Source of the DNA: Methylacidiphilum infernorum V4
GTDB taxonomy: Bacteria > Verrucomicrobiota > Verrucomicrobiia > Methylacidiphilales > Methylacidiphilaceae
Assembly: GCF_000019665.1 (NCBI RefSeq)
Contig: NC_010794.1
Coordinates: forward strand, 1,612,001-1,676,000
Direction of reading: 5' to 3'
DNA length: 64,000 nucleotides
Part shown: piece after piece, positions 1 through 64,000 of the stretch
How positions within the stretch are numbered: the first letter of the stretch is position 1
Layout of the letters: each line of letters opens with the position of its first letter
Notes under the pieces: model-generated
Database searches by the model: none
The model's input: only the letters and a program-made list of their open reading frames with translations
What the model was told of the DNA's origin: nothing
Translations under genes and position numbers: made by a program

Positions 1-149
1 GGCTGTAATTTCCTTGACATTCTTTCGTTCCACCATACCATAATTTATAATGATAAACACGAACACCACGGTAATGCTGGGAACGAGAAGTTACCGGAGT
101 GATTCAATTTCATGCCCTGGGATAGCTTTCAAGCTTAGATCCCTGGATC

Positions 150-186
150 AAAAAGGGTTGGTAGGTTTGAACCCACTCCCTTTTTT
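150..186 (+). terminator. possible rho-independent terminator before infA
   Basis: An A-run plus GGG at 150-157 can pair with CCC plus a T-run at 178-185, and GGGTT (155-159) can alternatively pair with AACCC (170-174). The T-run continues to 186. This would end a transcript entering from the left edge. Bases 1-149 hold no recognisable gene. The two pairings compete, so the call is tentative. Confidence 0.35.
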
Positions 187-230
187 CTTTCATCAAAAAA
201 AGAAAGCTTTATGATTGTTTTCATATTTCT

Positions 231-524
231 ATGTCATCAGCAAACACGATAGAATTGGAAGGTACGATTGTTGCTGTTCTCCCTGGGACCATGTTTCGAG
301 TTGAACTCGATAACCAGCACCAGGTTCTCGCCCATATATCCGGAAAAATGAGAAAGAATTTTGTCCGGTTAACTTACGGCGATCGAGTCAAGCTGGAAAT
401 GTCCCCTCACGATTTGACAAAAGCAAGAATATTGTACCGGATTGATAGAGTGCATTCTTCTTCATCACCGACCCTCCAGTCAACGAAGGGCCCAACCAAA
501 AAGTCTTCTTCAAAACATTCATAA
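231..524 (+). CDS. infA: translation initiation factor IF-1
   Basis: IF-1 binds the A site of the 30S subunit and works with IF-2 and IF-3 in start-codon selection. The first ~72 residues have the family pattern: [13 protein letters not shown] near the start, then [14 protein letters not shown] and [21 protein letters not shown], one S1-like OB fold. IF-1 is usually about 72 residues. This protein has 97, because of a Ser/Lys/Thr-rich tail of about 25 residues after the OB fold. No clear Shine-Dalgarno precedes the ATG. An ATG at 211 is out of frame. It stands alone between a possible terminator and the next gene. Confidence 0.93.
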
Positions 525-600
525 AGATTGAGGAAAACCAGCCTGCAAAAATTTTTTTTATGTCACAGAGGGAGAATAGAGCACTACCTTCCCGATAAAT

Positions 601-1467
601 ATGGAACCTATTGTTCTAAGAAGAATTAAAAAAGAGTCTTTTTTAAAAATCCTGATGTCTTCCTTTTTCCGAAAAAGAGAAGGCATCGAACACAGGCCAC
701 AATTCCCAAAGCTAAAGCCCGGACAGATCTGCCTGACATGGGTCGGCCATGCCTCTTTTCTATTACAAACTCCCAGGCACAATATTTTGATCGATCCAAA
801 CTGGGCAAACTGGATGCTTATTATCAGAAGGCTAAAAAAAGCGGGTATCGCCTTGGATGCTTTGCCTTCGATTGACCTTGTGCTTGTCACCCATGCCCAT
901 TTCGACCATTTAAATAAAAAGACGCTGAGAACGATAGCCAAAAAACAACCCATTGTTGTTCCAAGGGGGGTAAAAAGTTTAGTTCAAGGACTAGGTTTTG
1001 AAAAAATTGTAGAAATGCACTGGTGGGAAAAAATCGAAATAGAAGGGACAGAAATTACTTTTACACCAGCTAAGCACTGGGGGGCTAGAATGTTAGCTGA
1101 TTTCCACCGTGGCTATGGAGGCTATTGCATCAAATTTGATGGCAGAACGGTATATCACTGCGGAGACACGGCCTATTTTGAGAAATTTCCAGAAATTGGC
1201 CAGAGGCTTAAACCTGAAGTTGTTTTAATGCCCATAGGCGCCTATGATCCTCCCTCCGGCCGTGATGTCCATATTAACCCAGAAAAAGCAGTTCAAGCCT
1301 TTCAAGAATTGGGAGGCAAGATTATGGTCCCCATGCATTTTGGGACGTATAGAATGAGTTATGAACCCCTTCACGAACCTGCCTATAGGCTGATCATGGC
1401 TGCAAAAAAAAGGGGAATTTTATCCTCCGTACGGTTCCTCAACGAAGGGATACCGACTTTATTCTAA
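601..1467 (+). CDS. metallo-beta-lactamase-fold hydrolase, NAPE-PLD-like
   Basis: A 288-residue soluble protein of the metal-dependent MBL superfamily, close to the bacterial relatives of N-acyl-phosphatidylethanolamine phospholipase D. The order of motifs is complete: GHASFLL near residue 50, THAHFDHLN (HxHxDH, two-metal site) near 98, AKHWGAR near 159, GDTAYFE near 188 and MHFGTY near 248. The substrate cannot be read from sequence. Bacterial members are annotated only as MBL-fold metallo-hydrolases. It is monocistronic and ends shortly before tRNA-Asp. A second, degenerate MBL-fold gene follows the tRNA. Confidence 0.85.
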   Translation: MEPIVLRRIKKESFLKILMSSFFRKREGIEHRPQFPKLKPGQICLTWVGHASFLLQTPRHNILIDPNWANWMLIIRRLKKAGIALDALPSIDLVLVTHAHFDHLNKKTLRTIAKKQPIVVPRGVKSLVQGLGFEKIVEMHWWEKIEIEGTEITFTPAKHWGARMLADFHRGYGGYCIKFDGRTVYHCGDTAYFEKFPEIGQRLKPEVVLMPIGAYDPPSGRDVHINPEKAVQAFQELGGKIMVPMHFGTYRMSYEPLHEPAYRLIMAAKKRGILSSVRFLNEGIPTLF

Positions 1468-1540
1468 ATTTTTCTGTTGAGAAAGATCGGCTCAATGGTC
1501 ATTATTAACCTTACGATTTCTCATTTTTTTTACTCAACTT

Positions 1541-1614
1541 GGAGCCATAGCTCAATTGGTTAGAGCACTGCCCTGTCACGGCAGGGGTTGCGGGTTCGAG
1601 CCCCGTTGGCTCCG
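1541..1614 (+). tRNA. tRNA-Asp (anticodon GTC)
   Basis: A full cloverleaf can be drawn. The acceptor arms are GGAGCCA at 1541-1547 and TGGCTCC at 1607-1613, with discriminator G at 1614. The D-stem is GCTC/GAGC. The anticodon stem is CTGCC/GGCAG around loop CTGTCAC, which places anticodon GTC at 1575-1577. The T-stem is GCGGG/CCCGT with the TTCGAGC loop. No CCA is encoded. Confidence 0.96.
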
Positions 1615-1638
1615 GGAAGGACTACATTAAAACTGATC

Positions 1639-2418
1639 GTGAAAGGGCAAGTTGGAGAGATTGACTTTTTTTCTCTTTTCAGAACTTTTTTCCTGTATTT
1701 TGTTTTTTTACCGCTCTTCTCTTTGAGCTTTTTCCCTCCATGTTGGGGAGAAACCGAAAGGCAAGTTCTCATCAGGTGGTACGGACATGCCTTTGTCTAC
1801 TTAATCTCATCGACGGGAGTCCGGGTTGCCATCGATCCATACGGGGATGAGACGGTTAAATACAGGTTCCCCGATCACCTGCAAGCCGATGTCGTTTTAA
1901 TCAGTTCTGAAGCTGAAGACAGGTCAGCCGGTGAAAAACTGTACGGAACACCGCAGATCTTCAGAAGCATAACCGCTGTAGGACCTAATAATGCCCGTGG
2001 ACATATCTTCAAAGGGATACAAACTTTCCGTGATAAATCCCAGGGTTCGTTGCATGGAAAAAACACGGCGTTTGTCTTTAAACTTGATCACATCACTTTT
2101 GCACACCTAGGAGACTTGGCCCATACCTTGACCAAGGATCAATTAGCTGAATTTGGAAAGGTCGATGTCTTGTTTCTTCCCATTGGCAATGAAATTCTTT
2201 CCAACGATGATCTTGATAAAATTACTTCCGATCTTGGGGCTCGTCTCATTATCCCCATTGCTTTTAAGACAACTTTAAGCGGAGACCTAGACATCCGTCC
2301 CTTGGATAAGTACCTAGAGGGCAAGCATAACGTAAAAATGATCGATAGTTCGGAACTGCTGATCGGCCAATCGGATCTGCCTTCTGAACCGTGGATTTAT
2401 GTTTTAAAAGAACCGTGA
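1639..2418 (+). CDS. exported MBL-fold protein with degenerate metal site
   Basis: An open frame reaches back into the tRNA, so the start must lie downstream. GTG at 1639 is the first reasonable choice (259 residues) and gives a charged N-terminus followed by a long hydrophobic stretch rich in Phe and Leu, a signal-peptide-like leader or membrane anchor. The body matches the small MBL family seen in many genomes: RWYGHAF, then RVAIDPYG, then AHLGDLAHTLT and DVLFLPIGN. Where that family carries the HxHxDH metal motif, this protein reads SSEAEDRS, so the first metal ligands are absent. It may be a non-catalytic relative. The start is uncertain, because the nearest purine-rich stretch (GGGAAGG) lies about 20 bases upstream. 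Confidence 0.7.
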   Translation: MKGQVGEIDFFSLFRTFFLYFVFLPLFSLSFFPPCWGETERQVLIRWYGHAFVYLISSTGVRVAIDPYGDETVKYRFPDHLQADVVLISSEAEDRSAGEKLYGTPQIFRSITAVGPNNARGHIFKGIQTFRDKSQGSLHGKNTAFVFKLDHITFAHLGDLAHTLTKDQLAEFGKVDVLFLPIGNEILSNDDLDKITSDLGARLIIPIAFKTTLSGDLDIRPLDKYLEGKHNVKMIDSSELLIGQSDLPSEPWIYVLKEP

Positions 2419-2841
2419 TTTTTACTTCAAATCCTGGAAGAAATAATAGATTTTGAGTAAAATCAACAAACAATATCGGCTGTATAAGTAAAAAATGTTG
2501 AATTAACTCTAAAAGGGGTTCGGAACAGTTGAATCAAGAGTTGTGCTTTCTTGAGCTTTCATGCATAATTTGAGCGAAGTACCTGGAGTGCCACCTGTCC
2601 ACTACGGCGAGCTCCGCCGGCCGTCTTGCCTGTGGAGAGGAAGGCTCCGGAAGCTATTGCAAGATGGCGCTGCATCCGGCCTCAATGAGTAAGCCTGTCG
2701 GCTTTGTTCTTGACTAAGCAGCAGTGAGTAAGCCTGATGGAACGGAATAGAGAGAACAGAAAAAAAGAACCGAAGATTGGTTTTTACCATGGATAGCAAT
2801 CCTTGTTTTCCGGGCGGTGATCAACTGAATAAAAGAAAGGA
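2419..2841. other. non-coding stretch with a GC-rich structured island
   Basis: No gene is recognisable in these 423 bases. The part from about 2590 to 2745 is richer in GC than its surroundings and folds readily: CGGCG/CGCCG around AGCTC at 2605-2619, and CCGGA (2647-2651) with TCCGG (2675-2679). The 12-mer TGAGTAAGCCTG occurs twice, at 2686-2697 and 2725-2736, with the related TGACTAAGC at 2711-2719. It may be a structured 5-prime leader of purD, a small RNA, or the relic of a repeat. Short frames across it look like chance. Confidence 0.4.
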
Positions 2842-4134
2842 ATGGCCTTGAAAGTTCTTGTGATTGGTGGCGGGGGTAGAGAACATGCCCTGTGTTGGGC
2901 TCTGAAAAATGACCCTTCTGTAAAAGAAATTTTCGTTGCTCCCGGAAACGGAGGAACCGAAGAGTTCTGCACAAATCTTCCCATCAGTGTAAGCGACATG
3001 GATAATCTTTTCCAATGGGCTAGGGAAAATCGGCCAGACCTCACCTGGGTTGGTCCCGAAGCCCCGCTTTGCGACGGCATTGCCGATAAATTTCACTTAA
3101 TCGGGCTGAAAATTATCGGTCCCAAAAAAAGGGCAGCCAGGCTCGAAGGGAGCAAAGCTTGGGCGAAAGAATTCCTTGTTCATTATAAAATTCCTACAGC
3201 TTCCGGCCACATTTTTGACAATCCCCTGGATGCTCTTTCTTTCAGTAAAAGCTTTAAATTCCCTCAAGTCATTAAAGCCGATGGGCTCGCTTCTGGGAAA
3301 GGCGTCCTTATCGCCTTTGACAGTTCGCAAGCTGAACAGGCCATAAGAAAGTTGAAGGATCAAAAGCTTTTCGGTGCAGCGGGCAAAAAAATCCTTATCG
3401 AAGAATTTCTTGAAGGAGTAGAAATGTCTCTTTTTCTGCTCCTCGATGGAAAAAGCTACAAAATACTTGCTGCCGTCCATGATTATAAAAAGATTGAAGA
3501 CTCAAACAAGGGACTGAATACGGGAGGAATGGGAGCGTTTTTCCCCAGTCCCCTATTCGATACCCAACTCAAAAACACCGTAGAGGAAAAAATTATAGTT
3601 CCCTTAATGGAAGCTTTGCAAAAAGAAGCCATAGACTACCAGGGAGTTCTTTACATTGGTTTAATCATTACACGAGATGGTCCTGCTGTTTTGGAGTTCA
3701 ATGTAAGATTGGGGGATCCAGAAGCCCAGGTTTTAATTCCCGCTTTGAATACTTCTCTTGTTGAAATTGCGGATGCCGTTATGGCCAGAAAACTCGATGA
3801 GCTCCAGGTCCACTTCAAGGAGAATTCGCATTATGTTGGAGTTGTGATTGCTTCTAAAGGTTACCCTGAAACTTTTGATATCGGTAAAGAAATCACCCTA
3901 AACGATAACAACTTGACCGAGGAAGAGAGAACTCAAAGCCTTCTCTTTCACTCAGGAACAAAAAGAATCGAGGGCAAACTGGTGACATCTGGTGGCAGGG
4001 TATTCTGCGCTGTAGGTTTCGGACAATCTCTCGAAAAAGCCATAGCCTTTTCCTACCGAAGATTAAGCACGGTCAGCTTCGAGGGCATGATCTACAGAAA
4101 CGATATCGGCCGCTTAAATCCGCCTTCTTTTTAA
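2842..4134 (+). CDS. purD: phosphoribosylamine-glycine ligase (GAR synthetase)
   Basis: Joins phosphoribosylamine and glycine with ATP to give GAR, the second step of purine synthesis, in the cytoplasm. The N-domain has VIGGGGREHAL near residue 10 and VAPGNGG. The ATP-grasp part has KADGLASGKGV near 145-155, EEFLEG and NTGGMGAF. The C-part has EFNVRLGDPE followed by the GARS C-domain. At 430 residues it has full family length. GAAAGGA touches the ATG at 2842. The TTG at 2848 has better Shine-Dalgarno spacing and would give the usual MKVLVIGGG start, so the true start may be 2848. The preceding 420 bases are non-coding. Confidence 0.96.
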   Translation: MALKVLVIGGGGREHALCWALKNDPSVKEIFVAPGNGGTEEFCTNLPISVSDMDNLFQWARENRPDLTWVGPEAPLCDGIADKFHLIGLKIIGPKKRAARLEGSKAWAKEFLVHYKIPTASGHIFDNPLDALSFSKSFKFPQVIKADGLASGKGVLIAFDSSQAEQAIRKLKDQKLFGAAGKKILIEEFLEGVEMSLFLLLDGKSYKILAAVHDYKKIEDSNKGLNTGGMGAFFPSPLFDTQLKNTVEEKIIVPLMEALQKEAIDYQGVLYIGLIITRDGPAVLEFNVRLGDPEAQVLIPALNTSLVEIADAVMARKLDELQVHFKENSHYVGVVIASKGYPETFDIGKEITLNDNNLTEEERTQSLLFHSGTKRIEGKLVTSGGRVFCAVGFGQSLEKAIAFSYRRLSTVSFEGMIYRNDIGRLNPPSF

Positions 4135-4248
4135 AGCCTTCGGTTTTCTAGAGTATAGAGGATTAAAAAAGTATTTTTTCATTTTCTAGATCAGCTCGGG
4201 GTATGGGTCCCACTTGCAAATTTTAAAAGCCATCGTTATATATATAGC

Positions 4249-5151
4249 ATGTTCAAACGCATCTTTTTGTTAACGCTTACGAACATCGCCGTTATTTTTC
4301 TTTTGACGTTGTTTATTTCGTTATTGCACCTGGACCGATGGCTTAATGCTTATGGAATAGACTATCAAACGCTCTTTTTATTTTCCATGGTCGTCGGCTT
4401 TACGGGTAGTTTTATCTCCCTGGCTATATCCAAGTGGATGGCCAAAATGGCTTACAACATCCACGTTATACAAGAACCCTCGAACGAAGCTGAAAGATGG
4501 TTGGTTGAAACCGTTGCTGAGCTCGCCAAGCGGGCGAATATCCGCATGCCTGAAGTCGGTATTTACGAGAGCCCCGAAGTCAACGCTTTTGCTACCGGTC
4601 CCTCTAGATCCAACGCTCTTGTAGCCGTCAGCACGGGTATTCTTTCACAGATGAATAAAAAGCAGATTGCAGGCGTTCTTGCCCATGAAATCACCCATAT
4701 AAACAACGGGGATATGGTAACAATGACTTTGCTGCAAGGTGTCGTAAACACCTTCGTGGTCTTTCTTTCCCGCATCATAGGGTTCTTTGTTGATCGGCTG
4801 TTTAGTCGTAATGAAGAAAGAGAGTCTATCGGCATAGGCTTTTACTTGGGAATGTTTATTTCAGAAATCGTACTTGGTCTTTTAGCTTCTATTATTGTAG
4901 CATGGTATTCCCGAATGAGGGAATTCCGTGCCGATGCCGGCGGAGCTCATCTTGCAGGCAAAGAAGCTATGATCTCTGCACTCAAAAAGCTAAAACAGAT
5001 CATGGAAGGAGAGTCCGCTTTTATCGATGAGCGTTCTCCTGCGTTGAATGCTTTTAAGATTAACGGAAGACCCGGGGGGATTCTTGCCCTTCTTGCCACC
5101 CATCCTCCGCTCGATGAAAGAATAAAGGCCCTGGAAAGAATTCCCGATTAA
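4249..5151 (+). CDS. htpX: membrane zinc protease HtpX (M48)
   Basis: An inner-membrane quality-control protease that degrades misfolded membrane proteins. Two N-terminal membrane segments (about residues 5-25 and 40-62) precede the cytosolic domain. The HEITH zinc motif falls at residues 146-150, and the third ligand is the Glu of REFRADAGG near 224. Two further hydrophobic segments lie between them (about 160-180 and 196-218). The NAFATGP and THPPLDERI signatures of HtpX are present. At 300 residues it has normal length. It is monocistronic, with an AT-rich stretch just upstream. The 174 bases to the next gene hold nothing clear. Confidence 0.95.
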   Translation: MFKRIFLLTLTNIAVIFLLTLFISLLHLDRWLNAYGIDYQTLFLFSMVVGFTGSFISLAISKWMAKMAYNIHVIQEPSNEAERWLVETVAELAKRANIRMPEVGIYESPEVNAFATGPSRSNALVAVSTGILSQMNKKQIAGVLAHEITHINNGDMVTMTLLQGVVNTFVVFLSRIIGFFVDRLFSRNEERESIGIGFYLGMFISEIVLGLLASIIVAWYSRMREFRADAGGAHLAGKEAMISALKKLKQIMEGESAFIDERSPALNAFKINGRPGGILALLATHPPLDERIKALERIPD

Positions 5152-5325
5152 TCTTACGGGAGGGGTTTGTAGAGGATTGAGCAAGACTACCCAAAGCTTA
5201 TAATATCTTGATCTAGATTCCAACATCCAGGCAATAACTAAACAGGATAAGCAGCTAGCCGCTTGCTCCCTTTTCCATGCAATCTGCCGGCAAGATCTTT
5301 TTAATCGATTGGCAAGGAGGAGTTG

Positions 5326-6753
5326 TTATTCGAGATTAAAAGACAGGTATTTTGTTTCTAAAAATTCCCTTATTCCCCATTGCCCTCCTTCCCGACCAAT
5401 ACCCGATTCTTTGATACCACCAAAGGGAGCTTGGCAGCACGAAGGCCTACCATCGTTGATACCCACGATACCGAATTGCAAGGCATGGGAAAGTCGAAAT
5501 GCTCTCTTGAGATCGGAAGTCATGATATAAGAGGCCAGTCCATAACTTGTTGAATTTGCCAGCCTCACTACCTCTTTTTCGGATTCAAAGGAGAGAACGG
5601 GTAAAACCGGTCCAAAGATCTCCTCGGTAAGGATCTCTGAAGCAGGATCGTTGATTCGGATAATCGTGGGGTTAAAGTATAATCCCTTGGCTTCTCCTCC
5701 ATAGAGAATTTTGCCTCCCTTGGATAGAGCATCAGAAAGCAACCGCCGGATTTTCTCAAGGGATTTTTCGCTGACAAGCGGTCCTATATCCGTTTCCTCA
5801 TCCAGGGGATTGCCTACTTTGAGCTTTTTTGTTTCTTCAACGAGCTTGTTACAAAAGAGCTCAACGATCCCTTTTTCAACATAAAGCCTGTTAACCGCTA
5901 TGCAGGCTTGACCGGCGTTTCTAAATTTGGCTTGAATTGTTTCTCTTACCGCCAGATCCAGGTCGGAATCCGCAAATACAATCATTGGAGCATTTCCTCC
6001 CAATTCTAGAAGAACTCCTTTTAATGTTTTAGCCGATTGCTCGTAAAGAGCTTTCCCGACAGGAACACTTCCGGTGAAAGAGACCTTTCTTATTCTAGAA
6101 TCATCGAAAAAGGTTCTGCACAACTCTTCCGGCTTCGATGTAGGGAGAACCTGTAATACTCCTGGAGGACCTCCCGCTTTATCCCAAAGATCGACGAGGA
6201 AAAGAGCGGTTAAAGGACTATGCTCGGAAGGCTTAACAACAACCGTGCAACCTGCAGCAATCGCCGAGGCGGCTTTCCTTGTCACCATGGCGGATGGGAA
6301 ATTCCATGGAGTAATGCACAAGACAGGTCCAACAGGCTCGTAACTCACGATAATTCTCTTGGAAGCTATAGAGGGGGGAATAGTCATTCCATAAATCCGT
6401 TTCGCTTCCTCGGCATACCACCTGACAAAACTTGAAGCATAATCAACTTCCTTTTTCCCTTCCTTTACAGGCTTTCCCATTTCAAAAGCCATGATTTCAG
6501 CCAATGTGTTTTTTTCTTTCATGATAAGTTCAGCCCACAAAGAAAGAATTTCAAAACGACGTTCGGCCGGGGTTTCTTTCCATTGTTCAAAAGCCTTCTG
6601 AGATTCCTCTATGGCCCATAGAGCTTCCTTTGGGGTGCAGTCCGAAACAAGCCCAATAACTTTTCCATCCACGGGACTGATCAACTCGAAACTCCCTAGG
6701 TTGTCTATCCAGTTGTTTCCAATCTTCGCCTGAGTAATGAATTTCTTTTTCAT
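5326..6753 (-). CDS. gabD: aldehyde dehydrogenase, succinate-semialdehyde type
   Basis: An NAD(P)-dependent oxidation of an aldehyde to its acid; the closest pattern is succinate-semialdehyde dehydrogenase. It has ITPWNFP and VVKPSEHSP (cofactor site), FTGSVPVGK, the catalytic Glu in LELGGNAPM and the catalytic Cys in NAGQACIA, then EEIFGPVLPV near the end. ATG at 6753 gives 475 residues, close to the family norm. ATG at 6777 is an alternative. The frame stays open up to 6921 but would then overlap the next gene upstream. No GABA transaminase lies nearby, so the physiological substrate is open. In methylotrophs such an enzyme could close a 2-oxoglutarate bypass. Confidence 0.88.
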   Translation of the reverse strand: MKKKFITQAKIGNNWIDNLGSFELISPVDGKVIGLVSDCTPKEALWAIEESQKAFEQWKETPAERRFEILSLWAELIMKEKNTLAEIMAFEMGKPVKEGKKEVDYASSFVRWYAEEAKRIYGMTIPPSIASKRIIVSYEPVGPVLCITPWNFPSAMVTRKAASAIAAGCTVVVKPSEHSPLTALFLVDLWDKAGGPPGVLQVLPTSKPEELCRTFFDDSRIRKVSFTGSVPVGKALYEQSAKTLKGVLLELGGNAPMIVFADSDLDLAVRETIQAKFRNAGQACIAVNRLYVEKGIVELFCNKLVEETKKLKVGNPLDEETDIGPLVSEKSLEKIRRLLSDALSKGGKILYGGEAKGLYFNPTIIRINDPASEILTEEIFGPVLPVLSFESEKEVVRLANSTSYGLASYIMTSDLKRAFRLSHALQFGIVGINDGRPSCCQAPFGGIKESGIGREGGQWGIREFLETKYLSFNLE

Positions 6754-6820
6754 CAGTTCTCGATTCCTATGTTTCATTTCGCCAATTTTGCCAAGATCAG
6801 AAAATTGATGACAAAGTAAT

Positions 6821-7642
6821 TTAAGGAACGGTTTGTGGATGATCTTTTTCAAAAGAATATCTTTCAACCTGGATCCACTGCTCCCCTTCTTTAACAGGTT
6901 CCTTGTGAATCTTAATGTCACTGACTATGAGTTTGCCCTGTTTTTCATCAAACCAAAAATCTATATCATAATATTTTTCAGGTTCGCCTTTTTCACGAAA
7001 ATCGGTGCAGGCAAAGTACTGCTTTCCCGGTATCCTTCGCACGGGATTATGAATTTCAACAAATTCCAAGGCAAGATCTTTGCCTGTTTTTGGATCTTTC
7101 AAATGAAACACCCCTCCTCCTTCTTTCATTTTTTGGGCGACATAGTCATGAATGGCCGCCTTAACTTCCCAAGCCCTCTTTTGTTCATACTCTCCCGGAT
7201 GCTCGGTGGAAGGGAGCCACCACCAAGCAATGGGGTAGTGCGTTTGCAAGACCCACCTGTCTCCTTCTTTTTTTGGGAATTTGTAGACTCTAATATCCAT
7301 CAGGAGAAGTTCATTGCCCTTGGGTTTCCACCAAAAATCAAGTTCGTAAGGCTTAGACGGATCGGTGCTATCGTGAAATTGTGTCGTTGCAAAATATCCA
7401 TAGCCGGCCAACGACCTCACTATCCGAACTTTTTCGAAGATGAGGGAGAGATCCTGGTTGGAGATCGGGTCATGAAATAGGAATTTTCCATCATGGGCTT
7501 TCTCGGAAACGTATTTCTGGACAGCTTGTTGGACCTCGCTCTTGGTAAATTCCGCTTCTTGGGAATAACCCGTAAAAGAACCCAGCATGAAGGAAAGCCC
7601 GACCATGAAACCAAGCATCCCTTTTCTAAAAAACCGATTCAT
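6821..7642 (-). CDS. exported protein with two tandem ~95-residue repeats
   Basis: Family not recognised. Residues 1-28 form a signal peptide ending near GYSQEA. The mature part consists of two copies of one module. Residues 38-133 and 161-260 share the order (V/I)xxYVxxK, a phrase with F-HDP or LKDP plus a charged stretch, L(S/A)LxF, GYFATTQF or QYFACTDF, then (L/I)DFWW or IDFWF, MDIRVYKFP or SDIKIHKEP, and EGDRW or EGEQW. The second copy is more charged. AAAGG lies 8 bases before the ATG at 7642. A periplasmic or surface role is likely. It sits between the aldehyde dehydrogenase and the DUF420 gene, apparently as its own unit. Confidence 0.75.
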   Translation of the reverse strand: MNRFFRKGMLGFMVGLSFMLGSFTGYSQEAEFTKSEVQQAVQKYVSEKAHDGKFLFHDPISNQDLSLIFEKVRIVRSLAGYGYFATTQFHDSTDPSKPYELDFWWKPKGNELLLMDIRVYKFPKKEGDRWVLQTHYPIAWWWLPSTEHPGEYEQKRAWEVKAAIHDYVAQKMKEGGGVFHLKDPKTGKDLALEFVEIHNPVRRIPGKQYFACTDFREKGEPEKYYDIDFWFDEKQGKLIVSDIKIHKEPVKEGEQWIQVERYSFEKDHPQTVP

Positions 7643-7737
7643 GATAATAACCTTTGTTTAACTTTAGTCTCTTAGAAATAATGGATCGATTATCAGGAGT
7701 TGTTGTCAAGGATTGATTTTACAGGAAATGACAATTT

Positions 7738-8163
7738 TTAGGTCTTAACAAACCAATGATAAAGCATGAAATAAACCAACACTCCAGTTATAGACACATA
7801 CACCCAACTGGGCCATAGAAGTCTTGTAATCCGAGTATGTTTATCAAAGCTGCTTTTCAAGGCAAAATAAACGGCTAAAAAAATAGCCGGCAAATTAACG
7901 ATAGCAAGAACAGTATGGGTAGTCAAAATGGTGAAATAAAGGGGCCTTGACCAGTCATGCCGTGGAAAAGGGGTAGCGCCATGAAAGTAATGATAAATGA
8001 GATAACAACAAAGAAAAGCTATGGATAAAAAAACAGCGGTAATCATGAAAATCTTATGGGCATCCCTCCTTCCCTTTTTTATAGCTATATAGCCTAGCAA
8101 AAGGAAAAAGAATGTCAGTGCGTTTAACGAGGCATTGATGGCTGGGAAATCCTTAATCGACAT
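7738..8163 (-). CDS. DUF420 membrane protein (cytochrome oxidase-linked)
   Basis: A 141-residue integral membrane protein with four predicted helices, starting at ATG 8163 (MSIKDFPAINASLNAL). An upstream TTG at 8190 is less likely. The pattern fits DUF420: NALTFFFLLLGY near the start, HKIFMITA and the His-bearing YLIYHYFHG, HTVLAIVNLPA, and a C-terminal WPSWVYVSITGVLVYFML helix. Members usually sit beside heme-copper oxidase and SCO genes and are thought to help oxidase assembly. Here it lies 305 bases downstream of an SCO gene on the same strand, with no oxidase subunit in the window. Confidence 0.8.
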   Translation of the reverse strand: MSIKDFPAINASLNALTFFFLLLGYIAIKKGRRDAHKIFMITAVFLSIAFLCCYLIYHYFHGATPFPRHDWSRPLYFTILTTHTVLAIVNLPAIFLAVYFALKSSFDKHTRITRLLWPSWVYVSITGVLVYFMLYHWFVKT

Positions 8164-8468
8164 TTTTGACTTTCGGCTTATAAAAAACAAAACGCAACCA
8201 AAAGACTTTATTTAACATCTTTTTTCCTTGCCCTCTTTTTCATTCCATTACCCAGGACTACCTACAGGTCACCCAAAAAAAAGTCGCCTTTCTTTCTCAT
8301 AAAAACCTGTTACTTCCCCAGGAGTTAAAATCGTTGATCCTACTCCTCGATTCCTTCAATTCAATGCCGAATTTACATCCTCGTCCTTTCCGCTATCCCA
8401 TTCTATAAGCCTTTTTACACGGGATGGCGCAAGAAAGGGGCCCCTCATTGCTAACCTTTTCCAACCCT
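8164..8468. other. intergenic stretch, no gene seen
   Basis: About 305 bases between the SCO gene and the DUF420 gene, both read leftwards. I see no coding frame of merit, no convincing hairpin with a T-run and no repeat. It may contain the promoter of the DUF420 gene. Confidence 0.5.
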
Positions 8469-9146
8469 TTATGTTCCTTTATTATTTTTTGAAGCTTCTT
8501 GCAACAAAAGGAGAATGTCTATAGAGAGATCTTTCGGGGTTTTTTGGTTCAATCCATCGTAATATTTTCGTATAAAGCCCTCTTGATCGATTAAAACAAA
8601 TTGGGTGGAATGATAAAATCTTCCCTCGGCTTGCCTTTTATCTTGAGGATTTTCTCCCATTCCCAAAGCCAATCCCTTGACGACAAAATCCTGGATGTTC
8701 TGGGACTTCCCAGTTAAAAAGTACCAAAAAGTAGGGTCGGCATGGAATCCTTCCGCATACTTTCTTAAAGCCTGGGCATTGTCCATTTCTGGATCTATGG
8801 ATATGGAAACCAAGCGTACTCCCTCGAGCTTGCCCAAAATGCTTTGTAGCTGAGACATCCTCAAGGATTCTGTCGAACAGGGACCGGGACAATGGGTATA
8901 AATCAAGTCGGCCACCCACACTTTCCCTTTCAATTCTCGTTCGGTAATTGTCACCCCATCAGACCTTATTAAAGAAAAAGGAGGAATCTGCCGGATCTTG
9001 GGCATGTTTGACCTTTCTTTCCAGTATTTAACTTGGAAATAACTGGAAGTCAGGTTAAGGAAAAAGGAAATAGCCACCAGGGAAACGAAAAGAACAACTA
9101 ATGTTTTGATAAGGCTTTGGGGACTTTCTTTATTTTGTAAATTCAT
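8469..9146 (-). CDS. SCO1/SenC family copper chaperone
   Basis: A thioredoxin-fold protein that delivers copper to, or reduces cysteines of, the CuA site of cytochrome c oxidase. It is anchored by one N-terminal helix (residues ~14-33) and faces the periplasm. The copper ligands are present: C86 and C90 in THCPGPC and H179 in FYHSTQF. ISIDPEMD is the usual SCO phrase. The length (225) is normal. Its start overlaps the stop of the ABC permease by 4 bases, so the two are translationally coupled. Co-transcription with an ABC exporter suggests a shared job in oxidase or copper-site assembly. Confidence 0.92.
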   Translation of the reverse strand: MNLQNKESPQSLIKTLVVLFVSLVAISFFLNLTSSYFQVKYWKERSNMPKIRQIPPFSLIRSDGVTITERELKGKVWVADLIYTHCPGPCSTESLRMSQLQSILGKLEGVRLVSISIDPEMDNAQALRKYAEGFHADPTFWYFLTGKSQNIQDFVVKGLALGMGENPQDKRQAEGRFYHSTQFVLIDQEGFIRKYYDGLNQKTPKDLSIDILLLLQEASKNNKGT

Positions 9147-9937
9147 GGATGTTTCACTTTAATTTTATCGGTTACCCAAATACTGAGTGCTGTCATGGTT
9201 ATGAAAAACAGCAGGGTAATAAAAAAGTACATCAACAATTTTCCCAGATCAAGAGAGGAGTAGGGACTCAACCAAAACCGCAACATTTCCAAGCCGTAGT
9301 AAAGGGGATTAAGAAAGATCAAGGTTTTAATCCATCCATAAGCCCCTTCAGCAGGAAAAAGCGCACCCGATAAAAGCCACAAAGGCATCAGCAAAAGATT
9401 CATTAAAGCATGGTAGCCTTGGACCGAGTCCAAGGGCCATGCCAAGATATAGCCGACGGCGGTCATCGCCATGCCTAGTAAAGCCAAGGTAAGGACTACA
9501 CCAAAAAACCTCTCAAGACTAAAAGGAATACCCATGGGCAAAACTAAAAAGTAAACTATAAGCGATTGCAACAGCCCTAATGTTGTCCCTCCTAAAAGTT
9601 TAGAAACGACGATCGATCCACGGGATATAGGAGCACAAAGCACGGCTTGAAGAAAACCCTCTCTCCTATCCTCTATAATAGAAATGGTGGAAAATATAGC
9701 GGTAAAAAGAAGGATAAGAAGCATCATCCCCGGAAAAAAGTAAATCAAGTAATTCTGTCCATTGGGAGCATGGAAAGAACGACCCACGCCCGAACCAATT
9801 AAAAGCCAGAACACTAAAGGAGTGCCTAATGCACCGACTATCCTGTTTTTCTGTCTCAAAAACCGAACGACCTCCCTTTTCCAAAGAGTATATACGGCTA
9901 GGGTATTGTTCCCCACTCTTCTAATAGGCGGTTTCAT
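9143..9937 (-). CDS. ABC-2 type transporter permease
   Basis: A 264-residue membrane subunit of a DrrB/NodJ-type exporter. A short charged N-terminus with LWKREVVRFLRQK is followed by six hydrophobic segments. ISIIEDRREGFLQAVLCAPISR is the ABC-2 permease signature between helices 2 and 3, and LSGALFPAEGA lies before the last pair. It overlaps the ATPase gene by 17 bases and the SCO gene by 4, so ATPase, permease and SCO are one operon. The substrate is unknown. In oxidase-assembly loci comparable ABC pairs are suspected to move copper or heme-related cargo. Confidence 0.88.
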   Translation of the reverse strand: MKPPIRRVGNNTLAVYTLWKREVVRFLRQKNRIVGALGTPLVFWLLIGSGVGRSFHAPNGQNYLIYFFPGMMLLILLFTAIFSTISIIEDRREGFLQAVLCAPISRGSIVVSKLLGGTTLGLLQSLIVYFLVLPMGIPFSLERFFGVVLTLALLGMAMTAVGYILAWPLDSVQGYHALMNLLLMPLWLLSGALFPAEGAYGWIKTLIFLNPLYYGLEMLRFWLSPYSSLDLGKLLMYFFITLLFFITMTALSIWVTDKIKVKHP

Positions 9938-10937
9938 CTTCTTTTTCTCCTATCAAAAATTGATGGCCAGTCAAATGCAGGAAAACATCTTCAAGAGATG
10001 TTTGGGCAATAGTCAAGGCGGAGATAGAGTTAGGTTGTTTTTCTAATAAATTTGCCGCAAATTGAAGAAGGGAGCTATAATTTTCTCCTCTTTTAGATTC
10101 AACAACTAAAGCTCCATTCACTTTAATCGGGGTCCTGCCCAGGCTCACGATCTGCTGTTCCAAAAGCTCTAAAGTCGAAGAGCGAACCGTAAGAATAAGA
10201 CCGGGGATTAAAGACCTTAATTGATCCGGGCTATCCCAGGCAACAACCTTTCCCTTATCCATGATCAGGACCTTATCGCATCGTTCCGCTTCTTCCATGA
10301 GATGCGTGGTCACCAAGATCGTTAAATGGAATTCATTGCGCAAAGTAAAAAGATAATTCCAAATCTCCCGACGTGCAGCCGGATCTATCCCCGTGCTGGG
10401 TTCGTCTAAAATGAGAATCTCTGGTTGATGCAATATTCCTTTGGCCACTTCTACCCTTCTTTGAAGCCCCCCGGAGAGAGTTTCAACAAGATCCTTTTTC
10501 CTTTCCGAAAGATGAAAGAGTTCCAGCAGTTCGTCTATACGTTGACGGAGATCCTTTCCATGCAAATTATACAAATGACCCTGATGCTGTAAGTTTTCTT
10601 CAACAGTCAATTTTTTATCCAAACTTGGAGACTGAAACACTATGCCCAATACGGAACGAGCGAGAGCTCCTTCTGCTGGATAAGAAAACCCTGCAAGTTT
10701 CACAGAGCCAGAGGTTAAGGGCAACAGGGTTGAAAGAATCCTAAAAAGGGTTGTTTTACCACTGCCATTAGGACCCAGGATTCCGGCTATGGTCCCTTCT
10801 TCTACTTCAAAACTGACATCGTTGAGTGCCTTGCGTTCCCCATAAGAAAAGGACAAGTTTTTAACCTCTACTTTGATTCTCCGTGTCGTCCTCGTAGATC
10901 CAGCAGATTCTGTTTGAATAAATGAACTTATGCTCAT
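9921..10937 (-). CDS. ABC transporter ATP-binding protein, DrrA-like
   Basis: The 338-residue ATPase partner of the permease downstream. The Walker A is GPNGSGKTT (near residue 56), the signature LSGGLQRR near 156, and Walker B ILILDEPSTGID near 177, with the switch His in TTHLMEEAERC. After the ATPase core (~residue 235) comes the C-terminal extension typical of DrrA/NatA proteins of two-gene exporters. It starts at ATG 10937 and is the first gene of the ATPase-permease-SCO operon. The 63 bases before it separate it from the end of waaA. Confidence 0.93.
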   Translation of the reverse strand: MSISSFIQTESAGSTRTTRRIKVEVKNLSFSYGERKALNDVSFEVEEGTIAGILGPNGSGKTTLFRILSTLLPLTSGSVKLAGFSYPAEGALARSVLGIVFQSPSLDKKLTVEENLQHQGHLYNLHGKDLRQRIDELLELFHLSERKKDLVETLSGGLQRRVEVAKGILHQPEILILDEPSTGIDPAARREIWNYLFTLRNEFHLTILVTTHLMEEAERCDKVLIMDKGKVVAWDSPDQLRSLIPGLILTVRSSTLELLEQQIVSLGRTPIKVNGALVVESKRGENYSSLLQFAANLLEKQPNSISALTIAQTSLEDVFLHLTGHQFLIGEKEDETAY

Positions 10938-11000
10938 TGTATAAAAAATATTGGGTTAAAAAAAGAATTCCACAGTGTTTTTTCAAGCATACTTTATTTC

Positions 11001-12362
11001 CTAGGAAGCCTCTTTAAGCAGATTTTCAAAAGGTCTTTTTGCGGTGAGCCTCTTTTGATATTCCAAATAATTATACACGATTTCTGCTGTTTTTCTTCCC
11101 ACTCCTACATTTTTCATAAATACCGATTTTGCTTTTTTCCCCATCATTTTTCTGGCTTTTTCATCTTCGATCAACTCTTGGAGTTTGTGAGAAAAATCCG
11201 CCTCGTCCTTGACCACGGTAAGGGCTTCACAGTCTAAGAAGAGTTTAAATAACAATTTAAAATTTTGCATGTTTGGACCAACCAGTATCGCTTTCCCTGC
11301 CCTAGCCGCTTCTATAAAATTCTGTCCTCCCTTTGCCGTTAAACTTTTACCCACAAACACAAGATCTGCCTTTTCATAAAGCGCCCTTAACTCCCCGGTT
11401 GTATCCACTATAAGAATATCCGACGAAGGCTGTAGATCATTAATTGTCTCAAGCTCGGTTCTCATTACCGGGCTGATTCCATAATCCAGGCAAAGGCTTT
11501 TAATCTCCCTTGCTCTTTCTGCATGACGAGGGGCTAAAATTAAGCGAAGATTAGGCCACTTTTGTTTCAGTCGGATAAATGCCTTGACCAGGATTTCTTC
11601 TTCACCACGGTGAGTACTGCCTCCAAGAATAATTAAACTGCCTTGATCCCATCCCAGTTTTCCCCACCATGTCGTGGTTCTCTCCAAGTCAGTTCTATAA
11701 TCGGCAACATCAAATTTCATGCTCCCCATGCAAAATATTCTCTCAGGAGGAAATCCAACCCTTGCAAATCTCTCCGTTTCAGATTCGTGGGTAACGAGAA
11801 TTAAGCTTAACTGGTTAAGAAAAGGCTTCATGAACCAAGAAAAAAACTTGTACCATTTTTCCGTCCTTTCCGAAAGCCTTGCGTTACAGAGGATAATGGG
11901 AATTTTTCTTTTTGTCGATTCTTCGATAAAATTTGGCCAAATTTCCGTTTCGATAAGAACGACTAACCGAGGATTTAAAAAGGAAAAGGTCCTTTTTACG
12001 GCCCAAGGAAAGTCAAGGGGAAAATAATAAACCGAGCACTTATCCCTTGGTTCAGATAACGCCATTCTGAGCCCTGTTGAAGTGGTTGTGGTAAAGGCAA
12101 CCTTGATTTCGGGATCTATCTTCCAAAGTTCTTTTAAAATGACTTTCCCAATCAAGACCTCTCCCACACTCACCCCATGTATCCATAAGTCTACGCCCTT
12201 TAAATAAGAATTTTTTTTCCTTGGATACATCCCGAACCGCTGCCCGATCCCTTCAAAAGGATTACCCCTTCTGCGCAATTTCACGTAGTAATAGGGCAAG
12301 CTAAACAGTGTAAAAATAATGAAAAGTAAAGTATAAAGAACCCGGATAACAAAAGAACGCAT
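11001..12362 (-). CDS. waaA: 3-deoxy-D-manno-octulosonic acid (Kdo) transferase
   Basis: Adds Kdo from CMP-Kdo to lipid A on the cytoplasmic face of the inner membrane. It has one N-terminal membrane segment (residues ~5-22), then DLWIHGVSVGEV, which carries the family Gly/Ser/Glu motif, and further on FTTTTSTGL, IETEIWPNF (catalytic Glu region), GSMKFD, GGSTHRGEEE, APRHAERA and FVGKSLTAKGGQN. ATG 12362 gives 453 residues, near the usual 420-450. A TTG at 12377 overlapping the xerC stop is the alternative and would mean translational coupling. Its presence implies a Gram-negative envelope with LPS. Confidence 0.94.
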   Translation of the reverse strand: MRSFVIRVLYTLLFIIFTLFSLPYYYVKLRRRGNPFEGIGQRFGMYPRKKNSYLKGVDLWIHGVSVGEVLIGKVILKELWKIDPEIKVAFTTTTSTGLRMALSEPRDKCSVYYFPLDFPWAVKRTFSFLNPRLVVLIETEIWPNFIEESTKRKIPIILCNARLSERTEKWYKFFSWFMKPFLNQLSLILVTHESETERFARVGFPPERIFCMGSMKFDVADYRTDLERTTTWWGKLGWDQGSLIILGGSTHRGEEEILVKAFIRLKQKWPNLRLILAPRHAERAREIKSLCLDYGISPVMRTELETINDLQPSSDILIVDTTGELRALYEKADLVFVGKSLTAKGGQNFIEAARAGKAILVGPNMQNFKLLFKLFLDCEALTVVKDEADFSHKLQELIEDEKARKMMGKKAKSVFMKNVGVGRKTAEIVYNYLEYQKRLTAKRPFENLLKEAS

Positions 12363-12373
12363 AGGTTTACTGT

Positions 12374-13315
12374 TCAAGCCCTAGGGTGAGTTCTAAAATA
12401 AGATTCTTTTAGATGCTCTGCGCTGACCGCCGTATATATTTGAGTGGTCGAAAGATGAGCATGACCCAACAATTCTTGAATACTCCTCAAATCCGCTCCT
12501 CCTTCTAACAGGTGGGTTGCAAAGGTATGCCTTAATTTATGGGGGCTTATCGACTGATCTAACCCGGCAATGGCTAAATACTCTTTTAAAGAAAGTTGGA
12601 AAAAACGGGGCGTAAGAGGTTTTCCTCTGGAAGAAACGAAAAGAAATTCCGACTCAAAAGGACAGCTTTCTAAATAAGAACATAGGGAGGCGGTGGCGAC
12701 TTCCCCGAGAATACAATACCTTTCTTTTTTCCTTTTCCCTTCGACGAGAAGGGCTAGATCTGAGGGAAAAAAGTTTTTCCTTTTAAGAGAACTCAGCTCT
12801 CCGACCCTAAGACCCGCTCCATAAAGAGTTTCTAACCACGCTTGGTCTCTTTTCCATTGCCACTCATTCCACCTGGATTTTTTCCCCTTTTCTTTTTCCT
12901 TTTCCCATTTTTTTTGCGGAGCATTGAGCAAGGCTTGAACCTGTTCTAAGCTCAAGTATCTCGGCAGATTACGATCGGGCTTAGGCAACATAACCTGGGA
13001 AAAAGGGCTTTCCTTGTTTATCTTTTTCTCTCTGTAAAAAAAATTAAAAAAGGAACGCAAAGCCGCAAATCGGACCCGAATAGAACTCGGTTTTAAATCC
13101 GGCCTTTTGCAAAGAAAATAAAGATAATCTCGACATTCTTCTATCTTCGGCTCTTTACACTGCTGCCACTTCACGAAAGAAAAAAATTCTTTCAACGGCT
13201 GGACATAGTTTCTCACCGTGTATAAAGAAAAACTTTTAGCTAAAAGATAATGGATATACCTTTCAATCCATCCCGAGATTTCCGGCGACAAGGAAGTTCT
13301 TTTCTTAGAATCCAT
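12374..13315 (-). CDS. xerC: tyrosine recombinase, XerC/XerD type
   Basis: A site-specific recombinase probably resolving chromosome dimers at dif. The SAM-like N-domain (residues ~12-100) binds DNA. The catalytic domain holds R170 (GAGLRVGEL), K194, H259 and R262 (HKLRHTF), H285 (LLGHAHL) and the nucleophile Y294 (TTQIYT), so it is complete. A lysine- and tryptophan-rich insertion near residues 136-157 lengthens the start of the catalytic domain. It has no neighbouring integron or prophage signs. I found no dif-like palindrome beside it. XerC versus XerD cannot be decided from one protein. Confidence 0.88.
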   Translation of the reverse strand: MDSKKRTSLSPEISGWIERYIHYLLAKSFSLYTVRNYVQPLKEFFSFVKWQQCKEPKIEECRDYLYFLCKRPDLKPSSIRVRFAALRSFFNFFYREKKINKESPFSQVMLPKPDRNLPRYLSLEQVQALLNAPQKKWEKEKEKGKKSRWNEWQWKRDQAWLETLYGAGLRVGELSSLKRKNFFPSDLALLVEGKRKKERYCILGEVATASLCSYLESCPFESEFLFVSSRGKPLTPRFFQLSLKEYLAIAGLDQSISPHKLRHTFATHLLEGGADLRSIQELLGHAHLSTTQIYTAVSAEHLKESYFRTHPRA

Positions 13316-13493
13316 CGAAAAAACTTTCTTCTATAATCCTTCTTTCCAGGGAAAAAGAAAAGATAAATTTTACTCCAAACTCCGGAGAGAGCAATGGGAT
13401 GAAGAGAGGACATCAGGGAGGATCAAAAATTAAAAGTAGTTGAAATTTTTACCAAAGGCTTTTCATTTAGATGGCTAAAAGAATGGATAAACG

Positions 13494-16289
13494 GTGAGTG
13501 TCAGAAAACAGCTAAGTAGCCTTCAGCGCATCTCTCCAGAACATGATTTTTCTCTTTTATCCAGGACCATCCATTTTCTTGGAGATACCTTGGGAAAAGT
13601 CATTACCCAGCTTGAGGGAGAAAAAATCCTATCCATTGAAGAGACGATAAGAAAATTGGCAAAAGAAAGCCGTAAAGGCAAAGAAGAAGCAACCCGGAAG
13701 TTATCCGATATTGTCCGAGGATTGGACATAGACATGGCTTACAGGATGGCCATGGCTTTTACCTGCTACTTCGAACTCGTCAATCTTGCCGAAGAAAACT
13801 ATAGAGTTCGAATTTTAATGAAACGGCGGATCAATCAACTCAACCATCCCCAAAAAGCTATTCCCAAGGAGTCCATAGAATCGGCGATCTCCCAGTTAAA
13901 AAAGGCCAAGGTTAAAAAAGAGGAGATCCAGGAAATTCTTGAGAAGATGGAAATCGTGCTTGTCTTTACGGCCCACCCCACGGAAATAAAAAGGCAGACG
14001 ATATTAAATAAACTGTGTGAAATTTCTTCTTATTTAAAAAAAGAATCTTTCAACTCCAAGCCTTCCCCGGCCATTCATTCAACCGTTGAAAGATTAATCG
14101 CTTCTTTGTGGCTCACGGAAAGATCGAGATCAAAGAATCCTCAAGTTCTGGATGAAGTACGCACCGGGCTGTGGTACTTCGAACATACCCTATGGGATGT
14201 CATCCCCGAACTCCATAACGAATTGCAAAGAGTCCTTGATATTTACTATCCTGGAGTAACCTTAAAGCCCAAGTGGATATCTTTTGGTTCCTGGATTGGT
14301 GGCGATCGCGACGGCAATTTTCAGGTCACTACGAAAACTACGGCAACCACGTTCATTCTCCAACGCAACCTTGCCCTAAGAAAAGTTTCTCAGAGTCTCG
14401 AACGGCTTTCTGAAATTTTCTCTATTTCAAGCCAACGGATCCCTCCTACAAAAAAAGTTATCCGGCTGTTGAATGAAAAGCTAAAGTCTTTCCCCTCTCT
14501 CAAAGAAGAATATGAAAGGTATCCCAATGAGCCTTACCGGCTTGTTCTTTTGGCTCTAAAAAAAGAAGTGGAAAACTCGATAAATAAAATTTCTGAGAAC
14601 GACTTGCTCGATTTTTTTCATGATTGCAAGCCAGATACGACCCTGAAGGCTATTACCGAAGTCTTGGAAGCTTTGAAAGAAAATTTTGACGCTCCACAGA
14701 CGAGAATATTTCTCGAGGGAGAATTTCAAAAACTTGCTCAATGCATCGAAGTTTTCGGGATCCATATCTTTTCACTGGATATTCGACAACATTCCGCCAT
14801 TCACGAGGAAGCTATTGAAGAAATACTGCGACTTAATGGACATCCCGAAATTTCCTATGCTTTGCTTGATGAAAAGGAAAAGGTAGGGTTGCTCAACAAG
14901 TTGCTGGAAGGGCCCCTTCCTTCCCTGCATTCTCTTTACAATCGAGCTTCGGATAAACTTAAGGAAGTCCTTGGTCCAATCCTGGTCTTTTCCCGGTCTA
15001 TAGCTATTCTGGGCAAAGAAGTTTGCGGTTGCTATCTTATAAGCATGACTTCCGGGCTCTCCGATATCCTAGAAGTCCTTTATTTGTGTAAAATATGCCG
15101 ATGTTCAATCGACATTGCTCCGCTTTTCGAAACTCTGTCTGACTTAAAGTCTTCTCCACAAACCCTTCAGGACCTTCTCTCTCATCCTCTTTATAGAAAG
15201 TACCTACAAGAACGTTCCGACAAACAGATCGTCATGCTCGGATATTCCGATAGCAACAAAGATTGTGGATACATGACGTCAAACTGGTGGCTTTTTCAGA
15301 TACAAGAAAAGCTTCATGAAGTCTGCCGTGTTCATGGCGTCAGCCTCGTTTTATTTCACGGTAGAGGAGGAACAATAGCTCGCGGAGGGGGACCTGCAGC
15401 AAAAGCCATACTCGCCCAACCCAAAGGTCTATTAGAGGGTAAAATCAGGATTACCGAGCAGGGAGAAGTCCTTTCAACCCGTTACCACGATTTCGATATC
15501 GCTTTCCGGATTCTTGAACAGACTACTTATGGTGTTCTCCTCGCTATTCATAAAAGTAGAAAAAAAACAATTCTTCCCAAGTCATGGGAAAAAACGATAG
15601 AATGCATTGCTGAAGAAAGTTATAGGGCTTATACCCATCTCCTTCATCAAGAGCCTGATTTTTTGCGCTTTTGGCAGGAAGTCACCCCGATAAACGAAAT
15701 CGGTTCTCTAAAAATCGCATCCCGTCCCATTTTTAGATTTCGGTTAAACAATTTTGAAGATCTTAGGGCTATTCCCTGGGTTTTTTCTTGGATGCAAACC
15801 CGTTTTGTCATTCCTGGATGGTACGGTATTGGTTCCAGCTTAAAAAAGGTGATTGAAACAAGCCCAAAGGCTTTGTCCATTCTCCAAAAGATGTACGAAA
15901 AGTGGACCTTCTTTCAAACGGTCATCGATAACGCCCAACTTTCCCTGGCTAAAACCGATATCGATATTGCCAGGTTATATTGCGACTTGGCTTCAGACAA
16001 AAATTTGGCCCAAAGAATATTTTCCATCATAGAAGCGGAATACAAGAAGACGGTTGAAACCATTCTTAAAATTACCCTTCAAAATAATATCCTTGATCAT
16101 GAACCCATTCTTCAGAGGTCTATACAACTCAGAAATCCTTATGTCGATCCCCTGAATTATATTCAGGTCGAAATGATCAAACGCAATCGAGCAGGCCAGC
16201 CGCCAACCGCGTTGGAAATAGACAAGATAAAATCGGTGATCGAGTTGACCATAAACGGTATAAGTGCAGGGCTTAGAAACACCGGTTAA
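13494..16289 (+). CDS. ppc: phosphoenolpyruvate carboxylase
   Basis: Carboxylates PEP with bicarbonate to oxaloacetate, the anaplerotic entry to the TCA cycle. All signature blocks are present in a 931-residue protein: FTAHPTEIKR with the catalytic His near residue 162, GGDRDGNFQV near 267, GYSDSNKDCGY near 584, and FHGRGGTIARGGGP near 622. The C-terminus ends RNTG, the classical PEPC ending. GTG at 13494 is the only workable start, because ATGs just upstream run into a stop. The divergent 178-base gap to xerC must contain its promoter. In a C1-using bacterium it would feed assimilation through C4 acids. Confidence 0.96.
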   Translation: MSVRKQLSSLQRISPEHDFSLLSRTIHFLGDTLGKVITQLEGEKILSIEETIRKLAKESRKGKEEATRKLSDIVRGLDIDMAYRMAMAFTCYFELVNLAEENYRVRILMKRRINQLNHPQKAIPKESIESAISQLKKAKVKKEEIQEILEKMEIVLVFTAHPTEIKRQTILNKLCEISSYLKKESFNSKPSPAIHSTVERLIASLWLTERSRSKNPQVLDEVRTGLWYFEHTLWDVIPELHNELQRVLDIYYPGVTLKPKWISFGSWIGGDRDGNFQVTTKTTATTFILQRNLALRKVSQSLERLSEIFSISSQRIPPTKKVIRLLNEKLKSFPSLKEEYERYPNEPYRLVLLALKKEVENSINKISENDLLDFFHDCKPDTTLKAITEVLEALKENFDAPQTRIFLEGEFQKLAQCIEVFGIHIFSLDIRQHSAIHEEAIEEILRLNGHPEISYALLDEKEKVGLLNKLLEGPLPSLHSLYNRASDKLKEVLGPILVFSRSIAILGKEVCGCYLISMTSGLSDILEVLYLCKICRCSIDIAPLFETLSDLKSSPQTLQDLLSHPLYRKYLQERSDKQIVMLGYSDSNKDCGYMTSNWWLFQIQEKLHEVCRVHGVSLVLFHGRGGTIARGGGPAAKAILAQPKGLLEGKIRITEQGEVLSTRYHDFDIAFRILEQTTYGVLLAIHKSRKKTILPKSWEKTIECIAEESYRAYTHLLHQEPDFLRFWQEVTPINEIGSLKIASRPIFRFRLNNFEDLRAIPWVFSWMQTRFVIPGWYGIGSSLKKVIETSPKALSILQKMYEKWTFFQTVIDNAQLSLAKTDIDIARLYCDLASDKNLAQRIFSIIEAEYKKTVETILKITLQNNILDHEPILQRSIQLRNPYVDPLNYIQVEMIKRNRAGQPPTALEIDKIKSVIELTINGISAGLRNTG

Positions 16290-16680
16290 AGGATCATAAG
16301 CGACTTTTTTATGCTTGTTTACCCTATGAACGGGGCAAGGAGATCCTTGGGCATAAAAATATCTTTTTGTTTTCTCTTTCTTCTCTTATTTCAAGATTTC
16401 GACATACCGCTTAGGCTCCTGAACAGGAACGAGAAAAAAAATAAGCACCGTGGCAAAGGATGGGCTGGCAAAGAAAAACTCCCCCAAGAGAGAAGATACA
16501 GTCTTCATTCAGAATACCGAGGAGTGCTTTTATCGAAAGGAAGCAAGACTGATCCTCGCAGCCTAGCTAGAACAGAGGGATAGCTCTCCTAAAGAGGAAT
16601 TCTTGAGGTCAAATTTTATTCTTTTAAAAAAAAGATAAAATATTTTTGCTAAACTGCTATTTGTGCTAAATATTATTTTG
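16290..16680. other. intergenic stretch with a doubtful 90-codon frame
   Basis: About 390 bases after ppc. An open frame at 16311-16583 encodes a hydrophobic N-terminus and then a lysine-rich tail. It resembles no family I know and has no clear ribosome site, so it is doubtful. The last 70 bases (from ~16610) are A/T-rich and may carry the promoter of the small gene that follows. Confidence 0.4.
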
Positions 16681-16893
16681 ATGGACAATAACTATAAAAG
16701 TTATGATCACCACCATTCTTATGAACGGGTTACCTCTCGTTTCAAAAAAGAGTTGGATACCACTTCATTGTCCATCATTTTAGCCATCGTTATCGGCTAT
16801 ATCTTGTTCATGCTCTTTTTGAATTTTGATCATTTCATTCCCTACTTAAGACCGGAATCCGAAATATTTGATATTCCCCCTACGCCCTTTTAG
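16681..16893 (+). CDS. small single-span membrane protein, unknown
   Basis: A 70-residue frame from ATG 16681. A hydrophilic, His-rich start (DHHHSYERV) and a basic/acidic linker lead into one hydrophobic helix (residues ~36-54), then an acidic, proline-ended tail. The layout of a short cytoplasmic head and one membrane helix is coherent. No Shine-Dalgarno is visible. An in-frame upstream start at 16663 would add 6 residues. It lies convergent to leuA. I do not recognise the family. Confidence 0.45.
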   Translation: MDNNYKSYDHHHSYERVTSRFKKELDTTSLSIILAIVIGYILFMLFLNFDHFIPYLRPESEIFDIPPTPF

Positions 16894-16947
16894 CCAACTG
16901 TTCTTTTTCTCTTCCGGAAAGGGGAAAAACCAAAGAAAAAGGAAAAG

Positions 16948-18468
16948 CTATAATAAAGCCTTGTTAACGGCATTTAAGTAAGCTTTTATGCTGGCTTCGA
17001 TCACATCGGTGGAAGCCGCTTTAGCCGTAACCAGTTTTTTCGAATCAAAATTGACCTTAACGGTGACTTCTCCGATGGCGTCTTTCCCTTCTGTAACGGA
17101 TTTGACTTCATATTCCACAAGATGCCCATGCTGGCCCGTAATTCGATCCACCGCTTTCATCGCAGCGTCCACTGCCCCATCTCCCGTACTGGCATCGACA
17201 AGGACTTCTTCTCCATGCCTCAATTTTATGGTGGCCATGGGAATCCCCCCACTACATACCGTTACGGCTACATATTCGAGTTCATAAGTCTCTTTTATTC
17301 TCGATATTTGACCTTCAACAAGAGAAACCAGGTCATCGTCGTAAATAAACTTTTTCTTATCTCCTATCTGTTTAAACTGGGAGAAAATGTTGTCGATCTC
17401 TTCCTTTTCTAATTCAAATCCGAGTATTTTCAGTCGATTCTCCAAGGCCGCTCTACCGCTGTGCTTGGTTAAAGGCAACTCGCTTTGCTCCCAACCGATG
17501 ATTTTCGGATCGATGATCTCGTAAGTTTCCCTTTTTTTCAGAATACCATCCTGGTGGATTCCTGCTGCATGGGCAAAAGCATTTTCTCCAACCACCGCTT
17601 TGTTTCGTTGAACCGCGAGCCCAGACATCCTGGAGACAAGCCTAGATGTCCTGAGAATTTCTTTAAGCTGGATGCCCGTCTCAATTTTGCCAAATGCATC
17701 GGGACGCGTATGCAAAGCCATGATGATTTCTTCAAGAGCAGCATTACCGGCTCTTTCGCCAATGCCGTTGATCGTCCCCTCCACTTGCCTCGCTCCAGCT
17801 TTTATAGCAGCCAAAGAATTGGAAACGGCCAGTCCCAAGTCATTATGGCAATGAACACTCACCACGACTTTATCAATATCTTGAACGTGATCAAAAAGAT
17901 AACGGATAAGAGAGGCAAACTCTTCGGGAACGGCATATCCCACCGTATCGGGAATATTGACGGTAGTCGCTCCCGCCTCTATGACTTTCTGAATAATCTT
18001 GGCCAAAAACTCGGGCTCGGTCCTTGAAGCATCTTCGGCGGAAAACTCGACGTCTTGAACATAGCGCTTCGCTAAACGCACCCCTTCTACAGCGATCCGC
18101 ACGATCTCCTCCTCGTCCTTGGCCAGCTTGAATCTCCGATGAATTTGAGAGGTGGCAAGAAAAACATGTATCCTTGCTGCATCTGCTGCTGCTTTTAAGG
18201 CTTCAGCTGCCGCTTCAATATCCTTCGGCAAGCACCTTGCAAGACCACAAATCTTTGGTCCCTTAACCTGGGCCGCTATTTCTGATACCGACTCGAAGTC
18301 TCCCTGGCTAATGACAGGGAACCCCGCCTCGATCACGTCCACTCCCAGCCGGGCTAATTGTTTGGCAACTTCCAACTTCTGCCTGGAGGTCATACTGGCT
18401 CCAGGACATTGTTCTCCATCTCTTAATGTTGTATCAAAGACAATGAGCCGATTAGCTGTCATCTCCAA
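16948..18468 (-). CDS. leuA: 2-isopropylmalate synthase
   Basis: Condenses acetyl-CoA with 2-ketoisovalerate, the first committed step to leucine. The N-terminal TIM barrel has FDTTLRDGEQCPG near residue 10, then EAGFP, VHCHNDLGLAVSNSLAAI with the metal-binding HxH, and NGIGERAGN. HAAGIHQDG follows, and the C-terminal regulatory domain (from ~390) would bind leucine for feedback control. It has 506 residues, the long bacterial form. TTG at 18468 lies 7 bases after AGAGG; ATG 18462 is also possible but has poor spacing. It is 34 bases downstream of ilvC in an ilvN-ilvC-leuA operon. Confidence 0.96.
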   Translation of the reverse strand: MEMTANRLIVFDTTLRDGEQCPGASMTSRQKLEVAKQLARLGVDVIEAGFPVISQGDFESVSEIAAQVKGPKICGLARCLPKDIEAAAEALKAAADAARIHVFLATSQIHRRFKLAKDEEEIVRIAVEGVRLAKRYVQDVEFSAEDASRTEPEFLAKIIQKVIEAGATTVNIPDTVGYAVPEEFASLIRYLFDHVQDIDKVVVSVHCHNDLGLAVSNSLAAIKAGARQVEGTINGIGERAGNAALEEIIMALHTRPDAFGKIETGIQLKEILRTSRLVSRMSGLAVQRNKAVVGENAFAHAAGIHQDGILKKRETYEIIDPKIIGWEQSELPLTKHSGRAALENRLKILGFELEKEEIDNIFSQFKQIGDKKKFIYDDDLVSLVEGQISRIKETYELEYVAVTVCSGGIPMATIKLRHGEEVLVDASTGDGAVDAAMKAVDRITGQHGHLVEYEVKSVTEGKDAIGEVTVKVNFDSKKLVTAKAASTDVIEASIKAYLNAVNKALL

Positions 18469-18502
18469 TGGTTAACCTCTCTTTTTAGCTGATTAGGGCT
18501 AG

Positions 18503-19531
18503 TTATTCATAAGCCGCTTGTACCCCATGAAGATTCTTTTTCTTCAACCAAGGGAAAAGGGCTCGAATTTCTGATCCCACTTTTTCAATCGGATGCTTAG
18601 CCCCTTCTTCCAGGAGTCTCTTGTAATTCGGTTTTCCTGCCTTTACCTCTTCAATCCACTTCTTTGCAAATTGACCATTTTGAATGTCTTCCAGAACCTG
18701 TTTCATGCGAGCTTTGACATGTTCGTCGATGATTTTAGGACCCACGGTAACATCACCCCACTTAGCGGTCTCGGATATAGAAAACCTCATTCCCGAAATG
18801 CCGGATTCGTATATTAAATCCACGATGAGTTTCATTTCATGCAGGCATTCGAAATAAGCCATTTCAGGAGAGTAACCTGCGCTAACCAATGTTTCAAAGC
18901 CAGCTGTAATCAAAGAAGTCAGTCCCCCACATAAAACGGCCTGTTCCCCGAAGAGGTCCGTCTCCGTTTCTTCTCTAAAAGTCGTCTCAATGACTCCTAC
19001 CCGTGTAGAGCCAATTCCTTTCGCCCAAGCCAAGGCGATGTCTCTTGCCTTTCCGCTTTGATCCTGATAAACAGCTATCAAGGAAGGAACTCCTCTTCCC
19101 TCGACAAACTCCCTTCTCACGATATGACCTGGACCTTTGGGGGCAACAAGGATGACGTCAACTCCAGGAGGAGGAACAACCAGTTTATAATGAATAACGA
19201 AACCATGGGCAAAACCTAAAGTTTTGCCTGGAGAAAGATAAGGAGCAATCTGAGCTGAATAAATTTCTGGAATGACAAGATCGGGCACGGCTAAAAAAAG
19301 GATATCGGCACTCTTCGCTACCTCGGCGCTGGGCAAAACCTCAAAGCCATATTTTCTGGCCACTTCTATAGATTTACTTTGCGGATACAGGCCGATGACT
19401 ACGTTAATGCCACTATCTTTTAAATTCAAAGCATGGGCATGTCCTTGCGAGCCAAACCCGATGACACCGACAGTCTTTCCTTTAAGCAGGGATAAATCAG
19501 CATCTTTATCGAGCAATACAGTTCTTGTCAT
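18503..19531 (-). CDS. ilvC: ketol-acid reductoisomerase (class I)
   Basis: Converts acetolactate or acetohydroxybutyrate to the dihydroxy acids of the valine/isoleucine route, using Mg2+ and NAD(P)H. The Rossmann part has [17 protein letters not shown]. The knotted domain has the metal ligands in [10 protein letters not shown], plus ECLHEMKLI and the [10 protein letters not shown] phrase. The length of 342 fits class I. The cofactor loop at residues 48-54 reads LYPQSKS: the common Arg/Lys of that loop is Tyr, and a common Gly is Gln. Cofactor preference should therefore not be assumed. It lies between ilvN and leuA. Confidence 0.96.
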
Positions 19532-19657
19532 TTTGTTTTCTCCGGTAGCTGGGCTTTATTATAATAACAAGCCTCGATGTTTCTCAGAGTTTGTCAACCT
19601 CTTTCTTTAAGTTCCTCAACAACTTGCTTGTGAGGACAGTTCGTCTTTTTGCATGTT

Positions 19658-20131
19658 CTAAATCCTGGGCAAAGCGATTTTACCCGTGCGGCTTAAATCG
19701 AGTATTCCGAAATCCTGCATAAGAAAAATAAATTTCGAAATCTTGCTCTCGTCCCCCGTTACTTCAATGGTCATGTTCTTTGGCTCCACATCCACAATTT
19801 TCGCTCGAAAAATATCGCATATTTGCATCAGTTCCGCTCGACTCTTGTTGCCCGTTGCCACTTTCACCAATACCAGTTCCCTATCGATATATTCTCCATC
19901 TCTAAAGTCCTGGACCGCCAATACATCGATAAGCTTATTTAATTGTTTTGTTACCTGGTCCAAAACTTGGTCGTCTCCTTTTACAACGATGGTCATCCTA
20001 GAAATGGATTCATCATGGGTAGGTCCCACGTTAAGAGTATCGATATTAAAGCCCCTGCCGCTGAAAAGCTCGGCGATCCTTGTCAAAACCCCGAATCGAT
20101 TCGCAACCAAAATAGATAACGTATGTCTCAT
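19658..20131 (-). CDS. ilvN: acetolactate synthase small (regulatory) subunit
   Basis: The regulatory subunit that activates acetohydroxyacid synthase and carries valine feedback inhibition. The N-terminal ACT domain is complete: HTLSILVANRFGVLTRIAELF, the SGRGFNIDTLNVGPT phrase and ISRMTIVV. The C-terminal domain has ELVLVKV, RAKIVDV and TGDESKI. It has 157 residues, normal length. The catalytic subunit ilvB is not in this window, which is unusual since ilvB normally precedes this gene. It heads the ilvN-ilvC-leuA operon as seen here. Confidence 0.94.
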   Translation of the reverse strand: MRHTLSILVANRFGVLTRIAELFSGRGFNIDTLNVGPTHDESISRMTIVVKGDDQVLDQVTKQLNKLIDVLAVQDFRDGEYIDRELVLVKVATGNKSRAELMQICDIFRAKIVDVEPKNMTIEVTGDESKISKFIFLMQDFGILDLSRTGKIALPRI

Positions 20132-20196
20132 AGTACAAGCGCCTGGGTTAAGGAGAGTTCAAAACAGCAAAACAAAGCTCATTTACCTTATTGATC

Positions 20197-20225
20197 ATTA
20201 TAGATTCCGGCTTCAAACAGCTAAA
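20197..20225 (-). promoter_or_regulatory. possible promoter of ilvN operon
   Basis: On the minus strand a perfect TATAAT lies at 20202-20197, about 65 bases before the ilvN start. The matching -35 region (TTTAGC or nearby) is poor. Tentative. Confidence 0.3.
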
Positions 20226-20254
20226 AAATTCGTTTTTGTTAAACCAATAGCACA

Positions 20255-20530
20255 TCAACGAACGATAGAAAAATGAATATATTTGTCTTCTGGTTTTTCC
20301 CAAAGCCATTCCACGTGCGTAATACAGGATTTGAGATGGCTATGGGTTAACTCCCTAATGAAGTCTTTAATAGCCTGCTCTTCTCCCTCTACGATCAACT
20401 CGACTCTTCCATCCTTCAAGTTCCGCACCACTCCCCCAACATTGTAACGCTGGGCGATACTCCAAGCCGTAGCTCGAAATCCTACCCCTTGAACATGTCC
20501 ATAAAAACTAGTCTTTAGCCGTTTTTTCAC
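20255..20530 (-). CDS. acyP: acylphosphatase
   Basis: A small (91-residue) enzyme that hydrolyses acyl phosphates such as carbamoyl phosphate and acetyl phosphate. The signature GHVQGVGFRATAW holds the catalytic Arg, and GGVVRNLKDGRVELIVEG holds the catalytic Asn. It has the same fold as the N-terminal domain of HypF but is a stand-alone gene here. It precedes ilvN by about 120 bases on the same strand. No functional link between the two is evident. Confidence 0.93.
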   Translation of the reverse strand: MKKRLKTSFYGHVQGVGFRATAWSIAQRYNVGGVVRNLKDGRVELIVEGEEQAIKDFIRELTHSHLKSCITHVEWLWEKPEDKYIHFSIVR

Positions 20531-20894
20531 AACAAAGGATGTTTTAACCGCTAAAAGGGATTAATCCTCTTTCCCTACCTCATAAAAACTCAAAAATTAG
20601 GGTTTAACTAGAAGAATAAGATAACGAGGAATGGGCTGAATAAAAAATTTTTTTTGATTACTAGACAAGGATTGTAACCCTACCTTCCTTTTTCTATTCC
20701 CTATCTTGTCGATGCTAAAGTCTTCTTTTGGGTATATTCGTAAAACGGTCTAGAAATTTCCCTGGAGATTTCCAATTTTCTTTTAAAAAAGATTTTTTTT
20801 TCTAAAAATGGAGATCGCATCAAACTCCCTTTTGAACTATAAACAACCAACAGGAAAAGAGGTGAAAAACTTTCTGGATTAAGGCCAACACCCT
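20531..20894. other. AT-rich divergent intergenic region
   Basis: About 365 bases between divergent acyP and the hexosaminidase gene. It is A/T-rich with several long T-runs and must hold both promoters. I could not assign a confident -35/-10 pair, and I see no RNA gene or repeat. Confidence 0.5.
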
Positions 20895-22016
20895 ATGAAT
20901 GGATACTCTACTTCTACAAATGCTCTCCGCGATGGAGGAAGATTCCTCATCATAGGACTTCCCGGAGCCCACCTTTCCCAGGACCAGATTCAAACCATTC
21001 GCGAAATACAGCCTTCAGGATTCATTTTTTTTTCTAGGAACCTGGAGAATCCCCTTTCTTTCAGAAACCTTCTTGAGCAGTTAAGATCCCTGGTCGAGCA
21101 TGAACCCATCTTTGCAATTGACCAAGAAGGGGGAAGAGTCTCTAGGTTAAAAGCTTTTGGGAGCGAACCTCCCGGGGCAAAAGAACTGGGGGAAAAAGCT
21201 GACCTCGATCTTCTTAGAGAACATGGAGAACTGACGGGGAAGTTATTACGTCTTTTCGGTCTAAACTTTGACCTTGCTCCCGTACTCGATATGGACACGA
21301 GCGAGCGCGAGCATAATTCTTTGAAAGGACGATCTTTTGCCCCTGATCCTCAGGATGTCTCTCGTTTTGCCAAGGCCTTCATAGAAGGGTTAAAGTCCCA
21401 AGGGATTCTTTGCTGTGGAAAACATTTTCCCGGTTACAGCTTTGCCCAATGTGATCCTCACCTCGAATTACCCCAATCTTTTAAATCGAAAAAAGAACTC
21501 GAATCTTTTGAATGGATTCCCTTTAGAGCTCTTCAAAACTCCTGCGATAGCTTCATGATCGCCCACATCCGCAACTTCAACCTGGATCCTCAAGGCTTAC
21601 CTGCTACCCTATCTTCTCGGATGATTAGCATTATAAGGCAAGAATGGCAGTTTACTCAACTCCTCGTTTCCGATGATATAGACATGGGCGCCATCATCAA
21701 CCACTACTCCTTAAAAGATACCCTAGAATTATCTTTAAAAGCCGGTATAGACATTCTCCTTCTTTGTCATCGTTTCCATTTAGTTAGAGAAGCCGCTGCC
21801 ATTCTCAGTTCATTCCCCGAATCGATCAAGGAAGAAGCGGCTCAAAGAATCGAAAATTTCAGGAACCGTCTTGCCCCCCCTTTAGCTTTCTCACTAGAGC
21901 TATTTCAATCCATCGACCATGAAATCTACTCGCTTCGCGAAAAGGTTCTTGGGAAAGAAAGAGCAAAACAAAGATCTATAGAGGATGGGAAGCGATCACC
22001 CGTTGAAATTTATTGA
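20895..22016 (+). CDS. nagZ: beta-N-acetylhexosaminidase (GH3), NagZ-like
   Basis: A glycoside hydrolase of family 3 that would remove N-acetylglucosamine from muropeptides during cell-wall recycling in the cytoplasm. It shows SGFIFFSRN, FAIDQEGGRVSRL, the KHFPG motif near residue 177 with CDPH supplying the His of the Asp-His acid/base dyad, and SDDIDMGAI carrying the nucleophilic Asp near 257. No signal peptide is present. The family usually has Gly-His after KHFPG; here it is Tyr-Ser, so the flexible loop differs. It has 373 residues. It is followed about 90 bases later by the acyl-activating gene. Confidence 0.85.
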   Translation: MNGYSTSTNALRDGGRFLIIGLPGAHLSQDQIQTIREIQPSGFIFFSRNLENPLSFRNLLEQLRSLVEHEPIFAIDQEGGRVSRLKAFGSEPPGAKELGEKADLDLLREHGELTGKLLRLFGLNFDLAPVLDMDTSEREHNSLKGRSFAPDPQDVSRFAKAFIEGLKSQGILCCGKHFPGYSFAQCDPHLELPQSFKSKKELESFEWIPFRALQNSCDSFMIAHIRNFNLDPQGLPATLSSRMISIIRQEWQFTQLLVSDDIDMGAIINHYSLKDTLELSLKAGIDILLLCHRFHLVREAAAILSSFPESIKEEAAQRIENFRNRLAPPLAFSLELFQSIDHEIYSLREKVLGKERAKQRSIEDGKRSPVEIY

Positions 22017-22104
22017 AAATCATGTTATTCCATTGAATTTACCCTGGGATGAAGGTAAAATTTGGGGCTTCTATAAAATAGCTTAAGGTGCAAGGAATGA
22101 TCTC

Positions 22105-24279
22105 ATGGACTGGATAGGTAGGGAATGGATCCCCTCATCCCAAGGGGCATTGCTGCTGGTTTATACGGCAACTTTACAAGACCTTGAGGCTTTCGAGAAT
22201 AGCATTCCAAGGAAAACGGTCGTTGCTATAGGAGAACTGAAGGAAGTCAAAGAAGAACAGGTCCTTCTCAAGGGATATATTCCCCTTGAAAAGACTCCAA
22301 AAGAAGAGGCTATCCAGTGGGTGGAAGAAAAACTTCAAACTCATAGCTTGGTGGCCATTATCTTCCGCTTGACCCCATTTCCTGAAGGGACGGTGTCCAG
22401 TTTTCCCCGGGTTGTTCTTGATATCATAGAACATGTTCAATCCCTAATCATTCCCATCTGGATCGATTCTTTCTGGGCTCATTTTTTTAGTTCCGCCAAT
22501 GCCTATCCTCCTTCTAAAAGAATCCTTGTCGGCAGCCCAAAAATGCGCGATGAAGATTGGAAAGATTGGTTAAGAAAAAGCTTCTATGATCTCTCTTCTC
22601 AAGCTTTATCCCTCCAACCTGGGCTAGAAGAAAATATCGGCTGGCAAGCCTTGTATTATCTTAAACAGAAAAAAAATAGCCCTGTATTCATTGACGGATA
22701 TTCTCAGAAGCCCCTGACCGGTAAGCTGTTACTAGGGTTAGCCTTAAAAGTCGCCTCATGGATTTCTAAAAATGTCCCCGAGCCACGGGTGGGAGTCCTT
22801 TTGCCTATAGGAGCAGGAGCGGTGATTATCAACTTGGCGATCATTTTTGCAGGGAAGATCCCTGTCAATTTTAACATGACGGTGGGTTCTGCAATGAACC
22901 TTATTGCCGTTGAGCGATCAAAAGTAAAGACCTTGTTTAGTGCGAAAACATTGAGAGAAAAACTGCAAGATTTTCCGTGGCCTAAAAAAACGATTGAGAC
23001 GGAAAGTTTTCTCAAGTCCTTTTCCAAGGTTTCCTTGTTTTTTTCCATTTTTCTTGCGGATCTTTTACCCCCGAAAATCGTGGCTACTCTCTGGGGAATA
23101 CCCAGGCTCGGCGGAGAGAAAGAAGCCGTTTTGCTTTTTACCAGTGGCTCTTTTGGAGAACCCAAGGGGGTTCCCTTATCCCACAAAAACATCTTGGCCA
23201 ACATTGCCCAAATAAAAACCATCCTCTCGAGTATTCCCATTAAAAGATTACTCGGTGCGCTCCCCATTTTTCATAGCTTTGGTTCAACGACCTGTCTTTG
23301 GTGGCCCCTATTAGGAGGTCCCCTAACGATTAGCTACGTTAATCCCCTAGAAATAGAGAAGTTAGCCAGCCTCATCGAACAATACCAGATAGAACTCCTC
23401 ATCACCACCCCTACGTTTCTTCGTCAGTATTTTAAAAAAGTATCCCCGGAAAAACTCCGAAGTCTCAAAATCGTGATTACCGGATCAGAAAAGCTTCAAA
23501 GACAACTTGCAACCGATTTCGAATCGAAGTTCGGGGTCCCGGTTTGTGAAGGATATGGGACAACGGAAGCCTCTCCGGTTATTAGTTCGAATGTGATCGA
23601 TCCCTTCCAACCCTTGGGTTCTTTAGCCTATAATCAAAGGAACAGGCCGGGGAGCGTGGGGCAACTGGCTGCAGGCCTATCCATTCGCATATTTGATCCA
23701 GAGACACGCAAAGAACTCCCCCTTTCTTCTCGTGGAATATTAAGCTTTAAAGGGGCGAATATCTTCAGCGGTTACCTGGACGATCCCCTCCGGACGGCTG
23801 CTTCTTTTCAAGAAGGATGGTATTTAAGCGGGGATGTGGGTTCTATGGATAGCGATGGATTTCTTTACATTGAAGACAGGATTAATCGATTTTCTAAAAT
23901 CGGCGGTGAAATGGTCCCCCACGGAACTATTGAAGAAGGTTTGAGAAAAGGATTACAACAGGCAGTAGGAGAGGATGTCGAAATTGCCGTCGTCGGTATT
24001 CCTGATCTCAAAAAAGGAGAAACGCTCGTCGTCCTGATCAACAGAAAAGTTTACAACTGGCAAGTAAGAAAATGCTTGCTTGCGTTGGGTTTTTCTCGAC
24101 TTTGGATCCCCAAACGGGTTATCTACCTTGATTCTCTCCCCAAGACGCCGCTGGGTAAAGTCGACTACCAACGCTGCAAGATTATAGCATCCAAAGAAGA
24201 AATCGAGGCCCATTTGCCCTCTCAATCTCAAGACAAGGCCATCCCAGGTGAAGAAGAACCCAATCAAATCCAAGGATAA
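22105..24279 (+). CDS. Aas-like acyl-ACP/CoA synthetase with degenerate PlsC domain
   Basis: The C-terminal ~530 residues form an AMP-dependent acyl-activating enzyme: TSGSFGEPKG (phosphate loop) near 345, PIFHSFG, EGYGTTEASP near 480, SGDVGSMDSDGF, and the catalytic Lys in TPLGKVDY. The N-terminal ~190 residues look like the second half of a lysophospholipid acyltransferase: FPEGT at 92-96 and IIPIWID at 115-121, with the usual FW-IFS-like continuation. No HX4D acyltransferase motif is present. The layout resembles the 2-acyl-GPE acyltransferase/acyl-ACP synthetase Aas. It may recycle fatty acids into acyl-ACP, with the acyltransferase activity probably lost. Confidence 0.8.
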   Translation: MDWIGREWIPSSQGALLLVYTATLQDLEAFENSIPRKTVVAIGELKEVKEEQVLLKGYIPLEKTPKEEAIQWVEEKLQTHSLVAIIFRLTPFPEGTVSSFPRVVLDIIEHVQSLIIPIWIDSFWAHFFSSANAYPPSKRILVGSPKMRDEDWKDWLRKSFYDLSSQALSLQPGLEENIGWQALYYLKQKKNSPVFIDGYSQKPLTGKLLLGLALKVASWISKNVPEPRVGVLLPIGAGAVIINLAIIFAGKIPVNFNMTVGSAMNLIAVERSKVKTLFSAKTLREKLQDFPWPKKTIETESFLKSFSKVSLFFSIFLADLLPPKIVATLWGIPRLGGEKEAVLLFTSGSFGEPKGVPLSHKNILANIAQIKTILSSIPIKRLLGALPIFHSFGSTTCLWWPLLGGPLTISYVNPLEIEKLASLIEQYQIELLITTPTFLRQYFKKVSPEKLRSLKIVITGSEKLQRQLATDFESKFGVPVCEGYGTTEASPVISSNVIDPFQPLGSLAYNQRNRPGSVGQLAAGLSIRIFDPETRKELPLSSRGILSFKGANIFSGYLDDPLRTAASFQEGWYLSGDVGSMDSDGFLYIEDRINRFSKIGGEMVPHGTIEEGLRKGLQQAVGEDVEIAVVGIPDLKKGETLVVLINRKVYNWQVRKCLLALGFSRLWIPKRVIYLDSLPKTPLGKVDYQRCKIIASKEEIEAHLPSQSQDKAIPGEEEPNQIQG

Positions 24280-24300
24280 ACCGCTTGGGGAATGTCCTTC

Positions 24301-24855
24301 CTAGGGTTTGAGGCAATCTCTTAACTGTTTTCTCTTCTCCCACAATCTTTTGCCTCCACCGGGAGCCTGTTCATAGAGATGGTCGATCTCCGCCCCCTGT
24401 AATCCATGGATAGCCAAAAGCCGTTTTTCATAAAGCTCTACAATTTTCAAACTCACGGGCTTTTTTTTTATGTAGCCTAAGGCCTTTTCAAGAAGTATAA
24501 AACATTCCGGAAGCGGTGTTCTTTCCTCAGCCGTTTGGGCAATCAATTCAACAAAATAACTCGAGCAAAGCAAGGTTACCCAGTCCCTTCTCAAGGCAAG
24601 CATGGGATCGACAATCCGGTATTCTTTCAACAAGTAAAGATCGCTCCTTCTCGATACATAAAAAACAATTTCACATTCGTAAAAAAGATCGATAGGTGCA
24701 AAAGAAGCTGTTCCCGACTTTCTAGAGCCCTTGGCAAGGGTTTTTATACATCCCATTGGGCTGATCCAGTAAATAATCGTGCTCGTTTCAGAAAAAGGGT
24801 ATTTTCTAAAAGCAATAGCCGTGGTGGATAAAAGAGGACCAGAGTGTTTATCCAT
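24301..24855 (-). CDS. recO: DNA repair protein RecO, short form
   Basis: RecO helps load RecA in the RecFOR pathway. The N-terminal OB fold is recognisable (TTAIAFRKYPFSETSTIIYWIS, then KTLAKGSRKSG), followed by the helical domain with YFVELIAQ. ATG 24855 gives 184 residues, shorter than the ~240 of E. coli RecO. No cysteine zinc cluster is seen. The start overlaps the ybeY stop by 8 bases, so translation is coupled. It is the last gene of phoH-pgpH-ybeY-recO. The open frame extends further upstream inside ybeY but that part does not look like RecO. Confidence 0.8.
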   Translation of the reverse strand: MDKHSGPLLSTTAIAFRKYPFSETSTIIYWISPMGCIKTLAKGSRKSGTASFAPIDLFYECEIVFYVSRRSDLYLLKEYRIVDPMLALRRDWVTLLCSSYFVELIAQTAEERTPLPECFILLEKALGYIKKKPVSLKIVELYEKRLLAIHGLQGAEIDHLYEQAPGGGKRLWEKRKQLRDCLKP

Positions 24856-25285
24856 GGAATGCAGTCGATTGCAGTTTCTCCCAGGTCTTCTCCAGAATGG
24901 ATTCCTGCACCTGTTCCATCCGCTTCCTCTCCTCTTCTTTGTCATCATCCATACCACAAAGATGGAGCATCCCATGAATCCCATAAAGGAGGACTTCTTT
25001 CAATACAGCTATAGAGCGCTGCCTTGCTTCCTTTTCAGCCACCGAGGGACAAATTAAAATTTCACCATAATCGAAACTAATGACATCCGTAGGATGAGGA
25101 TCCCGAAAGAAAAGGTTATGCACTTCTCCCATTGTCTTCTCAGGTAAAAGGACGAAGTGGATTTTCTGAGGTAAGCGAGGCTGGTCAGCAATTAACTCCA
25201 CTGCCCATTTCCATCCCTTCCTTAGATCGGATAAGGGCAACGGCACCTCTTTCTGCAGGTTCTGGATCACTACTCGATTTTTCAA
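24848..25285 (-). CDS. ybeY: endoribonuclease YbeY
   Basis: A metal-dependent RNase needed for 16S rRNA 3-prime maturation and 70S quality control. PTDVISFDYGEILIC and the HGMLHLCGMD motif identify it. H104 and H108 are in place, but the third zinc ligand, a His in the usual GYDH, is Asp114 here (GMDD). TTG 25285 or GTG 25273 are the only plausible starts, and both lie about 90-100 bases inside the end of pgpH, an unusually long overlap. It has 145 residues, normal length. It overlaps recO by 8 bases. Confidence 0.9.
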   Translation of the reverse strand: MKNRVVIQNLQKEVPLPLSDLRKGWKWAVELIADQPRLPQKIHFVLLPEKTMGEVHNLFFRDPHPTDVISFDYGEILICPSVAEKEARQRSIAVLKEVLLYGIHGMLHLCGMDDDKEEERKRMEQVQESILEKTWEKLQSTAFHG

Positions 25286-26801
25286 CGTTTTTAGTACTCT
25301 TGGGATAATGAATGCGGGTATGCAATATGGTTTTCAACGAAAAAACAAAACTTTTCTTTATTTCTGTTATTTCTTTCATGCTCAAGGGGCAATCATCGAG
25401 CTGGCGGTCTTGCAACTTTTGGGAGACGATGTCTTCGACCAGTTGTTCGATGTCTTTAAGGGTAGGCCTTTCCAAGCAACGCGAAGCACTTTCTATGGAA
25501 TCGGCAAGCATTAAAATGCCGATCTCTTTCGTTTGCGGCTTGGGACCAGGATATCTAAAACGGGAATCATCAACCTCCAGGAGATCCTCTTCGCCCATGT
25601 TGAGGATCTTCACCCCCTTGCGACAATCTTCAAAATTCTGTAAGGCTTTCCTGTAAAAATAATAGACCAAGGAAGTGCCGTGATGCTGTTGGATGGCATC
25701 AATAATGGGACGTCTTAAGTGATGCTCTAAAGCCAAGTCCACTCCATCCTTGACATGAGAAATAATAATTAGAGAACTCATTTCTGGAGTAAGGCGGAAA
25801 TGGGGATTGTCCGCTCCTTGGTTTTCAACAAAATATTGAGGGTTAATCACCTTTCCAATGTCATGAAAATAAGCCATCACCCGGCAGAGACTGCCGTTTT
25901 CTCCAATTGCATTGGCCGCTGCCTCGGCTAGGTTAGCCACCATTAAGCTGTGATGATAAGTTCCTGGAGCTTCAGTAGCAAGCCTCCGCAGCAGAGGATG
26001 GTTGAGATCGGATAATTCAAGCCATGTAAAATCGGTGTTGAGTTGAAAAATTTCTTCAAGAAGAGGCAAAAGGGTGTTTACAAGCACAGCCGTGAACAAC
26101 CCTATGCCGATACTCAAAAAAGATTGCTGAATAAGCACATCGGTATCCCCTCCGTTGATAATTCCAAAACCCACGGCGCAAACGAGGCTGGTAAGCCCAA
26201 CGGCGATGCCCGCCTTCAAGATATCCCTTCTCTGGCAAATCCTCTGAATAAAATAAACTCCAACTATACCGGAAAGCAGGTTGCTGGCTAAAAGCGGTAT
26301 ACTGGGATTAACAAGTAAAGAAATAAAAACACTCGAAAGCATCACCACGATCACGCCGGCATTGACATTAATCAAGGCGGTAACCAATAGGGGAGCCACG
26401 GCGGTTGAGACATAAAAATAAATAGCCCTGGATTCTAGCCCCGGCTGGCGAATAGACCATACATAGACAGACTTGGCTATCAACAAGTTGATGGCTATTA
26501 CGGCAAAAACCAAGAGGAGCTTGGAATTGCTGTAGAAAATCCGGGGCAGGCTCAAATTCAAAACCATGGCCGCACAACTTGTCAGTATCAAGGAAAGGAA
26601 AACCAGGGAATAGGTCACATGACCCGTCGCGAAAAGTCCTAGGACGATACAAAAAAAGATAAAAAAGAGAAAGATGGCTAGACGAATCGGTTCGTTAGTT
26701 TCAAGTTTGCTTTCCCACTTGGGGATAACAAATATTCTTCTTTTCCGATCCGCCTGCCCTTTTTGAAACTTCGCTAACAGATGCTCAAACAAAGGCTTCA
26801 T
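25185..26801 (-). CDS. pgpH: 7TM-HD phosphodiesterase (PgpH-like)
   Basis: An integral membrane HD-domain protein; the family hydrolyses cyclic di-AMP in Firmicutes. About seven hydrophobic segments span residues 40-245. The cytosolic HD domain follows: APGTYHHSLMVANLAEAA, YFHDIGK (His-Asp metal pair), HVKDGVDLALEH and QQHHGTSLVYYFY. At 538 residues it lacks the large extracellular 7TMR-HDED region found in Bacillus-type PgpH. It overlaps phoH by 4 bases and ybeY by about 100. Whether this organism makes c-di-AMP cannot be judged from the window. Confidence 0.9.
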   Translation of the reverse strand: MKPLFEHLLAKFQKGQADRKRRIFVIPKWESKLETNEPIRLAIFLFFIFFCIVLGLFATGHVTYSLVFLSLILTSCAAMVLNLSLPRIFYSNSKLLLVFAVIAINLLIAKSVYVWSIRQPGLESRAIYFYVSTAVAPLLVTALINVNAGVIVVMLSSVFISLLVNPSIPLLASNLLSGIVGVYFIQRICQRRDILKAGIAVGLTSLVCAVGFGIINGGDTDVLIQQSFLSIGIGLFTAVLVNTLLPLLEEIFQLNTDFTWLELSDLNHPLLRRLATEAPGTYHHSLMVANLAEAAANAIGENGSLCRVMAYFHDIGKVINPQYFVENQGADNPHFRLTPEMSSLIIISHVKDGVDLALEHHLRRPIIDAIQQHHGTSLVYYFYRKALQNFEDCRKGVKILNMGEEDLLEVDDSRFRYPGPKPQTKEIGILMLADSIESASRCLERPTLKDIEQLVEDIVSQKLQDRQLDDCPLSMKEITEIKKSFVFSLKTILHTRIHYPKSTKNVEKSSSDPEPAERGAVALIRSKEGMEMGSGVNC

Positions 26802-27769
26802 AAATTATTTTTCCCACTGGCCCTATGTATCCTATAGGCTTCCACAATATCCTTGACAAGCTTGTGCCTAACAACATCTTTTTCACCAAACTCGCAAAAA
26901 CATATACCTGATACGGATTTCAATGCGCTTATCGCCTCAAAAAGCCCAGAATTTCTATGCTTTGGAAGATCTACCTGCGTAGGATCTCCCGTCACCACGC
27001 AACGGGATCTCTGCCCCAGGCGGGTTAGGAACATAAGCATCTGTTCGGTGGTTGTATTTTGGGCTTCATCAAGAATAATGAAACTGCCACTTAATGTCCG
27101 CCCTCGCATAAAGGCCAAGGGAGCCAATTCAATGACCCCCTTGTCAACCATTTTCTTTAACTCTTCGGCATCGAGCATTTCCTCTAAAGCATCGTAGAGG
27201 GGGCGTAAATAAGGGAAAATTTTATCCTCAAGTTCGCCCGGAAGAAATCCAAGTGCCTCTCCCGCCTCTACAGCAGGACGCGTCAAAATGATTTTTTTGA
27301 TTTCTTCAGCTCGAAATGCCGCCAAAGCAGCAGCCACTGCAAGAAATGTTTTCCCCGTACCTGCTGGACCTAATCCAAAAACAAGTTCGTGTTCTTTTAT
27401 AGCCTGGATATACCTTTTCTGGTTCAAAGTTCTTGGGACTACTGGAGGTTTTTTAGAAGATGTTTCAAGTTTTGCTCTCTGGAAATCACTCAAAACGACC
27501 CCATTTTCTTTTTCAACAAATTCCATGGCGCTATGAATATCCTTTTTAGCAATTTCTAACCCCTGATCGAGGGCGTCCTGCAACTGGTCAAATACTCTTT
27601 TGGTTTTCAGGACATTCTCTGGAGCACCGTCAATACGTACCCATCCATCCCTGGTTGTAACCTTTACCCCAAAGCGTTCTTCCAAGATACGCACATTTTT
27701 TATTTCATTGGCAAAAAGTTCATGCACTAATCGACCATTCTCAAAAGAAATAATTTCTGAATGCATCAT
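26798..27769 (-). CDS. phoH: PhoH-like ATPase (YbeZ)
   Basis: An NTPase associated with YbeY and rRNA processing, possibly an RNA helicase. A KH-like N-terminal part (to ~110) precedes the PhoH domain: GPAGTGKTFLA (Walker A) near residue 139, RPAVEAGEALGFLPGE, then FIILDEAQN (Walker B) near 235 and VVTGDPTQVDLP near 260. It has 323 residues, normal length. The tandem ATGs at 27769 and 27766 leave two possible starts. It is the first gene of the phoH-pgpH-ybeY-recO operon, an arrangement widespread in bacteria. Confidence 0.94.
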   Translation of the reverse strand: MMHSEIISFENGRLVHELFANEIKNVRILEERFGVKVTTRDGWVRIDGAPENVLKTKRVFDQLQDALDQGLEIAKKDIHSAMEFVEKENGVVLSDFQRAKLETSSKKPPVVPRTLNQKRYIQAIKEHELVFGLGPAGTGKTFLAVAAALAAFRAEEIKKIILTRPAVEAGEALGFLPGELEDKIFPYLRPLYDALEEMLDAEELKKMVDKGVIELAPLAFMRGRTLSGSFIILDEAQNTTTEQMLMFLTRLGQRSRCVVTGDPTQVDLPKHRNSGLFEAISALKSVSGICFCEFGEKDVVRHKLVKDIVEAYRIHRASGKNNL

Positions 27770-28149
27770 GGGTTAAGTTGGAAAGAAAAGAAATTTAGCA
27801 GGGAAGACCTATCCTTAGACCGCTTACAGGGATTTCCAACGAAGGAGTTTAAATAGAATAAAAAAAGGAAGAAAATCAAGCTTCTTAAATCCGAAAATAT
27901 AAAAAATAGAGTGGGAAAGATCCAAAAAAGAACGGAAACAGTTTTATAAAAAAAATTCTTCCAACCTATCATGAAAATTTATTAATCAAGATCTACCTCA
28001 AGAAAATAACCTTTTTAATCTTCTTTTTTTAAGCAATATCATTTTTTAAAACTGAAGTCAAATGTCAAAATAAAAGTTTTACAACCTAAAAAAACTTCTT
28101 CACAGATTCTCGTTGAATTAGGCAGCAGCCCTTATTTTAAACAAAACCG
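27770..28149. other. AT-rich divergent region, phoH / glgA
   Basis: About 380 bases, strongly A/T-rich, between two divergent genes. A 68-codon hydrophobic frame at 27766-27972 (-) overlaps the phoH start by 4 bases. Its composition is what A/T-rich DNA gives by chance, so I do not call it. Promoters for both genes must be here. I see no repeat. Confidence 0.5.
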
Positions 28150-29601
28150 GTGAATATCCTTTTTATATCCACTGAACTCAGTCCCTATGCTAAGACAGGA
28201 GGGCTTGGAGATGCTGTAGCCTCTCTATTAAAGGCCTTACAGGCTAAGGGCTATAGCGTCGGCTGTGTTTTACCCCTTTATAGATCCCTAATGGACCGGT
28301 TCAAAGCGATGAAAAAAAACGGTTTGCTCTTAAAAATCCACTTTGGAGGGAAAATTGTCCCGGTCCAAGTTATTCAAACTCAAACCGATACCGGATTCCC
28401 CTTGTTTCTGCTCCGTAGCGATGCTTTTTTTAACAGGGATTTCATTTATGGACCTCCGGGAAAGGAATACGCGGATAATTTTCAGAGATTTGTTTTCTTT
28501 TCAAAAGCCGCATTAGAACTTGCCCAATGGATCAAACCCTTGCCTAAAATTCTCCACGTTCACGACTGGCCCACCGCCCTTGTGCCTCTTTTTGTAAGGC
28601 ATCTTGGACTGCCTTTTCATACCGTTTTGACCATTCACAATTTGTCTTACCAAGGCATTTTTGAAAGCCACTTATTTGGACTTACCGGCTTGCCGTCGAT
28701 CTACTTTTCCTTGCACGGGTTGGAATTCTTTGGAAAAATCAATCTTCTTAAAGGGGGAATTATCTTTTCAGATTGGTTGACTACGGTCAGTCCAAGCTAT
28801 GCTTTGGAAATTCAAAATCCAGGCTACGGATGCGGGCTCGAAGGAGTCATCAAGCAAAGAGCTTACAAGTTAACGGGAATTCTCAATGGGGTAGATTATA
28901 GCCTGTGGAATCCGAAAACAGATCCTTATATCGTTCAGAACTATTCCCTGTTCAATTTAAAAGGAAAAGAAACATGCAAGGAAAGCCTGCTGAAGACTTT
29001 TTTTCTTAGTTTTGACGATAAGCCCCTGTTTTGTACTCTTTCCCGGTTCATTGAACAAAAAGGCTTTGAGCTGATTATCCCATTAATAAGAGAATTGGTT
29101 TTTAACGGCTGTCGCTTCATTTTTTTTGGCGAAGGCTCTTCGAGAATTGAAAAACTCCTTCTTGAGGCTTCAAGCAATTATCCCACTCATGTGGCAACAA
29201 AAATAGGTTTTGATGAGATCCTAGCTCACCAGATTGTAGCTGGAGCCGATTTTCTTCTCATGCCTTCTTTGTTCGAACCTTGCGGCTTGAGCCATCTTTA
29301 CGGGATGAAATACGCTACCCTTCCCATTGCGAGAAAAACAGGAGGCCTAGCGGATACCATTGACGGTTGGGACGAGCAGAAACATCGGGGAACAGGGATT
29401 CTTTTCGATGATCCTACTCCCGCAGCACTTTTGAAGGCTATAAAAAAAGCTCTCCATATCTTTCAAAATAAAAGCTTGCTCTCCTCCATGAGAAAAGAGG
29501 CGATGAAAAAAGATTTCAGTTGGCAAAAATGCTTATCCTCTTACGAAAAAATTTACCGCCGATTTGACGTTTCCCATTCCCTTCCTCTCTATTCGCACTG
29601 A
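28150..29601 (+). CDS. glgA: glycogen (starch) synthase
   Basis: Transfers glucose from ADP-glucose to a growing alpha-1,4-glucan (GT5 family) for storage polysaccharide. KTGGLGD at residues 15-21 is the ADP-glucose-binding motif. HVHDWPTALVP, TIHNLSYQG, NGVDYSLWNP and the C-terminal MPSLFEPCGLSHLYGMKY and RKTGGLADT complete the GT-B fold. It has 483 residues, normal length. GTG 28150 is the start. It stands alone and ends 9 bases from the convergent FMN reductase gene. Confidence 0.95.
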   Translation: MNILFISTELSPYAKTGGLGDAVASLLKALQAKGYSVGCVLPLYRSLMDRFKAMKKNGLLLKIHFGGKIVPVQVIQTQTDTGFPLFLLRSDAFFNRDFIYGPPGKEYADNFQRFVFFSKAALELAQWIKPLPKILHVHDWPTALVPLFVRHLGLPFHTVLTIHNLSYQGIFESHLFGLTGLPSIYFSLHGLEFFGKINLLKGGIIFSDWLTTVSPSYALEIQNPGYGCGLEGVIKQRAYKLTGILNGVDYSLWNPKTDPYIVQNYSLFNLKGKETCKESLLKTFFLSFDDKPLFCTLSRFIEQKGFELIIPLIRELVFNGCRFIFFGEGSSRIEKLLLEASSNYPTHVATKIGFDEILAHQIVAGADFLLMPSLFEPCGLSHLYGMKYATLPIARKTGGLADTIDGWDEQKHRGTGILFDDPTPAALLKAIKKALHIFQNKSLLSSMRKEAMKKDFSWQKCLSSYEKIYRRFDVSHSLPLYSH

Positions 29602-29610
29602 AAGAAGAAC

Positions 29611-30150
29611 TCAAGGAGAACTTTTCTTCACAAATTCCAAAAACCCCGTGGCTTGTTCCAGCATTTTCTTTTGGATGTTTTCTTGTTCAATAGCGCATTT
29701 CCCCTCAAGGAGCTCGTCTATTTTAGCTAAATATAAAGGGAAAGGATAAATGAACGCTCTCCTATAAAAGAGAATAGCTTCAAGATGCGTCGATGCCCTC
29801 AAAGCCCCAGACGATCCTCGGGCTACTCCAACAAGGCAAACAGGTTTTCTTGCCAATGATTCCGGATGGGGCAGTATATCGATATAGTGCTTTAAGGAGC
29901 CCGGAATACTCCCGTTATATTCTGGATAGACGATAACTAGACCCTTGCAATCGACCGTTCGTCTCACCATGGGAAGAATTGAAAGGGGAAGTTTTTTAAA
30001 AACCGTGCCCGCCCATGCCTCTTTCGGTAGTGCTCCCAAATCGATCACATTTATTTTCTGATCAAGCTTGGAATACAGGCGCACAAGTTGAGCAGCTACA
30101 AGCCTACTTTTACTCCCCACCCTGTTTGTTCCTATCAATACCCCGATCAT
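29611..30150 (-). CDS. NADPH-dependent FMN reductase family protein
   Basis: A 179-residue flavodoxin-like protein. GTNRVGSKS near residue 7 is the phosphate-binding start of the family, and PEYNGSIPGSLKHYID near 76 is its flavin/NADPH signature. Such proteins reduce FMN, quinones or azo compounds. The exact substrate is not predictable. It is a single gene, convergent with glgA and divergent from alanine dehydrogenase. Confidence 0.85.
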   Translation of the reverse strand: MIGVLIGTNRVGSKSRLVAAQLVRLYSKLDQKINVIDLGALPKEAWAGTVFKKLPLSILPMVRRTVDCKGLVIVYPEYNGSIPGSLKHYIDILPHPESLARKPVCLVGVARGSSGALRASTHLEAILFYRRAFIYPFPLYLAKIDELLEGKCAIEQENIQKKMLEQATGFLEFVKKSSP

Positions 30151-30308
30151 AAGACTCCATAAAAATCTGTTTGAAGCTTGTTTCTAAACGTTATACGGTA
30201 TGCCCTTTCTGGCTATGACAAAACTGTTTATTGAAATTCCTTCTTTTTAAAGATCATTACTATAAAGGTAAAAGTATAGCGGTATTTTTTATTTTCGGAG
30301 CAATTAAA

Positions 30309-31415
30309 ATGCGTATTGGAATACCTAAAGAAATTAAAAAAGGAGAAAATAGGGTCTCTCTTATCCCTTCAGGGGCAAGACGCCTAGTCGAATCTGGACA
30401 CTCTGTATACGTAGAAAAGAATGCCGGAGAGGGCAGCGGTTTTAGCAATGAAGATTACGCTAAAGCTGGAGCTTTCATTGTATCCGCAGAAGAAGCATGG
30501 AATTGCGACTTGATCGTTAAAGTTAAAGAGCCCCAACCGTCAGAATATCGATACCTTAAGAAAAACTTACTGCTCTTTGCTTTCTTGCATCTCGCTGCCA
30601 ACCGTGAACTGACTGCGGTGCTCCTTGAACGGGAAGTCATCTCCTTTGCTTACGAAACTCTCAGGCTTTCTGACGGCAGTTTACCCCTTCTCATCCCGAT
30701 GAGCGAAATTGCCGGCAGAGTCGCTATCCAGCACGGGGCAAGGATACTTGAAAAAAATCAGGGAGGCATAGGGATTCTTCTAGGCGGTGTACCCGGAGTA
30801 GAACCCGCGCGGGTGGCTATTGTAGGTGGAGGAACAGTAGGGACCAATGCCATGAAGATGGCCTTGGGACTAGGAGCAGAAATCACAGTGTTCGATTGCG
30901 ACCTAAAGAAACTACGCTACCTTGATGACCTTCTCGGAGGAAGAATCAAGACGGTCATGGCCAACCCCTATGCCATTGAAGAAAGGATACAATCCTTTGA
31001 TCTTTTAATAGGGGCTGTCCTCAATCCCGGGGCCAAGTCTCCCAAGGTGATCACAAAGCAGATGATTCAAAAAATGAAGCCCGGAAGCGCCGTCATGGAT
31101 ATATCCATTGACCAAGGGGGATGTATCGAAACGATCGATAATCCCACTACTCTTGATAATCCAACTTTCATCAAAGATGGAGTTATCCATTACGCGGTGG
31201 CCAACATCCCGGCAAGCGTTCCGAAAACGGCAACAGCCGCCTTAACAAACGCCACTTTCTACTGGATTGACCTCCTGGCCAATCATGGAGTCGAAGCGGT
31301 GCAATTCAACCCTTCAATCAAAACGGCTATTAATACGATATATGGAGAACTGACCTGTCGCGCTGTGGCCGAGGCCTTTGGAATACCTTGGAGCCCAATA
31401 GAAAAATTTTTGTAA
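30309..31415 (+). CDS. ald: alanine dehydrogenase
   Basis: Reversibly aminates pyruvate to alanine with NADH, an ammonium entry route. ATG 30309 has GGAG 8 bases upstream and gives 368 residues with the canonical start MRIGIPKEIK. The longer open frame upstream is spurious. R15, K73 (KVKEP) and H94 (FLHLAANRELT) match the active site. The NAD fold has GGGTVGTNAMKMALGLGAE. The DQGGC and NIPASVPKTAT phrases are typical. In methanotrophs lacking strong GS/GOGAT control, Ald is often the ammonium-assimilation enzyme under high ammonium. Confidence 0.96.
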   Translation: MRIGIPKEIKKGENRVSLIPSGARRLVESGHSVYVEKNAGEGSGFSNEDYAKAGAFIVSAEEAWNCDLIVKVKEPQPSEYRYLKKNLLLFAFLHLAANRELTAVLLEREVISFAYETLRLSDGSLPLLIPMSEIAGRVAIQHGARILEKNQGGIGILLGGVPGVEPARVAIVGGGTVGTNAMKMALGLGAEITVFDCDLKKLRYLDDLLGGRIKTVMANPYAIEERIQSFDLLIGAVLNPGAKSPKVITKQMIQKMKPGSAVMDISIDQGGCIETIDNPTTLDNPTFIKDGVIHYAVANIPASVPKTATAALTNATFYWIDLLANHGVEAVQFNPSIKTAINTIYGELTCRAVAEAFGIPWSPIEKFL

Positions 31416-31427
31416 AAATACCTTTTT

Positions 31428-32093
31428 TTAGCGCATGTAATTCCACTCAAAGCTTTTATATTTCTTTTCTTCCAGCTCTACCGCTCGACCCCACACCTCC
31501 GGACTAATATTCTCTTTAAGAAAATCCACCTGAAAGGTCTCCAGAAAGCCTTCGATAACCGCTCCAACCATCTCTTTGAAACAGACTCCCCTTGGAATGG
31601 CAATACTTCCTTGGTGGAGTAATCCGTGACGATTTCTTCTCTGCGCTGCACCGGCAATTTTCCTGTTTTCCCACATCAGGTCGTATTTGACCGGTTTCAG
31701 AAAACAAAAGCTTCCCTCCTGTTTTTTTTCATCTTCATAAAATTCAGTTTTTAAGCCTAAGCGGCCGATCCCTCTTTCTAGAGCCTTATGAATGGTGTAA
31801 TAAGATTCTCGGGCGGCAAGGCGCACAAGAGAATGATTCTTGGGGAAAACCAAGGTATAGGTACAATCCTCTCCATGATAAACAGCCCCTCCTCCCGTGT
31901 AGCGGCGCACGAATTTCGAACCCTGGGGAATTTCTTTCCATTTTTGAAAGTAACCGATAGAGATCATCGGCTCAGAAAACCTATAAATTCTCAATAAAGG
32001 ATGGGAAACCCAACCTAGATAAGCTTCATCCAGAGCCATGTTTAGTTCCCCGTTAAACGGTCCTTCAAGCACTAAACTCCAAGTTTGCATCAA
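31428..32093 (-). CDS. lipoate-protein ligase A family protein (LplA/LipM-like)
   Basis: A biotin/lipoate ligase-fold enzyme that attaches lipoate, or moves octanoate, to E2 and GcvH domains. RRYTGGGAVYHGEDCTYTL near residue 66 is the lipoyl-binding loop, and KYDLMWENRKIAGAAQRR near 135-155 contains the invariant Lys. HQGSIAI follows. At 221 residues it is shorter than E. coli LplA and lacks its C-terminal accessory domain. It could therefore be an octanoyl transferase (LipM/LipL type) rather than a ligase. It ends 12 bases from the convergent ald gene. Confidence 0.82.
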   Translation of the reverse strand: MMQTWSLVLEGPFNGELNMALDEAYLGWVSHPLLRIYRFSEPMISIGYFQKWKEIPQGSKFVRRYTGGGAVYHGEDCTYTLVFPKNHSLVRLAARESYYTIHKALERGIGRLGLKTEFYEDEKKQEGSFCFLKPVKYDLMWENRKIAGAAQRRNRHGLLHQGSIAIPRGVCFKEMVGAVIEGFLETFQVDFLKENISPEVWGRAVELEEKKYKSFEWNYMR

Positions 32094-32112
32094 CTGTTTA
32101 TCCCGATTCCCC

Positions 32113-33066
32113 TTAATCTTTCCCGTGAATAATCTTCTCTAAAAGTCCCGTCTCCTTCCTAGGAGCGTTAAATTTCTTCTCTAAAAAATCGATGGAAATA
32201 TGCCAAGCCGCTTCAGCATTCGTCGGATCATAATTGGAGTTGGATGGATCCGCAAATCCATCCTGGGCATCAAAACTATAAAAAACGAGGGGTTTTTTTT
32301 CTTCCTCAAGCCTATTGACAAAATGGATGATTTTTTCCTTGGAAATCGACTTATCCTTTTCGGCATAAAAATAGCAAAGAGGAACTTTGAGCTTGAAAAG
32401 TTTTTTCTTTTCAAAATCCACCTCTCCGTAATAGATAATGGCTGCTTCTATGCCCTTGATGTTGAGGGCCGCCTCAAAGGTATATTCTCCTCCTCTATCC
32501 CATCCTACAATCCCCACCTTGTCCGTATGAAACCTTGGACTTTCGTGGAGAAAACGGACGGCGGCCGATATTACTCCCAGGGCGGAATCTTCCCTGACGA
32601 ACCGGGTTAGATCGGCAGCATAGGAACTGTCTTTAGGAACAATCCCGTTAAAAAGGTCCACGGCCAAAGCTACATATCCTTCCTTGGAAAAGCGATCGGC
32701 CAAAAATTTTATGCCTCGATTCATTCCCCATTTGCCGGGGACGAGAACAACGCCCCCTTTCGGTTCTTGGTCAGGAATCGAAAGATACCCCACATCGTCT
32801 GCACCGAAATCCGTCAACTTGACTAATGCTCCACGCAAAACAGGTTCAGCCGGCTGAACAGAGGGATTTCCCTTTTCTTCAACAGAACCAATAGGGGCGG
32901 CTTGCAGAGAATTCGGATCTTTTTCTAAGTTATTCTCGGCTAAAGAATTTTGAACAGGTAATAATAAATAAAATCCAAGAAAAAAACAGGCACTGAAAGC
33001 TCCTTTTCTTTTCTTTCCAACCATCCCCTTTTGATAAACAGCTTTGAAGAAAGAAAAGTGTTCCAT
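32113..33066 (-). CDS. exported dienelactone-hydrolase-like protein without catalytic triad
   Basis: An alpha/beta-hydrolase of the dienelactone hydrolase family with an N-terminal signal peptide (residues ~20-43, ending NSLAEN), a proline-rich linker and then the fold from ~residue 80. The usual Cys of the nucleophile elbow is D190 (GWDRGG). The usual active-site His is D269 (AQDGF where GHGF is common). The Glu of the HEIFGLN loop is Gly in PGKWGMN. Only D238 of the triad remains. The last ~30 residues keep the family YDPxxAxxAW phrase. It looks like a secreted non-catalytic homologue. ATG 33024 is an alternative start. Confidence 0.8.
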   Translation of the reverse strand: MEHFSFFKAVYQKGMVGKKRKGAFSACFFLGFYLLLPVQNSLAENNLEKDPNSLQAAPIGSVEEKGNPSVQPAEPVLRGALVKLTDFGADDVGYLSIPDQEPKGGVVLVPGKWGMNRGIKFLADRFSKEGYVALAVDLFNGIVPKDSSYAADLTRFVREDSALGVISAAVRFLHESPRFHTDKVGIVGWDRGGEYTFEAALNIKGIEAAIIYYGEVDFEKKKLFKLKVPLCYFYAEKDKSISKEKIIHFVNRLEEEKKPLVFYSFDAQDGFADPSNSNYDPTNAEAAWHISIDFLEKKFNAPRKETGLLEKIIHGKD

Positions 33067-33139
33067 CGAAAGTGCCGGGTTAAAAGATTAGAGGGATCAA
33101 ACAAATAAGCATTCTTTTGATTTCTTGGCTACTGGGCGG

Positions 33140-34396
33140 TTAGGGGAATACCCCTCGCATCTCCTTCGCCTCGGCCACCTTTTTAATCCCTAAAGAGAGG
33201 GCGGCCATTCGGGTAGATACTTTATTTTCGTGGGAAAATTGCATGATGGAATTTAACGCTCCAGATAAAATACGGCAAAGGGCATTCAACACCTCGGCTT
33301 CCGACCAAAAATAACTCTGCATATCTTGAACCCATTCGAAGTAGCTCACAATGACTCCTCCTGAATTACATAAAATATCGGGGATGATAAATATCTCTTT
33401 TCTTTCTTCAAGTATACGATCAGCTTCCGGGGTCGTAGGACCGTTTGCTCCTTCAGCAAGAATACGGCACCGCAATTTTTCAGCTACAACTTCATTAATC
33501 ACTCTTTCCTTTGCTGCAGGAATCAATACATCACAATGCTGGCAAAGAAGTTCAACCCCATCCATTTCATCGGCTTCGGGAAAACCTGCTAATCTTCCCG
33601 TTTTTTCTTTGTACTCGAGAAGCCGGAAGTAATTGATTCCCTTGGGATTATAAAGAGCTGCAGAGGCGTCGGAAACACCTACCAGGATGGCTCCATCTTT
33701 TACAAGTTGGCATGCGCTTACGCTTCCCACGTTGCCAAAACCCTGGATGATAATCCGCAAGGGACCGGGTAGCTTTAATAATCCAGTTATCTTTTTTACC
33801 AGAAAAGCTACACCTTTACCCGTAGCTTCTTTCCTTCCCAGGGTCCCCCCAATAGTCACCGGTTTTCCTGTGACAACACCAGGTACAGGATAACCGACTT
33901 GCATGGAATAAGTGTCCATCATCCAAGCCATGATCTGTTCATCGGTTCCTATGTCGGGCGCAGGGATGTCTTTCTGAGGGCCGATAAAAGGAATCAATTC
34001 TTGGGTATATCTTCGGGTCAATCCTTCGAGTTCCTTTTTACTCATTTCAGCGGGTTGACAACATACCCCTCCTTTGGCTCCTCCAAATGGCAATCCCACC
34101 AAAGCACATTTCCAACTCATCCACATAGCCAAGGCCGATATTTCTCCCAGCGTTACGTCAGGATCAAACCGGATTCCCCCCTTAGTCGGCCCTAAAGCAA
34201 GATGATGTTGAACCCGATAGCCCGAAAACATCCGTACTTTTCCATTATCCATTTTTACGGGAAAGGTTACAGACAGGGATCTTTGAGGCCATTTAATGAT
34301 TGCTTGGGTTTTTTCGGGAAGGTTCAAAAACTGGGCAACTCTATCGAATTGTTTACAAGCCATCGAAAAGGTAGGATCGGAAAGGAGGAACTCCAT
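33140..34396 (-). CDS. gdhA: glutamate dehydrogenase (Glu/Leu/Phe/Val family)
   Basis: Interconverts glutamate with 2-oxoglutarate and ammonium. It has GGIRFDPDVTLGEISALAMWM and MSWKCALVGLPFGGAKGGV, with the substrate and catalytic Lys residues. PAPDIGT carries the catalytic Asp. The Rossmann domain has IQGFGNVGSVSA, and EGANGPTTPEAD comes late. At 418 residues it is the hexameric short type. Which cofactor it uses cannot be settled by eye. It is followed by trpG after 22 bases on the other side of its start, without obvious coupling. With ald it gives two ammonium-handling dehydrogenases in this region. Confidence 0.94.
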   Translation of the reverse strand: MEFLLSDPTFSMACKQFDRVAQFLNLPEKTQAIIKWPQRSLSVTFPVKMDNGKVRMFSGYRVQHHLALGPTKGGIRFDPDVTLGEISALAMWMSWKCALVGLPFGGAKGGVCCQPAEMSKKELEGLTRRYTQELIPFIGPQKDIPAPDIGTDEQIMAWMMDTYSMQVGYPVPGVVTGKPVTIGGTLGRKEATGKGVAFLVKKITGLLKLPGPLRIIIQGFGNVGSVSACQLVKDGAILVGVSDASAALYNPKGINYFRLLEYKEKTGRLAGFPEADEMDGVELLCQHCDVLIPAAKERVINEVVAEKLRCRILAEGANGPTTPEADRILEERKEIFIIPDILCNSGGVIVSYFEWVQDMQSYFWSEAEVLNALCRILSGALNSIMQFSHENKVSTRMAALSLGIKKVAEAKEMRGVFP

Positions 34397-34417
34397 GGAT
34401 TTACGGGGTTAAAAAAA

Positions 34418-34996
34418 TTAAAAACGTGGTTGTTTAATAGAAAGAAAATTTTTTAAAAGCCTCTTGCCTTCCTTGGTCAATATCGATTCAGGATGAAACT
34501 GCACCCCAAAAACGGGATTCTTTTCATGGGCCAGCCCCATAACCTCCTCTTCCTTGGTCCAAGCTGTAATTTTAAGACACGAAGGAATGCTTTCCTTCTC
34601 GACGATCAATGAATGGTATCTTGTGGCTTCAAAAGGGCAAGGCAAATCCGAGAAAAGATCTTCTCCATTGTGATAGATAAAAGAAGTTTTTCCATGCATG
34701 AGCCTTTTTGCCCTAACGACTTTTGCGCCATAAACTTGGCCTATACATTGATGTCCAAGGCAAACGCCGAGAATAGGCACAGAGGGGCCTAATCGCCGGA
34801 TCAATTCACAAGATATACCGGCATCAGCCGGTCCTTTAGGTCCTGGAGATATAACGATATAATCGGGTGAAAGCCGAGCCACTTCATCGACCCCGATCTG
34901 ATCGTTTCTAAAAACGGTTGGTTCTATTCCAAGCTCCCCAAAATACTGAACAAGGTTATAAGTAAAAGAATCGTAGTTATCGATGACAAGAAGCAT
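34418..34996 (-). CDS. trpG: anthranilate synthase component II (glutamine amidotransferase)
   Basis: Supplies ammonia from glutamine to TrpE. A class I amidotransferase: [15 protein letters not shown] at the start, [12 protein letters not shown], the nucleophilic Cys in GVCLGHQ near residue 80, and HPESILT with the His-Glu pair near 170. It has 192 residues. It lies 29 bases downstream of trpE, in the same operon. The protein may also serve p-aminobenzoate synthesis as PabA, as in many bacteria with one such gene. Confidence 0.93.
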
Positions 34997-35025
34997 AAAA
35001 GAGCAGGGCTTCGCAAAAAATTACC

Positions 35026-36510
35026 TTACAAAAAAGATTCCACCAGTGCAAGAGCTTTCATCCCCGCTTTCGCTTTGTTCGAAGATTCGAGATATTCTCC
35101 TAGAGGGGTACTGTCCGCTACCAACCCTCCTCCTGCTTGAAGATAAGCTATTCCTTGTTTTATGAGAATGGTTCTAATCGCAATGCATGTATCCAAATAA
35201 CCTGAAAAACTCATGCAACCCACAACTCCCGCATAAGGACCCCTGCAGGTCGGTTCAAGCTGGGCGATAATCTGCATAGCCCGCACCTTGGGGGCACCCG
35301 TTACCGTCCCGGCAGGAAAAGTAGCCTCGAGGACGTCGAAAGCGGTTATTCCCTTACGCACGATTCCTTCCACCGAAGAAACCATGTGGATCACATGACT
35401 GTATTTCTCTATGACCATAAGCTCCTTGACACAAACGGTGTTAAAAGAACATACTCGGCCGATATCGTTACGAGCCAGATCGACAAGCATAATATGTTCG
35501 GCCCTTTCTTTAGGATCGTTTATTAATTCCTCGACGATTCTTTCCTCTTCCTCGGCAGATGTTGAACTTCTAGGCCGAGTCCCCGCAATGGGCCTGACAT
35601 AGACTCTTCCCTTATCAAACCTGACGTGCACTTCCGGAGAAGAACCAACCAGAGAAAAATCCCCTAATTTTAAACAGAACATGTAGGGAGAAGGGTTAAT
35701 CAACCGAAGAGCCCTATAGATATCAATAGGGTCTTTTTCACATCGGATATGCCAGCGTTGAGAAGGAACTACCTGGAAAATATCCCCGGCTCGAATATAT
35801 TCCTGCATTTTTTCCGTCATCTCTATATATTGTTCCTTTGTCATATTCACTTGGGGAGTTATAGCCGCGCTTTCTTGCTGGTTGATAAAGAGGGGATGAT
35901 AAAAAGGCTTAGAGAGAGCGGTTTGAAGATCATCTAATTTTTTTACAGCTTTCTCATAGGCTTCAAAAGGCTCATCATTAATAATAGCATTGGCCACGAG
36001 AAACATTTTTCTTTCTTGATGATCGAAAATGACTAACGTATCGGCCAGTAGAAAGCAGAGATCGGGCACGTTAAGATCGTCTTTTTTGGCCCTGGGCACA
36101 GAGGGCTCAAAGAAATGAACCATTTCATAACCCAGGTAGCCGACACAACCTCCTGAAAAATCGGGAAGCTGGGCTAAAGGGAACGCCCTGTAAGCCTCCA
36201 TCTTTTTCCTTAACTCGTCGAGGGGATGGGAATCCGTCCAATACTCCTCTTTTTGCCCGTTACGGTATTCGACGGTGATCTTCCTCCCATAGGCCGTAAT
36301 AAAGAAATAGGGATCGGCACCGAGGTAAGAAAACCTTCCAAACTTTCCTCTGTCCGCTGATTCTAAAAGAAAAGAATACTTGGAAGCACGAGATATTTTA
36401 AGATAGGCCGATACAGGAGTATCGAGGTCAGCCACAATCTCCCTAACCAAGGGCACGACATTAGCCCTGGAGGAAAAATGAAGAAACTCCTTGAACGTAG
36501 GAAAATCCAT
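35026..36510 (-). CDS. trpE: anthranilate synthase component I
   Basis: Makes anthranilate from chorismate and ammonia, opening tryptophan synthesis. The LLES element near residue 48, part of the tryptophan feedback site, is present. The chorismate-binding core has FQVVPSQRW, SPSPYMF-type INPSPYMFCLKLGDF, IAGTRPR, DLARNDIGRVC and FPAGTVTGAPK, ending with RTILIKQG and QAGGGLVADS. The length of 494 is normal. It is the first gene of trpE-trpG. No leader peptide with Trp codons is visible in the 150 bases upstream, so attenuation is not supported. Confidence 0.95.
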   Translation of the reverse strand: MDFPTFKEFLHFSSRANVVPLVREIVADLDTPVSAYLKISRASKYSFLLESADRGKFGRFSYLGADPYFFITAYGRKITVEYRNGQKEEYWTDSHPLDELRKKMEAYRAFPLAQLPDFSGGCVGYLGYEMVHFFEPSVPRAKKDDLNVPDLCFLLADTLVIFDHQERKMFLVANAIINDEPFEAYEKAVKKLDDLQTALSKPFYHPLFINQQESAAITPQVNMTKEQYIEMTEKMQEYIRAGDIFQVVPSQRWHIRCEKDPIDIYRALRLINPSPYMFCLKLGDFSLVGSSPEVHVRFDKGRVYVRPIAGTRPRSSTSAEEEERIVEELINDPKERAEHIMLVDLARNDIGRVCSFNTVCVKELMVIEKYSHVIHMVSSVEGIVRKGITAFDVLEATFPAGTVTGAPKVRAMQIIAQLEPTCRGPYAGVVGCMSFSGYLDTCIAIRTILIKQGIAYLQAGGGLVADSTPLGEYLESSNKAKAGMKALALVESFL

Positions 36511-36660
36511 ATAAAGGATACTTTCCTAGAAAAGGCAAAGAAGACAACTCCAAAAATGGATCTTCGGATACTTCAACAATAATTACTGTTTTCTCTGAAA
36601 GGAATTACGGGACAAGGTCAACTCAACTGTTCCTTCCTAGGAAAAGCTTGCCCGATTCGG

Positions 36661-37245
36661 CTAATTAATCTTGAACCGGATCGGCACGTCCACATCCACT
36701 TCCACGGGAACACCAAAGACGGTAGGAGGCTTAAACCGCCAGGATTTTCTTACCGTACTTTCAGCGGCTTGATCTAATTCCGGGTAACCCGATGACCTCC
36801 CAATGGAAACGGAGGTGGGATATCCACTTGAAGAAACGTGGACACGTAAAATAACCAATCCTTGATGGCCGGCCGCCTTGGCCGCCGCAGGATAGACAGG
36901 GGCGGGATTTCTTAGATATCCGGGCATCGACATCTTTCCTGCAGGAGCTCGAGCGGTCGAAGGCACCCCCTTGGGTTTGATGGCCTTGGGCTTTTGCTGG
37001 GGTTGGATCACGGGCTTGGGAGCTTCCGCCGGCATGGTCATCTCCTCCTGGACAGGAGGGGGGACCGGTTCAGGCTGGGGAGGGGGAGGAACATCTGGAG
37101 TATTGATAAGATCGACATCCACGCTACTTTCCCCCGCCGTTATCCCGTACTCCACTTTCTGAATAAAAAAATACCCAACAATAAAAAGAAGGGTAAAATG
37201 AATGAGAATGGAGAAAAAATATCCAATGTAATCGTTACGTTCCAT
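36661..37245 (-). CDS. tonB: TonB family energy-transducing protein
   Basis: Links the proton-motive force to outer-membrane receptors. It has one N-terminal membrane helix (residues ~8-28), a proline/lysine-rich periplasmic spacer (about 50-100, PPPPQPEPVPPP), and the C-terminal TonB domain with PVYPAAAKAAGHQGLVILRVHVSSSG and SWRFKPPTVFGVPVEV. It has 194 residues. It overlaps exbD by 11 bases. Order exbB-exbD-tonB. No TonB-dependent receptor is in the window, so the cargo is unknown. Confidence 0.92.
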   Translation of the reverse strand: MERNDYIGYFFSILIHFTLLFIVGYFFIQKVEYGITAGESSVDVDLINTPDVPPPPQPEPVPPPVQEEMTMPAEAPKPVIQPQQKPKAIKPKGVPSTARAPAGKMSMPGYLRNPAPVYPAAAKAAGHQGLVILRVHVSSSGYPTSVSIGRSSGYPELDQAAESTVRKSWRFKPPTVFGVPVEVDVDVPIRFKIN

Positions 37246-37681
37246 GGGCTAATCCACTTTTTTGAGCTTGCGGTTGGGGTTTGGTTGTTTGGATGGCAAT
37301 TTTGTTTATGCCTATTTTCCGAGCCTCATCGATAATTTTCACAACGAGTTCAAAACAGGCATTAGGTTCACCCGTAACAAAAATCTTGGGATCCGCATTG
37401 GATGCCTTGATCTGGTTTAATTTCACGGTCAGATCCTGGGAAAGAACCTTTTCCTTGTCAAAAAGGAAATTCCCATCTTCGAGTACTTTCACGGTCACCT
37501 GGTCTTGAGGAGCCTGTGTGACAGTCGTCGTGCTTTTGGGCAACTTTATCTGGATAGATTCATTTTTTAACATCGTTAAAGAAACGATCATAAAGGTCGC
37601 CAAAAGAAAAAACATCACGTCGATAAATGGGATGATTTCCAACCTCGGTCGATGCTTTTCTGCCTGGATACGCATTCTCAT
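37235..37681 (-). CDS. exbD: biopolymer transport protein ExbD
   Basis: A stator-like partner of ExbB. One membrane helix near residues 17-38 contains the essential Asp in IPFIDVMFFLLATFMIV. The periplasmic part carries IQIKLPKST and the late HxxVVKIIDEARKIGI-type region (here ELVVKIIDEARKIGINKI). The length of 148 is typical. It lies between exbB (37 bases away) and tonB (overlapping). Confidence 0.93.
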   Translation of the reverse strand: MRMRIQAEKHRPRLEIIPFIDVMFFLLATFMIVSLTMLKNESIQIKLPKSTTTVTQAPQDQVTVKVLEDGNFLFDKEKVLSQDLTVKLNQIKASNADPKIFVTGEPNACFELVVKIIDEARKIGINKIAIQTTKPQPQAQKSGLAHGT

Positions 37682-37718
37682 CTTTCAAACTCCCCCGATT
37701 GAGACTAGCTTCTTTTTT

Positions 37719-38363
37719 CTACCTGGCCATTTCCACTTCCATTCTTTCGCCGGTTAACTTCGCCCCCTTTTTTTTCAATATCATTTCCAGCCGCGTGCAA
37801 TAACCTTCCAATTCTCTCCTGACTTTTTCCGTCCGGGCATTAAAAAAATTGAGAGGAATGATGGCGAGGATCGCTATGGCCAAACCAAAGCTCACCGCGA
37901 TCAGGGATTCGGCTACCCCCCCGGTGATCGCGGCTTGCTTTCCCGCGATCTCTCCAGTTCCTACGATGCTAAAGGCATGCATCATCCCGGTGACCGTTCC
38001 GAGTAGCCCCAAAAGGGGTCCAAGGGTCACCGCCGTATCTAAAATGACAAGGCCCCGAGAATATCTTTCTATTTGTCCACTTGCCGCCTCGATCATGGCA
38101 TCTACCGGCATGCTGTTCCTATGCCTGAGCCCTTCAACAACCACTTGGGCAACATTATATTTTGATTTTTCTCCTATGGCTATGGCCTCCTCATATCTCC
38201 CTTTTTCCGCCAGTTCAAAAATTTTTTGAATGAGCTTGGGGTTACGCACGCTCTGTTCGGAAACCAAGAAAATCACTTTTTCTAAGAGCGCAGCCACTGT
38301 CACCACTCCAAGGATTAGAATAGGCCACATTACCGGCCCACCCTTGAAAAAAAACTCGATCAT
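37719..38363 (-). CDS. exbB: ExbB/MotA/TolQ family proton channel
   Basis: The proton-channel subunit of the Ton system in the inner membrane. Three helices are seen: residues ~5-30, ~108-130 and ~150-175. LGPLLGLLGTVTGMMHAF is the MotA/TolQ/ExbB signature, and ITGGVAESLIAVSFGLAIAI is the third helix. AGGAGAGG-like AGGAGAGG lies 7 bases before ATG 38363. It has 214 residues. It is the first gene of exbB-exbD-tonB. Confidence 0.94.
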   Translation of the reverse strand: MIEFFFKGGPVMWPILILGVVTVAALLEKVIFLVSEQSVRNPKLIQKIFELAEKGRYEEAIAIGEKSKYNVAQVVVEGLRHRNSMPVDAMIEAASGQIERYSRGLVILDTAVTLGPLLGLLGTVTGMMHAFSIVGTGEIAGKQAAITGGVAESLIAVSFGLAIAILAIIPLNFFNARTEKVRRELEGYCTRLEMILKKKGAKLTGERMEVEMAR

Positions 38364-38743
38364 AAAAAAACCTCTCCTATTTCCTATTTAAAAAATCGAA
38401 TATCCCTTCCAACCAAAGAAAAGCAGATATCGTTTTGATAATTGCTTAGCAGTTTAAGGAAAAATAGCACAAAATCATTAACCTTTTTGTTAATTTATTA
38501 TGACGATATTATGGAGATATTGTGACAAAAATGAATTTTGTATGTCATTTTATTCCAATAAATTATAGAAAATAAATAAGTTTTTAAAAAAAATTCATCA
38601 AAATTGATAATTTACTGCATTTACTTTAACTTTCTTGTACCCCTTAGCGTGCTTATCGATCATGGAATTGTTCTCTAATCTTTTTCATTTGGCAAAGCAA
38701 AGCTTATAAATAGGATTATTATTAAAAAACGGACTAAAACAAA
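38364..38743. promoter_or_regulatory. AT-rich regulatory region upstream of exbBD-tonB
   Basis: A 380-base, very A/T-rich divergent region. It contains ACAAAA (38525-38530) and TTTTGT (38536-38541), an inverted repeat with a 5-base spacer, and two GATAAT hexamers (38437-38442, 38606-38611), the unit from which Fur boxes are built, though not in a full array. On the minus strand TATAAT lies at 38567-38562. Iron control of the Ton operon is plausible but not shown. Confidence 0.35.
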
Positions 38744-39538
38744 TTGCTTCCCCCATTTCTTTTTTGCACCGACTTCGATGGCACCCTTCTTCCTGTTGAC
38801 AAGGAAAGAAAGATTGCCGAAGAGTTTTACGAGCTTCTGCTCAAGAAAAAAATTCACCATCATTTCCTATGGATAATCAATACGGGGAGAAGCTGGGAAA
38901 GTCTTCTCGAAGAGTTGAATAGGCTTCAAATTCCTTTTTTTCCCGATTGGGTCGTGCTTTATGAAAAAGAAATTTACAAGGTCAAGGGTTCCCATATTTA
39001 CCCCCTGGAAGAATGGAATGATTATTGTAAAAGACTCCAAGCCGCTTTATTTGACTCCCTGAATTTTTTCTTTGAAGAACTCGTTCAATATTTAATCAAA
39101 AATACGGGAGCCAAGCTCAATAGTTCATCCTGCTCGCCCATCGAGATCGAAGCTTCAAGCCAAGCGGAAGCTGATCAGATATCAGCCTACATCGATCTCA
39201 AGCTTCAACATTACCCTTCCTTGACTTACCACCGTAATTTCGTCTACTTCCGTTTTGCCCACAAAAATTTTCACAAGGGTTCCGCCCTCAAACAGATCCA
39301 AGCCATCCTGGAAATCCCCCCTCAAAATTCCATGGCTTGTGGCGATCATTTCAACGATCTGCCCATGCTCGACTTGGAGATCGCCTCCCATCTCGCCTGC
39401 CCTGCAAATGCCGTGGAAGTTGTAAAGGAAAAAGTTGCCGCACAAGGAGGCTACATAGCGCACAAAGAAGCTTCCCTAGGAATTATCGAAGCTCTTTTAA
39501 AACTCGAGGAAGAAATTTTTTCTTTCCCTAAAATCTAA
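38744..39538 (+). CDS. HAD-IIB family phosphatase
   Basis: A haloacid dehalogenase-fold phosphatase of the Cof/sucrose-phosphatase type. DFDGTLL near residue 10 gives the catalytic Asp pair, NTGRSW near 46 the motif II Thr, Lys in HKGSALKQ motif III, and GDHFNDLPML motif IV. The C2 cap is between ~85 and 185. The start must be TTG 38744, because an in-frame stop lies 9 bases upstream and no ATG or GTG precedes the first motif. The substrate is likely a sugar phosphate, which is a family-level inference. Its end overlaps the convergent glycosyltransferase by 4 bases. Confidence 0.83.
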   Translation: MLPPFLFCTDFDGTLLPVDKERKIAEEFYELLLKKKIHHHFLWIINTGRSWESLLEELNRLQIPFFPDWVVLYEKEIYKVKGSHIYPLEEWNDYCKRLQAALFDSLNFFFEELVQYLIKNTGAKLNSSSCSPIEIEASSQAEADQISAYIDLKLQHYPSLTYHRNFVYFRFAHKNFHKGSALKQIQAILEIPPQNSMACGDHFNDLPMLDLEIASHLACPANAVEVVKEKVAAQGGYIAHKEASLGIIEALLKLEEEIFSFPKI

Positions 39539-40716
39539 ATAAGATCCAGGAAGTAAGGCTGTCGCTTCAGTTTCTCAAGAAGTTTCTTTTTTTCCAAAAC
39601 AGCCCCATAGACCTTTAATGTTTCTTTTAATGCTTTTTGCCATCCATTTTTTTTGGCGGTTTGGAGGGCATTATCACTCAATTGCTTTCTCAATTCAGGC
39701 TGGGCCAGCTTACCGAAAGCAGCAGCTAAAACCTTAGGGTCTTCTGGATTTTCAATCTTAAGGGCATTTACTCCTTCTTCAGCTACATCCCAGGCTCCAA
39801 CATCCGGGGACAAAATCACGGGTAATGCCGATGCCATCGCTTCCAAAACAACCATGCCAAAACTTTCGAACCGGGAAAGCAGGACAAAGAAATCCGCAGC
39901 CTGGTAATAGTGTTCAATCCCCTCGGTAATGAGTCCGGTAAACCCAACCTGGCTTTCAATGCCTTTTAACTTCAAAAAACGGCTTACTTCATCGCGATTT
40001 CCTCTGCCTACGACAAGAAGGTTCACCCTCAAGCCCCTGTTTTTGGCCTCGGCGAGACCATAACACACCTGGAGCAATCCCTTCAGTTTCCAGTTGTTGC
40101 CCACGAAAATGCCAACCAGATCCTCCCGGTCCCATCCAAACCTGTCTAAGATCCTTTTTCTTCGCAGCTCTTTATCCTTAAGATCCCCATTGAACCGTTC
40201 AAATGCTACACCGGGATTGATCACTTTAACCTTGGACAGAAGATCGGGATAATACTGCGCAAAGGCTTTCAATGCACGTCCCGAGTTAGGCAAAATCCAA
40301 GAAAGGCTTTGAGAATAAAGAGTTTTTTTTTCTAGAAAATTGATCAAGCAATTATAGAGGGATAGAGATCGCTTTTTTTGGATTTCTCTTACCCAAAACA
40401 GGTGCGGAACTCCAAAGGTAACAACGTCACTGTTCTGGATGAGTTCATGGCTGTGCACAAGGTCAAAGTTCCCTCTCCGTATCATTTTGTAGGCGTTCCA
40501 GCAAAAGGAAAGTCGAGTTGAATACCGATTGATTTTAAAAAGAGGGATTTTATGGCAAACAATTTGAGGACCGACTCTTTTCCACCTGGAAGCTAGAAGA
40601 TGCACTTCCAACCCCGGAATACAACTCATCCTTTCGGTGATTTCCCAAACAAACTTCTCAGCTCCTCCTTCAAATCCATATTCCATGGAGACAACGGCAA
40701 GGCGCAAGGGTCTCAT
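39535..40716 (-). CDS. glycosyltransferase family 4 (WaaG-like)
   Basis: A GT-B glycosyltransferase of 393 residues. The N-domain has MEYGFEGGAEKFVWEI and DLVHSHELIQNSD. The C-domain has VGNNWKLKGL, VVGRGNRD, VGFTGLIT and SRFESFGMVVLEAMASALPVI, which includes the nucleotide-sugar Glu motif. It resembles LPS core glucosyl/heptosyl transferases such as WaaG/RfaG. It is on the same strand as two methyltransferases directly upstream (15 bases), so a role in building and methylating an envelope glycan is likely. Confidence 0.85.
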   Translation of the reverse strand: MRPLRLAVVSMEYGFEGGAEKFVWEITERMSCIPGLEVHLLASRWKRVGPQIVCHKIPLFKINRYSTRLSFCWNAYKMIRRGNFDLVHSHELIQNSDVVTFGVPHLFWVREIQKKRSLSLYNCLINFLEKKTLYSQSLSWILPNSGRALKAFAQYYPDLLSKVKVINPGVAFERFNGDLKDKELRRKRILDRFGWDREDLVGIFVGNNWKLKGLLQVCYGLAEAKNRGLRVNLLVVGRGNRDEVSRFLKLKGIESQVGFTGLITEGIEHYYQAADFFVLLSRFESFGMVVLEAMASALPVILSPDVGAWDVAEEGVNALKIENPEDPKVLAAAFGKLAQPELRKQLSDNALQTAKKNGWQKALKETLKVYGAVLEKKKLLEKLKRQPYFLDLI

Positions 40717-40731
40717 CTTGATTTTCCAGGT

Positions 40732-41469
40732 TCAAGGTTTTAGCCCCGTGGCAATGACCGTCCGCCCTAGCATAAGATCAAGGGAGTTAACGAGCTTGAC
40801 GTAAGGGAGGTTCTCTTTTTGAATAGTCCGGTATTTCCATTGCTCCTTGAAAAAAGAGGCGGCCCCCAAGAATTTGATGGGGATATAAAAAAGGGAAAGG
40901 GCAAAAATCGAAGACCGCTGGTATTTATCCGTGGATACCTCTATATGAGAAAAACCCGCTTCGTGGAGGCCATGGACAATGTAAAAAAAATGGACAGGAC
41001 TGATATGTCCATCCGTGTCCTCTCTCTGGATACGATCAAAAGGAAGAGGACCAAAAAGATTCCAAAACCCGAAAGAAAAAAAGCGGATTCGAGATTTAAT
41101 GTTCAACAGGTTAGGAGTTGACAATATAACCAATCCCTGGGATTTTAACACCCTGTAAATCTCCCTCAAAAGCCTACGGAAATTTTCAAGGTGTTCGATG
41201 ACTTCCGTACAAGTGACAATATCGAAAGTATGATCAGCATAAGGTAAGGGATCCGTATTAAGATCGACAATATCGACTTTCTGGCCCTCCACTTCCATGA
41301 GCTTGTCCGTGTAATCACAGGCAGAAGTATGGAAATCCCATTTTTCTTTTACCTGCCGAATAAGTTCGCCCTTGCCGCTTCCAATATCCAAGAGCCTGGC
41401 TTGAGAAGAAAAACGGCCCTTTTTTTTAATTTTTTCAAGAACCGAATCGTAAATCGCATAGGTGCTCAT
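40732..41469 (-). CDS. class I SAM-dependent methyltransferase
   Basis: 245 residues. LLDIGSGKGELI near residue 26 is the SAM-binding motif I, DIVDLNTDPLPY carries the acidic residue after strand 2-3, FDIVTCTEVIEHLEN is motif IV, and LKSQGLVILSTPN follows. The C-terminal third is longer than in minimal enzymes and has hydrophobic segments near 190-210, perhaps for membrane contact. It overlaps the next methyltransferase gene by 4 bases (ATGA type) and precedes a glycosyltransferase. Sugar or lipid methylation is a guess from context. Confidence 0.85.
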   Translation of the reverse strand: MSTYAIYDSVLEKIKKKGRFSSQARLLDIGSGKGELIRQVKEKWDFHTSACDYTDKLMEVEGQKVDIVDLNTDPLPYADHTFDIVTCTEVIEHLENFRRLLREIYRVLKSQGLVILSTPNLLNIKSRIRFFSFGFWNLFGPLPFDRIQREDTDGHISPVHFFYIVHGLHEAGFSHIEVSTDKYQRSSIFALSLFYIPIKFLGAASFFKEQWKYRTIQKENLPYVKLVNSLDLMLGRTVIATGLKP

Positions 41470-42236
41470 GTTTTCTTACCCAGGGATTTTCTCGAAACGC
41501 TAATCAAACTGCTTCCTCCAAAAATAACAGCAAAAGATTCATTGTCATCCATGCAGTATTTTTTTCTTCTCTCAGGAGGTTGAAGCCGACCATAAAACCA
41601 AACAAGAAGGCCGATAGGCCAAAGAAAAATAAGCTGCTTCCATTTGATCTTGTCTTTTTCCAAGAAAAGCGGCTTGAGCTCATTCCATTCGAGAATCTGC
41701 TTCATTTCAACCCATGTCATAAGGTTCTGATGATCGAAGCCGCTGCCGTTCTGTTTAAATTCCTCCGGAGAGATGAACCTATAAAAACAGCCACGGAAAA
41801 GATAGTTGAGCCGTTCTTCAAGGTTACAAATATTAGGCGTGGAAAGAATGAAATAGCCCCCCGGGCGAAGGACTCGAGAAACTTCCCGGACAAATTGAAA
41901 CGGGTTTTCTAGATGTTCAATGCCTTCAAGAGAAACAACGAGGTCGAAAAAATCACTTTCAAAAGGAATGGCCTTGTTTAAATCGGCCCTCTTCCGAATA
42001 ATGGAGGGTTCAATCGCTGCAGACTGATGCAGGTCGATATCCGCTCCATAGACCTTGTAGCCTTGATGATGCAAGTAGACGCTCAATGCCCCCGGACCCA
42101 TGGGAACATCAAGGACCTTTGACCCAGGGGTTAAGTTCAATTTTTCTATGATTAAGGTCACGGCTTGGTGAATTTCTTCCCTTGCCCTCGGCTTAGGAAT
42201 CATGGGTTCAACGATCAACCTTTTTTCCTTGTTCAT
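41466..42236 (-). CDS. class I SAM-dependent methyltransferase
   Basis: 256 residues. KVLDVPMGPGALSVYL near residue 40 is a slightly unusual motif I (Pro-Met for the common Gly-x-Gly pair). DLVVSLEGIEHLENP and LRPGGYFILSTPN are motifs IV and V. It shares these phrases with its 4-base-overlapping neighbour, suggesting an old duplication. A hydrophobic segment near 200-216 (FLWPIGLLVWFY) may anchor it. First gene of the MTase-MTase-GT4 set. Confidence 0.85.
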   Translation of the reverse strand: MNKEKRLIVEPMIPKPRAREEIHQAVTLIIEKLNLTPGSKVLDVPMGPGALSVYLHHQGYKVYGADIDLHQSAAIEPSIIRKRADLNKAIPFESDFFDLVVSLEGIEHLENPFQFVREVSRVLRPGGYFILSTPNICNLEERLNYLFRGCFYRFISPEEFKQNGSGFDHQNLMTWVEMKQILEWNELKPLFLEKDKIKWKQLIFLWPIGLLVWFYGRLQPPERRKKYCMDDNESFAVIFGGSSLISVSRKSLGKKT

Positions 42237-42261
42237 CTTTCCTTTTCTCTTCCTTCAACTC

Positions 42262-43584
42262 TTACTCCTTGAGCTCCGGGTTAACAAGATCAAGTCTATA
42301 TTTGGGTAAGCTTTGCGGATAATTTTGCCGCAGATAATCGATGATTTTTTCTCGAACAAAACAGCGAAGATCCCAAAGCTTGGAGGAATTTTCAGCACTC
42401 ACCACGATACGCAGTTCCATTGCTTTATCGGTTGCATGGGTGACCTGGATGGAGGCTACTTTCTTGTCCCAAAGGGGACAATGGGAAAGAATGGCTTGGA
42501 GATGTTCGCGCAGAGGATCAACGGCTATGGAATAATCAACATAAATATGGACGGTTCCCAACAGTTCCGAAGAATTCCTCGTCCAATTTTCAAAAAGATT
42601 AGAGGTAAAATAACTGATGGGTAAGACCAACCTCCGATGATCCCATACATGCACGACGACATAGGTCAAGGTAATCTCTTCAATAGTTCCCCAATAACCC
42701 TGGACGACCACGACGTCTCCCAGTCTAATAGGTTGGGTAATAGCCAGTTGGATTCCTGCAAATATATTTGAGAAAATGTGCTGGGCGGCAAAGCCGACGA
42801 TGATGCCTAAAACACCCGCGGAAGCAAGCATGCTTGTCCCGATGTGTTTCACTTCAGGGAATAACATCAACACGGAAGAAACGGCAAAAAGGATGATAAA
42901 AAAATAGAGAATCCTTTCGATGACCCTAACCTGGGTATAAACCTTCCTCTTTGTAAAATCGTTTTCCGCTTTTCGCCATTTATAGATAATAAATTCCCCG
43001 GAAACTGAAACCAGTTCGAAAAAAGAATAAGCCAATAACACAATCAGCAATATTTCAAGAATTTTATTGAGCACCAATCGTACCTGGGAGGGGAAAGGAT
43101 AGATTTCTATGGCTCCAGCCATGCCGACGGCTGGAATGACGACATAAATGGCCCGGGCAATCCTGCTAATAACGATGTTCCCAAACTGCTCGCCGTTTCC
43201 AAACTTGCGTTTAACAAACTCCAAGTTGGTTTTAGCCAAGCGAAATAAAAAAAAGACAAAAGCTACATACCAGCCAAGAAATAATCCCCAAAACAGTCCT
43301 ATAAAGGGAAGATCCAAAGAAAACTTCTTATTGAGATAGAAAGTAAGAAAGAGGGTTACCCCAATAGAAAGAGAAAAGAGAAAAGCCGTCCAGAAAGATA
43401 CCCATAAACTTGAGCAAATCCCTTTTTTTATAAAGTCAGCCGGTTTATCTGCCGGTTCTGCCCTCAACCTTTTTGCAACCCAACCCCGCACCGGCTTCCC
43501 CAAGATAGAGAGGAGGAAAAATACTAAAAGCACAACCCCCAATTGGGTTAATGCGTAGAAAAGGGAAGAATCAAAGCCAAGCAT
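42262..43584 (-). CDS. mechanosensitive ion channel, MscS family
   Basis: An inner-membrane channel that opens on membrane tension and protects against osmotic shock. It has 440 residues with about five hydrophobic segments (~8-25, 60-85, 92-115, 145-195, 225-245) before the conserved pore helix AGVLGIIVGFAAQHIFSNIFAG near 255-275. The beta domain is LGDVVVVQGYWGTIEEITLTYVVV with LPISYFTSN, and the C-terminal alpha/beta domain follows. It is larger than MscS itself, with extra N-terminal helices. It lies 25 bases upstream of the methyltransferase gene. Confidence 0.9.
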   Translation of the reverse strand: MLGFDSSLFYALTQLGVVLLVFFLLSILGKPVRGWVAKRLRAEPADKPADFIKKGICSSLWVSFWTAFLFSLSIGVTLFLTFYLNKKFSLDLPFIGLFWGLFLGWYVAFVFFLFRLAKTNLEFVKRKFGNGEQFGNIVISRIARAIYVVIPAVGMAGAIEIYPFPSQVRLVLNKILEILLIVLLAYSFFELVSVSGEFIIYKWRKAENDFTKRKVYTQVRVIERILYFFIILFAVSSVLMLFPEVKHIGTSMLASAGVLGIIVGFAAQHIFSNIFAGIQLAITQPIRLGDVVVVQGYWGTIEEITLTYVVVHVWDHRRLVLPISYFTSNLFENWTRNSSELLGTVHIYVDYSIAVDPLREHLQAILSHCPLWDKKVASIQVTHATDKAMELRIVVSAENSSKLWDLRCFVREKIIDYLRQNYPQSLPKYRLDLVNPELKE

Positions 43585-43702
43585 CAGCTCCTCCTCTTTT
43601 AAATAGTAGTTATCAAGAAAAAAGATGACCCCTTAAATCTCTTGAAATAGTGCCTTCCTAGTTGATTTATACCCCTTACAAGAGAGGTTGACAACAAAGG
43701 AC

Positions 43703-44248
43703 TTACCACCAGTAGGCTCCCGGTCCCCATCCCCAAGCGTGAAGGTTCCCCTCGGGCTGGTCAAACCAATTCGTCGAATTTTTCCCATAAACAATCGATT
43801 CTTTCCAAGGAATAATGGTTTTTACCTGGACAAGAGGGAAAAACGATTCAGCAATTAAACCTTGAGCTTTCCCTATGACATTTCCCCTAACCGTGACGGG
43901 GGTCCCCTCTCCAAATAATGTTGGATCCATATCATGGGAGATTTCGGCTATGAAGCGGCCTTCCGAAGGATAATCGATCAGGGGTCTACCGCTATCATCG
44001 ACAGGAAGTTCGATGATTTCCATGTAGGTTTTGCCTCTTTTCTTATTCACAGCGGCAACGGTTCCACCGAGAAAAACCTTCTGCCCCCTGTATTCTTGGG
44101 GCTTTGCCATCAGTTTTAAAAAAGAGGGCTGCTTTTTTATACTTTCCATTTTGACATCGGTAAAGGGAGCGCAACTCGAGAATTCCAAGAGAATAAAAAG
44201 GATTGAAAATAAAATAAAAAGAGAAAACTCTTTATCCGTATTATACAT
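43703..44248 (-). CDS. Slp family outer-membrane lipoprotein
   Basis: 181 residues with a signal peptide and a lipobox-like end (FSSCA, Cys near residue 27). After the Cys come PQEYRGQKVFLGGTVAAVNKKRG, ELPVDDSGRPLIDY and SEGRFIAEI, then DPTLFGEGTPVTVRGNVIG, the Slp (starvation/acid-induced lipoprotein) pattern. The C-terminal tail is Trp/Gly-rich (HAWGWGPGAYWW). In E. coli, slp sits in the acid-fitness region. Here the gene is divergent from an RND pump, with a perfect palindrome between. Confidence 0.87.
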   Translation of the reverse strand: MYNTDKEFSLFILFSILFILLEFSSCAPFTDVKMESIKKQPSFLKLMAKPQEYRGQKVFLGGTVAAVNKKRGKTYMEIIELPVDDSGRPLIDYPSEGRFIAEISHDMDPTLFGEGTPVTVRGNVIGKAQGLIAESFFPLVQVKTIIPWKESIVYGKNSTNWFDQPEGNLHAWGWGPGAYWW

Positions 44249-44268
44249 TCGCTAAATTTTACATAATT

Positions 44269-44284
44269 TTAATTTATAAATTAA
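44269..44284. promoter_or_regulatory. 16-bp perfect palindrome between slp and RND genes
   Basis: TTAATTTATAAATTAA is its own reverse complement. It lies 20 bases from the slp start and 39 bases from the pump start, in a 75-base divergent region. That position suits an operator for both genes. It consists only of A and T, so chance cannot be excluded. Confidence 0.4.
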
Positions 44285-44323
44285 TTTTTTTATTTAAAAA
44301 ATTTCGTTTTCCTAGCTCAAGCT

Positions 44324-47300
44324 ATGTGGCTCGTCAAGCTTTCTTTAAAAAAAACTTATACAATCGGAGTATTAGCCGTTCTCATTTTTTTCCTCGGTTT
44401 TTTTACCCTAAAAACAACCCCCACCGATATATTTCCCGAAATTAACATTCCCGTTGTCGTGGTCAGTTGGCAATACTTGGGGTTAGTCCCTACCGACATG
44501 GCCAATTATATAACGACATTTAGCGATTATCAGATCGCCAATTACGTGGACGGGGTCAAGCGAATAGATTCGAACATCTATTTTGGTTTTTCGGTAAGTA
44601 AAATTTATTTTCAGCCTTACGTGGACATCTCCATGGCGGTTGCCGAAATCACCGCCGTTCTCCAACCCATTATCAAAAGAATGCCTCCTGGGACGACTCC
44701 TCCCCTCATTTTTAAATTCAATGCTTCATCCGTCCCGGTTCTACAGATAGCTGTTTCAAGCTCCTCTCTCTCTGAACCCGCTCTTTATGACTATACGATC
44801 TGGCAGCTGCGCCGTGATCTTTTATCCGTTAAAGGAACAATGTTCCCCCCTCCATGGGGCGGAATTGTAAGGTGGATGACCGTGGACCTGGATCCTCATC
44901 AACTTCTAGCCAGGGGGATTTCAGCCCAGGATGCCGTGGACGCTCTTACCGGGCAGGTTCTGAATTATCCTTCCGGGGATGTCAAAATCGGGGATAGGGA
45001 TTATTTTGTCACCCTCAACAATGTCCCAAAGAATCTTTTCGAAATCAATGATTTTCCTATAAAAAGAGTTTTTGATACTGATTTTGCTTATGTTCGAAGA
45101 AACATCAATGATCGAGTAATCTACTTTCGGGACGTGGGGACAGTCCATGATGGAGGGGTCCCCCAAGTGAACTTGGTCCGATTGAACGGTGTTCATGGCA
45201 TTTTGATGACCACGCTCAAAACCATGGGGGCTTCGACTATTCAAATCGTTGATCAGATCAAATCCCTTCTCCCCGAAATCCGCAAAGCAAATCCAGATAA
45301 AAAAATTCAAGAACTCTTCGATCAATCCATATTTGTTCGTGCCGCTATAAAAGGGGTGGTGTTTGAGGCCGGCTCGGCTGCAATCCTGACAGGGCTCATG
45401 ATCCTTTTATTCCTCAGAAGCCCAAGAAGCTCTTTCATCGTATTGACATCAATCCCTCTTTGTATTTTTGTGGCGTTGTTTCTTCTTAAACTACTAGGCC
45501 ATACCTTAAACTTGATGACCCTTGGAGGCCTGGCCTTAGCGGTGGGAATACTCGTCGACGATGCAACGGTGGCAATTGAAAACATTCACCGGAACAAGGA
45601 ATTAGGGAAACCTCCCCTGCAATCCATTATGGATGGCTCACAACAGATTGCCTTGCCTGCGCTAGTCGCAACGCTATCCATCTCCATAGTCTTTACTTCC
45701 GTCATTTTTCTTGACGGTCCTCCTCGATACCTTTTTATCCCCATGGCCCTTGCCGTCGTATTTGCCTTGCTTTTTTCCTACGTATTGTCTCGATCCCTCG
45801 TCCCCGCGATGGTTCTTTTGCTCGAATCCAAGGAAGATAAAGAAAGCAGGATAGACCGGCTTTTCTCCTTTTTTTATCCTATCCAAGCTTCTTTTTACCG
45901 AAACTTTGAAAGATTGCGCCTATCCTATGCAACAATCTTAAGGATGGTTCTATGCAACAGGAAGAAATTTTACATCGGCGTGTTTTTTTTCATAACGGGA
46001 AGCCTTCTCACCCTTCCTTTCATTGGCAGAGATTTCTTCCCGACGGTGGATGCGGGAATCATGCGTTTGCATGTTTATACCCCCACGGGAACGCGCCTGG
46101 AAAAAACAGAGGAGTATTTTTCCCGGATTGAAGCGTCTATAAAAAAAATAATTCCGCCTGCAGAACTCGAAACGATGGTGGATAACACGGGCCTACCGAT
46201 CTATTTCATGGCCACCCTTGCCATGTCTGACTCCATGAACCAAGGCTCCTTTGATGGGGAAATCATGATTAATTTAAAGGAAAAGCATCGCCCTACCGCC
46301 TTCTACATGAAAAAAATAAGAAAAATTCTAAGAAAAGAGTTTCCGGATTGTATCTTCTTTTTTCAGCCCGCCGACATGGTTAACCAAGTCCTCAATTTTG
46401 GCGTACCTGCTCCCATCGACATCCAGGTTATCGGCACCGACGACAAGCTTACGTATCAATTTGCCCTCGAATCTCTTTCCAGAATCAAGGAAATTCCCGG
46501 GATAGTGGACGGCCACATCCATCAACGATTCGACTATCCCACCCTTCACCTCGAGGTAGACAAAGTCAGGGCCGTGGAGATGGGCCTTTTTCAAATCCAC
46601 GTGGCCAACAACGTGCTCAATCAACTGTCGACCAGCTACATGGTCAAACCTACCTATTGGCCAGACCCAAAAACAACGATCAACTATCCCTTGCTCGTCT
46701 TCAGCCCGCAGATGAAGATCAACTCCATAAACGATCTATTGAATTTTCCCTTAACTTCGATTACTACCCCGTTTTTGGTAGGGGCTTCGCCTCCCGTCGA
46801 GTCCACGCAAACCCTCCTTGGTAACGTGTTAAATCCTGAACTTTTGGCCAATGTCGCCAAATTGATCCATACAACAGAACCGGCCATGGTGAGTCATTCG
46901 ACGATGAAGCCCGTCTTCGATATCCTTTGCAATGTTCAAGACAGGGACCTTGGGGCGGTTGCTTCTGACATAGAAAAAAAACTCGATCCGTTGAGAAAAA
47001 AACTTCCCCCTCTTTACAGGATCATCTTGTCCGGACAAGCTTCCAGCATGAACAGCGCTTTCCAGCAACTGGAATTTGGAATTCTTTTTGCCATTATCTT
47101 GGTTTACCTTTTAATGGTAGTAAATTTTCAATCCTGGCGAGAACCCTTTATCGTTCTTACAGCCCTGCCTATTGGAGCCTGCGGAGTTTTATGGATGCTT
47201 TTTCTCACGCGAACAACATTTAGTGTTCCCTCGCTCATGGGCATTCTTATGGCTGTTGGAGTCATCACTTCAAACAGCATCCTTCTTATTACTTTTGCCA

Positions 47301-47554
47301 ACCAGAGAGTCAGGGAAGGGCTGTCTCCGCTTGAAGCTTCGCTAGAGGCGGGTTTTACCCGGTTCAGACCCATTTGCATGACAGCCTTGGCCATGATCAT
47401 AGGCATGCTTCCCATGTCGTTGGGGCTATCGGAAGGGGGAGAGCAATACATCCCTTTGGGGCGGGCCGTTATTGGAGGACTGCTTTTAGGAACGGCGGGC
47501 ACCCTGTTTTTTGTGCCTTCGATGTTTACCACCATTCGACAGCGAAAACCCTAG
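44324..47554 (+). CDS. RND efflux transporter permease subunit
   Basis: A 1076-residue proton-driven inner-membrane pump of the AcrB/MexB superfamily, with twelve membrane helices and two large periplasmic loops. It has TTPTDIFPEINIPVVVV at the start of the first porter domain, GILVDDATVAIENIHRN with the Asp-Asp proton relay in helix 4, and GRDFFPTVDAGIMRL at the second repeat. Near the end are MGILMAVGVITSNSILLI and GEQYIPLGRAVIGGLL. The adaptor gene follows after 12 bases. No TolC-type outer-membrane gene is present. The pump precedes the adaptor, the reverse of the common order. The substrate is unknown. Confidence 0.92.
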   Translation: MWLVKLSLKKTYTIGVLAVLIFFLGFFTLKTTPTDIFPEINIPVVVVSWQYLGLVPTDMANYITTFSDYQIANYVDGVKRIDSNIYFGFSVSKIYFQPYVDISMAVAEITAVLQPIIKRMPPGTTPPLIFKFNASSVPVLQIAVSSSSLSEPALYDYTIWQLRRDLLSVKGTMFPPPWGGIVRWMTVDLDPHQLLARGISAQDAVDALTGQVLNYPSGDVKIGDRDYFVTLNNVPKNLFEINDFPIKRVFDTDFAYVRRNINDRVIYFRDVGTVHDGGVPQVNLVRLNGVHGILMTTLKTMGASTIQIVDQIKSLLPEIRKANPDKKIQELFDQSIFVRAAIKGVVFEAGSAAILTGLMILLFLRSPRSSFIVLTSIPLCIFVALFLLKLLGHTLNLMTLGGLALAVGILVDDATVAIENIHRNKELGKPPLQSIMDGSQQIALPALVATLSISIVFTSVIFLDGPPRYLFIPMALAVVFALLFSYVLSRSLVPAMVLLLESKEDKESRIDRLFSFFYPIQASFYRNFERLRLSYATILRMVLCNRKKFYIGVFFFITGSLLTLPFIGRDFFPTVDAGIMRLHVYTPTGTRLEKTEEYFSRIEASIKKIIPPAELETMVDNTGLPIYFMATLAMSDSMNQGSFDGEIMINLKEKHRPTAFYMKKIRKILRKEFPDCIFFFQPADMVNQVLNFGVPAPIDIQVIGTDDKLTYQFALESLSRIKEIPGIVDGHIHQRFDYPTLHLEVDKVRAVEMGLFQIHVANNVLNQLSTSYMVKPTYWPDPKTTINYPLLVFSPQMKINSINDLLNFPLTSITTPFLVGASPPVESTQTLLGNVLNPELLANVAKLIHTTEPAMVSHSTMKPVFDILCNVQDRDLGAVASDIEKKLDPLRKKLPPLYRIILSGQASSMNSAFQQLEFGILFAIILVYLLMVVNFQSWREPFIVLTALPIGACGVLWMLFLTRTTFSVPSLMGILMAVGVITSNSILLITFANQRVREGLSPLEASLEAGFTRFRPICMTALAMIIGMLPMSLGLSEGGEQYIPLGRAVIGGLLLGTAGTLFFVPSMFTTIRQRKP

Positions 47555-47566
47555 ACGTGAATCACC

Positions 47567-48796
47567 ATGACCTTCAGAATGCATGAAACAAAGGAAGAAC
47601 AAAAAGCAGAGAAGAACCTTGTCCAAACCAAAGGAAAAAGAGAACACCTTTTTTTACGTTCCATGATTTTCTTCTTTAAGGGAAAAACCGGGAGGATCTT
47701 AAGATCCTTCAAAGAAAAAAATCCCTTGTTCATCGTCGGTGGGCTTTTCTTTCTTTTTTTTGTCTTTTCTTTGGGTCAAAGGATCTTAAATTGGTTTGAA
47801 CTTCAATCCAATCTTCGCCTTTCCCAACTCGTCTATGTTCACGTGGTACACCCGGAAAAATCGAAACCGGTTGTCTCTTTGACTTTACCCGGAACGACTC
47901 AAGGCTTCTACGAAACTCCTATCTGGTCAAGAGTAAACGGCTATATCAAAAAATGGTACGTGGACATCGGGGATAAGGTTAAAGCGGGGCAGCTTCTTTG
48001 CGAAATCGATGCCCCGGAAGTAGATAAGGAAGTGGAACACGCTCGAGCCAAAGCCGAGATCGCAAGGATCAGTTACGAAAGATGGAAAAACCTTTCCGCT
48101 ACCCGTGCCGTATCAGCCCAAGAATATGACGTTCAAAGAACAAATTACGAAGCCGCTGTCGCCGAACTGGACAAGTTGCTTCAGTGGCAGAGCTTCGAAA
48201 AAGTTACAGCCCCTTTTGACGGGGTAATTACGGCCAGGAATATCGATATTGGAACACTCGTTGCCGGGCAAAACGAAGCGGTCCAAGGCGCCCAGAAACA
48301 ACTCTACCGCATTGCCCAGATCGATGTTTTAAGGATATATGTCGCCGTTCCCCAAACCTATTCGTTGTCGATCAACGAAGGCATGCCTGCCGAAGTTATC
48401 GTTCCTGAACAACGCGGGAAAATTTACCCAGGCAAAGTGGTTAGGACATCCTATGGATTAGAATCAGCCTCAAGGACCCTGCTTACGGAAATCGACGTAG
48501 AAAATCCCGACATGAAACTGCTTCCAGGACTCTATGTCATCGTTTCCATTAAAGTTCCGAGCATAGCCCCGTGGACTATTCCTGTAAATGCCCTCTTCAT
48601 TAAAGATGGCCAACAATACGTTTCTACCGTGGATAAAGGCAACCGTTGCCATCTCAAAAAAGTGGAAGTAGGGAATAACGATGGGTATAAAGTAGAAATT
48701 TTACAGGGGATAGATCCCCAGGATGACATAGTTCTCAACCCTCCAGATGAAGCAAAAATCGAGGGATCCAAGGTTATCCCTGTCCGCTCTCAATAA
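47567..48796 (+). CDS. RND efflux periplasmic adaptor (membrane fusion protein)
   Basis: 409 residues. A hydrophilic, lysine-rich N-terminus of about 50 residues comes before a single membrane helix (~54-72), longer than the usual signal or lipid anchor of AcrA. Then come SRVNGYIKKWYVDIGDKVKAGQLLCEIDAPEVDKEV (first lipoyl half), a short coiled-coil hairpin (~145-200), FEKVTAPFDGVITARNIDIGTLV (second lipoyl half), a beta-barrel and the membrane-proximal domain. It couples the pump to an outer-membrane channel encoded elsewhere. It is in one operon with the upstream permease gene. Confidence 0.9.
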   Translation: MTFRMHETKEEQKAEKNLVQTKGKREHLFLRSMIFFFKGKTGRILRSFKEKNPLFIVGGLFFLFFVFSLGQRILNWFELQSNLRLSQLVYVHVVHPEKSKPVVSLTLPGTTQGFYETPIWSRVNGYIKKWYVDIGDKVKAGQLLCEIDAPEVDKEVEHARAKAEIARISYERWKNLSATRAVSAQEYDVQRTNYEAAVAELDKLLQWQSFEKVTAPFDGVITARNIDIGTLVAGQNEAVQGAQKQLYRIAQIDVLRIYVAVPQTYSLSINEGMPAEVIVPEQRGKIYPGKVVRTSYGLESASRTLLTEIDVENPDMKLLPGLYVIVSIKVPSIAPWTIPVNALFIKDGQQYVSTVDKGNRCHLKKVEVGNNDGYKVEILQGIDPQDDIVLNPPDEAKIEGSKVIPVRSQ

Positions 48797-48891
48797 ATAA
48801 TTCTTCTTTTTTTCTTTTCATCATCCATTTAGAATCATTTTAATTATATATCAAGCTTGGTTTAAGCCCCGATTCCTAACATTTCTCTGTA

Positions 48892-49842
48892 ATGCAAAAG
48901 AGCTTTATACAGCTTTACTTGGAACACAAGGAAAAGATAGCCCATAAGTGGACTTCTTATCTTGAAATCTATGACTCCGCTTTTGCGCCTTTTAGGAACC
49001 TGCCCATTAACTTGTTGGAGATTGGGGTCCAAAACGGAGGATCCCTTGAAATTTGGTCTAAATATTTTGAAAATGCTCTAAAAATAGTGGGATGTGACAT
49101 TAATCCCCGTTGCAAAGAACTGATTTTTTCAGATCCTAAAATCCGCATTGTCACCGGGGATTCATGCCGTGAAGAAACCAAAAACAAGATCCTTGCTGAA
49201 ACTTCAAGCTATAATCTTATCATCGACGATGGATCACATAAGTCTTCAGATATAATCAAAAACTTCGCCCTTTACTTCCCTCATCTAGCAAACAAGGGGA
49301 TTTATCTCATAGAAGACCTCCATTGTAGCTATTGGAAAGAGTTCGAAGGAGGACTTTTTTATCCTTACTCCGCCATGGGATTTCTCAAGAAGTTGGTGGA
49401 CATTATCAATTATCAACATTGGGCCGTAGCAAAGGAAAGAAAGGAGCTGTTAAAAGAATTTGAAAAACTTTATGACATCAACATTGGAAATGACACCCTT
49501 TCTCAAATTTATAAAATCGAATTTTTCAATTCGGTCTGCATGATCACCAAATCCGTTGAAGAAGGGAGCTCTATCGGCAAACCGATTGTCGCCGGAACAA
49601 CGGCTGAAATCAGTCCTGGGATTAAAGATTCGGGGGGGGCTGTATTCTTTCCCGATCAGAAAGAGAATTTTTGGTCTAACGAAACAAGCTTCGAATCCTT
49701 GGAAGAAAAACTGATTCAAAAGTTGGCCGAAAAAGAAAAAGAAATTGAAAGGATTAAAAATTCATTTTCGTGGAAACTGATTCAGCCTATTCAATATATC
49801 CTCCAAAAAATTTTAAAAATTTCTGCAAGCAATCATCAATAG
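48892..49842 (+). CDS. SAM methyltransferase (Methyltransf_24-like) with glycan-locus tail
   Basis: 316 residues. LLEIGVQNGGSLEIWSKYF near residue 41 is the SAM-binding motif. IVGCDINPRC, NLIIDDGSHKSSDIIKNF and GIYLIEDLHCSYW are the phrases of macrocin O-methyltransferase-like proteins found in glycosyltransferase clusters. After residue ~265 comes a charged coiled coil ending in IERIKNSFSWKLIQPIQY, a tail commonly attached to glycan-modifying enzymes. It is a single gene, convergent with the next and overlapping it by 7 bases. The acceptor is unknown. Confidence 0.8.
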   Translation: MQKSFIQLYLEHKEKIAHKWTSYLEIYDSAFAPFRNLPINLLEIGVQNGGSLEIWSKYFENALKIVGCDINPRCKELIFSDPKIRIVTGDSCREETKNKILAETSSYNLIIDDGSHKSSDIIKNFALYFPHLANKGIYLIEDLHCSYWKEFEGGLFYPYSAMGFLKKLVDIINYQHWAVAKERKELLKEFEKLYDINIGNDTLSQIYKIEFFNSVCMITKSVEEGSSIGKPIVAGTTAEISPGIKDSGGAVFFPDQKENFWSNETSFESLEEKLIQKLAEKEKEIERIKNSFSWKLIQPIQYILQKILKISASNHQ

Positions 49843-50396
49843 GTAGGGTAATGGATAATATCAAATTTTGACCTAATATGATAGACGGTGACGATTTGGG
49901 TAGAACTTTGGACCGGTCCACCATAACCCATTCCCCAACCGGGATACCCCACCGGTCCCCAAAATGGATCTCCAAATCCAAAGGGATATCCGAACATCCC
50001 ATACCCATAACCCATTCCCATAGAATCATAATAGGTTTCTCGTCTTCTTTCTCTCAAGACTTTCGAATAGACTCTAACCACCCCATTTGCATGCTTATCC
50101 TTGGCTTTATCGACAGCTTTTTTTATGGCCTCTCTTTTTTCTTTGTCCACCTTAGCCCAGCTATCTGTCGTGCGTTCGTCCCTAAGGACGCCATCAATCC
50201 AATAACGCATGGCCGGTGTCCCCTCAAGCCACACATCCACATTCTTTATCCTGACTACCTTGCCTCCTTTTCCAATCTTCAGTTTTGGGTGCTCATAGGC
50301 AATATATTCGGTCGAGGCGCGCACCAAAGAAAGAGAAAACAAAAAAAAGAAAGCAAAAGCTACCATCCTTTTTCCAAGATCAAAATCGGTCTTCAT
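49836..50396 (-). CDS. exported Gly/Tyr-rich protein, unknown
   Basis: ATG 50396 gives a classical signal peptide (KRMVAFAFFFLFSLSLVRAS) and a 186-residue precursor. An earlier in-frame start at 50486 would bury the signal. The mature part has a folded N-terminal half (VVRIKNVDVWLEGTPAMRYWIDG, DERTTDSWAKVDKEKREAIKKAVDKA) and a C-terminal half rich in Gly, Tyr, Phe and Pro (GMGYGYGMFGYPFGFG). I do not know the family. Low-complexity aromatic/glycine segments suggest a surface or envelope structural protein. Confidence 0.65.
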   Translation of the reverse strand: MKTDFDLGKRMVAFAFFFLFSLSLVRASTEYIAYEHPKLKIGKGGKVVRIKNVDVWLEGTPAMRYWIDGVLRDERTTDSWAKVDKEKREAIKKAVDKAKDKHANGVVRVYSKVLRERRRETYYDSMGMGYGYGMFGYPFGFGDPFWGPVGYPGWGMGYGGPVQSSTQIVTVYHIRSKFDIIHYPTY

Positions 50397-50551
50397 AACT
50401 AAAGGTTGACGATCGCACAAGAAGAGAAAACTTTTTAAACTATAACCAACCCGCTCAAAAAGAAAAAGTTCCTTGAAGTTTAACAAATAGCCCGAACCAC
50501 TGGGAAAGAAGTTACCCTCACCGAGTCCTGTTCCTTGGCATCCCCATCCAA

Positions 50552-51631
50552 ATGGATTACTTTTTATGTATCTTGATGAATGAATATTCCCTTTTAGAAG
50601 AAAATGCTTCCCTACTCAAGGCCTACTCCTCCTCGATGTCTTCATATTGGCTTCCCGTATGTCCTTCTTCCTCTTTGTTGGACAAGCCTCTAGGAATACA
50701 GCTTTTAGAAAAGCGTCTTGTCCTGGCCCGTCTCCATGGAAAAGCCAGCTGTTTCGATGATCTTTGCCGTCATCTTGGTGCCGCTCTTTCCAGGGGTAAA
50801 ATAGAAAAAAACAGTTTCTTGAGGTGTCCTTACCATGGGTGGCTCTATAATGAAGAAGGCCGCTGCGTAGAAATACCCTCCCGGCGCAACCTTCCCATTC
50901 CTAGGGACGCCCGGATAGGTTCTTATCTCACCCAAGAATCCCAAGGAATGATTTGGGTATGTCTTGGAGCAAAGGAAAAGTATCCCCTTCCCCATTTCAA
51001 GGAGTTCGATGATCGGGATTTTCATCAACTGGATGGAGGAAAATGGAAAGAAAGCCACTGGCGGGCAACTCCACAGAGAATTGTTCTAGGACAGCTCGAC
51101 GATACCCATTTCGCATGGGTTCATCCTTCAACCATTGGGCATCCGGACCTCGTAGAAGCACCCGAACACAAGGTCACTAAGGAAACAGGATTTATACGCT
51201 CAACTTTTACCCTATTCCAGCGAAAAAAGGCCCCTTCATCGGGGTTCAGCACGGCCGACATCGCCCAAGAAGGAGAACTGTCCCCTGTTCATTACACGGT
51301 GTCCGCCGGGCCTAACTGGATTCATTTACGCAAAGAAAACGACAAGGCAGAAGCATGGGTCCTTGTTCAACTTGTTTCCCCCTTGTCTTACAACGAAAGC
51401 AAGGTGTTTTGGAAAATAGCCCGTAACTTCGATAAAAATCCCCAGCGTGATCCCATTTACGAAGAAGTTCAACTCCAGATAATGGAAGAAGATAAGCGTG
51501 TCATAGAAAGCCAAAGACCCTGGCTACTGCCCCCGATTTCCTCCAGTTTATCTCTTTACTTGCGCCCCGGCGATCTTCCTTTAATCGAGTACCATAAATG
51601 GATGGAAGAAGAAAGGATTCCCCTCCTGTAG
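50552..51631 (+). CDS. Rieske non-heme iron oxygenase, alpha-subunit type
   Basis: 359 residues with an N-terminal Rieske domain: C72-x-H74 and C92-x2-H95 ligate the 2Fe-2S cluster. The catalytic domain has the mononuclear iron site in LDDTHFAWVHPSTIG, with H186 and H191, a bridging Asp at 183/184 and probably a later acidic ligand. It fits the oxygenases of the vanillate demethylase / pheophorbide oxygenase type rather than three-component dioxygenases. No reductase, ferredoxin or beta-subunit gene is adjacent. Oxidative demethylation of a lipid or aromatic compound is possible. ATG 50576 is an alternative start. Confidence 0.88.
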   Translation: MDYFLCILMNEYSLLEENASLLKAYSSSMSSYWLPVCPSSSLLDKPLGIQLLEKRLVLARLHGKASCFDDLCRHLGAALSRGKIEKNSFLRCPYHGWLYNEEGRCVEIPSRRNLPIPRDARIGSYLTQESQGMIWVCLGAKEKYPLPHFKEFDDRDFHQLDGGKWKESHWRATPQRIVLGQLDDTHFAWVHPSTIGHPDLVEAPEHKVTKETGFIRSTFTLFQRKKAPSSGFSTADIAQEGELSPVHYTVSAGPNWIHLRKENDKAEAWVLVQLVSPLSYNESKVFWKIARNFDKNPQRDPIYEEVQLQIMEEDKRVIESQRPWLLPPISSSLSLYLRPGDLPLIEYHKWMEEERIPLL

Positions 51632-51759
51632 AAAGGCTCTTGAAAGGTATCTTTGATCCCTTTTTAAGTCCACTTTCTTCTTGTTTACAAGAGATCGGCT
51701 CGCTCTAGCCAGGAAAAACTCCTCCCATGGGAAAGCCCTTCAGCGATGAAAAAGAACGA

Positions 51760-52185
51760 TCAATCCCAGGGGCCATGAGAAACTAAAACGGCTTCACCCC
51801 GGGAAAAAGGGAACCGTTTTTTGGGTTGAGGTAAAGTGCGTCGAGGAGGTTTTTGTTCCTCCAAAAAAGGATCTAGAGAATCTTTAAGATCTTTAAAAAG
51901 CGATTGCTGGATCTTGAACAACTCCCTTTGTTCTTCCAGGAAAAGGGATTGAAGCCGAGAAATCCTTTCCCAAAGCACATCTTGCCATTCTTCAAGAAAA
52001 ACAATCTCTTGATTGATTTGTTCTAATACCTCTTGGGCCTCTTTATCGGTGGAATTCAAAACCTTTCCGTTTTTTATGATTACTATTTTTTTTCCTTCGC
52101 AATCACAATAACTTGCTTTACCCAATAAAGAAAAAGGGGATAAAAGCCATGTAAAGAAAAGTAGGATAGCCAGTCCCGAGCGCAT
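51760..52185 (-). CDS. exported coiled-coil protein, unknown
   Basis: 141 residues. GGAGG lies 4 bases before ATG 52185. Residues 1-23 form a signal peptide (ILLFFTWLLSPFSLLGKA). The mature protein begins SYCDCEGKKI, then has a long heptad-like helix with many Gln, Glu and Leu (residues ~45-108) and a proline/arginine-rich end. No known domain. It follows the ParA-like gene by about 70 bases on the same strand. Confidence 0.65.
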   Translation of the reverse strand: MRSGLAILLFFTWLLSPFSLLGKASYCDCEGKKIVIIKNGKVLNSTDKEAQEVLEQINQEIVFLEEWQDVLWERISRLQSLFLEEQRELFKIQQSLFKDLKDSLDPFLEEQKPPRRTLPQPKKRFPFSRGEAVLVSHGPWD

Positions 52186-52256
52186 TTTCCCTCCTTCTTT
52201 TCACAAAGGCTCTATACAAATTATCCGGAATTTTAAACTTTGCAAAACGAAGGCTG

Positions 52257-52991
52257 TTAAGCCACCGGGATATTCCCCTTGAAGGGGTGGGAAAAGATTC
52301 TTGAATCTTCGAGCTGATCAAATACGGGTTGAAACCAATTTTTGACCCGTTGCCTGAGAAGAATAGGAACCGAGTTGTCATGAGCGAGGAGGGATGGTCT
52401 TGATCCCGTTTTGACCAATTGTTGCATCGCTTCTTGCAAGAGGGTTGAGATTTTAATCTCGATAGGCAGATAACTTTTTCTAAATTGCTGCCCGGCCTTA
52501 GAATCAAAATAATCGCTGAAATGGGCAAGTTTTGAATGCATCATGTTTTTTGCAACCAGGTACCTGCAAGAGTCTTGAAAAACAGCAGCCCAATCGAAAA
52601 TCCCTCCAGCAGATCCCGGATAAGGGGTAACCGATCCCACGGCTATCACCTCTACTTTCATTTCCGTAAGGACCTGGGGAGTAATCAGCTCCTTCCACCA
52701 TCCCTTGATTTCGGCTCCACTATTGGCGGGAAGATCGACAAGGGTATATTCATTTTCTGCAGCCGTTTCCAAAATCATGTCGCACTCCCTGGCACTGCGA
52801 ATATCAACCCTCAGGCAATCTTCAAACCAATGGCTTATCCCCCCTGCCTTTCCGGAATTTTCTAAATCGGCTTCAATGATCTGAACGTTTTTTCCCTTGG
52901 ATAGAAGCCAGTCGGCAATGAGAAGCATAGCCGTGGTTTTCCCCGTTCCCCCCTTCGCCCCTATCGTCATGAAAAGATAACTTTTAAGCAT
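52257..52991 (-). CDS. orphan ParA/MinD-like ATPase
   Basis: 244 residues from ATG 52991. FMTIGAKGGTGKTT gives the deviant Walker A (KGGTGKT) of SIMIBI partition ATPases. QIIEADLENSGKAGG fits motif A-prime, and YTLVDLPANSG matches Walker B. A later TPYPGSAGG and NSVP region follow. It has no ParB partner or chemosensory or flagellar neighbours. Some plasmid and integrative elements encode similar proteins of the nucleotide-binding CobQ/CobB/MinD/ParA family. A pair of 15-base direct repeats lies 80-115 bases upstream. ATG 52970 (MTIGAKGG) is a later possible start. Confidence 0.78.
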   Translation of the reverse strand: MLKSYLFMTIGAKGGTGKTTAMLLIADWLLSKGKNVQIIEADLENSGKAGGISHWFEDCLRVDIRSARECDMILETAAENEYTLVDLPANSGAEIKGWWKELITPQVLTEMKVEVIAVGSVTPYPGSAGGIFDWAAVFQDSCRYLVAKNMMHSKLAHFSDYFDSKAGQQFRKSYLPIEIKISTLLQEAMQQLVKTGSRPSLLAHDNSVPILLRQRVKNWFQPVFDQLEDSRIFSHPFKGNIPVA

Positions 52992-53070
52992 GAGAAAAAA
53001 ACATCGCTGTTCAACCAACGGGGATAGTCTACAAAAAAGGCAAAGGAGCGGTCAATAGGAGTCGAAAAAA

Positions 53071-53105
53071 TTAACAATTGTAACAATAACTTAACAATCG
53101 TAACA
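53071..53105. repeat. two 15-bp direct repeats, 20-bp period
   Basis: TTAACAATTGTAACA (53071-53085) and TTAACAATCGTAACA (53091-53105) differ in one base and are spaced exactly 20 bases, close to two helical turns. ACAATTGT at the first copy is itself palindromic. They lie in the 170-base gap upstream of the ParA-like gene and downstream of the small sigma-linked gene. An operator or partition-type site is possible. Confidence 0.55.
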
Positions 53106-53161
53106 GATTTTAATTTTTTTGTTCTCCATGAGGAAGTTGATGGAGTTAAAACGGATAAATC

Positions 53162-53398
53162 TTAGCCACAGTCCTTATCCTCGATCTGTTTTATGGCAAC
53201 AAGAACATTTTCTTTGAGAAATACAGGTGGGCTGATCTGCTGCAGACAGTGCCTGATCATCCCCTCTAAATGATCTTCTTTTTCTTCCCTGAAGAGCTGT
53301 TTTCGGGCTAAGCTCAACCCCGAAGATCTGTCCTTTTTAGGCAATTTATCCCTCTTTTCTTTATTCAAAGCCTTATGGACAATCTTTTTCGACCCCAT
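53162..53398 (-). CDS. small protein next to ECF sigma gene, possible anti-sigma partner
   Basis: 78 residues. AGAGGAA lies just before ATG 53398, a good ribosome site. The N-terminal half is very basic. The C-terminal half (HLEGMIRHCLQQISPPVFLKENVLVAI) recalls the cytoplasmic helix of anti-sigma factors, in which the Cys and the double Pro recur. There is no membrane segment, so it would be a truncated or soluble version. It starts 9 bases after the sigma gene, which implies co-expression. I cannot assign a family firmly. Confidence 0.6.
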   Translation of the reverse strand: MGSKKIVHKALNKEKRDKLPKKDRSSGLSLARKQLFREEKEDHLEGMIRHCLQQISPPVFLKENVLVAIKQIEDKDCG

Positions 53399-53407
53399 GG
53401 TTCCTCT

Positions 53408-53935
53408 TTATATTTCTAATTTTAACCTCTTATTTTTCCCTTTGTTTGACCCTTTGGCAAGAATTAAATTGCGTAACGACTTCTTTGCACGAAATATTCT
53501 AGACATCACCGTTCCTATAGGCACGTTCAATATTTCAGAAATGTCTAGATAAGAAAGTTCATCCATGTAATAGAGAAGCAGAACAATCCTATAGGGCTCA
53601 TCAAGCTGGAAAAGACAGTCCAGGACATACTGGCAATCAACCGTTATTTCTCCTTTGTTTTCCTCCACAAGGAAATTTTCCATCTCTTCAATACCCATGT
53701 ATTGATAGCGTTCTTCCCTCTTCTTCGATCGGAGGAACAACCTATACAAGGTGGTAAAAAGCCAGTTTTTGACTTTCAAAGCGTTCTTTAAATTTTCTTT
53801 ATGAGTATAAAGAAGAACAAAAGCCTGCTGCACTAAATCACAAGCTTGATCAGGTTGCCTGCAAAGCGACAAGGCAAATCTATAGGCATCCTTGTGATAT
53901 TCTTCAAAAAATTTTTCAAACTCTTGTCTATTCAT
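53408..53935 (-). CDS. ECF-type RNA polymerase sigma factor
   Basis: 175 residues from ATG 53935. AAGGGG lies directly upstream. Region 2 covers FFEEYHKDAYRFALSLCRQPDQACDLVQQAFVLLY and WLFTTLYRLFLRSKKR. Region 4 covers LDCLFQLDEPYRIVLLLYYMDELSYLDISEILNVPIGTVMSRIFRAKKSLRN, with the HTH in the ISEILNVPIGTVMSR part. There is no sigma-3 domain. The open frame continues 58 codons upstream but that part has no sigma character. A small gene follows after 9 bases. What signal it answers is unknown. Confidence 0.9.
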   Translation of the reverse strand: MNRQEFEKFFEEYHKDAYRFALSLCRQPDQACDLVQQAFVLLYTHKENLKNALKVKNWLFTTLYRLFLRSKKREERYQYMGIEEMENFLVEENKGEITVDCQYVLDCLFQLDEPYRIVLLLYYMDELSYLDISEILNVPIGTVMSRIFRAKKSLRNLILAKGSNKGKNKRLKLEI

Positions 53936-54138
53936 AACCCCTTGTCCATTATTCTTATAAGAAGGTTTTTGAAACGAAATGGTAGAGAGCCAAAGGCAAA
54001 GCCGATGCTCAGCGACCGAACAAAGCTGATTGCTAGGCTTTCTTTCCCTAAAACTTTGCCGACACACAAAAGGGCAAACGCTTACATGGGAACAAGAGGG
54101 CGATTGCAAAGCTCCTCCATGGCCTAGCTTGATCGAAT

Positions 54139-54522
54139 TTAAGAATAGGACTTAGGGGGAGGATTACGGAACGGGAGACAAACCGAATCAGGAACTTGCT
54201 TAACCTGGTGCAGGGTTTGCAACAAAAGATTGTACCTTTTTACTTCGATAGACAAAGCGGGCGTAATCATGGGTGATGCTTTTTTCAAGGATTTCGACCA
54301 CGCCATTTTCTTTGCTTCTTTGAATTGCTCCTTGGAAACTTTTTTACAAATGGAACAGGGATGTTTCCCATCAAATGTCATTGTTATGCCACTTTCTACC
54401 CCGTAACTGGATGAATAGCTAGAGATCATCTTTCCGTAGGCAACAAAGAGAATTAAAATCCAGTGGAGGCCCAAAATACCAAAAAGCGACAGCAAGGAAA
54501 GAATGGAGCCTACTTTTTTCAC
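54139..54522 (-). CDS. small membrane-anchored protein with CxxC motif
   Basis: 127 residues from GTG 54522, with AAAGGA a few bases upstream. One N-terminal membrane helix (residues ~8-28) precedes a periplasmic part containing TFDGKHPCSICKKVSKEQ: a CxxC with an adjacent His and Lys that could bind metal or act in redox chemistry. The last ~30 residues hold another Cys and PFRNPPPK. It resembles proteins of the DUF2946-like kind found in copper-handling loci, a weak memory-based match. It lies about 200 bases upstream of the sigma gene, same strand. Confidence 0.6.
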   Translation of the reverse strand: MKKVGSILSLLSLFGILGLHWILILFVAYGKMISSYSSSYGVESGITMTFDGKHPCSICKKVSKEQFKEAKKMAWSKSLKKASPMITPALSIEVKRYNLLLQTLHQVKQVPDSVCLPFRNPPPKSYS

Positions 54523-54651
54523 TTTCCTTTACTTGGAATTTTTTCTAAGCTCTGTCAACACTATTTTTTCAATTCTTGTTTCGTTCTCTATCCTGTTGTT
54601 TTTAAGCAGCATGAGGGATATACAATAGGTTGATGCCCGCCTGCCACGATC

Positions 54652-55533
54652 ATGATAAAGCCAAGTTTTACCCTTTTCTGCGGCTGTCTATGCCTATTTG
54701 CTTTTCGGGAGACGATTCAAAGTTTTGCTTCCAGTCCCTCGGTTAAAGCCTCTAGGGATACTCCTGCCCTGGCCCGATCCTATCAACGGCTAAGCCTAGC
54801 TCAATATCAACAAGGAAAGAAACTTGTCGATCTCTTGAATATTAACCCAAAAGATAAGGTCCTAGACATCGGATGCGGTAGCGGAGAACTGGCCGCATAT
54901 GCTGCCCAGTTTTGTTCACCCCAAGGTTTTGTGCTCGGCATCGATCCTTCGCCCTATAGAATAGAGCTCGCTCAAAAAAAAGGGGCCAAGAACTGTTATT
55001 TTCGGGTCGCAAGCTCCGACCAACTCTATTCTTTGCCCTCCAACAGCTTCGATGTGGTTTATCTTAACTATGTCTTGCATTGGATAGAGAATAAAAGGCA
55101 AGTATTCGAAGAGATTTTTCGCCTTCTTAAACCTGGAGGCAGGCTGGGAATAAGCATGGGGGACAAGCAGCAGAATTCAAAAGTATACTCTATCCTCATG
55201 GAATCGATTCAAGAAACGCTTGGGAAAATTCCCTCTGACCGGCTCGTCACTCCTTATTACATCTCGAAGGAACAACTCGAAAAAACGGCTATTCAAAGCG
55301 GTTTTTCTATAGATCATCTTTACGTCGAAGAAAATATCCACTACTTAAGTTCCCCTTCGAAGGTCATAGAATTTTTTGAAGCGAGCGATTTCGGTAATTT
55401 TTTAGCGGGTATTCCTCAAAAAGCCAAAAGAAAGATAATCCGTAAAATGAAGGGGAATTTAGCCAGGCTGGCTACGCCTCGAGGAATAGAAATGAAATAC
55501 CGAACTATTGTCTTCATCGGTCACAAACCCTGA
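54652..55533 (+). CDS. SAM methyltransferase with an N-terminal hydrophobic leader
   Basis: 293 residues. A class I methyltransferase with VLDIGCGSGELAAYAA near residue 64, VLGIDPSPYRIELAQKKGA, FDVVYLNYVLHWIENK and LKPGGRLGISMGD. It resembles UbiE/arsenite-type enzymes without their extra Cys signature. The first ~26 residues (TLFCGCLCLFAF and the ASSP end) look like a signal peptide or membrane anchor, although SAM enzymes normally stay in the cytosol. No in-frame start follows the leader before the domain. A membrane-anchored cytosolic enzyme is the simpler explanation. Confidence 0.75.
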   Translation: MIKPSFTLFCGCLCLFAFRETIQSFASSPSVKASRDTPALARSYQRLSLAQYQQGKKLVDLLNINPKDKVLDIGCGSGELAAYAAQFCSPQGFVLGIDPSPYRIELAQKKGAKNCYFRVASSDQLYSLPSNSFDVVYLNYVLHWIENKRQVFEEIFRLLKPGGRLGISMGDKQQNSKVYSILMESIQETLGKIPSDRLVTPYYISKEQLEKTAIQSGFSIDHLYVEENIHYLSSPSKVIEFFEASDFGNFLAGIPQKAKRKIIRKMKGNLARLATPRGIEMKYRTIVFIGHKP

Positions 55534-55562
55534 GTAAACTAGAGCACAGCTGCCCCCAACCA

Positions 55563-55591
55563 CTTCTCCCTAACCAAGCGAGAGGGGGAAG
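55563..55591. other. hairpin after the methyltransferase gene
   Basis: CTTCTCCC (55563-55570) pairs with GGGGGAAG (55584-55591), with one G-T pair and a 13-base loop. It lies 30 bases after the methyltransferase stop. No T-run follows, so it may be a transcript-end stabiliser rather than a terminator. The remaining bases up to 55879 hold no gene that I can support. Confidence 0.35.
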
Positions 55592-55879
55592 GAACTTGAA
55601 CCTCGATGCTCTTTTATACAATGGATTATTTAAAGAAGGATGATTCTCTTGTAAGAAAAATTCAGGAAAAGTCCAGGATCCTTTTTAAATAGGGACCGAG
55701 ACCATGTTTATTCTCCTGGGAATCCGACTTTCCAAAATTCTGCGCCCGCATTTGGCAAGAAACCGGGCATAATCTAAAGGCTTGGCTTCTGTCAGAACCG
55801 CCCTCCTTGGCTATAGGGAGAAAAAATTTCAAAATCTAGGAAGGCTTACCGACGAATACAATGGTTCTTTTCCCAGGGC

Positions 55880-57247
55880 TTACAAGGGAGCAATGTTCTT
55901 GGGTTCTTTTCTGGCGGGATAATTCCAATAAAAAAAATACAGGACGGCGCCAAGGCAAAGCCAACCTACAAAGGCAATAAGAGTAGTCTTGCTGAGATGA
56001 ATAATCAAAAAAAAGCAACTCAAAATCGAAAGAATACCCGTCCATGGCATTCCCGGAGCCCTAAAAGGAGCTATAAGTTCGGGATTTTTTTTTCTCATCA
56101 CTAAAACGGATACCGAAACCATGATAAAGGCGGTCAGCGCCCCGACATTGGTCAGTTCAGCCACGGTATGTATCGGAGTAAAACCGGCCAGCAAGGCTAC
56201 GATTAAGCCAGAACTCAATATTATCCTGTAAGGAGTATTAAACTTGGGATGCAACTTTTCCAAAAATGGAGGCAAGAACCGATCACGGGACATGGCAAAA
56301 AAAATCCTGCTCTGCCCATACATATTTACAAGCAAAGCCGACGTGATCCCTCCTAAAGCTCCCACGCTGACAACGGAAGCTGTTAGACGTTCTCCAACTT
56401 GCATCAAGGCATACGTCACGGGGTCTTTTACATCCAGTTTCTTGTAAGAGACCACCCCCGTTAACAATAGCCCGACCAATATGTAAAGAAAGGTACAAAA
56501 CACAAGAGAACCGATAATGCCAAGGGGTAAATCTTTCCCAGGATTCTTAGCCTCCTCCGCGGTGGTCGAAACCGCATCAAAACCGAGGTAAGCAAAAAAG
56601 ATAAAAGCAGCTCCACCCATAACTCCTTTCCATCCAAAAGGCATAAAGGGAACCCAATTAGACATGTTGAGATGGCGGCTGGCTACAAAAATGAAAAGGA
56701 CGATAACCGCTAATTTTAATCCCACGATAAAATGATTAAACCAAGCGCTTTCCTTAACACCCTTAGAAAGCAAAAGAGCCATCAAAAAGACTATGCCCAT
56801 GGCCGGAACGTTCATCATTCCTCCTTCCGAAGGAGCGTGGGCAAATTGGAAAGGAACGACGATTCCCACAGCCTTTAGGAGATCAACCATGTAAGCCGAC
56901 CAACCTATGGAAACCACGGCACCCGTAAGGAGGTAAGCCAAAATCAGGCACCAACCCGTAATCCATCCGGCGAACCTGCCAATAGCCCTATAGGCATAAG
57001 TATAAGCACTGCCCGCAGAGTGAATAACAGAAGAAAATTCCGCATAGGCGAACGCGGTAAAAAGACAAACGATTCCCGCAAAAACAAAAGATATACTCAA
57101 AGCCGGTCCTGCTTCCCTTGCTGCGGCAACCCCTGTAAGGACGAAAATGCCCGAACCGATTATGGCACCTACTCCAAGAAGAAAAAGATCGAAGGCATTA
57201 AGCGTCTTGGCTAGCTTTTGTTTCTCTGAAGGTTTCAAAAGATCCAT
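55880..57247 (-). CDS. APC family amino acid permease
   Basis: 455 residues, twelve hydrophobic segments. GVGAIIGSGIFVLTGVAAAREAGPA near residue 26 is the substrate-binding unwound helix 1 of APC carriers. FIFFAYLGFDAVSTTAEEAKNPGKDLP near 215 is helix 6 and its loop. It fits the cationic amino acid transporter (YfnA/CAT) group. A single gene, divergent from the GNAT gene. The substrate class is inferred only from family resemblance. Confidence 0.92.
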   Translation of the reverse strand: MDLLKPSEKQKLAKTLNAFDLFLLGVGAIIGSGIFVLTGVAAAREAGPALSISFVFAGIVCLFTAFAYAEFSSVIHSAGSAYTYAYRAIGRFAGWITGWCLILAYLLTGAVVSIGWSAYMVDLLKAVGIVVPFQFAHAPSEGGMMNVPAMGIVFLMALLLSKGVKESAWFNHFIVGLKLAVIVLFIFVASRHLNMSNWVPFMPFGWKGVMGGAAFIFFAYLGFDAVSTTAEEAKNPGKDLPLGIIGSLVFCTFLYILVGLLLTGVVSYKKLDVKDPVTYALMQVGERLTASVVSVGALGGITSALLVNMYGQSRIFFAMSRDRFLPPFLEKLHPKFNTPYRIILSSGLIVALLAGFTPIHTVAELTNVGALTAFIMVSVSVLVMRKKNPELIAPFRAPGMPWTGILSILSCFFLIIHLSKTTLIAFVGWLCLGAVLYFFYWNYPARKEPKNIAPL

Positions 57248-57381
57248 CGTTTACTTCTTAAACTTTTTTCCCTGTTTTGACCTTAATGTCTAAAAAGCAG
57301 GAGAGATTCCAAGAGCTTTATTCTATCTTTGTTTTTTGTAAAAGAGTAGCGGAATTGAATCCTCTCTTTATAATTTTTTTC

Positions 57382-57882
57382 ATGGAAAATCTTGTTATCA
57401 GGGAGGCCACCAAGGACGACCTTCCTGTCCTATATTCTCTTTTCAAAACAATTGTCGAAGAACAAGCTTCCTATCCTTTTACCCTTCCTTTTTCTTATCC
57501 CGATTTTATCCAGTTCTGGGAAGTTCCCTCCCCGTCTTGGAAATTTTGCGCCTGTATTGGAGATACAATCACCGGAGGTTATATGCTCAAGCCCAATTCC
57601 GTAGGCTTGGGCGATCATGTCGCTAACGGCTCTTTTTTTGTCGCTCCCCCCTTTCGTAGGCGAGGCATAGGAGAGCAGCTGGGAGGGCATGCTTTAAAAA
57701 AAGCCAAGCAATTACATTTTCTTGCCTTGCAATTCAATTACGTCGTCAGCACGAATGTCCCGGCAGTCAATCTATGGCTCAAGCTCGGATTTAAAATCGT
57801 AGGTAGCATCCCCAAAGCCTTTCGCCATCCTCAAAAGGGTTATGTTGATGTTTACATCATGTTTAGAGAAATTGAGCCATAG
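57382..57882 (+). CDS. GNAT family N-acetyltransferase
   Basis: ATG 57382 gives 166 residues beginning MENLVIREATKDDLPVLYSL, the usual GNAT opening. SFFVAPPFRRRGIGEQLGGHALKKAKQLHF contains the acetyl-CoA pyrophosphate loop (RRRGIGEQ). VPAVNLWLKLGFKIVGSIPKAF is the closing beta-bulge motif. The last part has GYVDVYIMF. The upstream in-frame extension has no GNAT features. The acceptor is unknown. Its end is 15 bases from the convergent YqjD-like gene. Confidence 0.88.
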   Translation: MENLVIREATKDDLPVLYSLFKTIVEEQASYPFTLPFSYPDFIQFWEVPSPSWKFCACIGDTITGGYMLKPNSVGLGDHVANGSFFVAPPFRRRGIGEQLGGHALKKAKQLHFLALQFNYVVSTNVPAVNLWLKLGFKIVGSIPKAFRHPQKGYVDVYIMFREIEP

Positions 57883-57896
57883 GATGGACAAAGCTT

Positions 57897-58247
57897 TCAT
57901 TCTTTTGATTCTTTTGGAGGAGGATTTTTATTCCCAGGGTAGTCTTTTTTTGAAGACCAGTCCTTGACAGGTTGGTCTCTTTTAAACTCCTTTTGGATAT
58001 TCTTCCATACCCATTTGCCTACCTGTTTCAAAAGGTAATAAAAGAAACCCATTCGGGCTAATTTGGAGAAAATCCACCGGAGGGAATAGAGAAGCAGGCC
58101 TATGGCTATCCCCGCGACGAGGCTAAGGATAAGGGTATTTTCTTTAGAAAGATTGTCGCCTACCCGCTTGAGAGATTCCTTGAATCGGGCACGAGCTTCC
58201 TCAAGCTTTACTTGAGGATCCGATTTGCTATTTTTCTTATTATCCAT
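57897..58247 (-). CDS. YqjD/ElaB-like membrane-associated protein
   Basis: 116 residues. A charged amphipathic N-terminal half (LEEARARFKESLKRVGDNLSKENT) is followed by one hydrophobic glycine-rich helix (LILSLVAGIAIGLLLYSL, residues ~40-57) and a basic tail rich in Lys and Pro. This layout matches DUF883-type proteins that tie ribosomes to the inner membrane in E. coli. It overlaps the upstream holin-like gene by 40 bases, a coupled pair. Confidence 0.65.
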   Translation of the reverse strand: MDNKKNSKSDPQVKLEEARARFKESLKRVGDNLSKENTLILSLVAGIAIGLLLYSLRWIFSKLARMGFFYYLLKQVGKWVWKNIQKEFKRDQPVKDWSSKKDYPGNKNPPPKESKE

Positions 58248-58555
58248 AGAAAAAACCCGGAAAGAAGAGTCATGAAGGCGCCGCAGAGAAAGGCCCCTCC
58301 AATTTTTCCCAGTACCTCACTAAAGAGCAAGTAAAGCCCCCAAATGCCGTAGAGGAATCCTATAAAAAGAGAAACAATGGAAAAGCAGAGGAGAAGCAGG
58401 CTGATCAACAAGAGAAAGACGAACGACCATGCTCGGTGGCGAAGACAATGTATTTCAGCTTCGAGAAGTTCCATGAGTCGAAGAACAAGTTCGCCTATTC
58501 CCCAAAAAGGTTCTTTGTTTTCAGAATTTTCACCCGCTTTCTTTTCCATGAACAT
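58208..58555 (-). CDS. YqjE-like / phage-holin superfamily membrane protein
   Basis: 115 residues. A hydrophilic helix (LVLRLMELLEAEIHCLRHRAW) precedes two long hydrophobic segments (residues ~42-70 and ~75-105) with an intervening Gly-rich turn. This fits the YqjE/Phage_holin_3_6 family, and the partner downstream fits YqjD. ATG 58549 is an alternative start. Nothing around it looks phage-derived, so a chromosomal envelope function is preferred. Confidence 0.65.
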   Translation of the reverse strand: MFMEKKAGENSENKEPFWGIGELVLRLMELLEAEIHCLRHRAWSFVFLLLISLLLLCFSIVSLFIGFLYGIWGLYLLFSEVLGKIGGAFLCGAFMTLLSGFFLWIIRKIANRILK

Positions 58556-58617
58556 CTAAAATGAATCGACTATCTTCAGAGATACCAATAAAAAAATAAA
58601 GCTCAAAGACAATCTTT

Positions 58618-58640
58618 AGCTCTTTTTGCGAAAAAGAGCT
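58618..58640. terminator. perfect 10-bp hairpin, possible terminator
   Basis: AGCTCTTTTT (58618-58627), GCG loop, AAAAAGAGCT (58631-58640), followed by TTT on the plus strand. It lies about 190 bases after the stop of the tandem-SIS gene, between the hyp operon and the YqjE-like gene. Both flanking genes read leftwards, and on that strand no T-run follows, so it may act as a stabilising hairpin or a weak terminator. Confidence 0.5.
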
Positions 58641-58827
58641 TTTCCCATCTCAAGCCCTGGATACCCCAATCTTCAGCGACTACCGGCTGAGGTCGTCGAG
58701 CCTTTAACCAGCTTAACCGGCTCTTGGCTGTTGAACTTTTTTCGCCTTCCCAGCTATACATCGCCTTTTCCCATAAATTTCTTTTAAGCTATTGCACCGG
58801 AGAAGGTCAAACGGACGTTTCAAAGGA

Positions 58828-60000
58828 TTATACCGGAAGCTCTGGGTTGCACAAGGCTTCGCAGATAACGTGATAAATGGAAAGCTGGACTTCCTGGATC
58901 CGGGGAATATAATTGCTGGGGACGACGATCGATACGTCAGCGAGCCCTCTTCTTTTGATCTCTCCGCCGTCATGACCCACTAAGGCAAGAGTAGAAAGTC
59001 CCCTCCTTTTTGCCTCTTCAAAGCCCCGTAACAGGTTTGTCGAATTCCCGCTGGTCGAAATGCCCACCAAAACATCATTCGATTGAGCATGGGCTAATAA
59101 TTGCCGAGAAAAAACAACTTCAGCTCCTACGTCATTTAAAAGCGCTGTAATGAGGGCAGGTTCCATTGCAAGAGAGACTGCTGGGAAAGGTCTTGCTTTT
59201 TTTACCGGTGGACTGATTAGATCCAGGACAAAATCATTGGCATCCGTTGCCGAACCCCCGTTACCCATAACCATAACCTTTCCCCCTCGAATCCTCGTTT
59301 CTTCAAGCAGTTCGATAGCTTGAAGGATAGCTAGAGGCTCCTCTGCAACTCTCTCTCTTAATCTATTGTCTTCCTTTAGCTTTTCTAAGATAGATTGAGA
59401 TACCGCATCCAATAAAGGCCCGATGTCATGACCACTCGAGCGAAGAGAAGGATAAAGAAATTCAAGCCCTCCTATTTCATATCCCAATGGGCGGTGCTCC
59501 AAAAAAACATGAATCGTTTCCCAGAACGTATGGTATATGGTCTCTACGATTTCTTGAAAAATCCAGGGATCGCTTACGGGAGATTCCACCGCATAATTTC
59601 CTTTTTTACCCGGGAAGGCAAAGGTCATCGCTCCTTTTACCGATGCCCATTGAAGAGCTTCCTCGATCTCCTTGTCCCCCTCAATGGGACCAAAACCAAA
59701 AACCATGTCTTCTTTCTTGCAAAGGCAGCTTAACCAGCTAGAAAAATGCGCAGAAATATCCAAAGCGGGCAACGCTTTCTTGCCCACGATTACAGGATGA
59801 ACAAATTCAACAGCAACATGCTGGGCATCGCTGAGGGCTGATCCTTTCCCAAAAGCAAGCAATCTACCCCCTCTTAAGAATCTTTCGGAAGCCTCCTGGC
59901 TTGCTTGTGCTATTTTAAAAGCCTCGGAGAAAAAAAATTTCTCGGCTATTTCGTTCCTTTCCTGAAGTTTTTGCTTAATCCAGAAAGTGTCCACTGCCAT
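58828..60000 (-). CDS. tandem SIS-domain (GmhA-like) protein of the hyp operon
   Basis: Two sugar-isomerase (SIS) halves in one 390-residue chain, starting at ATG 60000, 2 bases after the hypE stop. E. coli GmhA uses H61, E65, Q172 and H180. The N-half keeps all four equivalents (H61, E65, Q149, H157) but has lost the STSGNS phosphate loop (it reads FGPIEGDKE). The C-half keeps ISTSGNSTN (315-320), GNGGSATDAND, Q369 and H377, but the His and Glu equivalents are Asp (256, 260). The halves may therefore make one composite site. Function in hydrogenase maturation is unknown. A phosphoheptose-isomerase role is less likely because the gene sits in the hyp operon. Confidence 0.82.
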   Translation of the reverse strand: MAVDTFWIKQKLQERNEIAEKFFFSEAFKIAQASQEASERFLRGGRLLAFGKGSALSDAQHVAVEFVHPVIVGKKALPALDISAHFSSWLSCLCKKEDMVFGFGPIEGDKEIEEALQWASVKGAMTFAFPGKKGNYAVESPVSDPWIFQEIVETIYHTFWETIHVFLEHRPLGYEIGGLEFLYPSLRSSGHDIGPLLDAVSQSILEKLKEDNRLRERVAEEPLAILQAIELLEETRIRGGKVMVMGNGGSATDANDFVLDLISPPVKKARPFPAVSLAMEPALITALLNDVGAEVVFSRQLLAHAQSNDVLVGISTSGNSTNLLRGFEEAKRRGLSTLALVGHDGGEIKRRGLADVSIVVPSNYIPRIQEVQLSIYHVICEALCNPELPV

Positions 60001-60002
60001 TT

Positions 60003-61019
60003 TCAACAGATCCGGGGAAGGGGTTCTCCAACTAACATATCAATAATCCGGCTCCCTCCATATTTTGTAAAACCCAAAACCGTGGCCGGCGGGTATTCTC
60101 GAATTTCTCCAATTTCCACCGCTCCTTCACCTCCAGGAGTGGATCTTAAGATCTCAATAACTTCCCTGGATCTTTTTGCTTCGACTACGGCTAAAAATTG
60201 CCCTTCGCAAGCGATATAAAGAGGATCGATCCCTAAAATCTCGCTCGCCCCCCTAACCTCATCCCTCATTGGAACCTGTTCCTCCCTAATCGCTATAGCC
60301 AATCCGCAGTCCCTTGCTAGTTCGTTTAAAGCCGTAGCGACACCACCCCGGGTCGGATCGCGCATCCATTTAACCGCCGTAGGGGCTTTTTTGAGTATCG
60401 GATCAATCAAGGACCAAAGGGGACGACTGTCACTTTTTAAATCCGCTTCAAGTTCGAGTTCCCCTCTTGCCATTAAAATCGTTATTCCATGGTCACCTAT
60501 CGGCCCGGAAAGAATGATTTTGTCTGAAGGTCTTACCCTTTGCACGCCGAGATTCACATCCAAAGCTATGCTTCCAATGCCCGTTGTGGTTATAAATAAT
60601 GAATCAGCTTTTCCTTTTTCAACGACCTTAATATCTCCTCCAATAATGGGGACAGGAACAAGGCTGGCCGCCTCAGCCATCGCTGCAATTTCTCTTTTAA
60701 ACACGTCCAGGGGAAGTCCTTCTTCAATAATCCAGCTTGAAAGGATGGCTAAAGGCTTTGCCCCGCTAACGGACAGATCGTTCACCGTGCCATTGACGGC
60801 GAGTTTGCCAATCGATCCTCCGGGAAAAATTATAGGGTGGACCACAAAGCTATCCGTGGTCAACGCAAGCTTTCCTTCGGGCTGCTCCACCATAGCTGCA
60901 TCAGAAAGAACCTCCAGGGAGGGATTGCGTAAGGCGGGAAGAATGATAGATTCAATTAACCGTCGGGTTGACTTCCCTCCTGAACCATGAGTCAGGTTAA
61001 TCCGCTGGTCGTGTTCCAT
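60003..61019 (-). CDS. hypE: hydrogenase expression/formation protein HypE
   Basis: Dehydrates the S-carbamoyl group on its own C-terminal Cys to a thiocyanate, with ATP, donating CN to the NiFe active-site iron. It has THGSGGKSTRRLI at the N-terminus, TTDSFVVHPIIFPGGSIGKLAVNGTVNDLSVSGA (PurM-like ATP fold), GGDIKVV, DPTRGGVATALNELA and the invariant C-terminal PRIC ending with the acceptor Cys338. It has 338 residues. It starts 29 bases after hypD and runs into the SIS gene. Confidence 0.96.
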   Translation of the reverse strand: MEHDQRINLTHGSGGKSTRRLIESIILPALRNPSLEVLSDAAMVEQPEGKLALTTDSFVVHPIIFPGGSIGKLAVNGTVNDLSVSGAKPLAILSSWIIEEGLPLDVFKREIAAMAEAASLVPVPIIGGDIKVVEKGKADSLFITTTGIGSIALDVNLGVQRVRPSDKIILSGPIGDHGITILMARGELELEADLKSDSRPLWSLIDPILKKAPTAVKWMRDPTRGGVATALNELARDCGLAIAIREEQVPMRDEVRGASEILGIDPLYIACEGQFLAVVEAKRSREVIEILRSTPGGEGAVEIGEIREYPPATVLGFTKYGGSRIIDMLVGEPLPRIC

Positions 61020-61048
61020 TTTTTCGTATTTGTTGCTTCAGGCAGGAT

Positions 61049-62155
61049 TCATCCCGAGAGCCCATGAAAAGCATGATGATAATAAGCGGCACAGGCCCCT
61101 TCGGAAGAAACCATTAACGCTCCTACGGGATGTTCCGGAGTGCAGTAAGTACCAAAAAGCTTGCATTGAAAAGGCTTTAATACTCCCTTAAGAACTTCTC
61201 CACACTGGGAAGCCTTAGGATCAGAGACCGAAATACCCCTGAATGCATAACGCTTTTCGGCATCCCAATCCTGAAATTCCTGCTTTATTCTTAGAGCCGA
61301 GCGAGCAATAAATCCAAGTCCCCTCCATTCGAAATAAGGACGCAGTTCAAAGACTTCAGCCATAAGCCTTAGCGCCGCCGTATTCCCGTTCCAAGGGACA
61401 ACACGATTATACTGGTTTTCGACTTGAGCTTTACCCCGGTTCAGTTGCCGGAGTATCCTTAAAATCGACTCCAGGATGTCCAATGGTTCAAACCCTGAGA
61501 TAACAATGGGTTTCCCATACTCTTTTGAGACAAACTCATAAGGCCTACAACCGATTATCGTAGAAACATGGCCCGGGCCAATAAATCCATCCAATCTCAT
61601 ATCCGGAGATTCTAGAATCGCTCGGATGGCAGGAATGATCAGCACATGATTACAGAACACGGAAAAATTTTGGACACGGTGTTGTTTCGCCTTAAGAATA
61701 GTCAAAGCGGTAGCCGGGGCCGTCGTTTCAAAGCCGATGGCAAAAAAAAGAACCTCTCTTTGGGGATTATCCATGGCGATTTTTAAGCTATCCAGGGGTG
61801 AATACACCATCCGGACCTCTACTCCCTTGGCTTTAGCTTCCAGGGGGCTTCCGTTTTGGCCCGGCACCCGCATCATGTCCCCAAAACAGCTAAATAGGAG
61901 ATTTTTTTCTCGGGCAACATCTAAACACTCATCGACCCTTCCCATGGGTAAAACGCAAACGGGACAACCCGGTCCGTGGATCAATTCTACATTAGGGGGA
62001 AGAAGATCATGGAGACCAAATCGGTAGATAGAATAGGTATGTCCTCCACAGACTTCCATGATCCGGTAACAGCGTTGGGGATCGGCATAGTGCAGTATCT
62101 CCTTGGAAAGATTCTTGATGAGTAGGCCGTCTCGAAATTCGTCAACAAATTGCAT
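61049..62155 (-). CDS. hypD: hydrogenase formation protein HypD
   Basis: A 4Fe-4S scaffold on which, with HypC, the Fe(CN)2CO unit is built. It has EVCGGHTYSIYR with C36, then HGPGCPVCVLP with C64 and C67, FSCFGDMMRVPG and FFAIGFETTAPATA. The C-terminal FGTYCTPEHPVGALMVSSEGACAAYYHH carries the cluster-side cysteines. It has 368 residues. It lies between hypC (43 bases upstream) and hypE (29 bases downstream). Confidence 0.97.
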   Translation of the reverse strand: MQFVDEFRDGLLIKNLSKEILHYADPQRCYRIMEVCGGHTYSIYRFGLHDLLPPNVELIHGPGCPVCVLPMGRVDECLDVAREKNLLFSCFGDMMRVPGQNGSPLEAKAKGVEVRMVYSPLDSLKIAMDNPQREVLFFAIGFETTAPATALTILKAKQHRVQNFSVFCNHVLIIPAIRAILESPDMRLDGFIGPGHVSTIIGCRPYEFVSKEYGKPIVISGFEPLDILESILRILRQLNRGKAQVENQYNRVVPWNGNTAALRLMAEVFELRPYFEWRGLGFIARSALRIKQEFQDWDAEKRYAFRGISVSDPKASQCGEVLKGVLKPFQCKLFGTYCTPEHPVGALMVSSEGACAAYYHHAFHGLSG

Positions 62156-62198
62156 CGGTAGGGATTCCCGTCAAAAAGCCGTTCTCGATAAACATCCT

Positions 62199-62489
62199 TT
62201 ACTCTTCTTCGCCGAATCGATATCCCTCTAATTCTTGGAGGGCTTGTTGTTGTTCTCCAAGTATTGCAAGCATCTGGAGTTGTTCCCTTGCTTCAGACTC
62301 CGAGATTTTTGCCAAGGCAAACCCGACATGAACCAACACCCAATCCCCAGGATGTATGCCCTCCTCTTGAATAAGTTCAATATTGATCTTTCGCCTGACC
62401 GAGGAAACCTCGACAACGGCAAAATGCATGAAAGGATTTTCTCCTAAATTTAAAACTTCAACTATTTTACCGGGAATAGCCAGGCACAT
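62199..62489 (-). CDS. hypC: hydrogenase assembly chaperone HypC/HupF
   Basis: A small chaperone that carries the iron unit from HypD to the hydrogenase large subunit. The Met-Cys start (MCLAIPGKIVEV) gives the essential Cys2. GDWVLVHVGFALAKISESEA is the family OB-fold core. It has 96 residues. A Gln/Leu-rich C-terminal helix is slightly longer than in E. coli HypC. It lies 36 bases after hypF and 43 before hypD. Confidence 0.95.
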   Translation of the reverse strand: MCLAIPGKIVEVLNLGENPFMHFAVVEVSSVRRKINIELIQEEGIHPGDWVLVHVGFALAKISESEAREQLQMLAILGEQQQALQELEGYRFGEEE

Positions 62490-62525
62490 TTTTATTTAAA
62501 AGCCTATTGTGCTTTTCGCTGGCTG

Positions 62526-64000
62526 TCAATGATTCGATTCCATCCTGGGAATTTGAGGGTCAATTTCCCGCCCCTCCTTCCCATAAAGGGCTCCTATTAA
62601 TTGGCCAAAGCTTATATTTTCATCGTTAGGAGAGATCTCGTCATGGAAAAAAAGATCAAACCTACCTGCCCACTGCAAATAAAGGAGATCAACAAGCAAG
62701 CTATTTTGGAACACTCCCCCCGAGAAAGCGATCTTCCTTGCCCCGGTATTTTCAGCCAATTTCCCGATGAGTTTTGATAACCAAAAATGGAACCCTAGGG
62801 ATATTTCCTCCTTGGGTATTTCCTCTACAATGGACTTCTCTATAGATTTCAAAAGATTTTCCAATGAAATGGGCCGGCGCAAGGGTGCCTTTTCGTCAAA
62901 CCAACGGAGAGGAATTTTTTCTAAATCGCTTAAAGATTGCACGGAGCTTGATGCCAGTCTTTGAAGGGCAATTGCCGCTTCACCTTCAAAGGAGGCTCGA
63001 TCACATAGACCGAGCAAAGAGGCCAGGGCATCGAAAAGCCTACCGACACTACAACAAGCCCAATATTTCTTTCTATCGAGAAGAGCCCGGTAAGTTTTCC
63101 ACTCCCAAGGGTTAAACTTTGGTTTTAAAAAATCTTCAACAATCTTTCTTTCTTTCCGGAATATTCCAAGAGCCGAGATCCTAGGCTCCCTTACGGCTTT
63201 ATCTCCCAAAAGAAGAGGAAAATACTCAAAATGGTTCACCCTTTCCATTCTCCCTTTATAATAGAGGAAGAATTCTCCCCCCCACACCGCTCCATCTTCA
63301 CCGTATCCGGTTCCATCCCATATTACCCCAAGAACGGGCTCTTCTAGTCCTAGGAGTTTTTTTTCGGCGAGTATCGCCCAGAAATGAGCTTTATGATGCT
63401 GAAAATAGATTCTCTCGATGTTCTTTTCTTCAGACATCGCCTCACCAATAAGGCGGGAACGGTAAAGAGGGTGAAGGTCCAAGATTATCTTCTGGGGTTT
63501 GAACCCCCAAAGGTTAAAAAAATGAGATAGAGTTTTTTTGAAATTTTCTTCAGCTTCAAAACAGTCCAGATCTCCTAAATATTGGGAAAGAAAGATGTTC
63601 CCTTCATGGCAAAAACAAACAGTCGATTTTTTCTCGGCGCCCAAGGCTAAGTAACACTCCCCCTTAGGAACCCTTAAGGAAGCATTCAAGAAAGGAGCAA
63701 AAGAACGGCTTCTTCTCAAAAAAATGGTTTGTTTGAAAAAAAAAGAAACCCGAATCACCGAATCGTCTTGAGGAACCACGATGTCCCTGTTATGCGTCAA
63801 GACCTTGTCAAAGACATGCCCAAGTTTCAAAAAAAGCATTCCTTCTTCAAAAACAATGGGCAAGCCCGATATGTTCGCACTCGTGGCTACCAGTGGCCTT
63901 TTCAGGTAGTCGAGCAAAAGAATATGCAGGGGAGTATAAGGGAGCATGATCCCAAGGGTGTCTTGCGCAGGAGCCACAAGATCGGCTATGGGACTTTGCG
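62526..64000 (-). CDS. hypF: carbamoyltransferase HypF, partial (5-prime end outside)
   Basis: Transfers a carbamoyl group from carbamoyl phosphate to the Cys of HypE via carbamoyl-AMP. The reading frame is open to the window edge. What is visible begins inside the YrdC-like domain (APAQDTLGIMLPYTPLH, RPLVATSANISGLP), then continues with the Kae1-like domain: YFQHHKAHFWA, then GVIWDGTGYGEDGAVWGGEF and FSGGVFQNSLLVD. The acylphosphatase and zinc-finger domains lie outside. About 490 of ~770 residues are present. It is followed by hypC-hypD-hypE. hypA and hypB are not seen. Confidence 0.95.
   Translation of the reverse strand, partial: QSPIADLVAPAQDTLGIMLPYTPLHILLLDYLKRPLVATSANISGLPIVFEEGMLFLKLGHVFDKVLTHNRDIVVPQDDSVIRVSFFFKQTIFLRRSRSFAPFLNASLRVPKGECYLALGAEKKSTVCFCHEGNIFLSQYLGDLDCFEAEENFKKTLSHFFNLWGFKPQKIILDLHPLYRSRLIGEAMSEEKNIERIYFQHHKAHFWAILAEKKLLGLEEPVLGVIWDGTGYGEDGAVWGGEFFLYYKGRMERVNHFEYFPLLLGDKAVREPRISALGIFRKERKIVEDFLKPKFNPWEWKTYRALLDRKKYWACCSVGRLFDALASLLGLCDRASFEGEAAIALQRLASSSVQSLSDLEKIPLRWFDEKAPLRRPISLENLLKSIEKSIVEEIPKEEISLGFHFWLSKLIGKLAENTGARKIAFSGGVFQNSLLVDLLYLQWAGRFDLFFHDEISPNDENISFGQLIGALYGKEGREIDPQIPRMESNH

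Follow-up and report, generated by a model that had tools for sequence, protein, structure and literature searches.

What part might a relative of the heptose isomerase GmhA play in an operon devoted to the maturation of [NiFe] hydrogenases? The question is raised by a gene for two SIS domains in tandem in a 64,000-nucleotide stretch of Methylacidiphilum infernorum V4 (contig NC_010794.1, positions 1,612,001 to 1,676,000 of the forward strand), which we call the window and whose first letter is position 1. From the place of the gene, the partition of conserved residues between its two halves and a predicted fold, we consider it probable that the tandem-SIS protein is a dedicated accessory of the HypCDEF machinery, derived from a metalloenzyme of the GmhA type, whose halves would share one GmhA-like site that serves maturation. 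The features concerned are the following.

58828..60000 (stop codon counted in), minus strand: tandem-SIS protein, 390 aa (ORF, Pfam SIS_2, AlphaFold2 model)
59454..60000, minus strand: N-SIS unit, residues 1-182, with the metal-triad residues H61/E65/H157, Q149 and H68-P69, and no phosphate loop (alignments)
58831..59453, minus strand: C-SIS unit, residues 183-390, with G246-N-G-G-S250, D290, S315-T-S-G-N-S320 and Q369, and the second candidate ligand set D256/D260/H377 (alignments; superposition on GmhA 1tk9)
60003..61019, minus strand: hypE, carbamoyl dehydratase (NCBIfam TIGR02124, 403 bits)
61049..62155, minus strand: hypD (NCBIfam TIGR00075, 486 bits)
62199..62489, minus strand: hypC (Pfam PF01455 and TIGR00074)
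62526..64000, minus strand: hypF, continuing past the window edge, 790 aa in the genome (TIGR00143 and full ORF)

The tandem-SIS gene and its operon

The gene runs on the minus strand, which the preliminary description had not given, from an ATG at 60000 to the end of its stop codon at 58828. As that description had said, it starts 2 bases after hypE, whose coding sequence ends at 60003; an alternative TTG start at 60006 would run into hypE. The operon reads hypB, a gene for a NiCoT-like transporter, hypF, hypC, hypD, hypE and the tandem-SIS gene, and the identities of HypC, HypD, HypE and HypF are backed by Pfam or NCBIfam. In the 390-aa protein itself, the best Pfam match is SIS_2 in the C half (PF13580, 82 bits), and the scan found nothing besides SIS and SIS_2, in particular no GlmS-type glutaminase partner domain.

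The genome is a single contig of 2,287,145 bp in which the hypD of this operon marks the sole hypD locus. A separate gmhA lies at 1534776, and HypX was not found in the genome, so its one hyp operon has no HypX partner. The genome carries a group 1d-like hydrogenase at 1228.8 kb (G000:C1 1228834-1230423) and a small, 435-aa relative of the large subunit at 2213 kb (2212972-2214114), and group 1h hydrogenase is absent from it. In congeners, a group 1h hydrogenase adjoins this same operon (in G042 and, judged by position and length, in G152; G054 is also of this genus), so that here the SIS gene has been retained without its usual 1h neighbor. A close pair of tandem-SIS genes gives dN 0.033 and dS 0.228, which is purifying selection, and the divergence of the protein from its congeners resembles that of HypF. 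Just 5′ of the 1h small-subunit gene of G042 (L243, G042:960000-971000, positions 5612-5755) there is a 48-codon C-SIS-like stretch, possibly a remnant.

Partition of the GmhA residues and the predicted fold

The N half has H61, E65, Q149 and H157; the C half has Q369, H377 and the STSGNS loop at 315-320, which occurs in that half only, and in it the histidine and glutamate are replaced by D256 and D260. These residue numbers, given in the preliminary description, are exact when counted from the ATG at 60000. Across 101 fused homologues, identity reaches 99% or more in only 67 of 392 columns (17%), and since all eight named positions, together with the serines and threonine of the loop, fall among those 67, their conservation exceeds chance.

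To compare the units with GmhA, we aligned them in E. coli numbering; the positions of the E. coli row agree with those of 22 other GmhA rows. The H/E/Q/H positions do correspond in this alignment, and the losses in the two halves prove complementary, as had been proposed. All 104 distinct N units (94 fused and 10 split) keep H61, E65 and H180; the phosphate loop is gone from all 104, and D94 as well from the fused ones. Conversely, all 103 distinct C units (94 fused and 9 split) keep N52, G54, S55, D94, S119, T120, S121, G122, S124 and Q172, and at the positions of H61 and E65 every fused protein has D and D, while the split ones vary. Single SIS forms and 23 GmhA proteins have the full set, apart from one D for H61 and one A for S124. 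Because N units were retrieved by the pattern H..VEF.HP and C units by STSG, those columns were partly preselected; no such bias affects H180, Q172, D94 and GNGGS, which are invariant, or the losses seen in the partner unit.

What makes the partition meaningful is the architecture of GmhA. Its zinc ligands are H, E and H from one monomer and Q from a neighboring chain (PMC5387315), each site is made of residues from three chains (PMC11056994), and paired sites operate in a half-of-sites manner (PMC5705639). The losses in the N and C halves follow this chain boundary, from which we expect the two to build a single composite site, a conclusion that the sequences support well. Such a site would make the Q172 position of the N unit and the H180 position of the C unit dispensable, and the split forms, which might have contradicted this expectation, fit it: the former is T or K in 7 of the 10 distinct split N units, and the latter is Y in the split C units of mycobacteria. 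We therefore envisage, on the strength of residue conservation and the published GmhA structures, that the halves would pack as a pseudo-dimer with a single GmhA-like site between them, the N half giving the metal triad H61/E65/H157 and the C half giving Q369, the GNGGS turn, D290 and the STSGNS loop. The site may be built within one chain or between the chains of a dimer, and its expected ligands are a metal together with a phosphorylated sugar or a comparable polyol. A second set in the fused proteins, D256, D260 and H377 of the C half with Q149 of the N half, is essentially invariant and comes without a phosphate loop. The split pairs L122 and L123 share this set, and the C units of these pairs are sister to the fused ones; in the fused proteins the set could possibly hold a second metal.

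The monomer is predicted to consist of two SIS modules: an AlphaFold2 model, built from an alignment of 45 sequences from our own loci, has a mean pLDDT of 92.7 and a pTM of 0.92. The whole modelled chain aligns with the tandem-SIS modules of GFAT/GlmS and with GKRP at Z ~26, the C half superposes on GmhA 1tk9 with an rmsd of 1.5 Å over 188 residues (Z 22.6), and DiaA is also among the structural matches. The tandem arrangement is thus of a known kind, and the halves are GmhA-derived. In the tree, N units form one clade and C units another, the fused forms are nested among the split ones, and GmhA is a separate clade (100/99); the branching order of single, N and C units is left without support. 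In the history that we propose, an ancestral single-domain SIS protein, itself a metalloenzyme of the GmhA (sedoheptulose-7-phosphate isomerase) type, would have duplicated, the two copies would have degenerated in complementary ways, and the genes would have fused afterwards; the nesting of fused among split forms fits duplication first and fusion later. This decay along a chain boundary would be a clear case of a symmetric homo-oligomeric site turning into an obligate asymmetric pair.

Architectures and genomic context of the family

We scanned one genome per species with a profile and obtained 484 relatives, of which the best 80 were fetched as loci. At least one other hyp gene is present in 76 of these best 80 loci of 484, though many of the contigs are short, which upholds the membership in hyp operons first claimed for the gene; the homologues sit in hyp loci rather than in heptose loci. 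Among the same best 80, hypE is directly upstream in 57 of the 75 testable loci, a glutaredoxin-like gene follows immediately in the same orientation in 55 of 73, and group 1h genes occur in 40 and 2a genes in 3. In a sample of 246 genomes drawn around an actinobacterial MAG, HypD accompanies the N unit in 34 of 35 carriers, against 96 of 211 non-carriers (Fisher p ~1e-9). The carriers include Acidobacteria, Thermomicrobia and other Chloroflexi, Gemmatimonadota, Rubrobacter, Thermoleophilia, Meiothermus, Thermus, Bacillota, Eremiobacterota, Rhodothermales, a Pirellulales MAG and Methylacidiphilum; several are MAGs whose taxon labels may be wrong, and the sample around one labelled Betaproteobacteria (G335) holds Acidobacteria loci, not proteobacterial ones. 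A restriction of the SIS gene to group 1h can be rejected, since it also occurs with 2a (Thermus, Sulfobacillus, L048, L068, L089) and is kept without 1h in the genome of the window.

The family comes in three architectures. In the first, a single SIS protein of ~230 aa with the complete residue set is encoded between hypC and hypD or between hypD and hypE (Cupriavidus necator pHG1, Afipia OM5, Sphingopyxis, Methylocystis and genomes of the Acidobacteria-type sample). In the second, the site is split over an N-SIS protein and a C-SIS protein with a HypC-like protein between them, the N-SIS and HypC-like parts being one protein in mycobacteria. In the third, as in the window, a fused N-SIS::C-SIS protein follows hypE. 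The tie to HypE that had been suggested thus holds for the fused form, of which adjacency to hypE is typical, but not for the single and split forms, which mostly lie between hypC and hypD. Together with the fusions, the operon place ties the protein to HypC and to a thiol-redox partner: in the congener G072, a glutaredoxin-like domain is fused onto the tandem SIS.

Several loci merit separate mention. At L041 (11472-12872), the tandem SIS and a CPFT glutaredoxin-like domain, related to the Uxx-star family, form one protein, and in most other loci this domain is a separate downstream gene. The HypC-like protein (L122 8573-8860, L034 9962-10672), encoded between the SIS units or fused to them, has no N-terminal Met-Cys, has a C-x(n)-C-x2-C motif, and is possibly a HypC subfamily of its own. 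On a plasmid of Sulfobacillus acidophilus (CP003180.1; L033, ~12001-13130), an unannotated fused SIS gene is frameshifted in its C half, through either sequencing error or decay. At L210 (G377:C308, ~4300-5300), the N-SIS gene is down to its last 20-odd codons, with repetitive sequence upstream and the HypC-like and C-SIS matches after it. An apparent HypE-SIS fusion at L103 (765-aa ORF) was discarded because its upstream part is a GC-rich out-of-frame extension, hypE lying in another frame; the ORFs of 592-615 aa at L115, L116 and L118 look like artefacts of the same type.

Possible roles in maturation and comparison with known systems

Earlier work had come upon the association without explaining it, and our literature searches for a characterized SIS protein in hydrogenase maturation gave unexplained mentions only. 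A network study of 2011 lists GmhA with HypD and HypE and calls the reason unclear (PMC3231954), an array table for M. smegmatis has MSMEG_2706 gmhA beside hypE (PMC5445863), and a neighborhood study of 2025 has SIS domains in a table of [NiFe]-hydrogenase neighbors (PMC12727194); the relevant passages and tables of these three sources hold no description of a split site. The role had at first been called undescribed, which is too strong for the association, reported in 2011, and stands for the split composite site, which we did not find in the literature searched. A review of [NiFe]-cofactor assembly from 2025 enumerates the known accessory proteins of O2-tolerant hydrogenases, and a search of its text found no SIS or sugar protein; it regards as unresolved both where CO comes from when HypX is absent and what donates electrons to HypD (PMC12134894).

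We propose that the tandem-SIS protein would aid the HypCDEF machinery in making the Fe(CN)2CO part of the [NiFe] center, the product or bound ligand of the composite site helping to supply ligands to HypC-HypD or to time the events there. That the metal and substrate residues are conserved as a full set speaks for a reaction on a phosphorylated sugar or polyol, and as the step concerned we tentatively favor a phosphosugar-derived precursor for aerobic maturation (the CO ligand or an equivalent). Nothing points specifically to the cyanide-ligand or carbamoyl-related role first suggested, and a preference for cyanide assembly over other maturation steps is unsupported. Across many phyla, hyp operons, among them those that go with high-affinity group 1h hydrogenases, carry a conserved, uncharacterized gene whose product appears to have a complete site for a metal and a phosphosugar, with HypC-like or glutaredoxin-like partners adjoining or fused. 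Laboratory strains have equivalents of it, MSMEG_2706 in Mycobacterium smegmatis and H16_RS31885 in C. necator. The gene points to a sugar-phosphate step of hydrogenase assembly that has so far been missed, or to a switch worked by a sugar phosphate.

The switch deserves to be weighed first. Regulatory SIS proteins exist, and GKRP gates glucokinase; by analogy, the tandem-SIS protein might sense a sugar phosphate and gate HypC, HypD or HypE without catalysis. The match of the whole model to the GKRP and GlmS tandem-SIS folds suits this, as does the fusion with a HypC-like domain, which would befit an adaptor. However, the entire GmhA catalytic and metal set, and not the phosphate loop alone, is invariant in three architectures across many phyla, more than a pure sensor would need, and we think a sensor unlikely.

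The next candidate is a more specific version of the reading that we favor: the protein would replace HypX and, in air, use a phosphosugar or some other carbon source to make or deliver the CO ligand or the precursor of its carbon, which would pass to HypC-HypD. HypX is absent at E<=1e-10 from 53 SIS-bearing genomes, and the sole hyp operon of the present genome fits with them. Three 1h genomes with HypX beside the hyp genes have no SIS there (Actinomycetota-type sample), and of the 18 SIS carriers that also have 1h, a single one has HypX, encoded at an unrelated location (Fisher p 0.05, uncorrected for kinship). Cupriavidus and Bradyrhizobium plasmids have both genes in different operons, and the origin of CO where HypX is absent is an open question in the field (PMC12134894). 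Against this, the counts are small and still contain common ancestry, HypX may simply be rare in these phyla, and the 1h hyp operons of G373 and G514 and the related genome G265 have neither gene, which also means that the SIS protein is not universally needed. A strict mutual exclusion of SIS and HypX does not hold in view of these three and of G421, C. necator and Bradyrhizobium, which have both. We know of no SIS enzyme that makes CO, and we hold the replacement of HypX, attractive as it is, to be quite unlikely. More explicit chemistry, in which a metal-dependent enzyme docked on HypC-HypD would convert a phosphorylated sugar by way of a metal-bound enediol into CO or its precursor, and the additional D/D/H/Q site of the fused form may hold the metal that is handled, strikes us as improbable; if true, it would give many aerobic H2 oxidizers a HypX-independent route to Fe(CN)2CO.

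A scaffold retained for protein contacts in the Hyp complex has a precedent in E. coli DiaA, a GmhA paralogue that serves as an adaptor and turns up among the structural matches, but it would hardly explain why the residues for metal and substrate show 100% conservation, in complementary halves, when the copies that are not needed decay, and we give it little credence. That an ordinary heptose isomerase stands beside hypE by chance can practically be dismissed: the homology is real (171.3 bits to TIGR00441, the NCBIfam gmhA model), but the score is under the curated equivalog cut-off of 209.45, the genome has a real gmhA elsewhere, the hyp context recurs in many phyla, and the hyp-type proteins form a separate clade in which all N and single units have H for G68 and P for R69.

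The relation to GmhA is nonetheless the closest. With its two halves combined, the tandem-SIS protein has the SIS_2 fold, the H/E/H and Q ligands and the STSG-S loop of GmhA; a single-SIS relative scores 148 bits against TIGR00441. In GmhA, metal tetrad and phosphate loop belong to one SIS domain, whereas the fused and split hyp forms divide them between asymmetric N and C copies, each with half a site, and are encoded in hyp operons rather than beside heptose genes. At positions 68-69, every one of the 123 N and single units has H-P and none of 23 GmhA proteins does; the latter have G, N or C and then, in 23 of 23, R or K; as the motif also helped to retrieve the N units, the single units and GmhA are the independent part of this comparison. 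We propose a hyp-operon SIS family defined by a place in a hyp gene cluster and the H..VEF.HP signature in the N or single unit, and the protein of the window has both. The single-SIS gene H16_RS31885 of the 1h ("AH") operon of C. necator pHG1 and its relatives share the signature, the operon type and the complete set, but have one domain, presumably in a homo-oligomer, and lie between hypC and hypD. The isomerase module of GlmS, and GKRP, likewise pack two SIS modules in one chain, judging from the model, but identity to them is only 10-14%, and the hyp-type halves are GmhA-like with a metal-site signature and have no glutaminase or glucokinase link. HypX, finally, is also an accessory maturation protein of O2-tolerant hydrogenases encoded with hyp genes; it differs in its formyltransferase and enoyl-CoA-hydratase domains, neither of which Pfam and NCBIfam scans found in the tandem-SIS protein, and here it was never seen in the same operon as a SIS gene.
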